Shown here: positions 1-64,000 of the stretch, in pieces
Position numbering within the stretch: the stretch's first letter is position 1
Layout of the letters: every line of letters begins with the position of its first letter
Assembly: GCA_023475025.1 (NCBI GenBank)
Contig: JAMCWB010000051.1
Location: 1-64,000, forward strand
DNA: 64,000 bases
Source of the DNA: Gammaproteobacteria bacterium
Lineage (GTDB): Bacteria; Pseudomonadota; Gammaproteobacteria; Pseudomonadales; Pseudomonadaceae
Direction of reading: 5' to 3'
The notes under the pieces: generated by a model
What the model was told of the DNA's origin: nothing
The model's input: the letters and a program-made list of their open reading frames with translations, nothing else
Database searches by the model: none
Translations under genes and position numbers: made by a program

Positions 1-1
1 C

Positions 2-3000
2 AGACACCGTACGCATTACCGCTTTGACAAGCCCGTTTCCGTGTCGCCGCACCTGGTGCGCTTGCGCCCGGCGCCGCACTGCCGCACCCCGGTCGAGGCC
101 TACAGCCTCAAGGTCAGTGGTGGTGAGTATTTCATCAACTGGCAGCAGGACCCCTTTGGCAACCATGTTGCACGCCTGGTGTTTCCGGAAAAGATCGATC
201 ATCTGCATATCGATGTCGAACTGATCGCGCCCATGACGGTGGTCAATCCCTTTGATTTTTTTGTCGAAGACTATGCCGAAGCCTTTCCTTTCAGCTACCC
301 GAAGGCGCTGAAGAAAGAACTGCACCCCTATCTGGAGGTCACTGAATCCGGCCCCTTGCTGAAAAAATGGTTGCAACAGGTCAAGCGTGAGCCGCAGGGT
401 ATCGCGACCTTTCTGGTCGAGCTGAACCAGCGGGTGCAAAACGACATCAAGTACCTGATCCGTATGGAGCCCGGGGTACAGAGCGCGGAAGAAACCCTGC
501 AGCTGGCTCAGGGCAGCTGTCGTGATTCCGCCTGGCTGCTGGTGCAGATTTTTCGCCATCTCGGGCTCGCAGCCCGCTTTGTATCGGGTTACCTCATCCA
601 GTTGACCGCTGACGTCAAGGCGCTGGATGGGCCTTCAGGTACCGAGGTTGACTTTACCGACCTGCACGCCTGGACCGAGGTGTTCATTCCCGGTGCGGGC
701 TGGATCGGGCTGGACCCGACCTCAGGCCTGTTTGCCGGGGAAGGGCACTTGCCGCTGGCGGCCACTCCGGACCCAAGCAGTGCCGCGCCCATTACCGGTG
801 CGACCGAGCCCTGCGAGGTCGAGTTCGATGTGCATATGTCGGTTGAACGGGTGCATGAAGATCCGCGCGTAACCCTGCCCTATACCCGTGACCAGTGGCA
901 GCAGATCGATCAACTCGGCGACCGGATCGATGCCCAGCTGGAGGCGCTCGATGTGCGCTTGACCATGGGTGGCGAGCCCACTTTTGTTGCCATCGATGAT
1001 ATGGACGCACCAGAATGGAACATCGACGCCCAGGGTCCGACCAAACGCAAGCTGTCTGAACAACTCCTGCAGCGCTTGCGCCCGCATTACGCCCCCGGCT
1101 CGCTGATCCATTACCAGCAGGGCAAGTGGTACCCGGGTGAGCCGCTGCCACGCTGGGCACTGGCCTGTTATTGGCGCCATGATGGTGAGCCGGTGTGGCA
1201 TGACGACCAATGGCTGGCCAACATCGAACAGGATTACGGCTTCAAGGAAGCCGAGGCCAGGCGTTTTGCCGCCGAACTGGTCAAGCGACTTGGCGTGTCT
1301 GAGCGCTGCCTGATTCCCTGCTATGAAGATGGCTATTATTACCTGTGGCAAGAGCGCAACGAACCCATAGACGTTGACCTCAAGGGTGAAGATCTGGGCG
1401 ATGATGCCAACCGCCATCGACTGGCGCGTCTGCTGGAGCGGGGGCTGGATCGCGAAGTCGGCCTGGCCTTGCCGCTGGCGCGCACGGACAAGGACGATGG
1501 CTGGCAATCTGGCGAGTGGCCGCTGCGCCGCGAGCATCTCTATCTGGTGCCGGGTGATTCACCCATGGGCCTGCGCCTGCCGCTGTCAGCCTTGCCGCTG
1601 AAGCGGCGGGAAGAGCCGCAGCCGCGCTCACTGTTCGATAACCCGCCAGCGCTGCCCGACGTCCATGGCGAAGTGGCCAGTCGTTACAGCCTGACACCGG
1701 CACCGGGTCTATCGGGTGTTGGTCTGCATGTGCTGGCAAAGGGGCAGGAGTGGCAGGAGCAGACAGCGGATATTACCCCGCCGGAGATCATTGCTACCGC
1801 GCTCTGTGTCGAACCCCGCGACGGTAAACTCTTTGTCTTCCTGCCGCCCACCGGCAAGCTGGAAGATTTTCTTGAGCTGATTGCAGCGGTTGAGCAAAGC
1901 GCTGCCGCCCTGACAATGCCGGTGTGTGTCGAGGGTTACCCGCCACCCAGTGATCCGCGCATGGAGAAGTTCATGATCACGCCGGACCCCGGGGTGATCG
2001 AGGTTAACGTCATGCCGGCGCGCAGCTGGCGCGATCTGGAGCGCAACACCCGGATTCTCTACGAAGAAGCGCGCCAGACCCGGCTGGGTACCGAGAAGTT
2101 CATGCTTGATGGTCGCCATACCGGCACCGGGGGTGGCAACCACGTCACCCTGGGTGGGCCGACACCGGCGGACTCTCCCTTCCTGCGCCGGCCCGATCTA
2201 CTCGCCAGTCTGCTGACATTCTGGCAGCACCACCCGAGCCTGTCCTATCTGTTCTCCGGCTTGTTTGTCGGCCCGACCAGTCAGGCACCGCGGGTCGATG
2301 AGGCCCGCAATGAAGCCCTTTACGAGCTGGAGATCGCGCTGTCGCAGATGCCCGCAGGTGAAGTGCCCCAGCCCTGGCTGGTCGATCGTCTGCTGCGCCA
2401 TTTGCTCACTGATATCACCGGCAATACCCATCGCGCCGAATTCTGTATCGACAAGCTGTATTCGCCGGATACCGCCACCGGCCGCCTCGGGCTGCTGGAG
2501 CTACGCGGCTTCGAGATGCCGCCGCATGCGGAAATGAGCCTGATGCAGCAGCTGCTCATCCGCGCCCTGGTGGCGCGTTTCTGGGCCAAGCCCTATCGCC
2601 AGCCGCTGACCCGCTGGGGTACTGCGCTGCATGATCGCTGGATGATGCCGCATTTTCTCTGGCGTGATCTGGTTGAGGTGATCGAGGACTTGCGCAGTCA
2701 TGGTTTTGCGTTTTCAGCGGAATGGTTCCGCCCGCATCTGGAATTCCGTTTTCCGCAGTTGGGTGAGGTGCAATACGATGGCGTCAGCATCAAGCTGCAG
2801 CAGGCGATTGAACCCTGGCATGTGCTGGGTGAAGAGAGCAGCGGCGGGGGCACGGCGCGTTATGTCGACTCCTCGGTCGAGCGCTTGCAGGTCAAGGTGC
2901 AGGATTTCAATGCCGCCCGGCACATGCTGACCTGCAATGGATTCAAGGTGCCGCTGCAATCTACCGGTGTGCCTGGCGAGGCTGTGGCAGCGGTACGCTA

Positions 3001-3310
3001 CCGGGCCTGGCAACCCTCGTCGGCGCTGCATCCGATGATTCCGATGCAGGCACCGCTGGTGTTTGATCTGGTGGATCGCTGGAACGAGCGTTCCCTGGGT
3101 GGCTGTACTTATCATGTGGTGCATCCGGCGGGGCGTAATTTCGAGCATTTCCCGATCAATGCCAACGAGGCCGAGTCCCGGCGCATGGCGCGTTTCTGGT
3201 CCTATGGGCATACGCAGGGGCCGATGCAACGCATTGCCCAGGCGCCGGGGCAGGAATACCCGCATACACTGGATTTACGCCGCGCCGGGGTACCGCCAAC
3301 TGGTTTATAA
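2..3310 (+). CDS. Transglutaminase-like DUF2126 protein (5' end outside window)
   Basis: The reading frame is open to the left edge and the residues before the first internal GTG (position 41) already fit the family's N-terminus, so the true start lies upstream; 1102 residues are visible. The N-terminal part is a bacterial transglutaminase-type cysteine peptidase fold: Cys173 in GSCRDSAW, His222 in LHAWTEV and Asp238 in GLDPTSG form the expected triad. From about residue 290 to the end is the DUF2126 region (motifs MGGEPTFV and [12 protein letters not shown]). It opens a three-gene cluster with a circularly permuted ATP-grasp/alpha-E protein and a second, shorter transglutaminase. Family knowledge from comparative genomics predicts a peptide ligation or tagging role; substrate and product are unknown. 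Identification is firm, function is inference. Confidence 0.9.
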
Positions 3311-3365
3311 TGCGCTTTTGTCATCACTGGGCGGGCTGCTGTAGGGCAGCTCGCGGGTAATCTCT

Positions 3366-5966
3366 ATGCAGCACAGCAGCATCGCTCCAACCGCTATCCA
3401 GTCGTTGCTGGACGGCTTGCCCGCGGCCACACAGTTCAGTGAGGTACAGGACAGCAACGGCCAGCTGCGTGCCCATTGGCAGCAGCTGCTGGATGAGTTT
3501 GCCCAGCTGGGCCCAGAGACCCTCGCTCTGCGTTCGGAAGAAGCGCAGAACCTGCTGCATGAAAACGGCGTGACCTTCAATCCCTACGAGGACCATCCGG
3601 GCCAGCTGCGTTCCTGGCAACTGGACTGCCTGCCCTTTGTCATCAGTACGCCGGAGTGGGACAGCCTGCAGGCGGGCTTGACCCAGCGCAGCCGCCTGCT
3701 TGAGCACCTGGTGGATGACCTCTATGGCGAACGCCGGGTGAGCCGTGAGGGCCTGTTACCCCCGGAACTGGTGTACACCCACCCGGGTTTCCTGTTTGCT
3801 GCCGCCGATGAGCAGCAGGAGCAGGAGCGGCCGCGGTTGAGCCGGCATGGCATTGATCTGACCCGCGATGCCAGTGGCCAGTGGCAGGTACTCGGCGACT
3901 GGACCCAGTCACCGGCGGGCGCCGGCTATGCCCTGGAGAACCGTATCACCCTGGCGCGAGCCTTGCCGGGCGTTTACCGCGATGCACCGATCAAGCGTCT
4001 GGCCGGCTTTCTGCAAGCCGAGCATCGTTGCCTGGCCGCGTTGGCCAACGGGCAAAAGGAAAATCCCAGCATTGTACTGTTGTCGCCGGGGCCAGGTAGC
4101 CCGGGGTATTTCGAGCATGCCTGGCTGGCCAATTACATGAACTTCTCGCTGGTCGAAGGCGCCGATCTGGTGGTGCGCGGCGGCCAGGTGCAGATGCGCA
4201 CCCTGGGTGGCTTGAGCCAGGTGGATGTCATTGTGCGCATGATCAACGACCCCTGGTGCGATCCACTGGAATTACGTCCGGATTCCCTGCTCGGTGTGCC
4301 GGGGCTGTTACAGGCGGTGCGTAATGGCGAAGTACGTATTGCCAATGCGCTGGGTACCGGTGTGCTGGAGCATCCGGCGCTGGCGGTATTCCTGCCGGCG
4401 CTGTGCCAGCGCCTGCTGGGTGAAACCTTGCTGTTGCCGTGCCGGGATACTCGCTGGTGCGGTGATGCCCTGGCGCGCAATGAAGTGCTGCATGACCTGG
4501 AGAGCTGGGTGCTGCGCGACATCAGCCAACCCGGGGTCAGCCTGTATCCAGACCAACTGGATTCCACGGCCATCCAGCATCTGCGCCTGGATCTGGAGCG
4601 CCGGCCGCACTTGTTTACTGCCCAGCGGCCACTGGACACGGCGGTAACAGCGGGCTTCAATCCGCATACCCGCCGCCTGGAAGCCCAGCATACGACCCTG
4701 CGTTGCTTCACCCTGGTAGAACCGGATGATCTTGAGAAACCCGTCGGTCAGCGCAACTACCGGGTGATGCCCGGTGGTCTGGCCTGGGTAGGGGAGCCGG
4801 GCTCACCCTTGATGCAGAGCCGCACGGTCAAGGATGTCTGGGTGATGGCGCCGGTACCGCAGCCGCATATCAGCTTGCTGCGCCAGGCGCAGGGCCCGAT
4901 CGTGGTGACCCGGGATGGCAAGGACCTGCCCTGTCGGGTTGCCGAAAGTTTGTTCTGGATGGGACGCTATGGCGAACGCCTGGATACCCGGTCCAGATTG
5001 TTACGCGAGTCCCTTGCCCGTCTGTTGCAGGAAGATCGGCTGGAAGCGGGCGTACACATTCTGCCCGACCTGTTGACCGCGCTGGAAATTCCGGTCGATG
5101 CCGAGAGTGGATTGCCGACGGATATCGATGAGGAAGACCTGCCGATTGCCAATCAGCGCTTTTCGCGGGATTACATTGCTTTTCGCGATCGCTTGCTGCA
5201 GCTGTTCAATGATGATCAGCCGGATGGGCTGCCTGAGCTGTTTGGCCATTTTGTGCGCAACAGCCGCTCGGTCCGCGACCACCTGGGTGATGATACCTGG
5301 CGCGCCATCAACGGCATGCGCCAGCGTTTCAATAACCTGTCGCGCACGCGGGGCATCGTCGTCGGGCAGCGTCACCTGGAAGCCATGGTGCTGGATCTGG
5401 CGGCCTTTTTCGGCCTGTGCAATGAAACCATGCCGCACCACTATGGCTGGCGTTTTCTCGACATCGGGCGCTTTATTGAACGCACCCTGAGCAGCCTCGA
5501 ATTGCTCAAGCTGGCCTTGTTGACCGCCAAGCAACCGGGTATTCCGTTGTGGGAAGTGGTGCTGGCGACCACGGATAACTTCACTGTCTACCGCCGGCGT
5601 TATCGCTCACAGCTGCACCCTTCGGCGATTCTTGATCTGCTGCTGTTTGATGAGGCCAACCCGCGTTCGGTGGGCTATATGCTCAAGCGTCTGGCGCGGC
5701 AGATAGAGCGCTTGCCCAGCCCGGGTAGCTCACCCTACCGCAACCTGGAAACCCGGCTGATCATTGAGGCCAGCAGCAGCCTGCACCTGGTAGATATCAA
5801 TACCCTGGGCGATCTGGAGCACTCGGCAGAGGCACGTGCCGCACTGACGGATCTGCTTGACCGCTTGATCCGGCCCATGGCCGAGCTGTCCAATGCGGTA
5901 TCCCACAGTCACTTCAGTCATGTCGAGCTGCCGCGACAGCTGGTCACCATGCAATACGGTAATTGA
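3366..5966 (+). CDS. Circularly permuted ATP-grasp / alpha-E fusion protein
   Basis: An 866-residue protein. The N-terminal half (about residues 20-480) matches the circularly permuted type-2 ATP-grasp family (DUF404/DUF407): LSPGPGSPGYFEHAWLANY and the RMINDPWCDPLELRPDS stretch are typical. From about residue 525 the alpha-E (DUF403) helical domain begins with AESLFWMGRYGERLDTRSRL. In many bacteria the two halves are separate genes; here they are fused. ATP-grasp enzymes couple ATP hydrolysis to carboxylate-amine bond formation, so with the flanking transglutaminases this is a predicted peptide or amide synthase. It starts 55 bases after the upstream gene and ends just before the next transglutaminase ATG, so the three genes are probably co-transcribed. 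The natural product or target is not known. Confidence 0.9.
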   Translation: MQHSSIAPTAIQSLLDGLPAATQFSEVQDSNGQLRAHWQQLLDEFAQLGPETLALRSEEAQNLLHENGVTFNPYEDHPGQLRSWQLDCLPFVISTPEWDSLQAGLTQRSRLLEHLVDDLYGERRVSREGLLPPELVYTHPGFLFAAADEQQEQERPRLSRHGIDLTRDASGQWQVLGDWTQSPAGAGYALENRITLARALPGVYRDAPIKRLAGFLQAEHRCLAALANGQKENPSIVLLSPGPGSPGYFEHAWLANYMNFSLVEGADLVVRGGQVQMRTLGGLSQVDVIVRMINDPWCDPLELRPDSLLGVPGLLQAVRNGEVRIANALGTGVLEHPALAVFLPALCQRLLGETLLLPCRDTRWCGDALARNEVLHDLESWVLRDISQPGVSLYPDQLDSTAIQHLRLDLERRPHLFTAQRPLDTAVTAGFNPHTRRLEAQHTTLRCFTLVEPDDLEKPVGQRNYRVMPGGLAWVGEPGSPLMQSRTVKDVWVMAPVPQPHISLLRQAQGPIVVTRDGKDLPCRVAESLFWMGRYGERLDTRSRLLRESLARLLQEDRLEAGVHILPDLLTALEIPVDAESGLPTDIDEEDLPIANQRFSRDYIAFRDRLLQLFNDDQPDGLPELFGHFVRNSRSVRDHLGDDTWRAINGMRQRFNNLSRTRGIVVGQRHLEAMVLDLAAFFGLCNETMPHHYGWRFLDIGRFIERTLSSLELLKLALLTAKQPGIPLWEVVLATTDNFTVYRRRYRSQLHPSAILDLLLFDEANPRSVGYMLKRLARQIERLPSPGSSPYRNLETRLIIEASSSLHLVDINTLGDLEHSAEARAALTDLLDRLIRPMAELSNAVSHSHFSHVELPRQLVTMQYGN

Positions 5967-5968
5967 GC

Positions 5969-6886
5969 ATGAAATATCAGTTGCGCCATACCACTCGCTA
6001 CGACTACAGCGGCCAGGTCAGCCTGAGCCATAACGAAGCGCGTATGTTGCCGCGTGAGCTGCCCTGGCAATGGGTCGGCGAGACCCGGGTAAGCATCGAC
6101 CCGGCGCCGGTGCGTCAACGCGAACGAACCGATTTTTTCGGCAACCGGGTGGTGTATTTTTCGCTTGAGCAGCTGCACAGCAATTTGCAGGTAACCCTGA
6201 CCTGCGAAGTCGAAACCCGGCAACGCCCCAGCCAGGATATTTTTGCCAGCATACCCTGGGAGGATGCCGTACAGGCCCTGCGGCAGGATCTGGCCTACAG
6301 CAATGCCGACACCCTGGAAGCCCGTCTGTTTGCGCTGGATTCCGCCTTTGTGCAGCAGCACGACAGCCTGCTCAATTATGCCCGGCAGAGCTTTACCCCG
6401 GGCTGCAATCTGGTGGATGCCGTCTGCGCCCTGAATCAGCAGATTTTCAACGACTTTACCTATGATCCGGACTTCACCACGGTAGCGACACCGGTTGATG
6501 AGGTGCTCGCCAACCGCCGTGGGGTCTGTCAGGATTTTGCCCATCTGGCTATTGGCTGCCTGCGCTCACTGGGCCTGGCCGCGCGCTATGTCAGCGGCTA
6601 CATGGAAACCCTGCCGCCACCCGGCCAGGAAAAGCTGCTGGGGGCGGACGCGACCCATGCCTGGCTGGCGGTGTATGTGCCCGGTTGGGGCTGGCTGGAA
6701 ATTGACCCGACCAATGGCTGCCTGCCGGACGAGCGCTACATCATTCTGGGTTGGGGCAGGGACTTTGCGGATGTCACACCGCTGAAAGGGGTGATGACCG
6801 GAGGTGGCGAGCACGAGCTGACGGTTGCGGTCGATGTCATTCCCGGCCCGACCGAAGATAACGACCGGCTACTCTTTAGCCAATAA
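5969..6886 (+). CDS. Transglutaminase family protein
   Basis: A 305-residue transglutaminase-like protein with a bacterial transglutaminase N-terminal beta domain (MKYQLRHTTRYDYSG) and core motifs holding Cys187 (GVCQDFAHLA), His230 (THAWLAVY) and Asp246 (EIDPTNG). The ATG at 5969 lies two bases after the stop of the ATP-grasp/alpha-E gene; a TTG at 5963 is also in frame but would overlap that stop and adds only two residues. It closes the cluster that begins with the DUF2126 transglutaminase. Proteins of this type are usually treated as thiol peptidases or amide-bond-forming enzymes acting with the ATP-grasp partner. No signal peptide is visible, so a cytoplasmic site is likely. Confidence 0.9.
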   Translation: MKYQLRHTTRYDYSGQVSLSHNEARMLPRELPWQWVGETRVSIDPAPVRQRERTDFFGNRVVYFSLEQLHSNLQVTLTCEVETRQRPSQDIFASIPWEDAVQALRQDLAYSNADTLEARLFALDSAFVQQHDSLLNYARQSFTPGCNLVDAVCALNQQIFNDFTYDPDFTTVATPVDEVLANRRGVCQDFAHLAIGCLRSLGLAARYVSGYMETLPPPGQEKLLGADATHAWLAVYVPGWGWLEIDPTNGCLPDERYIILGWGRDFADVTPLKGVMTGGGEHELTVAVDVIPGPTEDNDRLLFSQ

Positions 6887-6925
6887 ACACCTGCTAAGAA
6901 GCCAGTGGTAGCGATGTGGCTCGGC

Positions 6926-8395
6926 TTATTGCCGGGCCACATCGGTAGCGGTGCGCCGGTGCACATCCTGGAGCACCAGGTCCAGCGCCTGTCGGCTGCC
7001 GCCGGCGGCGCCATGATTGACAATGGCGGTTACCGCCCAGCTCTTGCCGTTGCCATCCCGGGTTATCCCGGCAATGGCACGCACATTGCGCAGTGAGCCG
7101 GTCTTGATATGGGCCTCACCGACCAGAGGCGTGTTATGCAAGCGCCGACGCATGGTGCCGTCCATCGCCGCCAGCGGCATGGATGAAATAAATTCGGCGG
7201 CGAAGGGGCTTTGCCAGGCAGCTTCGAGCATCAAGGCCATATCCCTTGCGCTCATGCGTTCAATACGTGACAAGCCGGAACCGTTGTCAATAACCAGGCC
7301 AGTGGGCTGTATGCCCTTGCCAACCAGCCAGTTCTCGATAACCCGCACGGCGGCCTTATGATCATCTGTATCCGAAGCGTTGCGGTGCTCACGGCCAATG
7401 GTCAGCAACAATTGCCGCGCCATGGTGTTGTTGCTGAACTTGTTGATATCCCGTACCACGCTGACCAGATCCGGCGAGGTGTTACGTGCCAGGCGTCGGG
7501 CGCCGGAGGGCAGGGTGCCGATACGGTTGTTGCCGGTAATCTTGCCGCCCATCTCGTGCCAGGTTGTGCGCACCAGACTGGCCGTGTAGGTGGCTGCATC
7601 CAGCGCCGAGAAATAGCGTTGGGCACTGCAGCCCTGGTGCAGGGAGCCGGTCAAACTCAAGGTGGCGTGGGAGCCATGATCATTCAGGTTATAGGTGACG
7701 TTCGGCCAGGGGCAGCTGCTGACCGGCGGCAGCTTGCGCAGCTGATTATCAATACGGATTTCAGGCAGTGCAGGCTCCAGATGGGTGCGAACGCCATCTG
7801 CCTCGGCGAAGGTGCTGAGGTTGAATAGTTTGAGATTGCTGATCAGCGGATCGGGTTCGACCAGATAGGGTCGGCTGTCATCATTACCATCATCCGGGAA
7901 CGGGATGGCATCTGCCGGCATGCGAATGTCAGCGGGCTGCAGTACCAGATCACCGCGTACTTCAACCACGCCGTTGGCACGCAGCTCACGCAGCAGAAGC
8001 CAGATTCGCTCCTGGGTCAACTTGGGATCACCGCCCGTACGGAAAATCAGGTCGCCCTGCAGCACGCCATTGCTGATCTCGCCATTGCTGAACAGTTCGC
8101 TGTGCCACTGATAGTCCGGGCCGAGCAATTCGAGTGCGGCATAGGTGGTCAGCAGCTTCATGGTCGATGCCGGGTTGACCGCCTGCTCAGCATTGACGAA
8201 CTGGGCAACGCCCTGGCCTTCCAGCGGGATGATGGCCAGCGACATGGCATTGCTGGGGATTTGCGCGTTACTCAGTGCCTGATTGACCGTAGCCGGTAAA
8301 TTCAGTGGGCGGGTATCGGCGCTCAGACTGATGCTGAGTAACAGCAGACCGGCAGCAGGCAACAGACAACGTAACAGGGTGCGGTAAACAGGCAT
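6926..8395 (-). CDS. dacB: D-alanyl-D-alanine carboxypeptidase/endopeptidase (PBP4 family)
   Basis: A 489-residue penicillin-binding protein of the S13 peptidase family that trims or hydrolyses peptidoglycan cross-links in the periplasm. The three active-site motifs are visible: SxxK as STMK near residue 60, SxN as SNN in KFSNNTMARQ, and KTG in HIKTGSL. The N-terminus (PVYRTLLRCLLPAAGLLLLSISLSA) is a Sec signal peptide. The ATG at 8395 is chosen because GGAG lies nine bases upstream; the longer TTG at 8410 would contain that Shine-Dalgarno. The gene converges with the transglutaminase gene and is followed upstream, on the same strand, by the Cache-domain gene. Confidence 0.92.
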   Translation of the reverse strand: MPVYRTLLRCLLPAAGLLLLSISLSADTRPLNLPATVNQALSNAQIPSNAMSLAIIPLEGQGVAQFVNAEQAVNPASTMKLLTTYAALELLGPDYQWHSELFSNGEISNGVLQGDLIFRTGGDPKLTQERIWLLLRELRANGVVEVRGDLVLQPADIRMPADAIPFPDDGNDDSRPYLVEPDPLISNLKLFNLSTFAEADGVRTHLEPALPEIRIDNQLRKLPPVSSCPWPNVTYNLNDHGSHATLSLTGSLHQGCSAQRYFSALDAATYTASLVRTTWHEMGGKITGNNRIGTLPSGARRLARNTSPDLVSVVRDINKFSNNTMARQLLLTIGREHRNASDTDDHKAAVRVIENWLVGKGIQPTGLVIDNGSGLSRIERMSARDMALMLEAAWQSPFAAEFISSMPLAAMDGTMRRRLHNTPLVGEAHIKTGSLRNVRAIAGITRDGNGKSWAVTAIVNHGAAGGSRQALDLVLQDVHRRTATDVARQ

Positions 8396-8429
8396 TCCAG
8401 GCGGCTCCAATGCAGCGCTTATAGCCTGA

Positions 8430-9581
8430 TCATAGCCTAGACGTTGTACCCTGGCTATGCTGGATACGAGAACGCATGAGCAAAAAGCTCAGCGGTAACA
8501 CCACCAGGCTGAAGAGCAGAATCATGATCACACTTTCCCGGCGAATCCGGTAGGCATCTGCCAGCAGCTCATCCTCGGGAACCACCAGCGCCAGGTAGGT
8601 ATCAGGTGCTCCGGTGACATCCAGTTGTTGCTGCAAGACCCGCCATTGGCGGCCTTCCAGGCGCAGGCTGGTTTGCCGTTCGATGCTGTAGCCGTCATGT
8701 GACAGGGCAGCCAGCAAGGTACTGCCCAATTCATTAAAGTGGCGCAAGCGGCCGGGATCACCCTGATGCAAGCCATTCAAGCGGCGCGGATCATGGTAGG
8801 CGATGACAGTACCGTCATTGGCATAGAGTAAACGTTCGCTGGAAGGCGTTATCTGGATATCGGCCAGGCTGCGTGATAGCTGGGTAAGGGTCAGGTCTGC
8901 GCCCAGCACGGCTGCGGCACCGGCCTGACGGGCGAGGGTGGTGCCGTATTCATTGGTGGAAAAGAACACATAGGGCGTAGTGATGATCTGACTCTCGTTG
9001 GTACGTGCCTGCTGGTACCAGGGACGAGCTCTGGGATCAAAGCCGTCAAACCCGGGCTGCCGACTGGTCAGGGTTTGCAGCTCGCTGTCCAGAAATACGT
9101 GATCGACACGCGGTGGTTGCTGCTGAGCGCTGATATGCCAAGCCATCCACAGTGCGCTGTCAGGTCCCTGAAATCGTTCGCGAATGCTGTCGGAGCGCAG
9201 CGGGCGCAGCATCAGGTAATCGCCATTGTTCCAGCCTATATACAGCGAATTCAGCTGCGGGATATCGGTCAATACCCGCGCCATACGGGGCAGGTGAGTC
9301 AGCCGTTGCTCGAGGTTGTCAGTGGCAACCAGTGGATCCAGCGCCAGCAGGTTGAGAGCCTGGCGCGGCGGCAGGTAAGTCTGGTTCAGTGTGCCTTGTA
9401 CCCGCTCGCTGATATGTTCGAACAGGGTGTCGCCTGCGGCGAGAATGCTGCGACTGTGCTGGTGGTACTGCAAGGCTGCCAGGCTGATACCGGCGAGCGT
9501 GACGATAAAGGCAGTAAGCAGCATCAAGGGCCAAAACACCGTCGGCTGGCTGTGCTGCGGGATGACAGGCTCATCGACCAT
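8430..9581 (-). CDS. Membrane-anchored Cache-domain sensor without output domain
   Basis: A 383-residue protein with one N-terminal membrane helix (about residues 14-36), a large periplasmic region and a second helix near the C-terminus (IMILLFSLVVLPLSFLLM), leaving only about 15 cytoplasmic residues. The periplasmic part resembles a double Cache domain: FDPRARPWYQQA, followed by ITTPYVFFSTNEYGTTLARQ and VLGADLTLTQLS, is the usual pattern. Cache domains normally feed chemoreceptors, kinases or cyclases, but no HAMP, GGDEF, kinase or cyclase follows in any frame before the next gene. It may act with a separate partner or be a truncated receptor. Domain call good; role unknown. Confidence 0.75.
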   Translation of the reverse strand: MVDEPVIPQHSQPTVFWPLMLLTAFIVTLAGISLAALQYHQHSRSILAAGDTLFEHISERVQGTLNQTYLPPRQALNLLALDPLVATDNLEQRLTHLPRMARVLTDIPQLNSLYIGWNNGDYLMLRPLRSDSIRERFQGPDSALWMAWHISAQQQPPRVDHVFLDSELQTLTSRQPGFDGFDPRARPWYQQARTNESQIITTPYVFFSTNEYGTTLARQAGAAAVLGADLTLTQLSRSLADIQITPSSERLLYANDGTVIAYHDPRRLNGLHQGDPGRLRHFNELGSTLLAALSHDGYSIERQTSLRLEGRQWRVLQQQLDVTGAPDTYLALVVPEDELLADAYRIRRESVIMILLFSLVVLPLSFLLMRSRIQHSQGTTSRL

Positions 9582-9696
9582 GTGCAGTGAAATCCACTTT
9601 CAAGGGTGTTGGGTCAGCTGCCGGATCGGCAGCTGTGTTCCATTCACTATAGACCACAAGTGCGCGGCAGAGAGGACCTTACCGGGACGAAGCAGA

Positions 9697-10494
9697 CTAG
9701 CTGGCGATGGGCAGGCGGAAGAAGTCGTGTGCTGTGGCGCTGGTGTGCGCTGCCAGGTCTTCAATGGATTCATTCCGGCAGTCAGCCAGAACGCGCCCAA
9801 CCTCGGTAATGAAGGCAGGTTCATTGCGCCGGTTTTTGGGTTTCGGGGACAGGCTGCGCGGCAATAGCCAGGGCGCATCGGTTTCGATCATCAGGCGGCC
9901 ACGGGGAATATCGCTGACCAGAGGATGCAAGTGCTGCCCACGGCGTTCATCACAGATCCAGCCGGTAATGCCGATATGCAGATCCAGATCAAGATAGGCG
10001 TAGAGGGCTTCGCGCCCGGCAGTAAAGCAATGCACTACGGCAGCCGGCAAGCGATCACGGTAGGCTTTAAGGATGTCGATCAGGGTATCATCGGCGTCCC
10101 GTTCGTGCAGGAAAACCGGCAACTGAAGTTCAACTGCTAGCTCAAGTTGATCCTCTAATGCTTTGATTTGCTTGGGTCTTGGCGAGAAGTCACGGTTAAA
10201 ATCGAGGCCGCATTCACCGATAACACGCACGGCTGGATTGCTGGCCAGCTGACGCAGCTGCGTCTGGCTGTCGGCATGCCAGTCACGCGCCGAATGGGGA
10301 TGCATGCCAGCTGTGGCAAACAGGCGCTGCGGATCAGACTGGCAGAGCCGGAAAACCTCACCGGCCTGCTCCAGGCTGGTGGTGGTCAGCAGCATATGGC
10401 TGATACCGGCGTCCCAGCCCCGCTGCAACACGGCCTCGCGATCTTCTGCAAAGGCCTTGTCAGTCAGGTTGACGCCAATATCAATCCACTGCAT
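9697..10494 (-). CDS. tatD: TatD family metal-dependent hydrolase
   Basis: A 265-residue TIM-barrel hydrolase of the TatD family, which act as metal-dependent 3'-5' exonucleases. The N-terminus reads [11 protein letters not shown], the form found in TatD itself rather than the DTHxH of the YcfH/YjjV branch; [41 protein letters not shown] and [10 protein letters not shown] follow in order with the expected metal ligands. The ATG at 10494 has a GAGG upstream and lies seven bases after the stop of the DEAD-box helicase gene on the same strand, so the two form an operon. The longer in-frame extension (to 10548) overlaps the helicase and lacks family similarity. Confidence 0.92.
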
Positions 10495-10501
10495 GCCAAC
10501 C

Positions 10502-12202
10502 TCAGCTGCGCGGTTTGCCGCCAGAGCGTGGTTTGCCCTTGAAGTCACGCTTTGGACGTGGTTTCAGGTTGCGGTCAACTTCACCCGGCGGTAAAGGCCA
10601 GGGGCGAATTTGCAGGGCAACACCATTAACTTCCACGCTGGCAACTTTTGCCAGGGTGGCGTCATCCAGCTGCGGCAGGTAGACACCCGAGTGCTCGCTG
10701 AACAACTTGATATGTCCAATCTGCGAGCGCTGAACGCCAGCATGGCGAACCAGTGCATCTACCAGAGGCTTGGGCATCAGGCCGTTACTGCGTCCGCCCT
10801 GGACCTTGTAACGCACCAGGCCGCTGTCGCTGTCAGCATGGCGATCCTGGCGCGGCGGGGCCTGAGGCAGGTCCTTGACCGGCTCCAGCAGCGTCTTGGC
10901 GCTTGGCAGCAGAGCGAGCAGCGACGAGGCCAGCTCGGTAGCGTCCATGTTGGTCAGTTCGATCAGTTCGGCGATCAACTTGTCCCGGGTTGCAGTGCTT
11001 TGCTCGCTGGCAACGTTGAGACGGCTCGCCAGTTTGGCCAGGCGACCACTTTGAACGGCATCAGCACTGGGTAGCGACTGGGCTTCGATCTTTTGACCGG
11101 TAGCTTTTTCCAGTGCGTGCAGCAGGCGACGTTCACGGGGGGTAGCAAACAGGATCGCGGTACCTTGGCGGCCGGCACGGCCGGTCCGGCCGATGCGGTG
11201 CACATAGGATTCGCTGTCGTGCGGCAGGTCGTAGTTGAGTACGTGGGTAATGCGTTCCACGTCCAGACCACGGGCGGCAACGTCAGTGGCCACAACAATA
11301 TCCAACTGGCCACGCTTGAGGCGGTCAACTACCTGCTCACGGACTTGCTGGCTCAGGTCGCCGTAGATCGGAGCGGCTGCAAAGCCGCGTGCTTCCAGAC
11401 GTTCAGCCAGTTCCAGGCTGGCGGTCTTGGTGCGTACAAAGACAATCATGGCCTCGACTGGCTCGACTTCGAGCAGGCGGGTGATGGCATCCAGCTTGTG
11501 GTGATTGGCCACTTCCCAGACCTTCTGGGTAATGGTGTCCAGGCTGGTTTTCGAGCCGCTGTGCAGACGAATTTCCTTGGGCTCGCGCAGATGGTTGCGC
11601 GCTACGTTGCGCACGCCTGCTGGCATGGTGGCAGAGAACAGTGCCTTCTGGCAGTTGTCCGGCGCCTCCTGGAATACCAGTTCAAGGTCGTCGGCAAAGC
11701 CCATCTTGAGCATTTCGTCGGCTTCGTCGAGCACCAGGTATTTGAGTTCCTGTAGCTTCAGGGTGCCACGACGCAAGTGGTCAGTCAGTCGGCCCGGGGT
11801 AGCCACTACAACGTGGGCGCCGCGCTCGAGTGCCTTGAACTGTGGGCCAAAGGGCGAGCCGCCATACATGGCCAGGACAGAAAAGCCACGCACATGCTGT
11901 GCATAGCGTTGCAGTGCTTCAGCAACCTGAAGCGCCAGTTCGCGGGTCGGGGTAATGACCAGTGCCTGGGTTACCCGTTGACTGGCGTCAATCGATGCCA
12001 GCAGCGGCAGCGCAAAGGCAGCGGTTTTGCCAGTGCCGGTTTGGGCCAGGCCAAGCAGGTCGTGACCATTCAACAGGGTAGGAATGGCTTCCGCCTGGAT
12101 AGGCGTGGGTGTTTCATAGCCGAGGCTGTTGAGGGCCTCGAGGAGCGGTGCAGGCAAGCCGAGATCGGCGAATTGCAGTGCCGCCGGAGCGGTATCGGAC
12201 AT
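10502..12202 (-). CDS. deaD: ATP-dependent DEAD-box RNA helicase (DeaD/CsdA type)
   Basis: A 566-residue RNA helicase. Visible motifs: the Q motif ([10 protein letters not shown]), Walker A ([11 protein letters not shown]), [20 protein letters not shown] (VLDEADEML), SAT (FSATMP), and C-terminal [11 protein letters not shown]. After the helicase core comes a DbpA/CsdA-type RNA-binding domain ([17 protein letters not shown]) and a short basic tail. Such proteins unwind rRNA during ribosome assembly and assist mRNA decay, particularly in the cold. The ATG at 12202 gives [15 protein letters not shown], the usual N-terminus; the extra 36 codons upstream do not look like protein. It is the first gene of a pair with tatD and is divergent from the hydroquinone reductase gene. 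Confidence 0.93.
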
Positions 12203-12363
12203 ACGAGAAGTAAACCTTGGGGGATAAGAAGACTGCATAGTATACGCGCAATCGGTGAAAATTGCCGCAAGGTTTTTCGGTGGCTGGCCAAATGCCCCGG
12301 CAACTGCCAAAGTGTTTGTAATAATTGATGAAATTCACAGCGAAACAGATCAGGAGTTATTGC

Positions 12364-13305
12364 ATGGGACGTTTGGTCGAAGGAACCTGGCGCGACGAGT
12401 GGTACGACACCGATAGCAACGATGGTGCCTTTGTCCGTGAGGATGCCGGCTTTCGCGAACAGGTTGAGCCGGGCGGGCGTTTCAGTCCTGAGTCCGGCCG
12501 TTACCATCTGTACGTGTCTTTGGCCTGCCCCTGGGCACACCGTACCCTGATCATGCGCAAGCTCAAGGGCCTTGAGTCGCATATCGAGGTCACATCCGTG
12601 CACCCGCATATGCTCGATGAAGGCTGGGTCTATGACACCCCCGAGCCACTCTACGGCTTTACCCGGCACCACCAGTTTTACACCCGTGCCAAACCCGATT
12701 ACACCGGACGGGTCACAGTCCCGGTACTCTGGGACAAGCAGGAAGAAACCATCGTCAACAATGAGTCGTCCGATATCCTGCGGATCTTCAACACGGCTTT
12801 CAATGACCTGACCGGAAACACTGACGATTACTACCCGGCTGAACTGCGTGATGAAATCGACCGGATCAATGCACGGGTGTATGACGAAGTTAACAACGGC
12901 GTCTACAAGTCCGGCTTTGCCACCAGCCAGGCGGCCTATGAAAAGGCCTGCACCGCGCTCTTTGCTGCACTTGACTGGCTCGAAGAGCTGCTGGGTGAGC
13001 GGCGCTATCTCGCTGGCCAGCAGATTACCGAAGCAGACTGGCGCCTGTTCACCACCCTGGTGCGCTTCGACCCGGTCTATCACGGACATTTCAAATGCAA
13101 CATTCGCCGGATTGAGGATTATCCCAACCTCGCAGGCTATACCCGAGAGCTGTATCAATGGGCTGGTGTGGCCGAGACGGTCGACTTTTACCATATCAAG
13201 CAGCACTATTATTACAGCCATGACATGATCAATCCGCCGCGCATCGTGCCGCTGGGTGAGGGCATGGATTTGCTCAAGCCGCATGGGCGCGAAAAGATTG
13301 CGTGA
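12364..13305 (+). CDS. yqjG: Glutathionyl-hydroquinone reductase (YqjG/Xi-class GST)
   Basis: A 313-residue Xi-class glutathione S-transferase that reduces glutathionyl-hydroquinones using glutathione. The catalytic motif LACPWAHR (Cys55) and the flanking RFSPESGRYHLYVS, the NNESSDILRIFN segment and the C-terminal HYYYSHDMINP are family signatures. The ATG at 12364 is preceded by AGGAG. The C-terminus ends at a normal family length, but the stop codon sits inside the start of a lipocalin remnant read in another frame, which marks a deletion junction directly at the gene's 3' end. Confidence 0.92.
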   Translation: MGRLVEGTWRDEWYDTDSNDGAFVREDAGFREQVEPGGRFSPESGRYHLYVSLACPWAHRTLIMRKLKGLESHIEVTSVHPHMLDEGWVYDTPEPLYGFTRHHQFYTRAKPDYTGRVTVPVLWDKQEETIVNNESSDILRIFNTAFNDLTGNTDDYYPAELRDEIDRINARVYDEVNNGVYKSGFATSQAAYEKACTALFAALDWLEELLGERRYLAGQQITEADWRLFTTLVRFDPVYHGHFKCNIRRIEDYPNLAGYTRELYQWAGVAETVDFYHIKQHYYYSHDMINPPRIVPLGEGMDLLKPHGREKIA

Positions 13306-13630
13306 TGATGGCGGTGTGCGCGTGCTCAATCGCGGTTACAGCGCCGAGGAGGGTGAGTGGTCGGAAGCCGAGGGCAAGGCCTATTTTGTCGGTGAGCCAG
13401 ATATAGGTTTCCTGCGCGTCTCCTTCTTCGGGCCTTTTTATGGCGCCTACGGCATCTTCGAGCTGGATGAGGACTACGAGTACGCCTTTGTCAGCGGCCC
13501 GACCAATAAGTATCTGTGGCTATTGGCGCGCAGCCCCGAAGTGGAGCCAGCAGTGATCGAGCACTTCGTCAGCCGGGCAGCCGAGTTGGGCTTTGCCGTC
13601 GATGAGCTGATCATGGTTGAGCATGATTAG
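13298..13630 (+). pseudogene. 5'-truncated lipocalin (Blc-like) remnant
   Basis: Read in the frame starting at TTG 13298, about 110 residues match the C-terminal two thirds of bacterial lipocalin Blc: RLRDDGGVRVLNRGY, then FLRVSFFGPFYGAYGIFELD, YAFVSGPTNKYLWLLAR and ELGFAVDELI. The N-terminal third of a Blc protein (lipobox or signal peptide and the GxW strand) is absent, and the similarity begins within eight bases of the hydroquinone reductase stop codon. This looks like a deletion that fused the 3' end of one gene to the interior of another. A short product from TTG 13298 cannot be excluded, but it could not form a complete lipocalin barrel. Confidence 0.7.
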
Positions 13631-13643
13631 CCTGACCGGCTGT

Positions 13644-14219
13644 TCATGGCACCAGCAAGGCTTTCACTCTTTCTTGCAAGACGGGAATGACTTCGGCCTC
13701 AAACCAGGGGTTGCGACGTAACCACAGATTGTTGCGTGGGCTTGGGTGTGGCAAGGGCAGGGTGTGGGGCCACCAGGCTTGCCACTGCTGCACTGCGGCA
13801 GTTACCTGGCGAGGGGCATCTGGCAAATGCCAGGCCTGCGCATACTGGCCGATGGCTAGGGTCAGTTGAATATCGGGAAGCTGTTGCAGTAAGCGTCGCC
13901 GCCAGGTGTCGGCACACTCGGGGCGCGGTGGCAGATCACCATTTTTTCCGGTGCCCGGATAACAGAATCCCATAGGAATAATGGCGACCTGGCTGGCATC
14001 GTAAAAGGTGGTCTTATCCATCCCCAGCCAGTCGCGCAGCCGCTCACCACTGGCATCAGCAAAGGGAATACCCGCTGCATGCACCTTGCGTCCCGGCGCC
14101 TGGCCGGCTATCAGCAGGCGGGCTCGCCTGTCGGCCTGAACCACCGGACGTGGCCCCAAGGGCAGGTCTGCGGCACACAGGCGGCAGGCGCGCACTTCCT
14201 GGAGGAGTTCATTCAGCAT
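13644..14219 (-). CDS. Uracil-DNA glycosylase family protein
   Basis: A 191-residue protein of the uracil-DNA glycosylase superfamily. It starts with a CxxC pair (ACRLCAADL), then LIAGQAPGRKVHAAGIPF, the nucleotide-pocket motif, and near the C-terminus PLPHPSPRNNLW, which corresponds to the second catalytic motif (HPSxxN). It resembles the short family annotated simply as uracil-DNA glycosylase family protein rather than Ung; actual uracil excision has not been shown for most members. It converges with the lipocalin remnant and lies just downstream of yjdM on the same strand, with 38 bases between. Confidence 0.8.
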   Translation of the reverse strand: MLNELLQEVRACRLCAADLPLGPRPVVQADRRARLLIAGQAPGRKVHAAGIPFADASGERLRDWLGMDKTTFYDASQVAIIPMGFCYPGTGKNGDLPPRPECADTWRRRLLQQLPDIQLTLAIGQYAQAWHLPDAPRQVTAAVQQWQAWWPHTLPLPHPSPRNNLWLRRNPWFEAEVIPVLQERVKALLVP

Positions 14220-14257
14220 TCAAGAGGCCCTTGGTGTGCGACGAGGTGGCCGTCACT

Positions 14258-14596
14258 TCAACTCTTCTTTACTACCGACGATTTCAGCTTCATCGGGCCG
14301 ACGCCGTCGATACGGCAGTCGATATCATGATCACCGTCAACCAGACGGATGTTTTTCACCCGCGTGCCCACCTTGATCACCAGTGATGAACCCTTGACCT
14401 TGAGATCCTTGATCACGGTAACGCTGTCACCATCGCTCAGCGGGTTGCCATTGGCATCATTGATTGTGGCGCCTTGCGCGGCGGCATCGGCTTCTGCCGC
14501 TGTCCACTCGTGGGCACATTCCGGACAGACGAACTGCAAGCCATCCTCGTAGGTGAAAGCAGAACCACAGGCAGGGCAGGGAGGTAAAGAGGTCAT
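14258..14596 (-). CDS. yjdM: YjdM/PhnA family zinc-ribbon protein
   Basis: A 112-residue protein with an N-terminal zinc ribbon (CPACGS and CPECAHEW) and a C-terminal SH3-like domain ([15 protein letters not shown] and [21 protein letters not shown]). It is full length for the YjdM (formerly PhnA) family. The old phosphonate link was by name only; the molecular role is not established. ATG at 14596 follows a clear purine-rich leader. Confidence 0.9.
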
Positions 14597-14703
14597 ATCA
14601 GGGTCTCCAGGCTGGCGCAGTATGGTGCCAGCGCAGCATGGCGGCGTCCAGCCCGGACTCGGTGGTGATCGGTAGCGGGTAACCGGCGCAGTTGAGAGCT
14701 CGG

Positions 14704-15045
14704 TTATTCGATCAACATGACCTCGGTTACATCAATCTGGCGCCCTTGATCCGGGCTGGTAGTGAACTTTCCGGTTACGCGCACCTGTTCCCCTGTCATG
14801 GCGCTGACACTTGCATCGGGTAACAGCGCAACACGGTGAAAGGCGTCGTCTTCCAGCCAGTAGTGCAGCGGATCGTCAAAATGGGCGACGCGGCCACTGA
14901 CTGTCACTATGCGTCCGTCATAGGCCTGATGCTCTGCGACCAGATGCGGTAACTCGACAGCAATGGGGTCCGTGCTCACCGTATCAGCACAAGCTGTGAG
15001 CAATCCCAGTGCCAGGGCTGCAGCGATGGTGTTTTGTTTTAGCAT
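14704..15045 (-). CDS. Putative lipoprotein with OB-like beta domain
   Basis: A 113-residue protein. The N-terminus [21 protein letters not shown] is a lipoprotein signal peptide with lipobox LTAC, so the mature protein probably sits at the outer membrane. The rest ([23 protein letters not shown] and [22 protein letters not shown]) alternates strands like the small OB-fold proteins that carry a GxVxVxG motif. No named family is recognised. The ATG at 15045 gives the canonical signal peptide; an in-frame start at 15057 adds four residues and is less likely. Confidence 0.6.
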
Positions 15046-15075
15046 AGTGAACTCCATAACCAGGGGGCAGTTGTC

Positions 15076-15969
15076 TCAAGGTGTTGAGGGCCAGGTAGAA
15101 GGTACAACAAAGTGCCGGCTTTGCTCATGCCAGAGACCGCTATCAGGCTCCAGTGCCATGTGGGCAAACAGGCGCGGGCTATGCCCTTCGGCTACTGCCT
15201 TGAGCTCGACAGCCACCGTATCTGGATCGGGGCTGCCGGTTTGTTGCCAGGGCCCCAGCCAATGTGGCTTCTTTAACGGAACCCAGGCTCGGGTCTGTGC
15301 CGCCTGCAAAGTAGCAAGGCGGTGCCAGTGGCCACGCAGATGAGTATCGGCTACCTGAGGCGGCGGCTGTAATTGGCTGCCCGCAGGGTAAAACAGGTAC
15401 CCAGGCATAAATGCCCGCGTGATGTCGGGGCAGGGCAAGCCCGTATTTTTCAGCGTTTGGCGAGTTACCGCCAGACTGGACAAGCCACACTGGTGCTGTA
15501 GCAAACGCTGGCTTTTCAGATCCAGCCGATCGCTGGCATTGGGGCCGTACCAAAGACAGCGATCGTGCTCGGGATAACCGAGATAAAACTTGATCGCAAT
15601 TTCGTGATGCTCGATTGCACCGCTTTGCGGGTTACGCAGCAGAAAGTCCAGCTCGCCCAGAGTGCGACCGCCTTCGCGAACGGGCAGGTTTCTGGCGATC
15701 AGTTGCCAGCCCAACAGGTCACAGAGCAGATACTGGTACAGATCTTCGAAATACAGACCCAGGCGTGGCCTGATAGCTGTGGTCAGGCTATCGGGAAGCT
15801 GTGTTGGGTCGCTCGCCAGAGCTTGCAAGCGCGGCAAAAGCGCGTGGGGAAAACTGTCTAGCGGCGCAAACGTCTTCGGCAGCAATTGGGGGGCATCAAG
15901 CATCCATCTCAGGTGTCTGAGGGCTGGATGACTGATGTGCTCAGTGTGCGGCAGAAAGAGGGTTGGCAT
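15076..15969 (-). CDS. DUF1853 family protein
   Basis: A 297-residue protein of the DUF1853 family. It carries LGLYFEDLYQYLL, GELDFLLRN and HHEIAIKFYLG, which together give the E...ExD...ExK pattern of a PD-(D/E)xK nuclease-like core; DNA cleavage by this family has not been demonstrated. The start at 15969 (MPTLFLPHTEH) is taken because the upstream extension overlaps the promoter region of the divergent sugar dehydrogenase gene. It is followed on the same strand by the small lipoprotein gene. Confidence 0.75.
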   Translation of the reverse strand: MPTLFLPHTEHISHPALRHLRWMLDAPQLLPKTFAPLDSFPHALLPRLQALASDPTQLPDSLTTAIRPRLGLYFEDLYQYLLCDLLGWQLIARNLPVREGGRTLGELDFLLRNPQSGAIEHHEIAIKFYLGYPEHDRCLWYGPNASDRLDLKSQRLLQHQCGLSSLAVTRQTLKNTGLPCPDITRAFMPGYLFYPAGSQLQPPPQVADTHLRGHWHRLATLQAAQTRAWVPLKKPHWLGPWQQTGSPDPDTVAVELKAVAEGHSPRLFAHMALEPDSGLWHEQSRHFVVPSTWPSTP

Positions 15970-16077
15970 GACGTGCCTTTGAGGATTGTCTTTACAAAAG
16001 GTTGCCAAGCCCGTCACTGCGCGGTTCTGACTGCTAGTCTTAGTGGTCTGAATAAGCTCAAAGCAAAGGAGAATGGC

Positions 16078-17223
16078 ATGTTCAACGTAAAACCTACCCT
16101 GTTCACACCGGCATTGCTAGCGGTCAGTCTGGCCAGCGCCGCAGTGACAGCGCAGGAGGTTGTTGAGAGCAATATCAGCACCCAGTACCAGGATATGCGT
16201 TTGCTGAAGGTGGCCGATGGCCTGAGTCACCCCTGGGCTGTAACCTTTCTTTCGCAAGGCCGCTACCTGGTGACCGAGCGCAGTGAGGGCATGCAGCTGA
16301 TCGTGGGTGGCGAAAAAACCGCGGTTGAAGGCGTGCCAGAGTTTCATGCATCCGGTCAGGGTGGCATGCTGGATGTGGTGACGCATCCTGATTATCAGGA
16401 AAACGGCTGGATCTACTTTACCTATGCCAAGGGTGATGGCAGCGGTACCGTGCCGGCACTGGCACGTGCGCGCCTGGATGGCAACGCCTTGATCGATGTC
16501 GAAGAGCTGTTTACCTCCAACACGCCCACTGGCCCGGGTCGCCACTACGGCGGACGCATACTGTTTATGCCAGACGGCACCTTGCTGCTGACTATCGGTG
16601 ATCGTGGCAGTGAGCCCATGCGTTCCCAGGACACTATGGACCACTCAGGCACTGTGGTACGCCTGAATGCTGATGGCAGCGTGCCGGACGATAACCCGCT
16701 GCGCGGCAAGCAGGGCTATGCAGAAGAAATTTACTCCTACGGTCACCGCAACATTCAGGGTATCGTGCTCGATTCTGCTGGTGATGTCTGGGTGACCGAA
16801 CATGGCCCGCGTGGCGGTGATGAGCTGAACAGGATTGAAGCGGGCAAGAATTACGGCTGGCCGCTGGCGACGCTGGGACGTGACTACCGGTCAGAAGGCC
16901 CCTTCCCGGATGCCGAGGCCCGCGAGCTGCCAGACATGCAAGGCCCTGTCTATGAGTTCCTGCCGACCCTGGCCCCGTCTGGTCTGGCCTATGTCGACAG
17001 TGAGCACTTTCCGAACTGGCAAGGCAACCTGTTGGCAGGTGGCCTGCGAGCAGAACGTATCCTGCGGGTGTTGCTGGAGGAGGGTGAAGTGATTCACCTG
17101 GAAGAACTGTTGCTGCAGCGCATCGGGCGCATTCGGGATGTACGCCAGGGGCCTGATGGCTATATCTATGTGCTCAACGACCAGGCAGATGCTGCTCTTT
17201 ATCGCATCGAGCCAGCCAATTAA
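16078..17223 (+). CDS. PQQ-dependent aldose sugar dehydrogenase (YliI/Asd-like)
   Basis: A 381-residue periplasmic six-bladed beta-propeller of the glucose/sorbosone dehydrogenase family, which oxidise sugars using soluble PQQ. The signal peptide is visible (LLAVSLASAAVTAQ). Motifs: HPWAVTFLSQGRYLVTERSEG, GHRNIQGIVLD, VTEHGPRGGDELNRIE and LAPSGLAYVD, matching YliI-type proteins. ATG 16078 is preceded by AAAGGAG. Longer in-frame starts upstream would run through the divergent promoter. It depends on PQQ, and the only pqq genes in this window are pqqA and pqqB in the tRNA-Ser element, so cofactor supply is an open question here. Confidence 0.87.
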   Translation: MFNVKPTLFTPALLAVSLASAAVTAQEVVESNISTQYQDMRLLKVADGLSHPWAVTFLSQGRYLVTERSEGMQLIVGGEKTAVEGVPEFHASGQGGMLDVVTHPDYQENGWIYFTYAKGDGSGTVPALARARLDGNALIDVEELFTSNTPTGPGRHYGGRILFMPDGTLLLTIGDRGSEPMRSQDTMDHSGTVVRLNADGSVPDDNPLRGKQGYAEEIYSYGHRNIQGIVLDSAGDVWVTEHGPRGGDELNRIEAGKNYGWPLATLGRDYRSEGPFPDAEARELPDMQGPVYEFLPTLAPSGLAYVDSEHFPNWQGNLLAGGLRAERILRVLLEEGEVIHLEELLLQRIGRIRDVRQGPDGYIYVLNDQADAALYRIEPAN

Positions 17224-17252
17224 AGCAATAAAATAACCAGGCGGCCGGGGAA

Positions 17253-17750
17253 TCAGTCCCCGGCCAGCCACTGGTACATGACCAGCGCATCCACATAACC
17301 GACTTCCGGATGCCTGAACGCCTTGGGTAATCGCCCAACAATAGTGAAACCCAGCTTTTGCCACAGCGCCACTGCCACTGTGTTGCTGGCAGCTACGAAG
17401 TTGAACTGCATCGCCCGATAACCCAGTTCAAGCGCAATCTGTTGTGAATGCTCGCACATGGCCCGGGCCAGCCCTTGGCCCCGTGCAGATTCGGCAACCA
17501 TATAGCCACAATTACACACATGCGCGCCGGGGCCTGGCTGATTGGTTTTCAGATAGTAGGTGCCGAGAATCTCACCATCACGCTCGGCTACCCAGGTGCA
17601 ACGGGGCTGCTGCATCCATAGCCGCTCGGCTGTGGCGTAGTCAATATCCTGCGGATAGGCATAGGCGTCACCAGCGGCAGCCACCTGCTGAAAGATTGGC
17701 CAGATGGCCGGGAAATCAGCCGCCTGTGCAGCACGAATCTGCATGCCCAT
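17253..17750 (-). CDS. GNAT family N-acetyltransferase
   Basis: A 165-residue GNAT fold protein. The acetyl-CoA binding motif A is ESARGQGLARAMCEH and the later NTVAVALWQKLGFTIVGRLPKAF is the typical motif B. It begins two bases after the rimO stop, so it is probably translated from the same mRNA. The ATG at 17750 and an in-frame ATG at 17744 are both possible. Substrate unknown; the sequence resembles the phosphinothricin-acetyltransferase-like and YhhY-like groups. Confidence 0.85.
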   Translation of the reverse strand: MGMQIRAAQAADFPAIWPIFQQVAAAGDAYAYPQDIDYATAERLWMQQPRCTWVAERDGEILGTYYLKTNQPGPGAHVCNCGYMVAESARGQGLARAMCEHSQQIALELGYRAMQFNFVAASNTVAVALWQKLGFTIVGRLPKAFRHPEVGYVDALVMYQWLAGD

Positions 17751-17752
17751 CG

Positions 17753-19075
17753 TCAGGCCAGCTCGGCCCAGAGGTCATACTCGTCGGCATCGGTCACCAC
17801 TACATTGACCATATCACCCGGTTGCAACGCGAGATCGGTATCGATGTAGACATTGCCGTCAATTTCCGGCGCATCCGCCATGCTGCGGCCAATGGGACCT
17901 TCCTCGTCGACCTCGTCGATGATGACCTGCAGGGTGCGGCCAACCTTCTGCTGCAAACGCTGCGCACTGATAGCTTGCTGGTGCGCCATAAAGCGTTCCC
18001 AGCGCTCCTGCTTGATCGCATCGGGTACCGGTTCCAGATCCAGGTCATTGGCTGGTGCGCCATCGACCGGTGAGTATTGAAAGCATCCAACGCGGTCAAG
18101 CTGGGCTTCGGTCAGCCAGTCCAGCAGGTACTGGAAGTCCGCTTCGGTTTCCCCGGGAAAGCCGACAATAAAGGTAGAGCGGATCGTCAGTTCCGGGCAA
18201 ATCTCCCGCCATTGCTTGATTCGCGCCAGGGTCTTGTCTTCAAAGGCCGGGCGCTTCATCGACTTGAGCACACTGGGGCTGGCATGCTGGAAGGGGATAT
18301 CCAGGTAAGGCAGAATCTTGCCCTCGGCCATCAAGGGAATCAGCTCATCAACGTGCGGGTAGGGGTAGACGTAGTGCAAGCGCACCCAGATGCCCAGCTC
18401 GCTCAGCGCCTCGCACAGCTCGGTCATGCGTGACTTGACCGGGCGGCCATTCCAGAAGCCGGTGCGGTACTTGATGTCCACACCATAGGCGCTGGTGTCC
18501 TGGGAAATGACCAGCAGCTCGCGCACGCCGGCCTTGGCCAGGCGTTCGGCTTCGCCCAACACTTCGCCGACCGGGCGACTGACCAGCTTGCCGCGCATGG
18601 AGGGGATGATGCAGAAACTGCAGCTGTGATTGCAGCCTTCAGAGATTTTCAGGTAGGCGTAATGCCGTGGAGTCAGTTTGATCCCTTGTGGCGGCACCAG
18701 ATCGATCAGCGGATTGTGGTCGGCCTTCGGTGGCACAACCTCGTGTACGGCATTGACCACCTGCTCGTACTGCTGTGGCCCTGTCACAGCCAGCACGCTG
18801 GGGTGCACATCGCGAATGGTGTTTTCTTCGACGCCCATGCAACCCGTTACGATAACCCGTCCGTTTTCGGCAATGGCTTCGCCAATGGCGTCGAGGGATT
18901 CGGCCTTGGCACTGTCGATAAAACCACAGGTATTGACCACCACCACATCGGCATTGTCGTAGCTGGATACCACTTCGTAACCTTCGGTACGAAGCTGGGT
19001 AAGAATGCGCTCAGAATCAACCAGAGCCTTGGGGCAGCCGAGGCTGACAAAACCGACTTTGGGGGTTACCGACAT
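17753..19075 (-). CDS. rimO: Ribosomal protein S12 methylthiotransferase RimO
   Basis: A 440-residue radical-SAM methylthiotransferase that modifies an aspartate of ribosomal protein S12. The UPF0004 domain is at the N-terminus ([37 protein letters not shown], giving the three cysteines of the auxiliary cluster). The radical-SAM motif is CNHSCSFC. The C-terminus is a TRAM domain. ATG 19075 is chosen because GAGG precedes it by seven bases; upstream extensions do not resemble the family. Confidence 0.95.
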
Positions 19076-19176
19076 GCTGTACCTCATGGAAGGGCGCTGA
19101 GCGCCGGATGCAAAACGCGCTATTCTAGCGATGCGCCGGCAGCCATGCCAGCCCGGGGTATGGCCACTGGTCCGGT

Positions 19177-21741
19177 TCAGTGCACAGCGGCGGCCGGGCG
19201 ACCAAACAGATAACCCTGGAAGTTGCGACAACCCAGTTCCAGCAGGCGCTGGTGTTGCGCCTCGGTTTCTACCCCTTCAGCGATGACCTGCAGGTCGAGA
19301 CTGTTACCCAGGGCAATGATCGCTTGCACAATGGCCGCATCATTGGGATCGGTGAGCAGGTCGCAGACAAAGCTCTGGTCAATTTTCAGCTGGAACAGGG
19401 GCAGGCGCTTGAGATATCCCAGCGACGCATAGCCAGTGCCAAAATCGTCCAGTGACAGGCGCATGCCCTTGCTGCACAACAGGCGCATGCGCTCGATGGT
19501 GTTATCCAGGTCATCAATCAGCAGGCTTTCGGTGACCTCAAGCTCCATCCTGCCTGGTTCGACCTGCCAGGCCTCCAGACAGCCGAGCAAATGCTCGACA
19601 AAGCCGGCATGGCGAAACTGGCGCGGGCTGATATTCACGGCCAGTGTCAGTTCACGGTGATCCGGCACAGCTTGCCAGCTGGCAAGTATGCGACAGGCTT
19701 CGTTGATGACCCATTGTCCGAGCGGAATGATCAGGCCGGTACTTTCAGCTACCGGGATAAAGTCGGCCGGTGAGATGGCACCTTTTACCGGATGCTGCCA
19801 GCGTAACAAGGCCTCTTTGCCGATGACCTTGCCGCTACTGTCAACCTGGGGTTGTACATGCAGTTGCAGCTGCTGGCGGCCGGCCTCCAGCGCCTCCCGT
19901 AGCGCCGCTTCCATTTCACTGCGCTGATTGACCGCTTCCTGCATCTGGGCATTGAAGAAACGCGCAGTATTGCGTCCGGCTGATTTGGCGGCAAAGAGCG
20001 CCATATCAGCAGCTTTGAGCAGGTCTTCATGGTTGGCGGCGTCGGCAAACATGGCGATGCCGATGCTGGCACTGCAGGTATGATCCATGCCATGGATGCG
20101 AAAGGGTTTGCTCAGGCGCTCGAGCAGACTACCAGCCAGGTTACCAACCTGCTGAAAGGCGTCAGCATGGTCGCTGCTGAGGTCTTCGAGCATGAGCACG
20201 AACTCGTCACCACCAATGCGGGCGAGGGTGTCGGTCGCACGCAGATGCTCACCAAGCCGTGATGCAACCTGTTGCAGCAGGACATCGCCGGCTTCATGAC
20301 CACGGGTGTCATTGAGGTCCTTGAAATTGTCCAGGTCAATCATCAACAAGGCCCCGGCAAAACCGGTACGGCTCTGGTTGGCCAGCGCGCGGACCATGCG
20401 GTCGAGCAGCAAGCGGCGGTTGGGTAACTCGGTCAGCGGATCATGAAATGCCAGGTGGTGCAGTTGTTCCTGAATCTGCCGATGCTCGGTGATATCCGTT
20501 GAGATGCCGCAGAGGGCATATATCGATCCATCGGGATTGTGCAGTGGAATCTTTACCGAAAGAAAGGTATGCAGCAGGCGGCTGTCAGCCAGGCGATTGA
20601 TTTCTTCATCGACCACCCGTTCACCTTGCTCAATAACGCGCAAGTCATTTGCTTTAAGCTTGCTGCAGGTAGCAGCATCAAAAAATTCTTCATCCAGGCG
20701 CCCGATCAGGTCAGCCCGCTCCAGGCCGAACAGATCACAGACCTTCTTGTTGGCGTAGCTGTAGCGCAGGTCACGATCCTTGATAAAGATAAAGGCTTCA
20801 ACGCTGTCCAGAATGGTGTTCAGGCGGTTTTCGCTGGCCTGCAGCTTACGGGTGCGCTGAGTTACAGTGCGGCGTAATAGCAGATTGGCAAACAGGAAGG
20901 CCGCCAGCATCATGCTTAATATTGCCAGGGCGGTCATCAACCAGGCAGGCGTGACTGCCTGCGCTTCCGCTGTGCCAGCCCAGCGCAGCATGATCTGATG
21001 ATAAGGAGAGTCCTTATCCTCTTTCCAGCGTTCGAGATAATGGTCGATGCGTGCCAGACGTTGCTGGTTGATCGTGTTGTTGATGTCACTGACATAGAAC
21101 AGGCGTGCGGGCTGAAAAACCAGAGGCGTAGCATCCAGATTGCGCTGCATGGCCTCCTGGTCGCCAAACAGCTGGTTGGCCACCACGGCATCGGCCTGAT
21201 CGGCACTGACTGCAGCAAAACCTTCGACATAACTGCTGACCAGCACCCACTTTACTGTCAGGTTAAAGCTTGTGGCCAGGTCCTCAAGGTAGTTTTGCTG
21301 GATCGAGCCATCGAGAACCGCAATGCGCTTACCGTCAAGGTCCAGCAAGCTGCGAATATTTTGTTCGGGGCGCTGGTAAAGCTGCGACCAGCTGCGCAGC
21401 GCGGGTGTCTGGTGGAATGCGTAATGCTCGCTACGGCGCTCACTCCAGACCATATCCGGCATCAGGTCGATGTCGCCGGCATCCAGTAACTCCAGGCAGT
21501 GCAACCACTGACAGGGCACGGGGGCCAGATTCCAGCCTTCCTGTTCGGCAATAGCCTGCAGGAGTTCGCCAAAGATGCCCCCGGGTTGGTTGTCACTGGT
21601 TAGTTGGATCTTTGGTGGGTTGTTATAGACCCCGATAGCAACCCGGTTGTCGTGCGCCTGGATTGGCACCGCAACCGAGATGGTCATCAGACTCAGCCAG
21701 CAAAATAGTACCAGGTTCTTGAGCTGAGACGGAGAACGCAT
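19177..21741 (-). CDS. Periplasmic-binding/PAS/GGDEF/EAL cyclic-di-GMP enzyme
   Basis: An 854-residue multi-domain signalling protein. Order from the N-terminus: signal peptide, bacterial solute-binding domain of the amino-acid (SBP_bac_3) type ([16 protein letters not shown] to about residue 255), membrane helix ([22 protein letters not shown]), a PAS domain ([20 protein letters not shown]), a GGDEF domain with intact signature ([11 protein letters not shown]) and an EAL domain with KEALLRW and [10 protein letters not shown]. Both cyclase and phosphodiesterase sites look intact, so activity may depend on the bound ligand. ATG 21741 gives a good signal peptide and has AAGG upstream; an ATG at 21795 is also open. 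It lies downstream of acnB but beyond a strong terminator. Confidence 0.9.
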
Positions 21742-21802
21742 AGGGCTGAGCCTTGGCATCTGGAGTTGAATTGAATTATAGGATTGTCTTTGCATCCTAC
21801 AT

Positions 21803-21842
21803 AAAAAAAACCGCCAACGGGTTGCCCCGTTGACGGTTTTTT
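21803..21842 (-). terminator. Rho-independent terminator after acnB
   Basis: Read on the minus strand, CCGTCAACGGG and CCCGTTGGCGG form an 11-bp stem with one wobble pair around a four-base loop, followed by a run of eight Ts. It starts 16 bases after the acnB stop. A-tracts on both sides mean it could also stop plus-strand transcripts, though no plus gene enters it. Confidence 0.9.
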
Positions 21843-21857
21843 CAGCTCAAGCCGTTA

Positions 21858-24452
21858 TCAGACTTCAGTGACCGGAATGGACGCTGCAGCTTTCTGGTAA
21901 GACTCGATCTCGTTGAAGTTCATGTAGCGATAGATCTCGCTGGACATGCTGTTGATATCAGCAGCATAACCCATGTATTCCTCAACGCTCGGTAGGCGAC
22001 CCAGGATGGATGCAACCGATGCCAGCTCAGCCGAAGCCAGGTAGACATTGGCGCCATCACCCAGGCGGTTGGGGAAGTTACGTGTGGAGGTGGAGACCAC
22101 AGTAGACTTCGCCGCTACGCGGGCCTGGTTACCCATGCACAGTGAGCAGCCGGGCATTTCCATGCGCGCACCAGCCTTGCCGTAGATGCCGTAGTAGCCT
22201 TCCTCGGTCAGCTGGAACTGGTCCATCTTGGTCGGCGGTGCCAGCCACAGACGGGTCGGCAGGGCGCCCTTGTTCTTCTCCAGCAGCTTGCCGGCCGCAC
22301 GGAAGTGACCGATGTTGGTCATGCAGGAGCCAATGAAGACCTCGTCAATCTTCTCGCCAGCTACCTGAGACAGCAGACGGGCATCATCCGGATCGTTCGG
22401 TGCACAGAGAACCGGCTCTTTGACGTCAGCCAGATCGATCTCGATCACGGCAGCGTATTCAGCGTCGGCGTCAGCCTGCATCAACTTGGGATCAGCCAGC
22501 CAGGCTTCCATGGCCTGGGCGCGACGCTCCAGGGTACGGGCATCCTGATAGCCGTTGGCAATCATCCAGCGCAGCAGGACGATGTTGGACTTCAGGTACT
22601 CGGCAACCGACTCTTCGCTCAGCTTGATGGTACAGCCGGCAGCAGAACGCTCGGCAGAGGCGTCAGACAGCTCGAACGCCTGCTCGGCAGTCAGGTGATC
22701 CAGACCTTCGATCTCGAGGATACGGCCAGAAAAGATGTTCTTCTTGCCTTTCTTCTCGACGGTCAGGTGACCTTCCTGGATGGCGTAGTAGGGGATGGCA
22801 TGAACCAGGTCACGCAGGGTGATACCCGGCTGCATTTCACCCTTGAAACGCACCAGAACTGATTCCGGCATGTCCAGCGGCATAACACCAGTAGCGGCAG
22901 CAAAAGCGACCAGACCAGAACCGGCCGGGAAGGAGATGCCCATCGGGAAGCGGGTATGCGAGTCACCACCGGTACCGACAGTGTCAGGCAGCAGCATGCG
23001 GTTCAACCAGCTGTGGATGATGCCGTCACCCGGACGCAGGGCAACACCACCACGGTTGTGGATGAAGTCAGGCAGCGTGTGGTGAGTGGTCACGTCGATC
23101 GGCTTGGGGTAAGCCGCCGTGTGACAGAAAGACTGCATAACAAGGTCAGCAGAGAAGCCCAGGCAAGCCAGGTCTTTCAGCTCGTCACGGGTCATCGGAC
23201 CAGTGGTGTCCTGGGAGCCAACGGTGGTCATTTTCGGTTCGCAGTAAGTGCCAGGGCGGATGCCTTCAACGCCACAGGCCTTGCCGACCATCTTCTGCGC
23301 CAGGGTAAAGCCCTTGTTGCTGGCAGCGGGGACTTCCGGCTTGCGGAACAGATCAGAGTGATCCAGACCCAGCTCGGTGCGCGCCTTCTCGGTCAGGCCA
23401 CGACCGATGATCAGCGGGATACGGCCGCCGGCGCGGACTTCATCCAGCAGTACCTGAGTCTTGAGTTCGAAGGTGGTGATGACTTCATCAGAGCCGTGCT
23501 TGCAGACCTTGCCTTCATAGGGGTAAACGTCGATGACGTCACCGGTATTCAGTTCGCTGACATCAAACTCGATCGGCAGGGCGCCGGCATCTTCCATGGT
23601 GTTGTAGAAGATAGGGGCAATCTTGTTGCCGAAGCAGAAACCACCAGCGCGCTTGTTCGGAACGTTGGGGATGTCGTCACCGAAGAACCAGAGCACCGAG
23701 TTGGTAGCTGATTTACGTGAGGAACCCGTACCTACAACATCGCCAACGTAGGCAACCGGGAAGCCTTTGGCTTTCACCTCTTCGATCTGCTTCAGCGGAC
23801 CAACCACGCCGGGCTCTTCCGGGTGAATGCCGTCGCGTTCCATTTTCAGCATGGCGCGAGCGTGCAGCGGGATGTCAGGGCGTGACCAGGCGTCAGGCGC
23901 CGGGGACAGATCATCGGTATTGGTTTCGCCAGGCACCTTGAACACGGCCAGGCTCAGTTTTGCAGGCACTTCCGGCTTGTTGGTAAACCACTCGCCGGCA
24001 GCCCAGGACTCGAGTACGGCTTGGGCCTGGCTATTACCTTTCTTGGCGCGGTCAGCAACATCGTGGAAAGCATCAAACATCAGCAGGGTGTGCTTGAGCT
24101 CTTTGGCGGCAGCGGCTGCCAGCTCTTCGTTGTCCAGCAGTTCAACCATGGTGGCAATATTATAGCCGCCTTGCATGGTGCCAAGCAGCTCAACGGCGCG
24201 CAGCTTGTCCAGCAGCGGAGAGCTGGCTTCACCTTTGGCGATAGCGGAGAGGAAGCCAGCCTTGACGTAGGCAGCCTCGTCAACACCCGGCGGAACGCGG
24301 TTGACCAGCAGGTCAAGCAGGAACTCTTCTTCACCGGCCGGCGGGTTCTTCAGCAACTCGATCAGACCAGCAGTCTGTTCGGAATTCAGCGGCTGCGGCG
24401 GCACGCCTTCTGCGGCGCGCTCTTCTACGTGTTTGCGATAGGCTTCAAGCAC
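21858..24452 (-). CDS. acnB: Aconitate hydratase B
   Basis: An 864-residue aconitase B of the TCA cycle, interconverting citrate and isocitrate with a 4Fe-4S cluster. The N-terminal HEAT-like domain ([15 protein letters not shown]) is characteristic of AcnB. Cluster cysteines are in [15 protein letters not shown] and [13 protein letters not shown] near the C-terminus. The GTG at 24452 is chosen because GAGGG lies eight bases upstream and it gives the usual V/M-LEAYRKH start; the ATG at 24467 overlaps that Shine-Dalgarno. Length matches the family. A single-gene unit with its own promoter and terminator. Confidence 0.96.
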
Positions 24453-24634
24453 AATATTTACCCTCATCAGTCGAATCCGCTTGTGGCGGACGGTCATTCA
24501 CATGGACCTGGAAACCGGGTTAAAGGGTGGTTCAAGCGCAGCTTGTTGCGTGCATGGCAACCCGGGTAATCGGTGTAGTCAGATAAACGAGGATTGCGGG
24601 CAAACGCTTGAGACACAGCCCTTACGGCGCGATG

Positions 24635-24663
24635 ATTCTACAGTAAGCCACCGCTAAAGTTAA
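24635..24663 (-). promoter_or_regulatory. Candidate acnB promoter within a 351-base gap
   Basis: The gap 24453-24803 contains no gene. On the minus strand TTAACT and TAGAAT are separated by 17 bases, a fair sigma-70 match about 180 bases upstream of the acnB start. The rest of the gap holds the long acnB leader and, at 24752-24788, the terminator of uspE. No other conserved element is evident. Confidence 0.45.
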
Positions 24664-24751
24664 GTCGCTGTGACTTTGGTATGAGACAACCGTTGGTCAG
24701 GGGAAGGGCGGGGTAAGCAGGGCTGGTATCAGCCAGCTTCAGACCAGCAAG

Positions 24752-24788
24752 AAAAAACCGGTAGCCAAGGCAGGCATACCGGTTTTTT
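24752..24788 (-). terminator. Rho-independent terminator after uspE
   Basis: Arms AAAAAACCGGTA and TACCGGTTTTTT flank a 13-base loop; on the minus strand the structure begins 16 bases after the uspE stop and ends in a T-run. The symmetry means it could act in both directions. Confidence 0.88.
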
Positions 24789-24803
24789 CAGCAAGGCAGA
24801 CGG

Positions 24804-25664
24804 CTACTTTTCCAGCAAGTCTTCGAGGTGCGCAATCATGTCGTCTGGCTTGAGTACCACGATGTCACTGTCGAGTTGGTCCAGAATGACTTCGGCGGTG
24901 TTACCGATCAAGGCGCCGGAAATACCCTTGCGGGCGACGGTGCCAATCACAGTGACGCAGGCGCCGGTTTTCTTGGCAACGGCAGGAATCAGACTGTCCG
25001 CCGGGCCTTCGTCGATATGCAGCTGGTCAGCCGCCAGAGCATACTGGGTCATATACTTGTCAGCTTCCTCAACGTAGCGGGCATGAATATTTTCACGCAG
25101 CTGATAGGTCGGGTCCGAGGCTAAGAGCATGGGCGCCGGATGCGCACTGACCAGGTGCAGCTTACCGCTGATCATTTCGGTCAGATCGGCTGCATGGCTG
25201 ACGATAGTGTCATGCAAGACATGATGCTGGTCGTCGTGGTTGCCCAGGTCAACGGCTGCAAGCACTGTGCCTTGCATCCAGCTGCCTTCAGTTTTCACCA
25301 GCAATACCGGTGTTGGGCAGTAGCGCAGCAATTTCCAGTCATCCGGGGTCAGCAGGGCTTTTTTCAACGGATTGTCTGGCAGATGCTGCTTGATAACCAG
25401 GCCGCTACCCTCGGATTGTGCCGCCATGACAATGGTGTCAGTCAGGTTCTTGTGCCATGACTGGCTGCAGCTGGCGGTCAAGCCCTCGGCCTGCAACTCA
25501 CTGACCATTTTTTGCAGTGTCGGTAGATGGTCCTGACGGTCTTCACACACCAGAAGGTGCAGTTCGGCCTCAATCACCCCGGCAATCAGACGGGCACGCT
25601 TGAGCGCCAGTTGATTGTCCAGTGTGGGGTCGATCACGACCAGAATACGTTTAATGGCCTGCAT
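24804..25664 (-). CDS. uspE: Universal stress protein E-like (tandem Usp domains)
   Basis: A 286-residue protein with two universal stress domains. The first begins IKRILVVIDPTLDNQLAL, the second has GTVLAAVDLGNHDDQHH and ends with VTVIGTVARKGISGALIGNTAEVILDQLDSDIVVLKP, the ATP-binding glycine motif (GTVARKGxxGxxxGNTAE). Tandem Usp proteins of this type in Pseudomonas are induced by low oxygen or stress. ATG 25664 has GGGAG upstream. An exact Anr/FNR box lies 82 bases upstream with a well-placed -10 element, which supports anaerobic induction. Confidence 0.92.
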   Translation of the reverse strand: MQAIKRILVVIDPTLDNQLALKRARLIAGVIEAELHLLVCEDRQDHLPTLQKMVSELQAEGLTASCSQSWHKNLTDTIVMAAQSEGSGLVIKQHLPDNPLKKALLTPDDWKLLRYCPTPVLLVKTEGSWMQGTVLAAVDLGNHDDQHHVLHDTIVSHAADLTEMISGKLHLVSAHPAPMLLASDPTYQLRENIHARYVEEADKYMTQYALAADQLHIDEGPADSLIPAVAKKTGACVTVIGTVARKGISGALIGNTAEVILDQLDSDIVVLKPDDMIAHLEDLLEK

Positions 25665-25717
25665 GGCTTTCTCCCTGTATTTCAGCAAAGGCGCTGTTGT
25701 TAAGATTCTTGTTATGA

Positions 25718-25759
25718 AATCTAGCTGATTTTGTACAGGCTGTGCTTGATATGGATCAA
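25718..25759 (-). promoter_or_regulatory. Anr/FNR box with class II promoter for uspE
   Basis: TTGATATGGATCAA at 25746-25759 is a perfect match to the FNR/Anr consensus TTGATnnnnATCAA. On the minus strand TAGATT (25723-25718) is a -10 candidate; if transcription starts near 25711 the box is centred at -41.5, the classic class II activator position. The same palindrome lies 75 bases upstream of miaE on the other strand, where it could repress or co-activate. Consensus and spacing are seen; regulation is inferred. Confidence 0.75.
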
Positions 25760-25827
25760 GCCTGCGCCCTGCCTGATATCAACGTATAATTCAATCTGAT
25801 ATTCAATTACCCATAGACTAGTTCAAA

Positions 25828-26433
25828 ATGACTCTGCCTGATCATCTAATAGCTTTTCTTCCTTGTCCAACACCAGAGCGCTGGTTGCAACAGGCTGTTG
25901 AACATCCTCACGAGTTGCTGATTGACCACGCCAACTGCGAGAAAAAGGCTGCCGCAACCGCCTTGAACCTGATGTTCCGCTATATCGACAAGCCGGACTT
26001 GCTGCAGAAAATGTCCCGTCTGGCGCGCGAGGAACTGCGTCATTTTGAGCAGGTTACCGCCTTGATGAAAAAACGTGGCATTGCGTATAAAGGCCTGTCT
26101 GCCAGCCACTATGCGCAGCGTCTGCGCTCGCAAGTGCGCACCTCGGAGCCGGGAAAGCTGGTCGACACGCTGATTGTCGGCGCCTTTATCGAAGCCCGTT
26201 CCTGTGAGCGTTTTGCCCGACTGGCACCATTGCTGGATGCAGAACTGGCTGACTTCTATCGTTCACTGCTAAAGTCAGAAGCAAGGCATTATCAGGATTA
26301 TCTGCATCTGGCGCGGGAATATGCCAGTGAAGACATCGCACCACGCATTGCTGTATTTGCCGCCGCAGAACAGGTGGCCATTCATGCCGACGATGAAGTC
26401 TTTCGTTTTCATAGCGGTGCCTTGCCCGCTTGA
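25828..26433 (+). CDS. miaE: tRNA 2-methylthio-N6-isopentenyladenosine hydroxylase MiaE
   Basis: A 201-residue non-haem di-iron monooxygenase that hydroxylates ms2i6A37 in tRNA using oxygen. The ferritin-like ligands are visible: ANCEKKAAATA, REELRHFEQV and later EARSCERFA with SEARHYQDYL. Length is normal for the Pseudomonas form. No strong Shine-Dalgarno precedes ATG 25828. It is divergent from uspE across an Anr box, notable because the enzyme needs O2. Confidence 0.92.
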   Translation: MTLPDHLIAFLPCPTPERWLQQAVEHPHELLIDHANCEKKAAATALNLMFRYIDKPDLLQKMSRLAREELRHFEQVTALMKKRGIAYKGLSASHYAQRLRSQVRTSEPGKLVDTLIVGAFIEARSCERFARLAPLLDAELADFYRSLLKSEARHYQDYLHLAREYASEDIAPRIAVFAAAEQVAIHADDEVFRFHSGALPA

Positions 26434-26454
26434 AGCTGTCCAGGAAAACGCACC

Positions 26455-27312
26455 ATGCCCGTTTTGCTACATTGCACCAAAGATCGAATCAGACGCCTGT
26501 CAGGCCGGTTTCTGATCGTTTTGCTGGGAGCTGGTTTGCTTGCTACGGGCAGCACGTGGGCAGGGGAGTCCTGTCAACGTCTGGTAGCCAGCGCCAACAA
26601 CCAGTATCCGCCCTTGCTCTGGGTCGATCCGGCCGATCCCGGTTCCTTGAGCGGTGCTGGTGTTGCCTTGCTGGAGAAGGTGCTTGAAGAACATGACATC
26701 ACCCTGGAAGCACGCAATGTTGGTCCCTGGGCCAGAGCACAGGAAGAGGCACGTACCGGACGGATAGATATGCTGCTGGGCGCTTTCAAAACAGACGAGC
26801 GTCAAACCTGGATGGACTATATCGACCCTGCCTATAAACAGGTGCCCAGTGTGATTTTTGTGCGCAAGGGGCATGCCTTTGAGTTCAACAGTTGGGACGA
26901 TCTACGCGGCAAGCGCGGTAGTACGCTGGTGAACAACAGTTTTGGTAACGCCTTTGATAACTATGCCCGGGAAAACCTGGACATACGAGCTCTACCCTCA
27001 GTACGTCAATCCTTTGAAATGCTGCTGCTCAATCGTGTGGACTACGTAGTTTACGAACGTTTTCAGGGCAAGGCGCTGGCCGAAGAGATTGGCATTGCAG
27101 ATCAGCTGGAAATTTTACCCGACTCGGTGATCACCGAAGCGCTGTATTTTACCTTTTCCAGGCGTTCCGCCTGCAATACGCCAGAACTGCGTGCAGCACT
27201 GGCTGAAACAGTCGCTCGCCTGACTGCCAAAGGCGTCATGGACGACTTGATAGAGGTTTACACCGAGCGCTGGTCACGCCTGTTTATTGAGCAAGGCGCG
27301 ACCAACCCTTGA
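26455..27312 (+). CDS. Periplasmic solute-binding protein (amino-acid type)
   Basis: A 285-residue SBP_bac_3-type protein. Signal peptide region RFLIVLLGAGLLATGSTWAG; mature protein with LVASANNQYPPLLW, the usual E/D-rich DMLLGAFKTDERQTWMDYIDPAY and a second lobe (VRQSFEMLLLNRVDYVVYERF). No permease or ATPase gene is adjacent, so it may be an orphan binding protein or a sensory ligand-binding protein. It follows miaE by 21 bases and its last 39 bases overlap the 3' end of the converging mvaB. Confidence 0.82.
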   Translation: MPVLLHCTKDRIRRLSGRFLIVLLGAGLLATGSTWAGESCQRLVASANNQYPPLLWVDPADPGSLSGAGVALLEKVLEEHDITLEARNVGPWARAQEEARTGRIDMLLGAFKTDERQTWMDYIDPAYKQVPSVIFVRKGHAFEFNSWDDLRGKRGSTLVNNSFGNAFDNYARENLDIRALPSVRQSFEMLLLNRVDYVVYERFQGKALAEEIGIADQLEILPDSVITEALYFTFSRRSACNTPELRAALAETVARLTAKGVMDDLIEVYTERWSRLFIEQGATNP

Positions 27313-28179
27313 GCCGTTTGCACGCTGCAACACCGCGCTGATTCGATCACCGGCAGCAGCCAGCGCAGGCAAATCAATTCCGGTTTCAATGCCCAGGCCC
27401 TGCAACAGATACAGCACATCTTCACTGGCTACATTGCCGCTGGCACCCTTGGCGTAAGGGCAGCCACCGAGGCCGGCAAGCGAACTGTCGAACACCCTGA
27501 CGCCCTCCAGCAGGCTGGCATAGATATTGGCAATCGCCTGACCGTAGGTATCGTGAAAATGCCCGGCCAATTGCTCGCGAGGCACCTGTCTGGCCACGGC
27601 TTCAATCAGCTGTCGGGTTTCACCGGCAGTCCCGGTGCCGATAGTGTCGCCCAGCGACACTTCGTAACACCCCATGGTATGCAGTTCGGCAGCGACGCTG
27701 GCAACCTGGTCTGCATTGACTTTGCCCTCATAAGGGCAGCCAAGCACACAACTGATATAACCACGCACCGGTAATCCTGCAGCCTTGGCGGCAGCCATGA
27801 CGGGCTCAAAACGCTTGATGCTGTCGCTGATTGAACAATTGATGTTGCGTTGTGAGAAGGCCTCTGACGCCGCAGCAAAGACTGCAACCTCATCGACGCC
27901 GGCAGCCAATGCCGCTTCAAATCCTTGCATATTGGGTGTCAAGGCGGTGTAGCGCACGCCGCTGTGTCGCTGGATGCCAGCAAATACCTCGGCACTGCCG
28001 GCCATTTGCGGTACCCAGCGCGGAGAGACAAAACTGCCGACTTCAATACTGCGCACCCCGGCAGCGCTGAGTGCATCCACCAGCGCTATCTTGTCAGCCA
28101 CGCTGATCGGTTGCTGCTCGTTCTGCAGGCCATCACGCGGGCCAACTTCAACCAGACGGACCTGCTGTGGAAGCGACAT
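27274..28179 (-). CDS. mvaB: Hydroxymethylglutaryl-CoA lyase
   Basis: A 301-residue HMGL-like TIM barrel that cleaves HMG-CoA to acetyl-CoA and acetoacetate in leucine breakdown. Visible motifs: EVGPRDGLQNE at the N-terminus, HFHDTYGQAIAN and the signature loop GLGGCPYAKGASGN with the catalytic Cys. ATG 28179 overlaps the galE stop by one base, implying translational coupling at the end of a four-gene minus-strand operon. Unusually, it is not with other leucine-catabolism genes here. Confidence 0.93.
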   Translation of the reverse strand: MSLPQQVRLVEVGPRDGLQNEQQPISVADKIALVDALSAAGVRSIEVGSFVSPRWVPQMAGSAEVFAGIQRHSGVRYTALTPNMQGFEAALAAGVDEVAVFAAASEAFSQRNINCSISDSIKRFEPVMAAAKAAGLPVRGYISCVLGCPYEGKVNADQVASVAAELHTMGCYEVSLGDTIGTGTAGETRQLIEAVARQVPREQLAGHFHDTYGQAIANIYASLLEGVRVFDSSLAGLGGCPYAKGASGNVASEDVLYLLQGLGIETGIDLPALAAAGDRISAVLQRANGSRVGRALLNKQA

Positions 28180-29201
28180 TAGCGGTACCCCTGCGGATTG
28201 TTTTCCTGCCAGCGCCAGGTGTCGGCACACATGGCATCAACACCTTGCCTGGCTTCCCAGCCCAGCTGCTCACGGGCACGCGCGGGATCGGCGTAGCAAC
28301 TGGCGATGTCGCCAGGACGGCGAGCGACCAGCTGGTAGGGCAGGGGTTTGCCGCAGGCCCGTTCAAAGGCGTGCAGCATATCCAGCACCGAATAGCCTTG
28401 ACCGGTACCCAGGTTGAAAGCCTCTACGCCGTCCTTGTGATCCAGCCATTGCAGCGCCTTGACGTGACCGTCTGCCAGGTCCATGACATGGATGTAATCA
28501 CGCACGCCGGTACCATCATGGGTTGGATAATCACTGCCGAACACCTGCAAGGCGTCACGACGACCCACGGCGACCTGAGCGATAAAAGGCATCAGGTTAT
28601 TCGGGATATCTGCCGGGTCCTCACCGATCAGCCCACTGATATGCGCGCCGACTGGATTGAAATAGCGCAGCAGAGCGACTGTCCAGCGACTGTCGGCGTG
28701 GCCGAGATCACGCAGAATATGCTCGATCATCAGCTTGGTCTGACCATAGGGGTTGGTCGCGCGGGTAGGGAAGTCTTCGCGGATCGGCAGACTGTCCGGA
28801 TCACCGTACACGGTGGCTGATGAGCTGAACACCAGGTTGAAAACGCCAGCTGCCTGCATGGCCTCGCAGAGCACCAGCGTGCCGCTGACGTTGTTGTGGT
28901 AGTAACGCAGCGGCTGGGCGACGGATTCCCCCACCGCTTTCAGACCGGCGAAATGAATCACTGCATCAATCGGGTACTCGGCAAAGCAGCGATCCAGCAG
29001 GGCGCGGTCATTGATATCGCCCTCGATCAGGGTAATCGGCTGGCCGCAAATCCCTTCAACCCGGCGTATCGCTTCCGGGGAGCTGTTGCAGAAGTTATCC
29101 AGCACGACAACACGATAGCCTGCAGCGATCAACTGAATGCAGGTGTGTGAGCCAATATAGCCGGCGCCACCGGTCACCAGGATGCATGCTTGTTTGCTCA
29201 T
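28179..29201 (-). CDS. galE: UDP-glucose 4-epimerase
   Basis: A 340-residue short-chain dehydrogenase-type epimerase interconverting UDP-glucose and UDP-galactose for polysaccharide synthesis. NAD-binding VTGGAGYIGSH at the N-terminus, SSSATVYGDP and the catalytic NPYGQTK (YxxxK) are present. Starts three bases after the serine hydrolase stop and overlaps mvaB by one base. The mixture of functions in this operon suggests transcription convenience rather than one pathway. Confidence 0.95.
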   Translation of the reverse strand: MSKQACILVTGGAGYIGSHTCIQLIAAGYRVVVLDNFCNSSPEAIRRVEGICGQPITLIEGDINDRALLDRCFAEYPIDAVIHFAGLKAVGESVAQPLRYYHNNVSGTLVLCEAMQAAGVFNLVFSSSATVYGDPDSLPIREDFPTRATNPYGQTKLMIEHILRDLGHADSRWTVALLRYFNPVGAHISGLIGEDPADIPNNLMPFIAQVAVGRRDALQVFGSDYPTHDGTGVRDYIHVMDLADGHVKALQWLDHKDGVEAFNLGTGQGYSVLDMLHAFERACGKPLPYQLVARRPGDIASCYADPARAREQLGWEARQGVDAMCADTWRWQENNPQGYR

Positions 29202-29204
29202 GAC

Positions 29205-30422
29205 TCAATCCACCAGTGCTGCATTGATGATCGCGCGCAGGTTCTGCCGGATCGGATAACTGGAGGAGGGGATCAGCTGGGTCATGAAGATCATCAGCAG
29301 GTCCTCTTCCGGGTCAATAAAAAAGTTGGTACTGGCCATGCCACCCCAGCCGTACTCGCCGGTTGAACCTATGGTCTGGGATTTGGCCACATCTTGCTTG
29401 ACGGAAAAGCCAAGACCGAAGCCGGTGCCTTCGTAGGGCGTTTCACTGAAGGCGCCTACGCTGTAGCCGGGCAGATCGCATTGACCGGGCAGGTGATTCA
29501 GGCGCATGAATTCAAGGGTCTTGCGACCAATGATGCGCGCGCCGTCAAGCTCTCCACCATTAGCCAGCGCCTGGGCAAAACGGAAATAATCATCCATACA
29601 GGACACCAGGCCACCGCCACCCGAGAGATAGCCATGCCTGCGCACAAAGGCGGAATCGGTCGGGTCATCCTGCAGACGCATGCGATTTCCAGGCTGGTAT
29701 TCGTAGCAGGCGGCAAAGCGATAGGCCTGATCCTCCGGCACCTGGAACCAGCTACTGTGCATGCCCAGCGGGTCGAAGATATGCTGCTTGAAATAAGCAT
29801 CCAGCGACATGCCACTGAGCAGCTGCACCAGATAGCCGCATACGTCGGTTGACACCGAATAGTTCCAGGCGGTGCCAGGGCTGAACTCCAATGGCAGGCG
29901 CGACAGTTCATCCACCAGGCTGTCCAGCGTCAGGCTGGCATTGCCGTCAAGGCGCAGTTCGCGGTAGGCCGCATCTACGTTGGTACGATTCATGAAGCCG
30001 TAAGTCAGGCCTGATTGATGTGTCAACAGATCACGGATAGTCATCGGCCGTTGGCAGGGTGTCGTCAGAAAATTGGGGTACACACCGGCCTTGTAGACCT
30101 GCAGGTTGCTCCAGGCCGGAATATACTTGTGCACCGGATCATCCAGCAGAAAGCGCCCTTGCTCATACAGCTGCATCAAAGCGACCGAGGTGATCGGCTT
30201 GGTCATTGAGTAGATGCGGAACAGGGTGTCGCGTGTCATCGGCAACTGCCGCTCGACATCCCTCAACCCCTGGGCTTGCAGGTAGCAAATCTCGCCATGC
30301 CGGGCGACCAGCGTCAGAGTGCCCGGCATACGCCCGGGATCGATATAATCACGCTGCAGGAAATCGGTAATCCGTGCCAGGCGCTGGCAATCCATTCCGG
30401 CAATTACAGAGGCTTGAGTCAT
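29205..30422 (-). CDS. Beta-lactamase-fold serine hydrolase
   Basis: A 405-residue class C beta-lactamase/esterase-family protein. The nucleophile motif SMTK is in [24 protein letters not shown] supplies the YxN-like second motif (YSV), and [17 protein letters not shown] is the C-terminal region typical of EstB-like esterases. No signal peptide is seen, so a cytoplasmic esterase or amidase is more likely than a resistance beta-lactamase. ATG 30422 has AGGA upstream; it starts 16 bases after the small thioredoxin-like gene. Confidence 0.85.
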
Positions 30423-30438
30423 GGCTTGTCCTGAGTGG

Positions 30439-30855
30439 TTACAGATGTTGCTGCAACAGGTGGCGAATATGATCGACGGTTTCCGGGTGGTCGACCCGGC
30501 CGAGCTGTTCACCATTGCCGTCCAGTAAAATCAGGTCAGCATCCTGGGTATCAAACTGACGGGCAAAGGCCTGGCCGCGTGGCTGGCCCAGGTGGGCAAC
30601 GCGTAATTCGACGTGCTCACGCTCCTCGGCAGTCAGCCGGCCCATCAGCTCCATGACTTCGCCGCCGCCCACAAAGTTCACGTCTCGGGTCAGAACCAGT
30701 ACCGGCATACCCTGACCAATAATATCCAGATCTGTGGAAATCACTCCGCGGGGCAGGTTTTGCCAACCAACTACCAGGACCATGGTCAGCAATAATCCCA
30801 TAAAGCTGAATTTCACGGCAGGATGAATACGGCGGGTGCGGGCTTCTGATGTCAT
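30439..30855 (-). CDS. Membrane-anchored thioredoxin-like protein lacking CxxC
   Basis: A 138-residue protein with one N-terminal membrane helix ([16 protein letters not shown]) and a periplasmic domain. The pattern [15 protein letters not shown], then [34 protein letters not shown] and a final helix, fits a thioredoxin-like fold, but the CxxC site is replaced by VNFVGG and the protein has no cysteine at all. First gene of the operon leading to the serine hydrolase, galE and mvaB. No family name is recognised. Confidence 0.6.
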
Positions 30856-30960
30856 GGGAACTCCTGAGTTGCATGTTTACCTGATTATCGCATAGCTCTG
30901 CCTGCCTGCGCAGGTTCTGGCTGCTTTCTGTATAGCGAGAAATATCACCCGAATGGGTGA

Positions 30961-31287
30961 GTCAAAAACACTCTGGGCTGTCTTGCGGCAATTAACTCTG
31001 TGGCATTCGGTGCTACTGCGCCCTTTATTGGCCTGTTTGGCACGGTCTGGGGCATCATGAACAGCTTTGCCAACATTGCCACCATGCAGTCCGCCAGTCT
31101 GGCGATTGTTGCCCCGGGGATTGCCGAGGCGCTGCTGGCAACCGCGCTGGGCCTGTTTGCTGCCATTCCGGCGGTGATGATCTTCAACAAGTTCGCCCGT
31201 GACATCAACGGCTTTGTGGGTGCGCTGGACAACTTTACCGCCGAGATGATTGCCAATGTCTCGCGACAGATTGACGAGGCGAACTGA
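30961..31287 (+). pseudogene. 5'-truncated exbB/tolQ-type proton channel gene
   Basis: From GTG 31000 the frame gives TAPFIGLFGTVWGIMNSF and EALLATALGLFAAIPAVMIFNKFARDI, the second and third membrane helices of ExbB. The first helix and the large cytoplasmic domain are missing: codons 30961-30999 upstream are not ExbB-like, a stop lies at 30958, and no Shine-Dalgarno precedes GTG 31000. Full ExbB is about 240 residues; 96 remain. The frame is otherwise undamaged and ends two bases before exbD. Probably a deletion product; the intact partner subunit would have to come from elsewhere. Confidence 0.75.
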
Positions 31288-31289
31288 TC

Positions 31290-31724
31290 ATGGGCATCCA
31301 GTTCAACTCCGGCCCCTCGGTCAAGCGACACAATTACCAACAGAACGCGGAAATGAACATCACGCCTTTTGTTGACGTAATGCTGGTGTTGCTGATCATT
31401 TTCATGGTCGCTGCGCCGCTGGCGACGGTCGATATTCCGGTCGACCTGCCCAGTAATACGGCTACCACCTCGCCACCGCCAACAGACCCGGTGTACATCA
31501 GTGTGCAAGCTGACGGGCAACTCTTTGTTCAGGAAGAGCCCATGGAACTGGCTACCCTGGCGGCCAGCGTGCATGCCTACACCAAGGGCAACCCGGAAAC
31601 CCGGATGTATCTGCGCGGTGACCGCGCGATCGATTACGGTACCCTGATGCGGGTCATGAATGCCCTGCAACGAGCCGGCTATAGCCGCATCAGCCTGGTT
31701 GCTACGGAAGATCAGGGGCTCTGA
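31290..31724 (+). CDS. exbD: ExbD/TolR family biopolymer transport protein
   Basis: A 144-residue ExbD. The single membrane helix carries the essential proton-path aspartate in ITPFVDVMLVLLIIFMV; the periplasmic part ends RGDRAIDYGTLMRVMNALQRAGYSRISLVA as expected. ExbD works with ExbB to pass proton-motive force to TonB-like proteins. Its stop TGA overlaps the ATG of the following TonB-anchored gene, so the two are coupled. Confidence 0.93.
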   Translation: MGIQFNSGPSVKRHNYQQNAEMNITPFVDVMLVLLIIFMVAAPLATVDIPVDLPSNTATTSPPPTDPVYISVQADGQLFVQEEPMELATLAASVHAYTKGNPETRMYLRGDRAIDYGTLMRVMNALQRAGYSRISLVATEDQGL

Positions 31725-34420
31725 TGGCTGCCGACGACGCACGTCAATGGCTGCCACGCCTGGTTGTCATCGGGCTGTCCCTGGTGCTGCATGCAGCGCT
31801 GGTCGCCTGGTTGATGAGTGGCCGCTTCAGCCAACCGATTGAGCCGCCGGTGACGGTGGTTGCCGTGGATATGGTGATTCCGCCGCCTGCGCCGCCACCC
31901 AGTGAACCGGCGCCACGCGTTTTACCGGACCGGCCATCAACCCAGGCCAGCTTCGCCTGCACCGGTGCCTTGCCTGCTGTGCATCGACAGATCTGCGCCA
32001 GTGACAGCCTGTCGCAACTCGAGCGCCAGGTGACCGAGCACTACCGTGAATTACGCCTGGCACTGGATTTTCCGGGGCGTTTGCTGCTCGATAGTAATCA
32101 ACGCCTGTGGAGTACCAGTCTGGGTAACGTCTGCTCCATCACCGCAGAAACAAGTACTCAGGTCAACGGCAACGCGCAACAGCAAGCCTGCTTGACTATG
32201 CAGCACGCGCGCCGTCTGGAGCAATTACGTGGCTGGCCACAACCCGAATCGCGAGGAAACCAGAGTCGTCACGCAATGGCCAGTTATGCCGAGTACCGTC
32301 TGGCCGACAACCGTAATCCGGCCGTGTGCGAACCCCTGCAAGCCAGCCTGAATGAGCAACTGCGCAGCAAAGGCATGCCCGATGCGGCGCAGTTGCCTGG
32401 CGCCCGTTTGCTGGCATCCAGCGATGGTAACCAGCAGCGCCTGGAGCGGGAAGGGCGCAACTACCGGATTGATAGCTATACCCCTGGCCTGATGGCCGGC
32501 TACCAGGTACGCAGCCGCGGGCTGACCCTGAATAATGAACTGATTTTTGATGACAGCGACCTGCCCACTTGGGTAGCAACCCTGCCGAACTATGGTGGTC
32601 GTGCCCATGCCTCATCCTCGCAGACTGGGGATTATGGGCGCCTGGAGCTGTTCGAGTGGCAAGACCAGGTCCTGCTGCTGGTCAACGAAACCTGGGGCTT
32701 CTACTCACCGGCGGCGCGAGGAGAATCCGCCTTCGCCGGCATTTATCGGCTGCAAGGCAGACAGCTGGAGCCCCAGTGCCTGATGCGCACCTATCTGACG
32801 CCGCCGCGTTACAACACCCTGGCCGGCCTGCCGGTGTACAGCGAACTGCAAGAGATGCTGGATGAGTTACGTGGCCAGCCGCTGGCAGCCTTTGCCCAGC
32901 ACGAACGGCGCGACAACCACCAGCTATGGCTGGAAAACCAATGGACCTTGCTCAACCTGCCGCTGCTGGGCGCCGATGCATGGCAGCGCTATGGCCGCGA
33001 AGCCGCTGTGGGTCAACGTCAGGATGCTGCGCTTGAGGCACTGTTCCAATGGTCCGAACGCAATATCAATAACAAGGCATTCTATCGCCGACTGATGCCG
33101 ATGCTGCAGCCGGCGCATCAGGAGTTGAAAGTCATGTTTGCCGATCAGGGGCTGACTTCTGAAGAGGCCGAACGGGCGGCTGATCTGCTGTTTCACGAAA
33201 CCTTCGCCCGTGCCCTGGAAAATCTGCAAGCGCCAGAAACCTTGCCAGAGGCACCTCTACCAGCCTTTGCCAGCTATCGTCCGCGTTATGCCATGGCGCC
33301 GGCCGCCGGAGCCCTGGAACAGGGCCGCAACTTTGCTACCCTGCATAGCGTGGTTCTCAATCGGGCGCCGCTGAACGTGGTCAATGACTTCATTGACTAT
33401 GAAACCGACACTTACGGTCGTGAACGGCGCGGCCTGGCTGCTGAGGATGACAGTGCGCTTCTGGCCGCTGTGTATCAACCTGAAACCCTGGAGCTCTTGC
33501 TGCGCCGAGGCTTCGATGTCAATCACAGCAATCGTTGGGGACGCACCGCGCTGATGAATGCCGCCGCGGCCAATCAGGCAGACTCCGTGCGTCTGCTGCT
33601 GCAAGCCGGAGCTGACGTGCATGCCCAAACCCGTTCGGTGGAGGGTGCCGGGGTAGGCGGCCTGGAACGCCAGCAGGCTAACAGCGGGCGCCAGACGGCA
33701 CTGCTTTTGGCAGCCAACCACGCCGATGCCGGCGTGATCGAGCAGTTGCTGGATGCCGGGGCAGACCGGGAAACCTGGAGTGGCTATAGCCGTCAGATCT
33801 GTCAGGCACTGGAGAGCAACCAGCGCCTGGACGCCAGAGAACGTAATGGGCTGACCAGCGGCCTCTGTGCGCAGCGCTTCGAGCCTGTGCCTGTCACCCG
33901 TCAGGCAGCGGCCAATCTGCATGCCGGTGATGAGTTGATCGTTCGTGAAGCGGGGGCTGATTATGCGATTCGTCTGCGCACACGTGAGCCGAGCGTGCTC
34001 TTTACCCGTAGCCTGCAAATGGCACCGAATCGCATGCAAAGAAACCTGACATCACATGCCACAACCATTGCGCGGGCAATCACAACCCGGCTGAATGCCC
34101 GCAGGGATGGCCAGTTCATGCTCTATTTTCCGGACCTGCGCGCCAACCGCGAGGATCGTCTGGTCTTTGAGGCAGGCTTTCCGGTCATCGGTGCCACCGG
34201 CAATGCAGCAGGCTTCCATTTGCGTGAAATCCCGGAGCAACAGGTTCTCAGCCTGATTTACGACCCGGCGATACACTCGGTCGAAACAGCCTGGCGCCAG
34301 TTGTACAGCGCTGCACTGACCCAAGGCTTTGAGCCCTCGCATCAGGGCTACATCATCACCCATCGCGGTGGTGGCACCAGCGAGTACCAGCTGGTGGTCA
34401 GCGAACGTCAATCACCCTGA
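31724..34420 (+). CDS. TonB-anchored LprI/ankyrin/GyrI-like multidomain protein
   Basis: An 898-residue protein coupled to exbD. Residues 13-31 form one helix containing SLVLH (Ser19, His23), matching the S-x3-H signature by which TonB engages ExbB/ExbD; a proline-rich stretch follows (IPPPAPPPSEPAP, about 52-65). Residues 77-168 look like an LprI/DUF1311 domain with Cys79, Cys91, Cys137 and Cys156. About 180-560 is unassigned. Two or three ankyrin repeats lie near 575-690 (NRWGRTALMNAAAANQADSV, LLLAANHADAGVIEQLL). The last 150 residues resemble a GyrI-like ligand-binding domain (YFPDLRANRED, EAGFPVIG, VETAWRQLYSAAL). The TonB C-terminal domain is absent. All of it beyond residue 31 should be periplasmic. 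Architecture is seen; function is unknown. Confidence 0.75.
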   Translation: MAADDARQWLPRLVVIGLSLVLHAALVAWLMSGRFSQPIEPPVTVVAVDMVIPPPAPPPSEPAPRVLPDRPSTQASFACTGALPAVHRQICASDSLSQLERQVTEHYRELRLALDFPGRLLLDSNQRLWSTSLGNVCSITAETSTQVNGNAQQQACLTMQHARRLEQLRGWPQPESRGNQSRHAMASYAEYRLADNRNPAVCEPLQASLNEQLRSKGMPDAAQLPGARLLASSDGNQQRLEREGRNYRIDSYTPGLMAGYQVRSRGLTLNNELIFDDSDLPTWVATLPNYGGRAHASSSQTGDYGRLELFEWQDQVLLLVNETWGFYSPAARGESAFAGIYRLQGRQLEPQCLMRTYLTPPRYNTLAGLPVYSELQEMLDELRGQPLAAFAQHERRDNHQLWLENQWTLLNLPLLGADAWQRYGREAAVGQRQDAALEALFQWSERNINNKAFYRRLMPMLQPAHQELKVMFADQGLTSEEAERAADLLFHETFARALENLQAPETLPEAPLPAFASYRPRYAMAPAAGALEQGRNFATLHSVVLNRAPLNVVNDFIDYETDTYGRERRGLAAEDDSALLAAVYQPETLELLLRRGFDVNHSNRWGRTALMNAAAANQADSVRLLLQAGADVHAQTRSVEGAGVGGLERQQANSGRQTALLLAANHADAGVIEQLLDAGADRETWSGYSRQICQALESNQRLDARERNGLTSGLCAQRFEPVPVTRQAAANLHAGDELIVREAGADYAIRLRTREPSVLFTRSLQMAPNRMQRNLTSHATTIARAITTRLNARRDGQFMLYFPDLRANREDRLVFEAGFPVIGATGNAAGFHLREIPEQQVLSLIYDPAIHSVETAWRQLYSAALTQGFEPSHQGYIITHRGGGTSEYQLVVSERQSP

Positions 34421-34423
34421 CGC

Positions 34424-34466
34424 CATGATCCCGGCGGTCTGCTAGACTGCAGCCGCCGGGATCATG
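34424..34466. repeat. 14-bp perfect inverted repeat, possible terminator
   Basis: Arms CATGATCCCGGCGG (34424-34437) and its exact complement (34453-34466) flank a 15-base loop. It lies three bases after the stop of the TonB-anchored gene and 28 bases before the phospholipase D lipoprotein start. No T-run follows, so it is either a Rho-independent-like hairpin without the tail or an operator; the loop contains TAGACT, a weak -10 match. Confidence 0.6.
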
Positions 34467-34494
34467 TGGGTTCCGGGTGAAAGGGAGATCCGGC

Positions 34495-36021
34495 TTGCTC
34501 ACCATCCGCGCATTCTGCCTGGTCGTACTGACCAGCCTTGTATACGGTTGTGCTACGCATTTACCGCAGCATGCCTTGCCGCCCAGTTTTGTATTGCCGG
34601 CGCAGGACGATGCGCCGCTGACGCGTTACCTGGATAACCGCCTGGTTGCCCCTGAGGTCTGGTCAGCCTTCAATCCACTGTATGAGGGCAAGGACGCCCT
34701 GGCAGCGCGCCTCTACCTGATTGATCAGGCACGTTCCGGCATCGATCTGCAAACCTACATCTATGCTGGCGATACCACCGGCCAGTTGATTTCTGCCCAC
34801 CTGCTTCAGGCCGCCGATCGTGGTGTGCGCGTGCGCATTCTGGTGGACGATATCGGCAGTGGGCTGAGCGATGTCAAGGTGACCAGCCTCGATTGGCACC
34901 CAAATATTGAAGTGCGTCTGTTCAACCCGTTGAAACTGCGTACTTTCCGCTTGCTCAGCAAGGTGGGCGAATTTGGCCGCATCAACCATCGTATGCACAA
35001 TAAACTGCTGGTTGCTGATGGTGTGGCGATGATTACCGGTGGACGTAATATCGGTGACGAGTATTTCGCCCTGAGTCCAATGGATTTTCAGGACATCGAT
35101 ATCATTGGTCTGGGCCCGATTGCACGGGATGCCGGCGGAAGCTTTGACCTGTTCTGGAATCACGACCTGTCTCAGCCGGTCAGCAAGATCTTGCGCCGCA
35201 GTGACGACAAGGCCCTGGCCAAACTGCGCAGCGAACTGACCTCGGTACGTCGACAGGCGGCTCGTGGCCCTTTGATGGAAGCGGTTGCTGAGTCAAACTT
35301 TATCCGCGCGCTGCAAGAGGATCGCCTGGCCTGGTATCAGGGGCCTGCCGAATGGTTGTTTGATCCACCGGCAAAAGCCGACACCCACAGTGAACTCACC
35401 GGCGAGCCTTTTCTGACCCGCAGCCTGGCACGGCACACCGCAGCGCTGGAGCATGAACTGCTGGTGATGAGCGCCTACTTTATTCCAGGCGAGCAGGGCA
35501 ACAATGCTTTTCAGCGTTTGCGGGAGCGGGGCGTCAGTGTCTCGATTCTTACCAACTCGCTGGCCAGTACCGATGTGCTGGCGGTACACAGTGGCTACGC
35601 ACGTTACCGCAAGCCGTTGCTGGAGTCCGGTGTCGAACTATGGGAGTTGCGCCCGCTGGCGGCACAGCATGAACGCGTCAATACTTTTGTGGGCGATTCA
35701 TTGGCCAGCCTGCATGCGAAAAAACTGATTTTTGATCGGCAGTCTGTTTTCATCGGCTCGTTGAACCTGGACCCGCGGTCCGTCAACCTGAACACCGAAG
35801 CGGGTGTGTTGGTAGAACATACTGCGCTGGCTGACTATATGCACAGCCTGTTTGAGCGCTGGACCGATGAGGACTATGCCTGGAGATTGTCTTTGAACGA
35901 GCGCGGTGAACTGCAGTGGCTGGCGGAGGGCGAGGTCTGGACACGTGAACCAGATGCCAGTCGCACGCGCCGCCTTATCACCTGGCTGGTTGGCTGGCTT
36001 CCGATAGAAAGCCAGCTATAA
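34495..36021 (+). CDS. Phospholipase D-family lipoprotein (ClsC/YmdC-like)
   Basis: A 508-residue protein with two HKD phospholipase D motifs: HNKLLVADGVAMITGGRN and HAKKLIFDRQSVFIGSLNLDPRS. The N-terminus (AFCLVVLTSLVYGCATH) is a lipoprotein signal with the acceptor cysteine in VYGC. Similar proteins act as cardiolipin synthases using PE and PG. TTG 34495 is preferred because GGGAG lies seven bases upstream; a GTG at 34477 would contain that site. It converges with a second PLD-type gene, cls, with seven bases between the two ends. Confidence 0.88.
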   Translation: MLTIRAFCLVVLTSLVYGCATHLPQHALPPSFVLPAQDDAPLTRYLDNRLVAPEVWSAFNPLYEGKDALAARLYLIDQARSGIDLQTYIYAGDTTGQLISAHLLQAADRGVRVRILVDDIGSGLSDVKVTSLDWHPNIEVRLFNPLKLRTFRLLSKVGEFGRINHRMHNKLLVADGVAMITGGRNIGDEYFALSPMDFQDIDIIGLGPIARDAGGSFDLFWNHDLSQPVSKILRRSDDKALAKLRSELTSVRRQAARGPLMEAVAESNFIRALQEDRLAWYQGPAEWLFDPPAKADTHSELTGEPFLTRSLARHTAALEHELLVMSAYFIPGEQGNNAFQRLRERGVSVSILTNSLASTDVLAVHSGYARYRKPLLESGVELWELRPLAAQHERVNTFVGDSLASLHAKKLIFDRQSVFIGSLNLDPRSVNLNTEAGVLVEHTALADYMHSLFERWTDEDYAWRLSLNERGELQWLAEGEVWTREPDASRTRRLITWLVGWLPIESQL

Positions 36022-36028
36022 CAGCGGT

Positions 36029-37474
36029 TTAGAGTATAGGGCTCATAAAATACATCAAGCGTTCAAGGCCGCGCGACAGGCGTCCTCTTGTTTGCCATTG
36101 CGCCAAAGAAAGCGGCTGGCTACTGGCGCAGTAACGCTCTAACAATTCACCGACCTCAGCACAGCTGACGGGGTTGAACAGCGCAACGGTTAACTCGAAA
36201 TTGAGCTGCAGGCTGCGAATATCCAGATTCACACTGCCCACCAGTGCCAGCTCATCATCCATCAGCATGGCCTTGGTATGCAGCAGCCCTCCCTCAAACA
36301 GCAGAATTTGCACACCGGCCTGCAGCAAAGGTTCGTAGTAGGACCGGCTGGCCCAGCCGACCATGACCGAATCATTGCGTTTGGGCACCAGTAAGCGCAC
36401 CTTCACGCCACGCTTGGCCGCATGACACAAGGCATCAAAAATCGCTTCCGAGGGTACGAAATAGGGCGTGCTGATAATAATGCTGCGGTTGGCGCGGTAA
36501 ATACTCGCCAGTACCGACTGCCCGATAAGGTCATCACCGATGCCTGGGCCGGAAGGCAGAATAGACAGCCAGTGATCGGCACGCTCATTGCCCGCCGGCA
36601 ATACCGGCAAGCGGCGCTGACCAGTTTCCACCTCCCAGTCCCAGGCAAACACCTTGGCCAGCCCTGCGGCGGCCTGGCCTTCGATACGCAGCATGGTATC
36701 GATCCAGGGGCCAACGCGTTTGCCACGCTTAAAGCAATCCGGATCGGCGATGTTCATCGAGCCGGTAAAGGCCAGACGATCATCAATCACGATCAGCTTA
36801 CGGTGCAGGCGCAAATCAATCCGGTTAACCAGCGCCCGCCACAAGCGAACGGGCAGGGCAGGTACCACCTCGATACCAGCCTGGACCATGCGTTTGCGCC
36901 AACGGGAACGGAAAAAGCGCCGGCTGCCGGCATGATCGATCAGGATGGAGACTTTGACGCCGCGCTCACTCGCTGCGATCAAGGCCTCAGACAGTTCGTC
37001 GACACGTCCACCGTTATGCCAGATGTAAGTCTCGATGCGAATACTGTCCTGAGCCTGGGCAATATCCGCCTGCAGGCTGGCAAAGATCTGTGCCGGCGTG
37101 TCGAGTACCTGTAACTGTTCATAGCCCAGCGCGCCAATGCCCACCCGTTGCGCCAGAAGCTGGTGCACAGCGAGCGATTGCTGGCCACCTGGCAGTGGAA
37201 TGTCATCAGACGACAAACCGTTTTTCAGGTTATCCAGGTAAGGGTCAACCATGGCCTGCGCCCGAGCAGCACGCTGCCGGCCAAGATTCAGCTCACCGAG
37301 CATCAAATACAGGATGGCGCCGAAAACCGGCAGAATGTAGATCACCAACAACCATGCCAGGCTGGCACTGACCGCCCGACGTTTGGTAATTACCCGCAAA
37401 GTCACGCCGGCCGTAAACAGCCAGTAGAAAATCGCCAGGGCGATACCGAGAATACTTTGCAGGCTTTCCCACAT
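36029..37474 (-). CDS. cls: Cardiolipin synthase (ClsA type)
   Basis: A 481-residue inner-membrane enzyme. Two N-terminal helices (ILGIALAIFYWLFTAGVTLRV and AWLLVIYILPVFGAILYLML) are followed by two HKD motifs, HRKLIVIDDRLAFTGSMNIAD and HTKAMLMDDELALVGSVNLD. It joins two phosphatidylglycerols to cardiolipin plus glycerol. It starts 12 bases after tusE on the same strand, so it probably belongs to the tusDCBE transcript. Confidence 0.93.
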   Translation of the reverse strand: MWESLQSILGIALAIFYWLFTAGVTLRVITKRRAVSASLAWLLVIYILPVFGAILYLMLGELNLGRQRAARAQAMVDPYLDNLKNGLSSDDIPLPGGQQSLAVHQLLAQRVGIGALGYEQLQVLDTPAQIFASLQADIAQAQDSIRIETYIWHNGGRVDELSEALIAASERGVKVSILIDHAGSRRFFRSRWRKRMVQAGIEVVPALPVRLWRALVNRIDLRLHRKLIVIDDRLAFTGSMNIADPDCFKRGKRVGPWIDTMLRIEGQAAAGLAKVFAWDWEVETGQRRLPVLPAGNERADHWLSILPSGPGIGDDLIGQSVLASIYRANRSIIISTPYFVPSEAIFDALCHAAKRGVKVRLLVPKRNDSVMVGWASRSYYEPLLQAGVQILLFEGGLLHTKAMLMDDELALVGSVNLDIRSLQLNFELTVALFNPVSCAEVGELLERYCASSQPLSLAQWQTRGRLSRGLERLMYFMSPIL

Positions 37475-37486
37475 AGGCTGGATTCT

Positions 37487-37825
37487 CTACAGGCAGTTGT
37501 CGGGCTTCGGCAAGCCGGCCAGCTTGCTGGCCAACTTGGCGGGACTGCCCGGGAATAGCTGCAACAGGTACATGCTCTTGCCCTTGTCGGCGCCCAGGTG
37601 CTGGCCAACATACTTGACCAGAGGCCGCATCGCCGGGGACAGCTGAAACTCGGCATGAAACTGGCGCAATAAATCAATGACCTCCATATGCGCCGGCGTC
37701 AGCTCGATACCTTCGCGTTCAGCCAGCGCTGAGGCAACGGCAGGGTCCCAGTCACTGCGGTCACGCAAAAAGCCATCCTTATCCAGGGCAAGGCGGCGCG
37801 TACCCACTTTAAGTTCGTTACTCAC
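37487..37825 (-). CDS. tusE: Sulfur relay protein TusE (DsrC family)
   Basis: A 112-residue DsrC-family protein, last of the Tus relay that carries persulfide to MnmA for 2-thiolation of tRNA wobble uridine. The conserved penultimate cysteine is present (LPKPDNCL), and DWDPAVASALAEREGIELTPAHMEVI is typical. GTG 37825 overlaps the tusB stop (GTGA), so the start is set by coupling. Confidence 0.93.
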   Translation of the reverse strand: MSNELKVGTRRLALDKDGFLRDRSDWDPAVASALAEREGIELTPAHMEVIDLLRQFHAEFQLSPAMRPLVKYVGQHLGADKGKSMYLLQLFPGSPAKLASKLAGLPKPDNCL

Positions 37826-38124
37826 CAGCTGACTACCTTCTGCTGCTCTGTGCACAGGGCAACCATATCCAGATAATTGATCTTGTTGATTCGCGCGGGC
37901 AGATCATCCAGGGGAATACCGCGCGCCACCAGATCAGTTTCCATGGCATATATATCAACGGTATTGGGTAGCAGGCGTAATGATTGGCTGAAGGCGGTGC
38001 CCGGCAAGAGCGCATAGACTGCATCTTCAATCAGCAGCAGGCTCTGCCGACTACCCAACGAGCGCAGGCAGCTACTGAAGCTGGGATGATTGACCGGGGA
38101 ATGGCGAACAATGTGCAGTATCAC
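37822..38124 (-). CDS. tusB: Sulfur relay protein TusB (DsrH)
   Basis: A 100-residue DsrH-family subunit of the TusBCD complex. It starts at GTG 38124 (V-ILHIVRHSP) because AAGGAG lies seven bases upstream; the longer open frame to 38235 runs into tusC. It overlaps tusE by four bases. Confidence 0.9.
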   Translation of the reverse strand: MILHIVRHSPVNHPSFSSCLRSLGSRQSLLLIEDAVYALLPGTAFSQSLRLLPNTVDIYAMETDLVARGIPLDDLPARINKINYLDMVALCTEQQKVVSW

Positions 38125-38134
38125 CCTTGGCTCC

Positions 38135-38488
38135 TTACAGGTTGATGACCTGATCATAGTGCTCCAGCAGCGAAGTAATTTCCGCGCCTGAGAGTGAGCG
38201 TACATCCAGCTGACACTGACGTACCTGCAATCCACGCTCGGTCAGGGAATGCTGGCAAACCATCAGATCCTCCACCCCGAATAACGGCAAAGCCTGCAGG
38301 TTGGCTGCCAGTGATTTTTGCTGCACCTGAGCAGCATCCTGGCCCTTGAGCAGCTGCAGGACGCCATCATTCATGAACAGGATGCCTACCGGCACGCCAA
38401 AGGCGGCCGATGCCAATGCCAGATCCAGTGCCTCGCGAGCAGCATGCTGAAAAGGGGAGTGGTGGCTGATAATCAATAGACTTTGCAT
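38135..38488 (-). CDS. tusC: Sulfur relay protein TusC (DsrF)
   Basis: A 117-residue DsrE/F-like protein (SLLIISHHSPFQHAAREALDLALASAAF and VGILFMNDGVLQLLKGQ). ATG 38488 sits one base after the tusD stop. Part of the TusBCD heterohexamer that accepts sulfur from TusA. Confidence 0.9.
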   Translation of the reverse strand: MQSLLIISHHSPFQHAAREALDLALASAAFGVPVGILFMNDGVLQLLKGQDAAQVQQKSLAANLQALPLFGVEDLMVCQHSLTERGLQVRQCQLDVRSLSGAEITSLLEHYDQVINL

Positions 38489-38489
38489 C

Positions 38490-38879
38490 TCAGTTGCCAA
38501 AGGTCACCGCCCGATCTGCCCGTTGCATTGCATCCACCCATTGACCAAGACCAGAGAGCACCCAGGGCTCATCAGTATTGCTACCCTCACGTTCCCAGCG
38601 CCGGGCTTCGGCGCCATCCAGCACACCCCGGCGCAACGCGGCTGCAATGCAGACCACCGCATCGAGCTCATGCTGGCGGATAAAGTCACGCCACTCGGCT
38701 GCCAGATCAGTCTCATCCTGCGGCTGCACACTCAGCGAAGAAGCCAGGTGAACCGCATCGCGGTAAAAGAACAAGCGGCTGATACCATGACCGGAAGCCA
38801 CCACCGCTCGGGCAAACTCCAGCGCCGAACGCGCTGCCGGGTCTTGCGCGCCGGCCAACAAGGCAATTGCAAATTTCAT
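38490..38879 (-). CDS. tusD: Sulfurtransferase TusD (DsrE)
   Basis: A 129-residue DsrE-family protein and the catalytic member of TusBCD; the active cysteine is in DAVVCIAAALRRGVLD. ATG 38879 gives the standard MKFAIALLAG start. First gene of tusDCBE-cls. The gap to yccA contains a hairpin at 38899-38923. Confidence 0.92.
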   Translation of the reverse strand: MKFAIALLAGAQDPAARSALEFARAVVASGHGISRLFFYRDAVHLASSLSVQPQDETDLAAEWRDFIRQHELDAVVCIAAALRRGVLDGAEARRWEREGSNTDEPWVLSGLGQWVDAMQRADRAVTFGN

Positions 38880-38898
38880 CCAGACTCGCCTCAAACAA

Positions 38899-38923
38899 TA
38901 AGGCCCGCACAAAGCGGGCCTTA
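38899..38923 (-). terminator. Hairpin between yccA and tusD
   Basis: TAAGGCCCGC and GCGGGCCTTA form a 10-bp stem around a five-base loop, 41 bases after the yccA stop on the minus strand. The downstream run is ATTGTTTG rather than a clean T-tract, so termination may be partial, with some transcripts entering tusD. Confidence 0.6.
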
Positions 38924-38963
38924 AAAGTATACCTCAGGACATAAACACCCTGAAAAACCGGTA

Positions 38964-39635
38964 TCAATCGTTGCTGAAAATGCCCAGCAGGTGCAGCAGG
39001 CTCAGGAACAGATTGTAGATGGACACGAACAGCGTGACCGTGGCCATGATGTAGTTATCTTCACCACCATGGATGATCGAGCTGGTCTGGAACAGGATGA
39101 CCGCAGACGAGAAAAGCACAAAGCCCGCAGAAATTGCCAGCGACAGGCCACTCATCTGGACAAAGAAGCTGGCTACGATAGCGCACAGCAGCACAATGAA
39201 GCCGGCCATGATAAAGCCGGAAAGGAAGCTGAAATCCTTACGGGTCAGGATGGCAAAAGCCGACAGACCAAAGAACACCATTGCCGTCATGCCCAACGCC
39301 ATGCTGACCAGCTGCCCGCCATTGGGCAATGCCAGGTAGTGGTTCAGGATCGGCCCGAGTGTGTATCCCATAAAGCCAGTCAGGGCGAAGGTCAGCACCA
39401 GACCAAGACCAGAATTGCGGAACTTGGTAATGGCAAACAGCAGACCATAAAAGCCGACCAGCATGATGATGATATTCGGCCGTGGCAGGTTCATAGCCAT
39501 GGAAGCCATCGCCACGACAGCACTGAAAGCCATGGTCATGGCAAGCAGGGCATAGGTATTGCGGAACAACTTGCTGACTTCAGCCTCATTGACCGCACTG
39601 TGTTGCAGCGTTTGCTGACGATCTTGCACATTCAT
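38964..39635 (-). CDS. yccA: Bax inhibitor-1/YccA family membrane protein
   Basis: A 223-residue, seven-helix inner-membrane protein of the BI-1/YccA family, which in E. coli modulates the FtsH protease. Family features: [20 protein letters not shown] near the start and [26 protein letters not shown] at the end. ATG 39635 has GGGGAG upstream; the further 39 codons in the same frame are not family-like. The arrangement yccA-tus operon-tRNA-Ser is like that of Pseudomonas. Confidence 0.93.
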
Positions 39636-39801
39636 GTGAGAAAACTCCCCTGATGGTCGATACCAAAATATAAATCCAGACTTGCCTCTGATCATACCGG
39701 TAAACAGCCTCAAATCAAGGCTAGCCGCCCGTCTACGGCCTCTGGAATACATACAAAAGCTGTCAGTCCACAGAAAAAAGGCCGGTTTCTCTTATAGACC
39801 A

Positions 39802-39829
39802 TTGACTAGCCTGAAGTTTCCGGTAGTAT
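39802..39829 (+). promoter_or_regulatory. Promoter of tRNA-Ser
   Basis: TTGACT and TAGTAT are 16 bases apart, ending 10 bases before the tRNA, with a GC-rich discriminator (GCCGGCC) as in stringently controlled stable-RNA promoters. Confidence 0.65.
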
Positions 39830-39839
39830 TGCCGGCCGT

Positions 39840-39930
39840 GGAGGGATGGCAGAGCGGTTGAATGCACCGGTCTTGAAAACCGGCGTAGGTTAATAGCCTA
39901 CCCAGGGTTCGAATCCCTGTCCCTCCGCCA
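39840..39930 (+). tRNA. tRNA-Ser(UGA)
   Basis: A 91-base class II tRNA with encoded CCA. Acceptor arms GGAGGGA and TCCCTCC pair; the anticodon loop CTTGAAA holds UGA; the long variable arm (CGTAGGTTAATAGCCTACC) and T loop GGTTCGAATCC are clear. Its 3' 14 bases plus the next C serve as the attachment site of the element that follows. Confidence 0.95.
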
Positions 39931-39931
39931 C
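39917..39931 (+). repeat. Left attachment repeat (3' end of tRNA-Ser)
   Basis: The 15-base CTGTCCCTCCGCCAC covers the T-stem end, acceptor strand and CCA of tRNA-Ser plus one base. The tRNA is intact because the element regenerates its 3' end. Confidence 0.85.
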
Positions 39932-39982
39932 ACAACGTTTAGAATCAATGACTTACGCGCGATATTGGTTCTTTGCCAGCAT

Positions 39983-40021
39983 AAGCCCCAACAAACCAAC
40001 ATCGGTTACTGGGGCTTTTTT
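39983..40021 (+). terminator. Terminator downstream of tRNA-Ser inside the element
   Basis: AAGCCCCA and TGGGGCTT form an 8-bp stem with a long 20-base loop, followed by TTTTT. It lies 53 bases after the tRNA and could replace the displaced native terminator; it would also fall at the end of the minus-strand integrase unit. Confidence 0.6.
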
Positions 40022-40032
40022 GGTTCTGCGAT

Positions 40033-40401
40033 TCAGAGAATACCTCTGCGATGCCGTGATCGGGAACGGATTACCTTGGTCGAAGATGGACGGCCACCTT
40101 TACTCGGGTCCCTCTTCAATTTCAAAGGAGGGAGCCAGTCCTTCGTCTTACCTAACGCTTCCACTAAAATGATTAGGGTGCGTTCATAGTCCACGGCAGT
40201 GGCGGGGCTATACTGAGCCAAACCTTCGTTTCTGACGTGCTGCAGATGCTTTAGCCTGATTTGGTCTAGCCGGTGAATCTCTGGAAATTTTTCGCTGATA
40301 ATCCTACATATCGTTTTCAGGCGCCCGATGACTTTCTTGTTCGTGACTTGCGAAGACTTGGGATCGAAGCGTAGCCTCTGGGTAATTAAACTGATGTTCA
40401 T
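40033..40401 (-). CDS. Small integrase-associated protein
   Basis: A 122-residue basic protein whose ATG shares a base with the stop of the integrase gene (TAATG), so translation is coupled. Helical content (KKVIGRLKTICRIISEKFPEIHRLDQIRLKHLQHVRN) resembles an integrase core-binding or SAM-like domain, followed by a lysine/arginine-rich tail (STKVIRSRSRHRRG). It could be a directionality or DNA-bending partner of the recombinase. No family assigned with confidence. Confidence 0.6.
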   Translation of the reverse strand: MNISLITQRLRFDPKSSQVTNKKVIGRLKTICRIISEKFPEIHRLDQIRLKHLQHVRNEGLAQYSPATAVDYERTLIILVEALGKTKDWLPPLKLKRDPSKGGRPSSTKVIRSRSRHRRGIL

Positions 40402-41381
40402 TAATACCCACCCACGTAGCCGCTGGAAACCTGTATCCTCCCATGGCCCAAAACTCGAGCCACTTCCGCTCTAGCTTTTTTGTCCAGGTCTCGAGGTACA
40501 TGAACACCACTCATGGGTAATACGCCGGTGATCGACTGATATACGTCTGCTGCAAACGCGGCGCGGAGCTCACGATAGCTGACCACCCCAAACGAACGCA
40601 GGACGCGACGGCACCGGTTCAGCTCGCGCTGGTAAAAAACCTTTACTGTTTCAGTTTTATCTAGCAGGCATCGAGATCCGATGGGACGAGTATGCAATGC
40701 GAAACCGAGTGCTTCCAGGCGCTGAGGCGTCGATAAAATCCAGCGATCAGGACTTTTGCGGCCCCCTTTGCAGCCTTCAAGAATCCATGCTCGGCCTGTC
40801 TCGAGTATCTCCCGTTGCATCCGTTGCAGATCCTGCAGCATCGCTTCCTGAGCGCGCATCCCCCAACACCTTGCCAGCAGTACAACTGCCGCGCCTCGGC
40901 GATCCCCTGCACTCACCATTCTTGCTGCTGCCTGGGTGACCGAACGTTGATCGGCTTGCGCTGGGATCTCTCTGACAAATTTCCGGTTGGCAGCCAACGC
41001 CTGAAGAGCTGAAATTTCCGCTTTCATGTCCCCGCGCATCGCATACAGCGCAGTATTCGCGGTCGAGACGAGATTGTGGGCGTACGCCACGGAAATCGGC
41101 TTATCAATAGCACCGTCTGGCCAAACATACTCACCTTGCAATCGAGCTTTCAGGTATCGCCCGTAGGCGTCGAGCACGGATTGCGTAATCAGTCTTGCAT
41201 CGAAAACGCCCTGTCTCATACAGTATCGAGCAAATATCCGCACCCGATATTGGTGAGCCCTACGGGTCCCGTAGTGGTTTTTGTCGCCATAAAAAGCTGT
41301 TAGCGCCTGGCACAGGGCATACCTGAGCTGCCGCCCATAACCAAAATTGACTTTACTGCATGGTTTCTGAGTTTTCTTCAT
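40401..41381 (-). CDS. Tyrosine recombinase (integrase)
   Basis: A 326-residue integrase, resembling the group with an N-terminal phage-integrase SAM-like domain and an Integrase_1-type catalytic domain. Catalytic residues: the first Arg in ARCWGMRAQEAMLQDL, the second box in SYRELRAAFAADVY, and LGHGRIQVSSGYVGGY with the nucleophilic Tyr near the end. It reads toward tRNA-Ser, as in many tRNA-targeting elements. ATG 41381 gives a lysine-rich start. It should catalyse insertion and excision at the 15-bp repeat. Confidence 0.83.
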   Translation of the reverse strand: MKKTQKPCSKVNFGYGRQLRYALCQALTAFYGDKNHYGTRRAHQYRVRIFARYCMRQGVFDARLITQSVLDAYGRYLKARLQGEYVWPDGAIDKPISVAYAHNLVSTANTALYAMRGDMKAEISALQALAANRKFVREIPAQADQRSVTQAAARMVSAGDRRGAAVVLLARCWGMRAQEAMLQDLQRMQREILETGRAWILEGCKGGRKSPDRWILSTPQRLEALGFALHTRPIGSRCLLDKTETVKVFYQRELNRCRRVLRSFGVVSYRELRAAFAADVYQSITGVLPMSGVHVPRDLDKKARAEVARVLGHGRIQVSSGYVGGY

Positions 41382-42531
41382 ATCCGTTACCTGTAATTGT
41401 GGTTGTTACAGCGCTGCGTGGCGGCCTCTCCGGTACGGGGAAAGTAACTACGCCACGCCCGTGTCCCTGCCCCTGACCGGAGTAAGATTTTTAACCATCA
41501 GAGAAACCTCTTAGGCGGGTGGACTACGTCGTGTGCAGCTGCGAGCACGGTTGAAATCTGCTGCGCCGTGAACCGGTCTCTGAGTCGAAACCGCGGGGCA
41601 AAGGCGGGCGCTTTATCATTGCGCCTGTGCAACAGATTGGGGGGCCAGATGGACCTGGCAGAATTTGGCTAAACCGTCCCGGCATGCTGGGTTGAAAACC
41701 CAGTGGAAGCCCGGCCGGGGCAGTTTTGTCCGAGTTTTGTCCGGTAGTGGTTCGGAACTTTTGTGCAAGGTACTGATTTTAGATGTTTTTATCTTTTTCA
41801 TTGGTTGCATCTCTTAAACGTGCGCGCAATTTAAAAAAATCCGCTGCGTTGTCCAATCACACGCTGCGGAGGTAGTTAACTTGGCCATTCAGGCCGTTGG
41901 GATGCTGCGACTTTCGGCGTCCAGCTCACCCTCGATTCAGGGGTTCCCTCGGATCAATATCGAGGGGGGAAGGGAGGAATTCGGGCCCACGACGGGGCCA
42001 CGCTGCAGCCCTCTTTGAGCGCTGCAGCAGTTGGATAGACTCTGCGTTGATGCAGAGCAATTCGGTGAAGGTGGCCCGGGAGGCCATTACATGCTGCTGC
42101 TTAACGAGCCCAGCTCGCTCGTCAGACACGATCGCCTGAAGACGGAGTAATTTTCACAGCGGACTCGGATGGCGAGCGTTGGGTAAATGCGGTATTTCGC
42201 GATTTAGTCGGGGATGTTGTGAATTTCTACCTTTTTTCGGCAGGTTCAGATCTCGACAGGTGATACGTTCCCAATCTGCGAGATTCTATTCATAGCATCA
42301 GAACTAAAAATAGCGAATACCATGGTTTCCGATCGTGCAGATCTAGTGCGCGATGGACGAAACAGCTAAGTGCCAGCAATTGTCAGCTACCGAAGAGATA
42401 TCGGTACCAATACTACTAAATAACGAACCCCACCCTGCCAAGGAGGCATACCCGGGGTGCCTCTGTTATAATTAGTATCGTTACAAGACTTGGCTCGCGA
42501 GGGGTCAGGCAACGTGCAGAGGATAACAATC
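41382..42531. other. 1.15-kb stretch without convincing genes
   Basis: Between the integrase and exaC no open frame resembles a known protein. Two short minus-strand frames, 41616-41801 (basic, starting MKKIKTSKISTLHK) and 41926-42159 (helical, AGLVKQQHVMASRATFTELL), are possible small genes but unsupported. Features seen: GTTTTGTCCG twice in direct repeat (41723-41732, 41734-41743), CGCTGCG twice 20 bases apart (41842, 41862), and a GAGGCA/TGCCTC hairpin at 42444-42464 just before TATAAT (42471), the likely exaC -10. It may hold the integrase arm sites and exaC regulation. Confidence 0.5.
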
Positions 42532-44052
42532 ATGATTTATGCAAATCCCGGAGCTCAGGGCTCTGTCGTGTCTTTCAAGGAGCGTTACGGTAACTTCATC
42601 AATGGTGAATTCGTCGCGCCGGTCAAGGGGCAGTATTTCACCAACCTGTCGCCGGTAACGGGTGGGGCCATCTGTGAGATTCCCCGCTCGACCGCCGAGG
42701 ATATCGACAAGGCGCTGGATGCTGCCCACGCTGCCAAGGCTGCCTGGGGCAAGACGTCGGTTCAGGCCCGCGGCAACATCCTGCTGCAGATTGCGGACCG
42801 CATCGAACAGAATCTTGAAAAGCTGGCCGTTACCGAAAGCTGGGATAACGGCAAGGCCGTGCGTGAAACCCTGAATGCGGATATCCCGCTCGCCGCCGAC
42901 CATTTCCGCTATTTCGCTGGCTGTATTCGTGCCCAGGAAGGGACCCTGGCAGAAATCGACGAACACACCACCGCCTATCATTTCCATGAACCCCTGGGCG
43001 TGGTCGGCCAGATCATTCCCTGGAACTTCCCGCTGCTGATGGCGGCCTGGAAGCTCGCGCCGGCGCTGGCGGCGGGTAACTGCGTCGTTCTCAAACCGGC
43101 AGAGCAGACGCCGCTGGGCATCCTGGTCCTGATGGAAATCATCGGTGATCTGTTGCCACCGGGCGTTCTCAACGTGGTCAACGGTTACGGCCGTGAAGCT
43201 GGCGAAGCACTGGCCACCAGCAAGCGCATCGCAAAGATTGCCTTCACCGGCTCCACACCGGTTGGCAGGCACATCATGCACGCTGCTGCCGAAAATATAA
43301 TTCCCTGTACTGTCGAGCTCGGTGGCAAGTCTCCGAACATATTCTTTGCCGACATCATGCAGGCCGAAGAGACCTTTATCAGCAAGGCGGTCGAAGGTCT
43401 GGTCCTGGCGTTCTTCAATCAGGGCGAAGTCTGCACCTGTCCGGCACGGGCGCTAATCCAGGAATCCATGTACGAAGACTTCATTGCCCTGGCGATCAAG
43501 CGCACTCAGAGCATCAAGCGTGGCAATCCCCTCGACACGGAGACCATGGTCGGCGCTCAGGCATCCGAGCAGCAGTTCGACAAGATCCTCTCCTACATGG
43601 AGATCGCCCGCCAGGAAGGTGCCGAATTCCTGATCGGCGGCAGTGCTGAAAAACTCCACGACAGCATCAATAACGGTTATTACATCCAGCCGACCCTTCT
43701 CAAGGGTCACAACAAGATGCGCATTTTCCAGGAAGAGATATTTGGGCCTGTAGTCAGCGTCACGACCTTCAAGGACGAAGCCGAAGCCCTGGCGATTGCC
43801 AACGACAGCGAATTTGGTCTCGGTGCAGGGCTCTGGACACGGGATACCAATCGTGCGTATCGGATGGGCCGCGCCATTCAGGCAGGTCGAGTATGGACCA
43901 ACTGTTACCACCTGTATCCCGCCCACGCGGCCTTCGGTGGCTACAAACAGTCAGGTGTAGGGCGTGAGACGCACAAGATGATGCTCGACAGCTATCAGCA
44001 GACCAAGAATCTGCTGGTCAGCTATGACGCGAATCCGCTGGGTTTTTTCTAG
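42532..44052 (+). CDS. exaC: NAD-dependent aldehyde dehydrogenase (ExaC-like)
   Basis: A 506-residue aldehyde dehydrogenase, full length. [12 protein letters not shown]-type motif ([10 protein letters not shown]) and the catalytic cysteine in [13 protein letters not shown] are present, and [22 protein letters not shown] matches acetaldehyde dehydrogenase II/ExaC N-termini. In Pseudomonas exaC neighbours pqqABCDE and oxidises acetaldehyde from PQQ-dependent ethanol oxidation; the same order exaC-pqqA-pqqB is kept here inside the element. ATG 42532 has AGAGGA upstream. Confidence 0.9.
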
Positions 44053-44148
44053 GCTCCTCCTGCGGCTGCCGGGGACCGCTCCTCCCCGGGCGGATGCATT
44101 CTGTCCGGTTATCTCGGACAGGGCTCAGGATGGATGCTCTGGATCATT

Positions 44149-44172
44149 GCGCGGCTTCGGCCGTGCTTTTTT
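44149..44172 (+). terminator. Terminator after exaC
   Basis: GCGCGGC-TTCG-GCCGTGC with one G-T pair, then six Ts. A second small stem (CTGTCC/GGACAG, 44101-44121) precedes it. It separates exaC from pqqA, which therefore has its own promoter between 44173 and 44338; that stretch shows no other recognisable element. Confidence 0.85.
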
Positions 44173-44338
44173 ATGCCTGATCGACAGGCCAAAAGGCTTT
44201 GACCGGGCCGCCTCGGGCCCTACCAAATCGGGCCGAAACTAGTTCCAAAGTACCATTCTTGGGTTGGCAGTCGGGTGGTTAACTGAGGTTGTCGGCTTTT
44301 ACCGGCAAGACCTATTCGTAAAACAAGAGGATCGACCT

Positions 44339-44410
44339 ATGTGGACTAAACCGAGCTTTACCGATCTGCGTATCGGCTTTGAAGTCACCATGTACTTTGC
44401 CAACCGTTGA
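44339..44410 (+). CDS. pqqA: PQQ precursor peptide PqqA
   Basis: A 23-residue peptide, the ribosomal precursor of pyrroloquinoline quinone. Glu15 and Tyr19 stand in the conserved E-x3-Y arrangement ([10 protein letters not shown]), the residues that PqqE cross-links and that become PQQ. AGAGGA precedes the ATG. Full length for the family. The downstream maturases pqqC, pqqD and pqqE are missing from this locus. Confidence 0.95.
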
Positions 44411-44419
44411 GCAGTCGGC

Positions 44420-44440
44420 GCCCCGGCTTGCCGGGGTGTT
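44420..44440 (+). terminator. pqqA-pqqB intergenic hairpin (attenuator)
   Basis: CCCCGG-CTTG-CCGGGG, 10 bases after the pqqA stop, followed by TGTTT. Such hairpins after pqqA are common and give an excess of precursor peptide mRNA over the downstream enzymes. Confidence 0.7.
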
Positions 44441-44479
44441 TCCTTGATTCAGCCGATCCGTTGAACACCAGGAAAAACA

Positions 44480-45391
44480 ATGCATATTCAGATACTCGGT
44501 TCGGCAGCTGGCGGCGGTTTTCCGCAATGGAACTGCAACTGCAGCAACTGCGACGGAGTGCGCAAGGGCACCTTGAACGCCAAGCCGCGCACCCAGTCTT
44601 CCATCGCACTGTCCGATGATGGCGTCAACTGGATACTCTGCAATGCCTCGCCGGACATACGCGCCCAGCTAGAGAGTACCCCGGCGCTGCAGCCTGCACG
44701 CTCCGTGCGCGACACCGCCATTGGTGCCATTGTGCTCATGGACAGTCAGATTGACCATGTCACCGGCCTGTTGACTCTGCGCGAAGGGTGTCCGCACCAA
44801 GTGTGGTGTACCGATATGGTGTACGAAGACCTCAGCAGCGGATTTCCGTTATTCAAGATACTTGAACATTGGAATGGCGGACTGCGCTGGAACCCAATTC
44901 CGCTTGCAGCAGAATTTACCATTCCGGTTTGTCCCGCTCTGCGCTTTACCGCCATTGCCCTACGCAGCGCAGCGCCTCCCTATTCTCCGCATCGCAACAA
45001 TCCGCACCCAGGCGACAACATCGGACTGCTGGTGCGCGATTTGAATACAGGCGGGGTGCTGTTTTACGCGCCGGGTTTGGGGCAGCCGGATGCCCAAGTC
45101 AAGTCAGTGATGGCTGACGCCCACTGCCTGCTGGTGGACGGCACGCTGTGGCGTGATAACGAGATGGCCTTTGCCGGGGTAGGCGACAAGCTCGGTAGCG
45201 AGATGGGGCATCTGCAGCAGAGCGGCACGGACGGGATGATCGCGTTACTGGATGGGCAAGCTGCGGCACGCAAGATCCTGATCCACATCAACAATACCAA
45301 CCCCATCCTGGATGAGGATTCAACCGAACGGGCCGAACTTGCCCGGCACGGGATTGAAGTCGCCTTTGACGGCATGCACATTACGCTTTGA
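44480..45391 (+). CDS. pqqB: PQQ biosynthesis protein PqqB
   Basis: A 303-residue metallo-beta-lactamase-fold protein, complete at both ends ([21 protein letters not shown] to [10 protein letters not shown]). The CNCxxC zinc site near residue 20 and [10 protein letters not shown] are family marks; PqqB probably hydroxylates or releases the tyrosine part of the cross-linked peptide. Its stop is followed by GAGGAGT, then immediately the right att repeat, so pqqC is cut off before its start codon. Confidence 0.95.
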
Positions 45392-45396
45392 GGAGT

Positions 45397-45411
45397 CTGT
45401 CCCTCCGCCAC
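45397..45411 (+). repeat. Right attachment repeat
   Basis: Identical 15 bases to the tRNA-Ser 3' end and in the same orientation, five bases after the pqqB stop. Left flank (GAGT) differs from the tRNA sequence, right flank (TATTCC) differs from the left junction, as expected for att sites after integration. Confidence 0.82.
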
Positions 45412-45421
45412 TATTCCTATT

Positions 45422-45452
45422 CAAAGCCCCGTAAATCGGGGCTTTGTTGTTT
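45422..45452 (+). terminator. Displaced native terminator of tRNA-Ser
   Basis: CAAAGCCCC and GGGGCTTTG pair perfectly over 9 bp with a 7-base loop, then TTGTTT. It sits 11 bases beyond the right att repeat, where the tRNA terminator would be if the element were removed. Confidence 0.8.
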
Positions 45453-45569
45453 CTGGAGCGATCTAGCGTCCAAACTACCTATCAACTTGCGGCAAAGTGT
45501 CGAAGGTAACTGATGCAGCCAGCGCACGTGCTCCACCAGCATCCCGCTTTGTGCTTTACCCAAGGCTCC

Positions 45570-46397
45570 TTAGCCCTTCAACTGCAATATCCGCCGCGAT
45601 CCATTCAACACAATCGCGGCAATAATCAGGCCGACCAGAAGATCCGGGTAACGTGATCCAGTCCACAGCACCAGAAGGCCGGCGAGAATGACACCGATAT
45701 TGGCGATCACATCTACCGCAGAGAAAATCCAGCTGGCTTTCATGTGGACGCCGCTGTTGCGCTGGCGATGGATCAATAGCAGGCAAGTGACGTTGGCGAT
45801 CAGGGCCAGGCTACCGACACCCATCATCAACAAGGACACTGGCTCGCTGCCATAGACAAAGCGGCGTAATACCTCGATCAGCACCCCAAAAGCGAGAATC
45901 AGCTGTAACCAGCCGGCCATGTGTGCCGCACGCAGCTTTAACTGAGCACTGCGCCCAACGGCAAACAGAGCGAGGCCATAAACGGCGGCATCAGCAAACA
46001 TATCTATCGCATCAGCAACCAGGGCGGTAGATTGCGCCACAATACCCAGCGTCAGCTCGAAAAAGAACATAAAGCCATTGATCAGTAAAAGCCAGATCAG
46101 AACTCTGGCTTCTGCTGCATCGCGATCACGTGATAGCGCCAATGCCTCGTCCATGCTGCCATTATTCAGTGGCTGGGAAGAATGCAGCTGGGCGCCATAA
46201 TTCAATGCTTGCAGGCGCTGTGAAATGGTATCAACGGGGCCGCAGTGGGTAACCGTTACGCGCCGCTGCGGAATGTCAACCTCAAGCGCAACGTCAGGTT
46301 GCAGATCATCCAGTGCCAGGCGGATCATCCGTTCTTCAGACGGACAATCCATTTTTGGCACATGAAACTCACTGACGAATGCTTGTTGCCGGGGCAT
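45570..46397 (-). CDS. HMA-domain cation diffusion facilitator family transporter
   Basis: A 275-residue protein. N-terminal 70 residues form an HMA-like domain with a reduced metal motif (VPKMDCPSEERMIR; one Cys where two are usual). The rest has six helices in the CDF pattern, including FFELTLGIVAQSTALVADAIDMFADA (HxxxD-like site as ADAIDMFAD) and SAVDVIANIGVILAGLLV. Likely exports a divalent metal, identity unknown. ATG 46397 has GGAG upstream. A single gene whose stop lies 159 bases from the tRNA-Ser element boundary. Confidence 0.82.
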   Translation of the reverse strand: MPRQQAFVSEFHVPKMDCPSEERMIRLALDDLQPDVALEVDIPQRRVTVTHCGPVDTISQRLQALNYGAQLHSSQPLNNGSMDEALALSRDRDAAEARVLIWLLLINGFMFFFELTLGIVAQSTALVADAIDMFADAAVYGLALFAVGRSAQLKLRAAHMAGWLQLILAFGVLIEVLRRFVYGSEPVSLLMMGVGSLALIANVTCLLLIHRQRNSGVHMKASWIFSAVDVIANIGVILAGLLVLWTGSRYPDLLVGLIIAAIVLNGSRRILQLKG

Positions 46398-46541
46398 GGC
46401 TTTCTCCAGGAATACTCGTGCCTGTATTGTATAGTGACCAGCCCGGACATGTTAGCTGCAGTGCAAGCGGCCTGCGGTCATCTGTCCTATGCCTTTATCG
46501 CTGGCAGCTTTGCTAAGATAGCCTCTTTATCTGGAGCACTC

Positions 46542-46766
46542 ATGTCTAATACCCCAACATCCTGGTCTCAGCGCATGCAATGGCTGACCCCACCGCTGGT
46601 CATCTTTGGCATTGGGCTGGTGCTGTTCTTTGTCTCAGCCCGCTTTCAGGCCTTGCCGCAAGTTGCTGTTGTCGGCACTGGCTTTGGCGTTTTTGCCACG
46701 ATTTTTGTCGTCATTGGCTTGGTATGGGCTGTTGTTCGCCTGGTCAAAGGCCCGCCGAGCCCCTGA
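46542..46766 (+). CDS. Small two-helix membrane protein
   Basis: A 74-residue protein from ATG 46542 (GGAG seven bases upstream) with helices PLVIFGIGLVLFFVSA and VVGTGFGVFATIFVVIGLVWAVVRLV and a short cytoplasmic tail. The same frame is open upstream to 46245 but that part is antisense to the CDF gene. No family recognised. Confidence 0.6.
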   Translation: MSNTPTSWSQRMQWLTPPLVIFGIGLVLFFVSARFQALPQVAVVGTGFGVFATIFVVIGLVWAVVRLVKGPPSP

Positions 46767-46883
46767 CAAGCAATCTGCCCGGATTAAAGCTGACCTGCGT
46801 TTTTTGGGTGCTTGACCGCCGGCGCGTTTCCCTGAATTCTAGACAGGCTGAATTCCACAATAATCACAGATCAAGGAAACTCC

Positions 46884-47264
46884 ATGTTCAGTCACGTCAT
46901 GCTCGGTGCTAATGATATCGATACATCCAAGGCGTTTTACGATGCAGCACTGGGCGCCATTGGCTGTAAGCCTGGCATCATCGACCCCAAAGGTCGCTGT
47001 ATGTACATCACCAAAACCGGCGTGTTCGCCATTACCAAGCCGATCAACGGTGAACCCGCCTCCTGCGGTAATGGCAGCACTATCGGTTTTGCCGTTGACA
47101 GCCCGGAGCAGGCCGACGCCTGGCACGCCGCTGGTTTGGCTAATGGTGGTACTGAGTGTGAAGATCCGCCGGGCATACGCGAAGGAGCTGGCATGAAATT
47201 GTACCTGGCCTACCTGCGTGATCCGGCCGATAACAAGATCTGTGCGATGCACCGGATGGGCTGA
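46884..47264 (+). CDS. VOC (glyoxalase-fold) family protein
   Basis: A 126-residue vicinal oxygen chelate protein: HVMLGANDIDTSKAFYDAAL at the start, GSTIGFAVDSPEQADAWHAA in the middle and LAYLRDPADNKICAMH at the end. Metal ligands His4 and a late Asp/Glu are plausible. Similar to lactoylglutathione lyase-like proteins of unassigned substrate. AAGGAAA precedes the ATG. Confidence 0.85.
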   Translation: MFSHVMLGANDIDTSKAFYDAALGAIGCKPGIIDPKGRCMYITKTGVFAITKPINGEPASCGNGSTIGFAVDSPEQADAWHAAGLANGGTECEDPPGIREGAGMKLYLAYLRDPADNKICAMHRMG

Positions 47265-47311
47265 GTGCCAGGCGCGCGCGAGGTGGACGAAAAAGCTCAA
47301 GGCGACGCCAG

Positions 47312-47776
47312 ATGATCTTTGAGCCGCTGCGTGCGCACCCCCAGCATCTGGATACCCTGGCGGCCTGGCATTTTGCAGAATGGCACAGCCTGTATCCGGA
47401 CCATAGCCTTGATGATTTTGCCCGTGACCTGCAGGACTCTATGGGCGTGGATTTTATCCCCGGCACCTGGGCTCTGCTGGACGGTGAGCAGCTGATCGGC
47501 AGCGCGTCCATCCTGCATCAGGACATGACTGCCAATACCGACCTCAGCCCCTGGCTGGCAAATGTCTATATTGCTGCAAAATACCGGGGCAGGGGACTTG
47601 GCCAGTATCTGGTCCTGGCGCTGATGAAAAAGGCTGCGCAGGCTGGCCTGCAGAACCTGTATCTGTTCACCGAAGACCGGGCATCCTTCTACCACAAGCT
47701 AGGCTGGCAGGTGATCCGGCAGCACAGCTACAATCAGGCTGAGGTCCGCATCATGACCACAGATCTGCAGCCTTGA
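47312..47776 (+). CDS. GNAT family N-acetyltransferase
   Basis: A 154-residue GNAT. Motif A is YIAAKYRGRGLGQYLVLALM; motif B is LYLFTEDRASFYHKLGWQVI. It follows the VOC gene by 47 bases and probably shares its transcript. Substrate unknown. Confidence 0.87.
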   Translation: MIFEPLRAHPQHLDTLAAWHFAEWHSLYPDHSLDDFARDLQDSMGVDFIPGTWALLDGEQLIGSASILHQDMTANTDLSPWLANVYIAAKYRGRGLGQYLVLALMKKAAQAGLQNLYLFTEDRASFYHKLGWQVIRQHSYNQAEVRIMTTDLQP

Positions 47777-47832
47777 GCGCTTGCGCTGTTATCTCTACAC
47801 TGCACGCCTGCACATCAACCTGAGCCAAACCC

Positions 47833-48081
47833 ATGACTGATACATCATCACGCCCCGAGTTGCCTGACCGCCTCTCGACCAATCCCAAGAGCCCGTACTT
47901 CGTCGAGGCGATTTTCGAGCACGACATCGGCATTCGCCTGAATGGCAAGGAACGCACCAATGTCGAGGAGTACTGCATCAGCGAAGGCTGGGTAAAAACC
48001 CCATCGCCCAAGGCCCGCGACCGCCGCGGCCAACCGCTGCTGATTACCCTGAAAGGCAAGGTGGAAGCGTTTTATAGCTGA
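47833..48081 (+). CDS. DUF3297 family protein
   Basis: An 82-residue soluble protein matching DUF3297: LPDRLSTNPKSPYF, GIRLNGKERTNVEEYCISEGW and PLLITLKGKVEAF. Function unknown, widespread in Proteobacteria. Starts 56 bases after the GNAT gene. Confidence 0.88.
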   Translation: MTDTSSRPELPDRLSTNPKSPYFVEAIFEHDIGIRLNGKERTNVEEYCISEGWVKTPSPKARDRRGQPLLITLKGKVEAFYS

Positions 48082-48219
48082 TTACCAAGGCTGCATGCGA
48101 AGGCAGACGCCGCTGCCTTCCAGGTCACGCACTGAGCCGACAGTAACGCCTGATCCCGATATTGAATCTATCCTTCAGAAAGTCCTTGCCGATACTATAA
48201 TGCAATCAGTATAACTAGC

Positions 48220-49344
48220 ATGGCTCAGGGGATTTGCCAGCCGGCAGGTCAGGGCGTATCCAGGCACAGGTGGCTAGCAGCGGTGACTAAAGCAACGGGC
48301 ACAACACATCACCACTCTGATACTGACCGCATCCATAAGCCAGCCTTCTGGATCATGGCTAAACGGGTTACCCAGATAGCCGGCAGCGTTGATGTTGCCT
48401 TCTTCTTTCTTTTTCATGCGCTCGGTTCACCCATTCTGGCCTGGGTGAATATTGCCAGTGTCGCCATCTATGTGGCTGCCTATTACGCACTCAAGCGGCG
48501 ACGTAACCAGTTGGCTTCAGGCCTGATCTGGGCTGAAGTGGTTCTGCACTCAGCGTTGGGCACCTTGCTGATCGGCTGGGACAGCGGCTTTCATTACTAT
48601 CTGCTGATGTTTATACCAGCGATCTGCCTGTCTACGCCGATACGTTGGGTGTTTCCCTGTCTGCTGGGCCTTTTGGCTTACTACATAGGCCTGGATGCCA
48701 TGATGCGCGTCATGGATCCGATTGAGCCTATCCATGATCTGGCGCTATACATTGTGCATGTCTTCAACCTGACCGTGGTATTTGCCATGTTCAGTTATCT
48801 GTCGCTGTTCTATGTCAATGTGGTGGTTTCCGCCCAGCGCAAGCTGCGCCTGATGGCCACCACCGATCCGTTGACCCGTCTGCTTAACCGCCGTCAGATG
48901 AAGTTTATGCTTGAGCTGGAAATTGAGCGTTTTCGACGTAGCGAGCATCCGGTCGGCCTGCTGTTGCTGGACGTTGATCATTTCAAGCAGATCAATGACA
49001 GCCATGGTCATGAGACAGGTGACAAGGTGCTGGAAACGCTGGCCAGCCTGCTGCGTGACCACTTGCGCGCCCAGGATCTGGTGGCCCGCTGGGGTGGTGA
49101 AGAGTTTCTCATCGCCATGCCCAACAGTGACAGTGAGGCAACCACTCAAGCGGCTGAGCGTATACGCAAGGCGGTTGCCGGTTTTGACTGGCGACAGCTG
49201 ACCGGCGAGCAAACCGCTGTAACCGTCAGTATTGGCGCGACCCAGCTAACCGCTGAAGATGAAATCTCAAGGCTGATCAGCCGGGCAGACAAGGCGCTGT
49301 ATCAGTGCAAGCACCAGGGGCGCAATCAGGTGGCGATGCACTAG
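48220..49344 (+). CDS. Membrane diguanylate cyclase (GGDEF)
   Basis: A protein of up to 374 residues with about six membrane helices (FFFLFHALGSPILAWVNIASVAIYV onward) followed by a GGDEF domain: TTDPLTRLLNRRQMKF, LLLDVDHFKQINDSHGHETGD and active site RWGGEEFLIAMP (GGEEF, a functional variant). It makes c-di-GMP. No EAL domain and no clear I-site RxxD. The start is uncertain: ATG 48220, GTG 48283 and ATG 48355 are in frame and none has a good Shine-Dalgarno; a TATAAT at 48194 suits the first. Confidence 0.85.
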   Translation: MAQGICQPAGQGVSRHRWLAAVTKATGTTHHHSDTDRIHKPAFWIMAKRVTQIAGSVDVAFFFLFHALGSPILAWVNIASVAIYVAAYYALKRRRNQLASGLIWAEVVLHSALGTLLIGWDSGFHYYLLMFIPAICLSTPIRWVFPCLLGLLAYYIGLDAMMRVMDPIEPIHDLALYIVHVFNLTVVFAMFSYLSLFYVNVVVSAQRKLRLMATTDPLTRLLNRRQMKFMLELEIERFRRSEHPVGLLLLDVDHFKQINDSHGHETGDKVLETLASLLRDHLRAQDLVARWGGEEFLIAMPNSDSEATTQAAERIRKAVAGFDWRQLTGEQTAVTVSIGATQLTAEDEISRLISRADKALYQCKHQGRNQVAMH

Positions 49345-49502
49345 ATGAAATCAGCCTAAGTCAGTGTGATGCTATAGATCTGCAGGCTTTAGCGCACCGC
49401 ATACGTGAAAGCCTTTTATAAATAGCTTTTGACGGCGCAATTGCCATGTTTTGAAAGAATTCCCGGTTTAAGCGCTAAGCCAGTCTCAGGTAGTGTGTGA
49501 GT

Positions 49503-49820
49503 ATGGATATTGAACAACGTAAACAACGTCGCACCTTGAGACTGCTCTGCCTGGTCATCGCCCCGGTAATGCTGCTGGTCATGCTGGGAATCGCCGAAGG
49601 CCTCGTGACCGCCCTGAAAATTGTGCTGTTCATCTTTCTGCCGGTACTGGCGCTACTCTATGCCTTTTTGCTGACCCGGCTCAGATGCCCGGCATGTCGC
49701 GAGCCGTTCGCTCTGGAGCATGCGGACAACGCTGCCTTTCAAAGCATCCACCAGTGCCGCTACTGTGGCCATCAGGTTAAACGCTTGGGGGCTCCCAGTG
49801 GTGATAAGAATGACTATTGA
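49503..49820 (+). CDS. Two-helix membrane protein with C-terminal zinc ribbon
   Basis: A 105-residue protein: two helices (CLVIAPVMLLVMLGIAEGLV, IVLFIFLPVLALLYAFLL) and then CPAC...CRYCGHQ, which would bind one zinc in the cytoplasm. No known family recognised; it resembles small zinc-ribbon membrane proteins of unknown role. Confidence 0.6.
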   Translation: MDIEQRKQRRTLRLLCLVIAPVMLLVMLGIAEGLVTALKIVLFIFLPVLALLYAFLLTRLRCPACREPFALEHADNAAFQSIHQCRYCGHQVKRLGAPSGDKNDY

Positions 49821-49832
49821 AGGGGTCTGGCA

Positions 49833-50213
49833 CTATAGCCCCAGATACTCCGCAATCAAAAAGGCTTCCCCCGACCCTTCATGCTGACCGAAGTAGGTCA
49901 CAGGTTCACGCTCACCGCCCTCGATATAGCCCACTTCACAATCAATGCCATACTTGCGGGCCAGATCATTGAACAGGTTTACCGGAAAGTTCAGGTGAAT
50001 ATTCTTTTTCACCGGCTGGCTGATACCCAGTTCCCAATCAGCGCAATCTTCGCTGTCGCAGGTATTGATCAGGGTCACCTGATTGGCTGTGTTGGCCTCG
50101 GCATAGGTCTGCAAGGCCGCCTGCAATTCAGGCAGGCTCTTGCGCAACTTCTTTTCCTGCTTTTCTTCCAGGCGGTCACAGGCAATCAGAAAATAAACAA
50201 GCATCAATAACAT
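49833..50213 (-). CDS. Putative lipoprotein of unknown function
   Basis: A 126-residue protein. ATG 50213 gives LLMLVYFLIACDRLEEK, a lipoprotein signal with lipobox LIAC. The mature part has a paired CDSEDC and YGIDCEVGYIEGGE. No family recognised. No clear Shine-Dalgarno; the open frame extends 12 codons further (TTG 50249). It converges with the zinc-ribbon gene. Confidence 0.5.
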   Translation of the reverse strand: MLLMLVYFLIACDRLEEKQEKKLRKSLPELQAALQTYAEANTANQVTLINTCDSEDCADWELGISQPVKKNIHLNFPVNLFNDLARKYGIDCEVGYIEGGEREPVTYFGQHEGSGEAFLIAEYLGL

Positions 50214-50343
50214 CCAGTAGGGCGGCAACAGGCTGCATCCAGAAACCAATGCCGCAAATAAGCATGGCCTTCAGTTTAAGGCCTCTAAGGTCAATACAAC
50301 AGGGCTAGTTACCTACAGACAGCTCTGCATATAGCCTGTTTGA

Positions 50344-51549
50344 CTATCCCACAGCCGGCCCCGCCGGAAAGCGGCGGATCAGCAAGGTCAGGCCAAAGCC
50401 GATGGTCAGCATGACAATGGTCAGGCCGAAGGCGAGGGTGAAGTCGCCGGTGGTTTCGATCAGCCAGCCAGCGATGGCCGGGCCGATGAACTGGCCGATG
50501 GCAAACAGCAAGGTGGCAAAACTGAAGGCGATGGGGATATAGCGCGGCGCAACTTGCTCGGTGGCGCTGGTCTGAATCAGTGCAAACAGGCCGTTGACGG
50601 AAACGCCCATGATCAGAAAGTGAACGAAAAAGTAGGGCAGGCTCTGGTCGATCAGCGGCAGTACCATGGCGATAAGGACCAGGAAAATGGACGCCGCCAG
50701 AGCGTTGCCTCGCCCCGATATATCCGACACCCAACCCCAGAGCGGACCGGCGGCAATCGACATCAAGCCCATCATGGCCATATAGCTTCCAGCATTGGCT
50801 TCGGTGTGACCGCTCTCGACCATAAAGCTGACCATAAATACCGCCTGAACAATATAACTCAGGCCAATGATGCCGTAAGTGAAGGCCACGATTAGCACCC
50901 GCGGGTTGCGGTAAATCTGCCATTTGATATCAGCGGGGAGCGGATCGGCGGCGCTGGCTTTGGCGATCGGCGGGTTCTGTACGAAGAGGGTTACCATTAG
51001 CGCCACCAGCAGCGCCATGCCGGCAAATACGCCCCAACTGACCCGCCACCCCAGCTCGGCAAAGGTATTGAACATGGCCGGCACCAGAATGCCAGAGAGG
51101 AAAATACCTATGCCGACGCCGCTGGTCATGCAGCCAATCGCCAACCCGCGCCGGTCCGGCAGCCAGGTCGCCAACAAGGACACCATGGGGGCGAAGGCAA
51201 AGGCGGTACCAAAGCCGAGCAGGCCCATCAGCGCCATGATCAACCAGAAGTTGCTGACTACAGCCAAACCGACAAAACCCACAGAGACAGTGAGCAAGCC
51301 AAATACGATGGATGACTTGGCCCCCCAACGCGCGGCCGCCTGGCCACCGGCCAGTACAAAACAGACATAGCAGAGCGCGGTGACGGTGCTGAGCAGACCT
51401 GCCTGCTGGTAGCTCAGCCCCAGATCAGCGCGCATCGCCGGCAGGATCATGCCGTAGGCAAGGCGGGCCAGACCGATCACCACCAGAGAGGTGAGGGTGC
51501 CGCAAAGGACGGTAAGAACCAGGTTCGGTTGTTGCTTGGACTGGGGCAT
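50344..51549 (-). CDS. MFS transporter (YbfB/YjiJ-like)
   Basis: A 401-residue, 12-helix major facilitator. The helix 1-2 segment ARLAYGMILPAMRADLGLSYQQAGLLSTVTALCY and the loop GGQAAARWGAKSS fit the YbfB/YjiJ group; LATWLPDRRGLAIG is typical of helix 4-5. Substrate unknown. Divergent from the Sec locus; the 266-base gap 51550-51815 holds no evident gene and presumably both promoters. Confidence 0.87.
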   Translation of the reverse strand: MPQSKQQPNLVLTVLCGTLTSLVVIGLARLAYGMILPAMRADLGLSYQQAGLLSTVTALCYVCFVLAGGQAAARWGAKSSIVFGLLTVSVGFVGLAVVSNFWLIMALMGLLGFGTAFAFAPMVSLLATWLPDRRGLAIGCMTSGVGIGIFLSGILVPAMFNTFAELGWRVSWGVFAGMALLVALMVTLFVQNPPIAKASAADPLPADIKWQIYRNPRVLIVAFTYGIIGLSYIVQAVFMVSFMVESGHTEANAGSYMAMMGLMSIAAGPLWGWVSDISGRGNALAASIFLVLIAMVLPLIDQSLPYFFVHFLIMGVSVNGLFALIQTSATEQVAPRYIPIAFSFATLLFAIGQFIGPAIAGWLIETTGDFTLAFGLTIVMLTIGFGLTLLIRRFPAGPAVG

Positions 51550-51815
51550 CAGGATTCGCTTGTGATTATCTAATATGCTGCGCGAAAGGTGTGCAGTGCG
51601 ACAGGTTAGCAGCTTTCAGCTTTGCATCGCAGCATCGCCAACCCGACTTTGGTCTGATTTATAACAGACACACCCCAGCCCGTGGGGCGTTTCCAGCTCA
51701 CTGATAACGTACCAATCACCCGGCGTATGATGACCGCACTCAGGTTGGCAAGGCCACACTGGCTGCCTATGCTGTCGCATATCAATACAAGATTCTCGAT
51801 ACCCGCGAGCCTGCA

Positions 51816-53252
51816 ATGACAACACCCTTGCCCGATGGCCTGATTGTAGTAGCCAAAGCCGATTGCCCGACCTGTCGTCTGATCGAGCCCTTGTTGGCTG
51901 ATCTGGCGGCAGCGCAAGCATTGACTGTGTATGTGCAGGACTCTGCCGAGTATGCAGCGGCGCTGCCCGGCACCCTTTATGACCAGAGTCTGGAACACTC
52001 CTGGCGCTTGCATACCGAGTTTGTACCAACGCTGATCCGGGTGCAGAACGGGCAGGAGGTGGCGCGTACCTACGGCTGGCACAAGGAAGACTGGCGCGAG
52101 ATCAGTGGGGTCGCGACGCTGGGCGAAGAGCTGCCGGTAATGCGCCCCGGCTGTGGTTCAAAAACGCTGGAGCCGGGTATTGCCGAGGAATTGGAACTGA
52201 CCTTTGGTGATCTGCAGCTGCAATCGCGCGAAATCGATGTCAGCGCTGCCGACGACCCCATGGAGGCCTGCTTTGAGCGCGGCTGGAGTGACGGGCTGCC
52301 AGTAGTGCCGCCAACCCCGGTACGGGTATTGCGCATGCTCAAGGGTACTTCGCGCAAGCCCGACGAGGTGGTTGGCCTGATGCCACCGGACCTGTCGCCC
52401 TGCACCGTGGAGAAGGTCGCGGTGAATGCGGTCATGGCCGGCTGCAAGCCGGAATACATGCCCGTACTGCTGGCCGCCCTGGAAGCAGCGCTGGATGATG
52501 AGTTCGGCCTGCATGGGCTTATCTGCACCACCATGTTCGGCAGTCCGATGATCATGGTCAACGGTCCCATCGCCCAGGCCATCGGCATGAACGCCGGGGT
52601 CAATGCGCTGGGGCAGGGCAACCGCGCCAATGCCACCATTGGGCGGGCGTTGCAATTGATCATCCGCAATGTCGGCGGTGGTCGTCCCGGTGAAATCGAC
52701 CGCGCCACCCTGGGTAACCCTGGCAAGTACTCTTTTTGCTTTGCCGAAGCTGAAGACAGCGACTGGCTACCGCTGGCCCAGGAGCGCGGGATCGAAGCTG
52801 GCCGCTCTGCCGTCACCCTGTTCCCCGGCGAAGGGGTGCAAGGTATTGTCGATCAGAAGTCCCGCGACCCGGAATCCCTGGCCAGGTCCTTTGCCCTGTC
52901 GCTGCGCACTGTGGATCATGCCAAACTGGCCATGGCCGGCGATGCGGTGCTGGTGGTGTCACCGGAGCATGCGCGGGTATTTATCGAGGCCGGCTGGTCC
53001 AAACAGCGCCTGCGCGAAGAGCTGGAAAAGCTCTTGCTCGCCCCGGGCAAGGACCTGGTTGCCGGTGCCGGCGGGATTGCCGAGGGCATTCCAGAGAAGT
53101 TCAAGGACATGCAGGTGCCCAAGTTCCGGCCGGGCGGCCTGCTGATTGTGCGGGTCGGCGGTACGGCCGGCCTGTTTTCTGCAATTATTGCCGGCTGGGC
53201 TGCTTCTGGCCCGGTTGGTTCATCACCGGTCACCCGTGAGGTGCATGCATGA
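51816..53252 (+). CDS. Thioredoxin-fused UGSC-associated protein
   Basis: A 478-residue protein. Residues 1-110 look like a thioredoxin fold with CPTC at 17-20 (AKADCPTCRLIEPLL). From about 135 a larger domain begins (MEACFERGWSDGLPVVPPTPVRV) with conserved-looking cysteines (LSPCTVEKV, MAGCKPEYMP) and glycine-rich loops (NALGQGNRANATIGRAL, NVGGGRPGEID). I recognise the second part only as a long uncharacterised domain found beside UGSC proteins. It ends 13 bases before the UGSC selenoprotein gene. The dithiol motif could reduce the neighbouring selenoprotein (inference). No signal peptide, so cytoplasmic. Confidence 0.72.
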   Translation: MTTPLPDGLIVVAKADCPTCRLIEPLLADLAAAQALTVYVQDSAEYAAALPGTLYDQSLEHSWRLHTEFVPTLIRVQNGQEVARTYGWHKEDWREISGVATLGEELPVMRPGCGSKTLEPGIAEELELTFGDLQLQSREIDVSAADDPMEACFERGWSDGLPVVPPTPVRVLRMLKGTSRKPDEVVGLMPPDLSPCTVEKVAVNAVMAGCKPEYMPVLLAALEAALDDEFGLHGLICTTMFGSPMIMVNGPIAQAIGMNAGVNALGQGNRANATIGRALQLIIRNVGGGRPGEIDRATLGNPGKYSFCFAEAEDSDWLPLAQERGIEAGRSAVTLFPGEGVQGIVDQKSRDPESLARSFALSLRTVDHAKLAMAGDAVLVVSPEHARVFIEAGWSKQRLREELEKLLLAPGKDLVAGAGGIAEGIPEKFKDMQVPKFRPGGLLIVRVGGTAGLFSAIIAGWAASGPVGSSPVTREVHA

Positions 53253-53265
53253 ATGAGGACTGCAT

Positions 53266-53802
53266 ATGAAGGAAACAATACTGCTCGACCCGACGGCGGA
53301 AAATGCCCCGGCGCAGCGGGCACGTCTGGCGCGTCCGGACAGCCTGAACGGCAAGGTGGTTGGCCTGCTGGATATCTCCAAGCCCCGCGGCAATGTGTTC
53401 CTTGACCGTATCGAGGAGCAACTGGCTGCCATGGGCATCGAGGTCAAGCGTTATACCAAGCAGACCTTTACCCGTATCGCGCCCACTGAACTCAAGCAGC
53501 AAATGGCTGCGGAAGTGAACCTGCTGGTCGAAGGTCTGGCTGACTGAGGATCGTGCACGTCGTGCTGTATGCATGACATCGCCGACCTGGAGTCACGTCA
53601 GATCCCGGGAGTAGGGGTTGCCTCCAGTGAATTTGTTGAAGCGGCGGCCTTGCAGTCCAGGGCGCTGGGTTTCGACCCGGCCATGGTCTTTGTGCCGCAC
53701 CCGATTCAGGACCGCACCGACGCGGAAATGCGCACCCTGGCCGATAACGCCCTGGGCGAGATTCTGCGCCTGCTGCGCGCCGAACCTAATCCCGCCGACT
53801 GA
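53266..53802 (+). CDS. UGSC family selenoprotein (in-frame UGA = Sec94)
   Basis: GAGGA precedes ATG 53266. The frame runs 93 codons to TGA 53545-53547 and then continues without another stop to 53802, giving 178 residues if UGA is read as selenocysteine. The local sequence is D-U-G-S-C-T-S-C-C-M-H-D, the defining U-G-S-C motif of this family. The N-terminal half (GKVVGLLDISKPRGNVFLDRIEEQL) and C-terminal half (ESRQIPGVGVASSEFVEAAA, DPAMVFVPHPIQDRT) read as one continuous domain. The gene is followed on the same strand by selA, selB and selC. Standard callers would split it into two short ORFs. Catalytic role unknown; a redox function is expected from Sec94/Cys97. Confidence 0.9.
53545..53576 (+). 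promoter_or_regulatory. Candidate bacterial SECIS element
   Basis: Directly after the UGA, TCGTGCA (53551-53557) can pair with TGCATGA (53570-53576) over 7 bp with one G-U pair, leaving a 12-base loop (CGTCGTGCTGTA) that contains exposed G and U residues, at the distance from UGA expected for SelB recruitment. A shorter GCAC/GTGC alternative exists inside. Folding was done by eye. Confidence 0.5.
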
Positions 53803-53824
53803 TCCGACAGGCATTCCCTGGGTG

Positions 53825-54060
53825 TGTCGAGCTCCCGCTCGACAACAGACAACGCTGGACGAGGGGGACCTCGTCCCTCCCAGTATACATCTGAGCTTCT
53901 CCTGGGAATGTCGAGCTTTCGCTCGGCAGCACGGGCACGGCATGCCGTTCCCGTACAACGGCGGGGATGGCGTCCTTCGCGGCGGTGACGGGTTTAGGTT
54001 TTGCTGGGAGTGTCGAGCTCCCGCTCGACAAGGCGGGCACGCCATGCTGTTCCCCGACGG
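53825..54060. repeat. Cluster of REP-like palindromes between UGSC gene and selA
   Basis: A 20-base palindrome built on GTCGAGC...GCTCGAC occurs three times at 53825-53844, 53909-53928 and 54011-54030. The second and third are each followed by a related unit (GGCACGGCATGCCGTTCCC; GGCACGCCATGCTGTTCCC), and the first by another palindrome (GGACGAGG/CCTCGTCC, 53853-53872). They occupy the whole 278-base gap before selA. Such REP/BIME arrays are usually spread by RAYT enzymes; none is in the window. Confidence 0.8.
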
Positions 54061-54080
54061 GCTTTTGGCGGGGAATGCAG

Positions 54081-55457
54081 ATGGCTAACCACCCACGTCC
54101 ACCCGCTGTTGATAAAGCCCTGGCCTGGCCCGGCATCCAGGCCCTGGTGGCCTGCCATGGCCGCACCCTGGTGCTGGATGCCTTGCGCGGCTCACTCCAA
54201 AAGTGGCGGGAGGGCGAAGTCAGCGATGAAGCCAGTCTGGTAGCCAACGTGCAGCAGCGCATCGAGCGCCTGCTCGCACCCTCCATGCAACCCGTGTTCA
54301 ACCTGACCGGCACCGTATTGCACACCAATCTGGGCCGCGCACCCTTGCCACCGGAAGCCGTGGCGGCCATGACTGCGGTCGCCACCGGGGCGAGCAACCT
54401 GGAATACGACCTCGCCAGCGGCCAGCGCGGTGATCGCGACAGCCACGTAGAAGCCTGGATTTGCCGACTGACCGGCGCCGAGGCCGCCACCGTGGTCAAC
54501 AACAACGCTGCCGCCGTGTTGCTGGTGCTCAATGCCCTGGCCCGGCGCAAAGAAGTGGTGGTATCCCGCGGTGAGTTGATCGAGATTGGCGGTTCCTTTC
54601 GTTTGCCGGACATCATGGCGCGGGCCGACTGCAAGCTGCTTGAAGTGGGTACCACCAATCGTACTCATCCGCGCGACTATGCCGAGGCCATCAGCTCGCG
54701 CACCGGCCTGCTGCTCAAGGCCCATACCAGCAATTACGCCGTGCAGGGCTTCACCCGTTGCGTCAGCGAGGCTGAATTGGCGGTCATTGCGCAGGAGTAT
54801 CGGGTGCCGCTGGCGATCGACCTGGGCAGTGGTTCGCTGATCGACATGGCCGCCCTGGGTTTGCCCGCCGAGCCGGTGGTGGCCGATGTATTGGCCCAGG
54901 GCGTCGACGTGGTGACCTTCAGCGGTGACAAACTGCTCGGCGGTCCCCAGGCCGGCATCATTGCCGGGCGCGCCGACCTGATCGGCAAGATTCGCAAAAG
55001 TCCGCTGAAACGGGCGCTGCGCTGTGACAAGGTCACCCTGGCTGCACTGGAAGCCGTGCTGCGCCTGTATGCCAACCCGGACACCCTGGTACAACGCGTG
55101 CCCACACTTCGCCTGCTGACCCGCGAACAAGCAGCCATTGAGCATACCGCCGATGCGCTCCTGCCTGCTCTGACCGCCTGGGCTGGAGCCGATTTTACTG
55201 TGGATACCTGTATCACCCATAGCCAGATCGGCTCCGGTTCGTTGCCATTGGACCTGCTGCCCAGCGCGGCCCTGCGCCTGCGTAGCACCAGTGGCAACAA
55301 GCGCACGCGCAGCCGTCAGTTGCGTGAACTGGCCGAACGCCTGCGTCAATTACCGCAACCGGTGATTGGCCGCATCAGTGATGACAGCCTGCTGCTGGAT
55401 TGCCGCTGCCTGGAAGAGCACCAGCCGTTGCAGGCGCAGTGGGAGGCGCAGCAGTGA
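54081..55457 (+). CDS. selA: L-seryl-tRNA(Sec) selenium transferase
   Basis: A 458-residue PLP enzyme converting Ser-tRNA(Sec) to Sec-tRNA(Sec) with selenophosphate. PLP lysine is Lys284 in FSGDKLLGGPQAG; NLTGTVLHTNLGRAPLP and TGAEAATVVNNNAAAVLL are typical. ATG 54081 is preferred over ATG 54075 because GGGGA then lies six bases upstream. Overlaps selB by four bases (GTGA). Length close to the E. coli protein. Confidence 0.95.
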   Translation: MANHPRPPAVDKALAWPGIQALVACHGRTLVLDALRGSLQKWREGEVSDEASLVANVQQRIERLLAPSMQPVFNLTGTVLHTNLGRAPLPPEAVAAMTAVATGASNLEYDLASGQRGDRDSHVEAWICRLTGAEAATVVNNNAAAVLLVLNALARRKEVVVSRGELIEIGGSFRLPDIMARADCKLLEVGTTNRTHPRDYAEAISSRTGLLLKAHTSNYAVQGFTRCVSEAELAVIAQEYRVPLAIDLGSGSLIDMAALGLPAEPVVADVLAQGVDVVTFSGDKLLGGPQAGIIAGRADLIGKIRKSPLKRALRCDKVTLAALEAVLRLYANPDTLVQRVPTLRLLTREQAAIEHTADALLPALTAWAGADFTVDTCITHSQIGSGSLPLDLLPSAALRLRSTSGNKRTRSRQLRELAERLRQLPQPVIGRISDDSLLLDCRCLEEHQPLQAQWEAQQ

Positions 55458-57331
55458 TCATAGCTACCGCCGGGCACGTGGACCACGGCAAAACCTCCCT
55501 GATCAAGGCGCTAACCGGCAAGCACACCGACCAACTGACGGAAGAGCAACGCCGCGGGCTGACCATCGATCTGGGCTTTGCCTGGCTGCATGAGCCGCGA
55601 GTGGGGGCCGTTGCCTTTGTCGATGTGCCAGGGCATGCACGCTTTATTCGTACCATGCTGGCAGGTCTGGCGGGCGCGGATGCTGCCTTGCTGGTGGTGG
55701 CTGCCGATGAAGGGCCGATGCCGCAAACCCTGGAACACCTGGACCTGCTGGATTTGCTTGGTATCAACCGGGTGCAGGTGGTCATTACCGCCATTGATCG
55801 CGCCAGCCCGGCGCAACGCGCTGCTACCGAACTAGCGATCCAGGAACAACTGGAAACCAGAGGCATGGCCAGCCGCCCAATCGTAGCTATCTCCAACCTG
55901 ACCGGAGAGGGCATGGCCGAGCTACTTGCGGCCATTCGGCAACTGGCGTTGTCTGCCGCGCCCGTCGATGCCTCGGGGCCGCCACGCTTTCTGGTCGATC
56001 GGCGTTTTACGGTGACCGGCAGTGGCTGCGTCGTCACCGGTACCTTGCTATCCGGCACCCTGCACAGCGGTGACACCTTGGCACTGACCCCGGATGCGCG
56101 CAACGTGCGCATACGCGGCATACAGCAGGATGGTCAACCGATCAAACAACTGCCTGCCGGGCAGCGCGCCGCATTGAACCTGGTCGGCGAGCTGGATGAG
56201 CAGCACCCCCAGCGGGGTGACTGGCTGCTGCCAGCCGCCATGCATCAACTGAGCGCGCGGCTGGATATCAGTCTGCGCCTGTTGCCGCAAGCCAAGCTGC
56301 ATCGCGGCACCCTGCAGCTGCTGGCCGGTGCCAGCGTCAGCAGTGGGCGAGTAGTGTGGCTCGATGAGCAGGCTGGCCTGGCCCAGGTACTGCTCGATCA
56401 GCCTCTGCATGCCAGGGTCGGAGACAGCATCATTGTTCGCGAACCGGCGGCCAACCAGACGCTGGGCGGAGGCCAGGTGATCGATCCAGTCGGGCGGCAG
56501 CGCGGGCGCAGCAAACCAGAGCATCTGACGCGTTTGCAGGCCTTGCTCGGGGTAACATCACCCTCTCAGGCGCTGGACCAGGAACTGCAATATCAACCGG
56601 AAGTGGATTGGCCGGCATTTGTGCGGCGCTGGCAATTGACTGATTCGAGGCTTGATGAAGTGCTGGATGATGTCAGTCTGGTGCGCCTGGGTAATCAGCT
56701 CTTGTTGCCGCAGCGGGTCGAAGAAGCCGAACTGCGCCTGTTGCAGGTCATGCAGAACAGCCATGCCGAACACCCCGAACAACAGGGGTTGCCCCAACAG
56801 GCCCTGCTTAAGCGCGCTGCGATTGGACTGTCCGTGCCGACCAGCGGCCTACTGATCAAGCGCCTGGTCACACAGGGCCAATTGTGCCAGGCGGGTGGAA
56901 TTGTTGCGCTGCCTAACCACCAGCCGCGCATGCCGGATAACGATCAGACCTTGTGGCAGCAGGTTGAGCCGCTGCTGGCTAACGCCGGATTGCGCCCGCC
57001 GATTGTCGGTGAGCTGGCAGAGCAGCTGGGGCAGAGCAGGGCGGATATGCTGGCTTTTCTGCGTCGGATGCAGGTCTGGGGTTTTGTGCTCGGAGTCGCA
57101 CCCAACCGGTTTTATCTGCCGCAGCAACTGGATGCACTGGCAGCAATAGCTGCCGAGCTATGCAACGAAGCGCCAGACAGCGGCTTTGTCGCGGCGCAGT
57201 ACCGTGATCGCTCCGGTATTGGCCGCAACCTGACCATTCAGGTGCTGGAATACCTGGACCGTGCCGGCGTGACCTGGTCGCGGCAGCAACGGCGTTATCT
57301 GCAACCGGCCTGGCAGCGTGAAATAACGTAA
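55454..57331 (+). CDS. selB: Selenocysteine-specific elongation factor SelB
   Basis: A 625-residue translational GTPase that delivers Sec-tRNA to UGA at SECIS elements. G motifs: TAGHVDHGKTSL, DVPGHARF and ITAIDRA. C-terminal third carries the winged-helix repeats that bind SECIS RNA (SGFVAAQYRDRSGIGRNLTIQVLEYLDRAGVTW at the end). Starts at GTG 55454 overlapping the selA stop, indicating coupling. Confidence 0.95.
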   Translation: MIIATAGHVDHGKTSLIKALTGKHTDQLTEEQRRGLTIDLGFAWLHEPRVGAVAFVDVPGHARFIRTMLAGLAGADAALLVVAADEGPMPQTLEHLDLLDLLGINRVQVVITAIDRASPAQRAATELAIQEQLETRGMASRPIVAISNLTGEGMAELLAAIRQLALSAAPVDASGPPRFLVDRRFTVTGSGCVVTGTLLSGTLHSGDTLALTPDARNVRIRGIQQDGQPIKQLPAGQRAALNLVGELDEQHPQRGDWLLPAAMHQLSARLDISLRLLPQAKLHRGTLQLLAGASVSSGRVVWLDEQAGLAQVLLDQPLHARVGDSIIVREPAANQTLGGGQVIDPVGRQRGRSKPEHLTRLQALLGVTSPSQALDQELQYQPEVDWPAFVRRWQLTDSRLDEVLDDVSLVRLGNQLLLPQRVEEAELRLLQVMQNSHAEHPEQQGLPQQALLKRAAIGLSVPTSGLLIKRLVTQGQLCQAGGIVALPNHQPRMPDNDQTLWQQVEPLLANAGLRPPIVGELAEQLGQSRADMLAFLRRMQVWGFVLGVAPNRFYLPQQLDALAAIAAELCNEAPDSGFVAAQYRDRSGIGRNLTIQVLEYLDRAGVTWSRQQRRYLQPAWQREIT

Positions 57332-57357
57332 GATAGCCAGCCAGGTTCAAGGCCGCA

Positions 57358-57463
57358 GCGGTCACGGCATGCCGTGACCCTACGCAAAGGGTGAGGCCCT
57401 GCAGGTGACCGGCCCCTTGCACGACATTTATGCCCGCGTAGGGTCACGGTATACCGTGACCGC
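57358..57463. repeat. BIME-like pair of inverted palindromes between selB and selC
   Basis: Two 28-base arms, 57358-57385 and 57436-57463, are inverted copies differing at about three bases, and each is itself palindromic around GGTCACGGCATGCCGTGACC or a near variant. The core CACGGCATGCCGT is shared with the cluster upstream of selA. The structure could also stabilise or terminate the selB mRNA. Confidence 0.8.
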
Positions 57464-57473
57464 GATTTATACA

Positions 57474-57568
57474 GGAAGGACATCGTCCCCGGTGGGGCGC
57501 CCGGACTTCAACTCCGGTGAGATGCGCAACGCGCGTCTGGTGGGTTCGACTCCCATGTCCTTCCGCCA
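57474..57568 (+). tRNA. selC: tRNA-Sec(UCA)
   Basis: A 95-base tRNA with the 8-bp acceptor stem peculiar to bacterial tRNA-Sec (GGAAGGAC/GTCCTTCC), anticodon loop ACTTCAACT holding UCA, a very long variable arm (57521-57541) and T loop GGTTCGACTCC with encoded CCA. It closely follows the E. coli selC layout. Lies 142 bases after selB on the same strand. Confidence 0.96.
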
Positions 57569-57608
57569 CTTATGATGCTGTATTCAGCAGCACGCTGATC
57601 CAGCGAGA

Positions 57609-57650
57609 TTGACATCCATCAAGTTTTCTCCGCATGCCATGGTCTAGGCT
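57609..57650 (+). promoter_or_regulatory. Anr/FNR-like box upstream of acyl-CoA dehydrogenase
   Basis: TTGACATCCATCAA (57609-57622) fits the degenerate FNR consensus TTGAYnnnnRTCAA in every defined position. A weak -10 candidate TAGGCT (57645-57650) would place the box at -41.5 of a start near 57657, the same geometry as at uspE. It lies 60 bases before the dehydrogenase ATG. Confidence 0.55.
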
Positions 57651-57682
57651 GCAGTCATGACCCCGCAGCAGGAGAGACTACG

Positions 57683-58942
57683 ATGGATTTTGCCTACAGT
57701 GAACGCACCCAGTCCCTGATCAATCAGGTACGCCAGTTTATGGACAGCCATATAGTGCCGCGTATCGGCGAGTGGCAACGCTCGGTGGCTGATGGCGTTT
57801 ACCCGCCACCCTTTATCGCCGACCTGAAAGCCCTGGCGCAGGAAGAGGGGCTGTGGAACCTGTTTTTACCCGGCCTGCACGATGATGAGCCCGGCACCCG
57901 GCTAACCAATCTGGAATATGCCCCGCTGGCAGAGATCATGGGGCGTGTGCATTGGGCTTCGGAAATCTTCAACTGCAACGCGCCGGATACCGGTAACATG
58001 GAGCTGCTGCACCTGTTTGCCACCCCGGAGCAGAATACCCGCCGGTTGCAGCCGCTGCTGCGTGGTGAGATTCGTTCGGCCTTTGCCATGACCGAACCGG
58101 ATGTCGCCTCCTCTGACGCCAGCAATATCCAGACGTTGATTCAGCGCGATGGCGACGACTATGTCATCAACGGCCGTAAATGGTTTATTACCAATGCCTC
58201 GCACCCGGACTGCGCCTTCCTGATCGTGATGGGCAAGACCGATCCCGATGCCGACCGGCACCGCCAACAGAGCATGATTATCGTCCCCTTCGATACCCCC
58301 GGCGTAGAGATGGTGCGCAATATTCCGGTGATGAACCATATTGCCGCCGAGGGCCATTGCGAACTGTTGCTGCGCAATGTGCGGGTACCGGCCAGCAATC
58401 TGCTGGGCACAGAAGGCGACGGCTTCATGATGGCCCAGGCACGCCTGGGGCCGGGCCGGGTGCACCATTGCATGCGGGCCATCGGCATGGCCGAACTGGC
58501 ACTGGAATTGATGGTTGATCGCGCCCAGGAGCGCAAGACCTTTGGTCGTTACCTGCACCAGCACGGCAGTATTGGCGACGGCATTGCCCGCTCACGCATG
58601 GAAATCGAGCAGGCACGCCTGCTGGTACTGAAAACCGCCTGGATGATCGATCAGGTCGGTGCCCGTGAGGCGCGCCGGGAGATTGCCCTGATCAAGGCAG
58701 TAGTCCCCGAGATGCTCGGCAAGGTAGTCGACCGCGCCATGCAGGTGTTCGGCGCCATGGGGCTGACGCCTGACACACCACTGGCCGATCTGTGGACCGG
58801 TGCCCGGGCGCTGCGGATTGCCGATGGCCCGGACGAGGTGCACCTGCGCAGTATCGCCCGCCTGGAACTGGGCTCCAGCGCCGAACGCCGCGGCTCCAGC
58901 AGTGACTATCTGACGCCAGCGGATGTGCTGCGCCGGCAATGA
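57683..58942 (+). CDS. Acyl-CoA dehydrogenase family protein
   Basis: A 419-residue FAD enzyme of the ACAD11-like group. FAMTEPDVASSDASN is the FAD-binding stretch, NGRKWFITNASHPDC and QVFGAMGLTPDTPLADLWTGARALRIADGPDEVH give the C-terminal signature. Oxidises an acyl-CoA to enoyl-CoA; chain length not predictable. ATG 57683 has AGGAGAG upstream. Apparently monocistronic, behind an Anr-like site. Confidence 0.9.
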   Translation: MDFAYSERTQSLINQVRQFMDSHIVPRIGEWQRSVADGVYPPPFIADLKALAQEEGLWNLFLPGLHDDEPGTRLTNLEYAPLAEIMGRVHWASEIFNCNAPDTGNMELLHLFATPEQNTRRLQPLLRGEIRSAFAMTEPDVASSDASNIQTLIQRDGDDYVINGRKWFITNASHPDCAFLIVMGKTDPDADRHRQQSMIIVPFDTPGVEMVRNIPVMNHIAAEGHCELLLRNVRVPASNLLGTEGDGFMMAQARLGPGRVHHCMRAIGMAELALELMVDRAQERKTFGRYLHQHGSIGDGIARSRMEIEQARLLVLKTAWMIDQVGAREARREIALIKAVVPEMLGKVVDRAMQVFGAMGLTPDTPLADLWTGARALRIADGPDEVHLRSIARLELGSSAERRGSSSDYLTPADVLRRQ

Positions 58943-59015
58943 TCCCTTTGGAGGTAATGCCCGGCCGGGCTGCATGAGGTAGAGTAAGCGCCTGACAGAC
59001 TCACAGGATGCCTGC

Positions 59016-59489
59016 ATGCTTACTCATCTCGACAGTCAGGGCCGGGCCAACATGGTCGATGTGACGGAAAAATCCGTCACCGCCCGCGAAGCCATTGCGC
59101 AAAGCCGCGTGCGCATGCGCCCGGAAACTCTGGCGCTGATCCAGAACGGCGGCCACCCCAAGGGCGATGTGTTTGCCGTGGCGCGCATTGCCGGCATCCA
59201 GGCGGCCAAGCGTACCCATGAACTGATTCCCCTGTGCCATCCGCTGCTGCTGACCAGCGTCAAGGTCGAACTGACCGCCGAAGCGCCTGATGCGGTTCTG
59301 ATCGAAGCACGCTGCAAGCTGGCCGGGCAGACCGGGGTAGAAATGGAAGCCTTGACCGCGGCCAGTATCGCCGCGCTGACCCTGTATGACATGTGCAAGG
59401 CAGTCGACAAGGGGATGGTCATCGAATCCACCTGCCTGATCAGCAAACAGGGCGGTAAAAGTGGCGATTATCAGCGCAGGGAGGCTTGA
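59016..59489 (+). CDS. moaC: Cyclic pyranopterin monophosphate synthase MoaC
   Basis: A 157-residue Moa[45 protein letters not shown] and the C-terminal [27 protein letters not shown] are diagnostic. Second step of molybdenum cofactor synthesis. Shares a tight operon with moaD and moaE; MoaA is not in the window. Confidence 0.96.
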
Positions 59490-59491
59490 AC

Positions 59492-59740
59492 ATGCTGACC
59501 ATCAATTACTTTGCCCGTTACCGCGAAGCCTTGGGTTGCGAGCAGGAGCAGCTGCCTTGGTCTTCAGCCCTGCAGACGGTGAACGACCTGCGTGAACACC
59601 TGCTGACCCGGGGCGACGCCTGGCAGATACTGGCCGAACCCAAGGTAATGTGTGCGCGCAATCAGGATATGTGCCAGCTGGATTCGCCATTGGCTGATGG
59701 CGATGAAATTGCCTTTTTCCCGCCGGTTACCGGGGGCTGA
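59492..59740 (+). CDS. moaD: Molybdopterin synthase small subunit MoaD
   Basis: An 82-residue ubiquitin-like sulfur carrier ending in the essential Gly-Gly (FFPPVTGG). GGAGG precedes ATG 59492, two bases after the moaC stop. It is thiocarboxylated and donates sulfur within the MoaD-MoaE complex. Confidence 0.94.
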   Translation: MLTINYFARYREALGCEQEQLPWSSALQTVNDLREHLLTRGDAWQILAEPKVMCARNQDMCQLDSPLADGDEIAFFPPVTGG

Positions 59741-59741
59741 G

Positions 59742-60194
59742 ATGGCGATTATCGTTCAGACTGACAGCTTTGATCCAGGCCAGTTGCTCAACCAGCTGCA
59801 TGCTGACCAGCTCGGGGTTGGCGCTGTCGTTGGCTTTGTCGGCTATGTGCGTGATTTCAATGACGGCCAGGACGTTGCCGGCATGCTGCTGGAGCACTAC
59901 CCCGGTATGACCGAGAAAGCCCTGAGCAAGATTGTCGATGAGGCCAGAGAACGCTGGCCTTTATTGGCCGTGGATGTGCTGCACCGGGTTGGATGGCTTG
60001 AGCCGGGCGAGCCGATTGTCTTTGTTGGCGTCAGCTCAGCACATCGACAAGCCGCGTTTGATGCGTGCAATTTCATTATGGATTATCTGAAAACCCGCGC
60101 ACCCTTCTGGAAGCGTGAAGAGACCTCAGAAGGGCCGCGCTGGGTGGATGCTCGCGAGATTGATGACCAGGCACTTGAGCGCTGGCTACGTTGA
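59742..60194 (+). CDS. moaE: Molybdopterin synthase catalytic subunit MoaE
   Basis: A 150-residue MoaE. GAVVGFVGYVRDFNDG, LEHYPGMTEKAL, HRVGWLEPGEPIVFVGVSSAHRQAAFDAC and KTRAPFWKREET (active lysines) are family marks. Starts one base after the moaD stop. Confidence 0.95.
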   Translation: MAIIVQTDSFDPGQLLNQLHADQLGVGAVVGFVGYVRDFNDGQDVAGMLLEHYPGMTEKALSKIVDEARERWPLLAVDVLHRVGWLEPGEPIVFVGVSSAHRQAAFDACNFIMDYLKTRAPFWKREETSEGPRWVDAREIDDQALERWLR

Positions 60195-60306
60195 GCTTAT
60201 TTATCACACCCAGCCCCTTGGGCCGCAAATCTGTTTGCGTGTAGTCTATTTCATTGCCTAATAACATTCACAAGGAGCGTGCGCACGCCGGTTGCGCCAC
60301 CCATTC

Positions 60307-62139
60307 ATGAATAAACCCGTTATCGGATTGGCAGCCGCGGTTGCCGTTGCAGCTATCGGCTACCTGGGAACCCAGGCCTATGTCGGCCAGCAAGTGAGTA
60401 AGCAAGTCGAGGCAATCAATCAGCAACTGGTTGCGCATAACGAGATCCTGGTCAACCGCCTGGAGTATTCCAGGGGCTGGGGCAGTGGGGTGCTGCACTA
60501 TGACCTGGTGTATCGTCCTGCCACAGGCAACCCCTGGTATCAACTACTGGACGAGTTACTGCCGCAACCCGAATTACACTGGCAAGGCACTGCGGATGTT
60601 GATCACGGCCCCTGGTTGCCTGGAAACGGGTTTGGACTGGCACAACTGCAAGGCAGTATTCCACTGCCGGCAATGCTGCGGCCCTGGCTGCCGCAATACC
60701 CTGGGCAGGCCCCCATGCTCAGCTACCGCGGTGAAACCCATCTTGATAACACCTTGAGCTTCACGCTAGAGGCTATTGATTATAAAGGATTAATCCAAGA
60801 TCCTGAGAAAAGGGAAGAGGTGCAGTGGGAGCACTCGGGCGCGCACTTCAATGTACGCTTGCATCCGCTTAAGCAGCAGCTGACCATCCTGGCCAGCCTG
60901 GATGCGTTGGCACTGGACGTCCCCGACGAGTCGCTGCGCATGGGTATCGAGAACCTCCAGCTGAAAGCTGACTCAACCCGCCTGCAGCCCTTTGTCTGGA
61001 TTGGCGATGCCAGTCTGGCGCTGGATAACGCCAGTATTCAGGCAGACCAGAATCACCTCTCCCTGCAAGGCATGCGCATCAGCTCGGACACCGTACAGAA
61101 CGGCAACAAGCTGAACTCAACAGCTGAGCTCGAGCTCGGGCCGATCGAGCTGGATGACATGCGCCTGGGCGAGTCACGCTTGCGATATTCCATGCAGGAT
61201 CTGGATATCGAGGGCTACGCCGGTTTGATGCGCGCGGCCAACCGGCTTGGCGACATCGACGATCTTGATCAGCACTGGCCCAGCCTGCGGCCACATCTGA
61301 AGCGGATTCTTGCCGGCCATCCGCAGCTGCGCATGGATGAACTGAGTATCAGTCTGGGTGAACCCTACAATGCGACTGCCAGCCTGGGCTTCGAGTACCA
61401 CGGCGACGGTGAGCTGACGGCAGATTTTGCCGAAAACATCTGGAATGACCTCAGTGCTGTAGGCCAGGCAAGTCTGACAGACAGCGCGATTGATACCCTG
61501 ATGGAATTGTTTATCGCGCAACAGAACGCCGAGCTGGGCAGCAGTGAACAGGTTTTGATGGCCGATGTATTGAAAATGCAGCTAACCCTGCAATTACAGG
61601 ACAATCCTTTTGCTCGGCGGACAGATAACGGCTACCTGTTCGATTTTGCCTTGCGTGACCGTATGCTGACTGCGCACGAAGAGCCGGTGATGGATCTGGC
61701 GACCTTGCTGGCAATGGGACAGGCCCTGATGCCTGCCCCGGAGCCTGGCCTGAGCAGTGGTGGGGTAGTGGAGCTGAGTGCCGGTTTCAGCCCGGATCCT
61801 TATGTCATCCGCGCGACCTCAGGCGGCGATGACCTGGTCGATGAGGGCTATGGCGAAGGTTGTATCGGCTATACCACCATTGCCGAGGCCAACGTGGAGC
61901 TCTTCTATGAGGCCGGGTCTTTCCCGCTGATCATCGAGGCCAGCGCGCCCACGGATACCGCACTGATCGTTATCGCACCTGATGGTGGTGTGTATTGCAA
62001 TGATGACCGTTCACTGTATGAGCTCGATCCACGGGTGATCTTTGATACTCCCGAAACAGGGTTCTACTACATCTGGTTGACCGACCTGAGCGGTGAGCGC
62101 TCAGAGGCTGACATCAGCATCACTGAAATCATGCCTTGA
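60307..62139 (+). CDS. DUF945 family protein with extra C-terminal domain
   Basis: A 610-residue protein. After one N-terminal membrane helix (IGLAAAVAVAAIGYLGTQAYV) comes the DUF945 (YdgA-like) region, with EILVNRLEYSRGWGSGVLHYDLVY near the start and LDELSISLGEPY-like repeats to about residue 475. The last 120 residues (from GVVELSAGFSPDPYVIRATSGGDDLVD, with VELFYEAGSFPLIIEASAPTDTALIVIAPDG) look like a separate beta-sandwich domain found on secreted proteins. Periplasmic or surface role, unknown. The start is uncertain: AAGGAG lies 14 bases before a TTG at 60292 but 29 before ATG 60307. Confidence 0.72.
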   Translation: MNKPVIGLAAAVAVAAIGYLGTQAYVGQQVSKQVEAINQQLVAHNEILVNRLEYSRGWGSGVLHYDLVYRPATGNPWYQLLDELLPQPELHWQGTADVDHGPWLPGNGFGLAQLQGSIPLPAMLRPWLPQYPGQAPMLSYRGETHLDNTLSFTLEAIDYKGLIQDPEKREEVQWEHSGAHFNVRLHPLKQQLTILASLDALALDVPDESLRMGIENLQLKADSTRLQPFVWIGDASLALDNASIQADQNHLSLQGMRISSDTVQNGNKLNSTAELELGPIELDDMRLGESRLRYSMQDLDIEGYAGLMRAANRLGDIDDLDQHWPSLRPHLKRILAGHPQLRMDELSISLGEPYNATASLGFEYHGDGELTADFAENIWNDLSAVGQASLTDSAIDTLMELFIAQQNAELGSSEQVLMADVLKMQLTLQLQDNPFARRTDNGYLFDFALRDRMLTAHEEPVMDLATLLAMGQALMPAPEPGLSSGGVVELSAGFSPDPYVIRATSGGDDLVDEGYGEGCIGYTTIAEANVELFYEAGSFPLIIEASAPTDTALIVIAPDGGVYCNDDRSLYELDPRVIFDTPETGFYYIWLTDLSGERSEADISITEIMP

Positions 62140-62164
62140 ATACAGGATCAAGAGAGCGCGGGTC

Positions 62165-62788
62165 ATGAGTTTCAGTCTGTGGTTGACGCTGGTTGCCGTC
62201 TGCGCCTTGGGCGCCATGTCACCCGGGCCAAGTCTGGCTCTGGTGTTGCGGCATACCTTGCAGGGCGGCCGACGCAGCGGTATTGCAGCAGCCCTGGCCC
62301 ATGCGGCCAGCGTCGGGCTGTACGCCTTGCTTACGGTGCTTGGCCTCGGCGCCTTGCTGCTTGGGCAACCCTGGCTTTTCCAGACGGTCAGCCTGCTGGG
62401 GGCAGGCTATCTGCTCTGGATCGGTTACCAGGCCCTGCAGGCGCAACCGGTCAGCATCGATGCGAGCGCACTGAAGACCAACATGCAGCGTGAGGCCATG
62501 CGTGATGGTTTTCTGGTCGGGCTGGGCAACCCCAAGCTGATCCTGTTCTTTCTGGCCTTGTTCAGCCAGTTCGTCACCCCCGAACTGGGTTGGCGCGGTC
62601 ATCTGCTGATTATCCTGACGGCCATGCTGATTGATGCCGGTTGGTACATGGTCGTCGCTGTGGTTTTTTCCCATGCCCGCTTCTTGCCCTGGCTAGAGCG
62701 GCGCGGGCACTGGTTCACCCGCTTGACCGGCGTTCTGCTGCTGGCTCTGGCACTGCGCCTGATCGTGCAGGTCATGCTTGAATACTGA
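62165..62788 (+). CDS. LysE/RhtB family exporter
   Basis: A 207-residue, six-helix amino-acid exporter. GAMSPGPSLALVLRHTLQGGRRSGIAAALAHA at the start and FLVGLGNPKLILFFLALFSQFV in the middle are typical. ATG 62165 is chosen over an open frame that overlaps the upstream gene. Substrate not predictable (threonine, homoserine or similar). Confidence 0.9.
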   Translation: MSFSLWLTLVAVCALGAMSPGPSLALVLRHTLQGGRRSGIAAALAHAASVGLYALLTVLGLGALLLGQPWLFQTVSLLGAGYLLWIGYQALQAQPVSIDASALKTNMQREAMRDGFLVGLGNPKLILFFLALFSQFVTPELGWRGHLLIILTAMLIDAGWYMVVAVVFSHARFLPWLERRGHWFTRLTGVLLLALALRLIVQVMLEY

Positions 62789-62918
62789 AAGTTCCGCTGA
62801 CATCAAAACTTCATAATCCAGTAACCCTTCTGTCATCCGCGGTTTCCATACTCACCCTCAGTCGAATAACGACACGGCGCCGGCCAAGGCTGACGCTAAT
62901 TCACACTGAAGGAGAGTT

Positions 62919-64000
62919 ATGATGAAGAAGAAGCTGCTTGCGGTTGTTATCGGGGCTACCGCTGCAATGCCACTGATGGCTACGGCTGATGTATCCATTT
63001 ATGGTCGCGTGCATATGTCCCTTGATCACCTGAGTGTTGACAAGCAGAACGTGACCCGGAATGTTAACGGAAGCAATGTTCTGTTTCCGAACGAGGGTCC
63101 AAACTACTCGGAAGTGAACGTTTCCAGCAACGTATCACGTCTGGGTTTCCGTGGCAGCCGTGAAGTAGGCAACATCACTGCCTTCTTCCAGATCGAACAG
63201 CAGATCGACTTCAACGAAGGCGAGTCCAGCTTCGCTGGCCGTGACACCTTTGCCGGCCTGCGTGGCGGTTTCGGTAGCATCCGCCTGGGTCAGTTCGATA
63301 CACCCTTTAAACAAGCCCGCGGCCCGGCCAACCTCTTTGGTGATCAGGTTGGTGATATGCGCAACCTGACCCGTGTCGGCAACGCCCGTTTCGATGAGCG
63401 TACGCCCAACACCTTCCACTACCAGACGCCCGGCATGAACGGCTTCAATGCCAACATCGCCTACTCGGTGCATGAAGGCAAAACCGCTGCTGACAGTCAG
63501 GACGGTGATGCATTGAGCCTGTCGCTGACCTACAAGCAAGGTCCCATGGACGCGGCCCTGGCCTATGAAAAGTTTGAAGAAGATACCGGTCGTGGTGAGC
63601 GTGATGGTGTGCGCTTTGCCATCGGTTACAACGTGACATCTGAGTTGAAACTGGTAGGTTTCTACCAGACTGTCGATTATGACGGTGGCACGCCTGCCCA
63701 AAATGACAACCTGTCATCTGACACCTGGGGCCTGGGCGCCGACTTCAAAGTGGCGCCGAGCACCTATATCCGCGGTATGTGGCTACAGCGTGATGCCGAT
63801 GCTTCTGACAGCCAGAGCGATCTGTACGCCCTGGGTCTCGAGCATCGCCTGGATAGCGCCCTGCGTGTCTATGCCAACTACGCCTGGGTCAAGAATGATG
63901 ACAATGTAGCGCTGACCCCTTGGTCTCAAGCGCGCACTGCCACTCCGTTGGGTGGCAATGGCGAAACGGCGCGCGGTTTCTCTACCGGTATCCGTTACGA
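62919..64000 (+). CDS. Gram-negative porin (3' end outside window)
   Basis: At least 360 codons from ATG 62919 (GGAGAG upstream). The signal peptide is KKKLLAVVIGATAAMPLMATA, cut before DVSIYGRVHMSLDH, the classic porin first strand; SSNVSRLGFRGSREVGNITAFFQIEQQ, GRDTFAGLRGGFGSIRLGQFDTPFK and later alternating strands fit the 16-stranded trimeric porin family (OmpC/Omp32-like). The frame is still open at the window end. Four 11-base phased units upstream (62797-62836) weakly resemble Pho boxes. Confidence 0.92.
   Translation, partial: MMKKKLLAVVIGATAAMPLMATADVSIYGRVHMSLDHLSVDKQNVTRNVNGSNVLFPNEGPNYSEVNVSSNVSRLGFRGSREVGNITAFFQIEQQIDFNEGESSFAGRDTFAGLRGGFGSIRLGQFDTPFKQARGPANLFGDQVGDMRNLTRVGNARFDERTPNTFHYQTPGMNGFNANIAYSVHEGKTAADSQDGDALSLSLTYKQGPMDAALAYEKFEEDTGRGERDGVRFAIGYNVTSELKLVGFYQTVDYDGGTPAQNDNLSSDTWGLGADFKVAPSTYIRGMWLQRDADASDSQSDLYALGLEHRLDSALRVYANYAWVKNDDNVALTPWSQARTATPLGGNGETARGFSTGIRY

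Follow-up and report, generated by a model that had tools for sequence, protein, structure and literature searches.

The window, by which we mean the whole 64,000-nucleotide stretch of DNA that was analysed, carries on one strand and in this order a gene that we call the partner, a UGSC-family selenoprotein gene, selA, selB and the gene for tRNA-Sec. The features of this locus are as follows:

51816–53252, forward strand: partner gene, 478 residues, without a Pfam or NCBIfam name; an N-terminal thioredoxin-like domain and an orphan C-terminal domain
51864–51875, forward strand: CPTC redox motif, partner residues 17–20; CPTC in 68 of the 75 partners longer than 440 residues
52239–53249, forward strand: C-terminal domain of the partner, residues 142–478, with conserved Cys210 and Cys308
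53255–53259, forward strand: likely ribosome-binding site GAGGA, read from the sequence, 6 nt before the UGSC ATG and 2 nt past the partner stop
53266–53802, forward strand: UGSC selenoprotein gene, 178 residues with Sec94; PF24696 137 bits, NF041046 142.7 bits
53545–53547, forward strand: TGA read as Sec94, the U of UGSC; TGA in 80/80 relatives, TGC or TGT in 10 Cys-type homologues
53559–53577, forward strand: SECIS-like hairpin; 7-bp stem (53559–53565 with 53571–53577), loop UGUAU (53566–53570), loop 18 nt past the UGA
54081–55457, forward strand: selA, L-seryl-tRNA(Sec) selenium transferase; TIGR00474 572 bits
55454–57331, forward strand: selB, Sec-specific elongation factor; TIGR00475 386 bits; its GTG start overlaps the selA stop
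57474–57568, forward strand: selC, tRNA-Sec, anticodon TCA; found by ARAGORN; Rfam RF01852 80.1 bits

A UGA within one continuous UGSC-family gene

The initial annotation had read the frame 53266–53802 through the TGA to give the motif U-G-S-C, had placed it directly upstream of selA, selB and a tRNA-Sec gene, and had named the product a UGSC-family selenoprotein. We found its coordinates, frame and motif to be exact and the neighbours to be as described (TIGR00474, TIGR00475, RF01852), and the family name agrees with matches to PF24696 and NF041046, a SECIS-like hairpin, the existence of Cys homologues and the local selA-selB-tRNA-Sec set. Around U94 the product reads ...LVEGLADUGSCTSCCMHDIADLE..., and the frame ends at a TGA stop (53800–53802). 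Comparison of the 178-residue read-through product with UGSC-family models, one of the checks proposed at the outset, gave scores (137 bits for Pfam, 142.7 bits for NCBIfam) above both curated cut-offs, which are 25 bits for PF24696 and 125 bits for NF041046; Sec was scored as Cys here and throughout the profile work. Each half also matched PF24696 by itself, the 93 residues before the TGA with 54.8 bits at profile positions 2–92 and the 84 residues after it with 61.4 bits at positions 94–171, and because these separate matches meet at the Sec position the read-through is not a product of chance. Pairwise comparison over the first 510 bases with 22 near relatives counted 180, 130 and 924 differences at codon positions 1, 2 and 3 before the TGA, and 113, 74 and 483 after it.

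The 80 relatives used below (L002–L081, the best 80 of 170) are close kin found by patterns from the window's UGSC protein, and all 80 have TGA at the Sec-codon position. A second proposed check was for Cys in place of Sec at residue 94, and this was seen in the 10 Cys-type homologues compared, which have TGC or TGT there. The motif [U/C]GSC (U94-G-S-C97) is invariant in 48/48 aligned members when Sec is read as C, Cys97 included, while Cys100 is replaced by Trp in six of the 48 and residue 101 is Cys in only 28; the invariance of Cys97 and the variability of Cys100 and Cys101 mark Sec94/Cys97 as the core. A redox role, as had been suggested for Sec94/Cys97 plus Cys100/Cys101, is plausible, with the first pair as its core. 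Alignment A1 excludes L029, L048, L077 and L083 and trims L088, and alignment A2 excludes L028, L034, L042, L044, L046, L048, L061, L076 and L088.

Counted from the U of UGA, the hairpin pairs positions 14–20 with 26–32, features that fit the bacterial SECIS model as outlined in the passages on it in PMC13188914. A motif regular expression picked 111 Sec-type sequences, 92 of them distinct and the window among these. All seven stem pairs form in 80 of the 92 and at least five in every one; loop positions 2–3 are GU in 92/92, and C-G makes up the innermost pair in 87 sequences, G-C in the other five. Among the Cys forms all seven pairs are kept in 2/10, and the loop GU in one of the ten loops printed. 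Synonymous choice collapses over the hairpin, with 1.0–1.2 effective codons at Thr98, Ser99, Cys100, Cys101 and Asp104, 1.66 at His103, and 1.57–4.86 at the other non-Sec positions tabulated; Met102 allows no synonymous choice. In 87 of the 92 sequences the folding energy was lower than the average for synonymous recodings (mean z -1.37; -1.19 for the window's own sequence). Against dinucleotide shuffles the window's hairpin gave z -2.36 over 45 nt and -1.66 over 50 nt, versus 0.07 over 57 nt, and energy alone is therefore weak evidence for it.

A single UGSC-family gene spans the UGA without a break and carries a SECIS-like hairpin. That the TGA is instead a real stop and the downstream frame a remnant is scarcely credible: selD was not found in the window's assembly (91% complete), but the TGA is kept in 80/80 relatives, the third-position bias and the family match run on both sides of it, and both the hairpin and the Cys homologues argue for Sec.

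There is good support for placing the window gene in a known selenoprotein family (PF24696, NF041046): the motif is the same, the match is full-length on both sides of Sec and nothing essential sets the gene apart. The family has been in print since at least 2008, when a 'UGSC-containing protein' was described in the Global Ocean Sampling selenoproteome as the fifth most numerous selenoprotein family, with 255 sequences (PMC2398784, Table 2). It also appears in the reviews PMC9312934 and PMC13188914, in an algal survey (PMC7539508) and in a bacterial survey (PMC5029168), and in Geodermatophilaceae UGSC uses UAG as its Sec codon (PMC5330540). The initial annotation had the family known mainly from marine surveys; it does occur in the ocean survey, but the text of that survey has it most used in non-marine samples (PMC2398784), and Pfam and NCBIfam models exist. 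Its expectation that annotation pipelines would report two junk ORFs holds for one deposited record, that of L095 (Paracoccus), in which the TGA-type gene is annotated as two hypothetical proteins.

The sel genes and their surroundings

For selA, a start at 54081 is likelier than the mechanical start at 53967, the N-terminal domain of SelA beginning after 54081. Sel neighbours were counted in the 63 loci with at least 4.5 kb of downstream sequence: 37/63 combine a downstream selA no more than 1 kb away and a downstream selB no more than 4 kb away with a tRNA-Sec in the locus, and 21/63 have no selB within 4 kb downstream, among them L080, which has selA and selB upstream. No selD was found above the cut-off in the window's genome, the assembly of which is 91.4% complete, and selD was present in 16/16 other UGSC genomes tested; its absence from the window's assembly is probably a gap. 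Formate dehydrogenase was considered as an explanation for the sel genes and rejected, as no Fdh-alpha-like match in the window's genome contains a TGA.

The array could be taken to mean that UGSC and its partner serve selenium supply or sensing, and selA, selB and tRNA-Sec do stand together in 37 of the 63 loci. We consider this very improbable: 21 of the 63 loci are without selB within 4 kb downstream, 10 homologues use Cys, and the annotated plasmid copies sit among catabolic genes. The selenium handling that the initial annotation had offered for the site likewise finds no support, given the Cys forms and those 21 loci.

Several further observations concern the surroundings of the pair. 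Between UGSC and selA, at 53826–54029, lie three GTCGAGCTCCCGCTCGAC-like palindromes, two exact and one with three mismatches, versus 0.05 copies expected by chance; these resemble REP elements. The Rfam scan of the window found nothing beyond two tRNA genes, and the promoter and terminator scan found the window no richer than shuffles. Downstream of tRNA-Sec, 57683–60194 holds first an acyl-CoA dehydrogenase gene and then further frames that resemble moaC, moaD and moaE. L041, L048 and L065 seemed at first to have UGSC fused to selA, but this was rejected, since a stop codon separates the two genes in these loci. The window's selB is 70–72% identical to those of L002, L003 and L020 and 46–48% identical to those of Halopseudomonas-type loci, in which UGSC and the partner are 86–92% identical to the window's; this contrast in sequence identity suggests that selB may have been replaced or transferred. 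L002 and L003 have selB after UGSC, and neither locus showed a selA. By eye, a thiolase-like gene follows UGSC in eight loci (L062, L066, L068, L069, L071, L074, L075 and L078), in which no selA or selB was found and several of which then have a transporter-like gene set, again judged by eye.

A partner gene that goes together with UGSC

The initial annotation omitted the partner gene at 51816–53252, which is part of the system, and the GrdB/PrdB link taken up below. A CxxC lies within the first 60 residues of all 75 partners longer than 440 residues among the window's relatives, and the N-terminus matches thioredoxin in the PDB (profile E 5e-5; Foldseek TM about 0.5 on target length), although the window's partner protein alone stays below Pfam cut-offs. 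The likeness to thioredoxin lies in this domain with its CPTC, the difference in its fusion to an orphan domain and its place beside UGSC. In a diverse partner set (A8) Cys210 is conserved in 23/23 and Cys308 in 21/23, and the C-terminal domain carries the conserved motifs DGLPxVPPT, NAVMAGC, VNGP, GNRANATIGR and GKYxxCxAE. We found no credible relative of this domain in PDB, Pfam or NCBIfam, and the predicted partner model (pLDDT 89.9) has, beyond the thioredoxin domain, no credible PDB match among the 50 Foldseek matches listed. Two candidate identities were rejected: homology to GrdE/PrdA, for which hhalign gave 0.1–0.4% against GrdE, PrdA and both (GrdE against PrdA, run as a sanity check, gave 99.1%), and class I fumarase, which Foldseek had offered (E 1e-3, TM 0.2) and for which hhalign gave only 0.1–0.2%. 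Many distant partners are without the thioredoxin-like domain. Six partner loci had N runs or no start and were kept out of the alignment rows.

UGSC and the partner gene occur as a pair. In 78 of the 80 relatives (the best 80 of 170) the partner match ends 0–109 nt upstream of the UGSC match; the two exceptions are L020, cut by the contig end, and L036, broken by N runs. Among 398 genomes of Pseudomonadota, the window's phylum, UGSC (PF24696, E 1e-3) and the partner (profile, E 1e-10) were found in the same five. A PF24696 search of 346 genomes of the phylum of L070, which we take as actinobacteria because L070 is an Ilumatobacteraceae record, gave 28 matches, 26 of them above the cut-off; these phylum labels of the genomes searched are inferred from the named loci. 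Thirty loci were fetched, and the UGSC profile confirmed 27 (22 Sec, 4 Cys, 1 unclear), every one with a same-strand partner within about 200 nt, upstream in 24 and downstream in three. Among 24 plasmid records with a partner match, UGSC lies beside or is fused to the partner in 23, eight of them established by tblastn, two by inspection (Roseovarius L094 and Paracoccus L095) and 13 of the remaining 14 by profile; in L205 the UGSC profile finds no UGSC domain in the 6.7-kb stretch that holds the partner copy. Some haloarchaeal loci carry two partner copies. Three of the eight plasmid loci L088–L095 have trxB close by, one of the three also trxA, and tblastn found neither gene in the other five.

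In Acidovorax L088 the partner and UGSC form one frame with the TGA in the UGSC part. This is probably the 'UGSC/Unknown_1' fusion of PMC2398784, and we infer from the description there that its 'Unknown_1' domain is probably the C-terminal domain of the partner. By eye, the fused frame of L088 runs on into transposase-looking sequence. In L060 a long frame at 9159–10490 (MSLEQCGIPTIAV...) matches 75 other loci of the 80, and may be another UGSC-partner fusion, lying some 600 bases past the first pair on its downstream side.

Kinship to GrdB/PrdB and a proposed enzyme

The AlphaFold2 model of UGSC, built from 40 aligned members (pLDDT 93.8, pTM 0.86), predicts alternating strands and helices, with Sec94 between the third strand (86–92) and helix 95–110, at the start of a helix that follows a strand. 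Foldseek placed the model with flavodoxins, F420H2 oxidase and other alpha/beta proteins of the PDB (E about 1e-4, TM 0.36–0.52), for which 'flavodoxin-like' is a class-level label of a predicted fold. Comparison of UGSC with PDB sequences returned nothing credible.

In print, UGSC is called Trx-like and its function uncharacterised. The model departs from that label in its topology, since Sec follows the third strand. In the thioredoxin topology the redox motif follows the first strand of the core. With this, and with no thioredoxin among the 50 PDB matches listed for the UGSC model, the printed label is unsupported. A thioredoxin-fold redox protein, acting as a thiol-disulfide or peroxide reductase like the Prx-, Trx- or Grx-like selenoproteins, is accordingly an improbable reading of UGSC: the UxxC spacing does resemble CxxC, but the model is confident, its listed PDB matches are mostly flavodoxin-type or related alpha/beta proteins, and the thioredoxin domain is located in the partner instead.

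A kinship was detected with GrdB/PrdB (PF07355), the Sec-bearing subunits of the reductases that act on glycine, sarcosine, betaine and D-proline. Profile comparison by hhalign of 48 UGSC members with 11 GrdB/PrdB proteins, one of them a PrdB with Cys, gave 94.3% (E 9.6e-8) over 89 columns with Sec on Sec, from shallow alignments (Neff 3.4 and 2.5); the GrdB/PrdB proteins came from Peptoclostridium, Acetoanaerobium, Enterococcus, Ligilactobacillus and Terrisporobacter records. The motif U-G-x-C-T-x-C is common to UGSC and GrdB, and the His-Pro of UGSC aligns with the His/Tyr-Pro of GrdB. The score of 59.7 compares with a best of 22.7 in 200 column shuffles and with 24.6 for the reversed control. 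With the motif masked in both profiles the score was 36.0 in the same register, and the probability fell to 36.8%. Eight other families reached at most 3.9% against UGSC, and the proteobacterial Cys-type GRDB relatives (A5) only 34.5%. PF24696 matched 2/11 of the GrdB/PrdB proteins when these were read through their UGA (best E 8.4e-5).

From these profile comparisons, UGSC appears to be a remote homologue of the GrdB/PrdB Sec subunit with Sec94 at the same place, a relationship that we consider well supported. Among PDB entries we recognised no solved structure of GrdB or PrdB. In the reverse direction PF07355 matched none of the 48 UGSC members (E threshold 10, HMMER filters on). Nor did GRDB match in 58 close relatives, but control genomes were equally silent, so that this second search is uninformative. 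The PF07355 model has 347 positions and covers GrdB to residue 349, one short of Sec350, which would explain why GRDB was missing from the Pfam search of the 48 members; ending one residue before Sec, the model has a blind spot in which homology across the active site is lost. It looks as if it had been built from proteins cut at UGA.

What the two systems have in common is the 89-column match with Sec on Sec, the UGxC motif (UGxCTxC with GrdB) and probably a two-subunit make-up. They differ in that UGSC has only about 178 residues and its partner is not GrdE/PrdA. Their hosts differ as well: the UGSC members found here come from proteobacteria, actinobacteria and haloarchaea, in a searched set that lies outside Clostridia, apart from one Sporomusa plasmid with a UGSC-partner fusion that has neither Sec nor Cys. 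Substrate binding in glycine reductase falls to GrdB, and thioredoxin serves as its reductant (PMC13188914). In the fluoroacetate reductase FarB/FarE of Synergistota, relatives of GrdB/GrdE, Sec has been proposed to attack the C-F bond (PMC10838667). The present pair would resemble FarB/FarE in that its Sec attacks a C-X bond adjacent to a carboxylate. It differs in that FarB has a GrdE-type partner, whereas the UGSC pair showed no recognisable relative of GrdE. The family itself is already known; what is new here is that UGSC is half of a pair and that its profile matches GrdB/PrdB. In the portions of the open-access literature searched we found no statement of the UGSC-GrdB/PrdB link and no two-gene system with a built-in thioredoxin.

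We suggest that 51816–53802 probably encodes a two-subunit, thioredoxin-coupled selenoenzyme of the GrdB/PrdB kind, in which the partner replaces the pyruvoyl subunit. Sec94 would attack a substrate bound at the UGSC-partner interface, Cys97 would resolve the intermediate to a selenenylsulfide, and the partner's own thioredoxin domain, through CPTC, may then reduce this; for partners that have no such domain, separate TrxA/TrxB could do so. The C-terminal domain of the partner would stand in for the pyruvoyl subunit GrdE/PrdA without sharing its ancestry, and because the partner is unrelated to these proteins pyruvoyl chemistry cannot simply carry over. By analogy with GrdB/PrdB, the chemistry would most likely be a reductive cleavage that breaks a C-X bond adjacent to a carboxylate. 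The annotated neighbours on plasmids (CoA-transferase, isocitrate-lyase-like, tripartite or TRAP transporter and LysR genes) suit organic-acid catabolism. More tentatively, and with somewhat less than even confidence in the whole, UGSC and the partner may form an unrecognised class of thioredoxin-driven selenoenzymes, mostly outside amino-acid-fermenting (Stickland) organisms, that carry out reductive C-X cleavage with a GrdB/PrdB-type Sec subunit re-paired with an unrelated substrate subunit, possibly of new fold, that carries its own thioredoxin domain. The constant partner, the built-in electron donor and the GrdB/PrdB link together open the way to a two-protein assay and give a testable lead on the reaction.

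A rather unlikely alternative, though one with points in its favour, is that GrdB ancestry has been kept for another reaction, such as that of an isomerase or lyase, or one that reduces a metal(loid) or an organosulfur compound. In its favour, the partner shows no relationship to GrdE/PrdA, the neighbour genes differ between lineages, and the partner is retained with three homologues that have no Sec or Cys, of which two adjoin aconitase X and DUF126 genes. Reductive cleavage by a thioredoxin-coupled enzyme nevertheless remains our preferred reading, as Sec/Cys94 and Cys97 are invariant in the 48 aligned members and the presence of a thioredoxin domain, or of trx genes nearby, speaks for redox turnover in the window's branch.

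The three homologues without Sec or Cys (L143, Vibrio L204 and Sporomusa L208) are UGSC-partner fusions with the active site DMGTS, at 2275–3960 in L204 and 2236–3960 in L208, and because these distant fusions read DMGTS the UGSC-partner pair need not be redox-active everywhere. The aconitase X and DUF126 genes lie near the fusions of L204 and L208. Active-site variants outside the 48-member alignment are UGAC, UGGC, CSTC and DMGTS. The active sites GHCSTC, GDCGSCTKF and ACGSCSMW occur in L197–L201 (Neorhizobium), L206–L207 (haloarchaea) and L203 (Variovorax), in each case beside or fused to the partner, and in L201 the genes immediately upstream are those of a malonyl-CoA synthase and decarboxylase. 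The Arthrobacter UGSC protein (L091, 8989–9801) has 271 residues, about 90 more than most, and one of the 48 UGSC members, presumably this one, matches the NifU-like family PF01106 at 4.3e-6.
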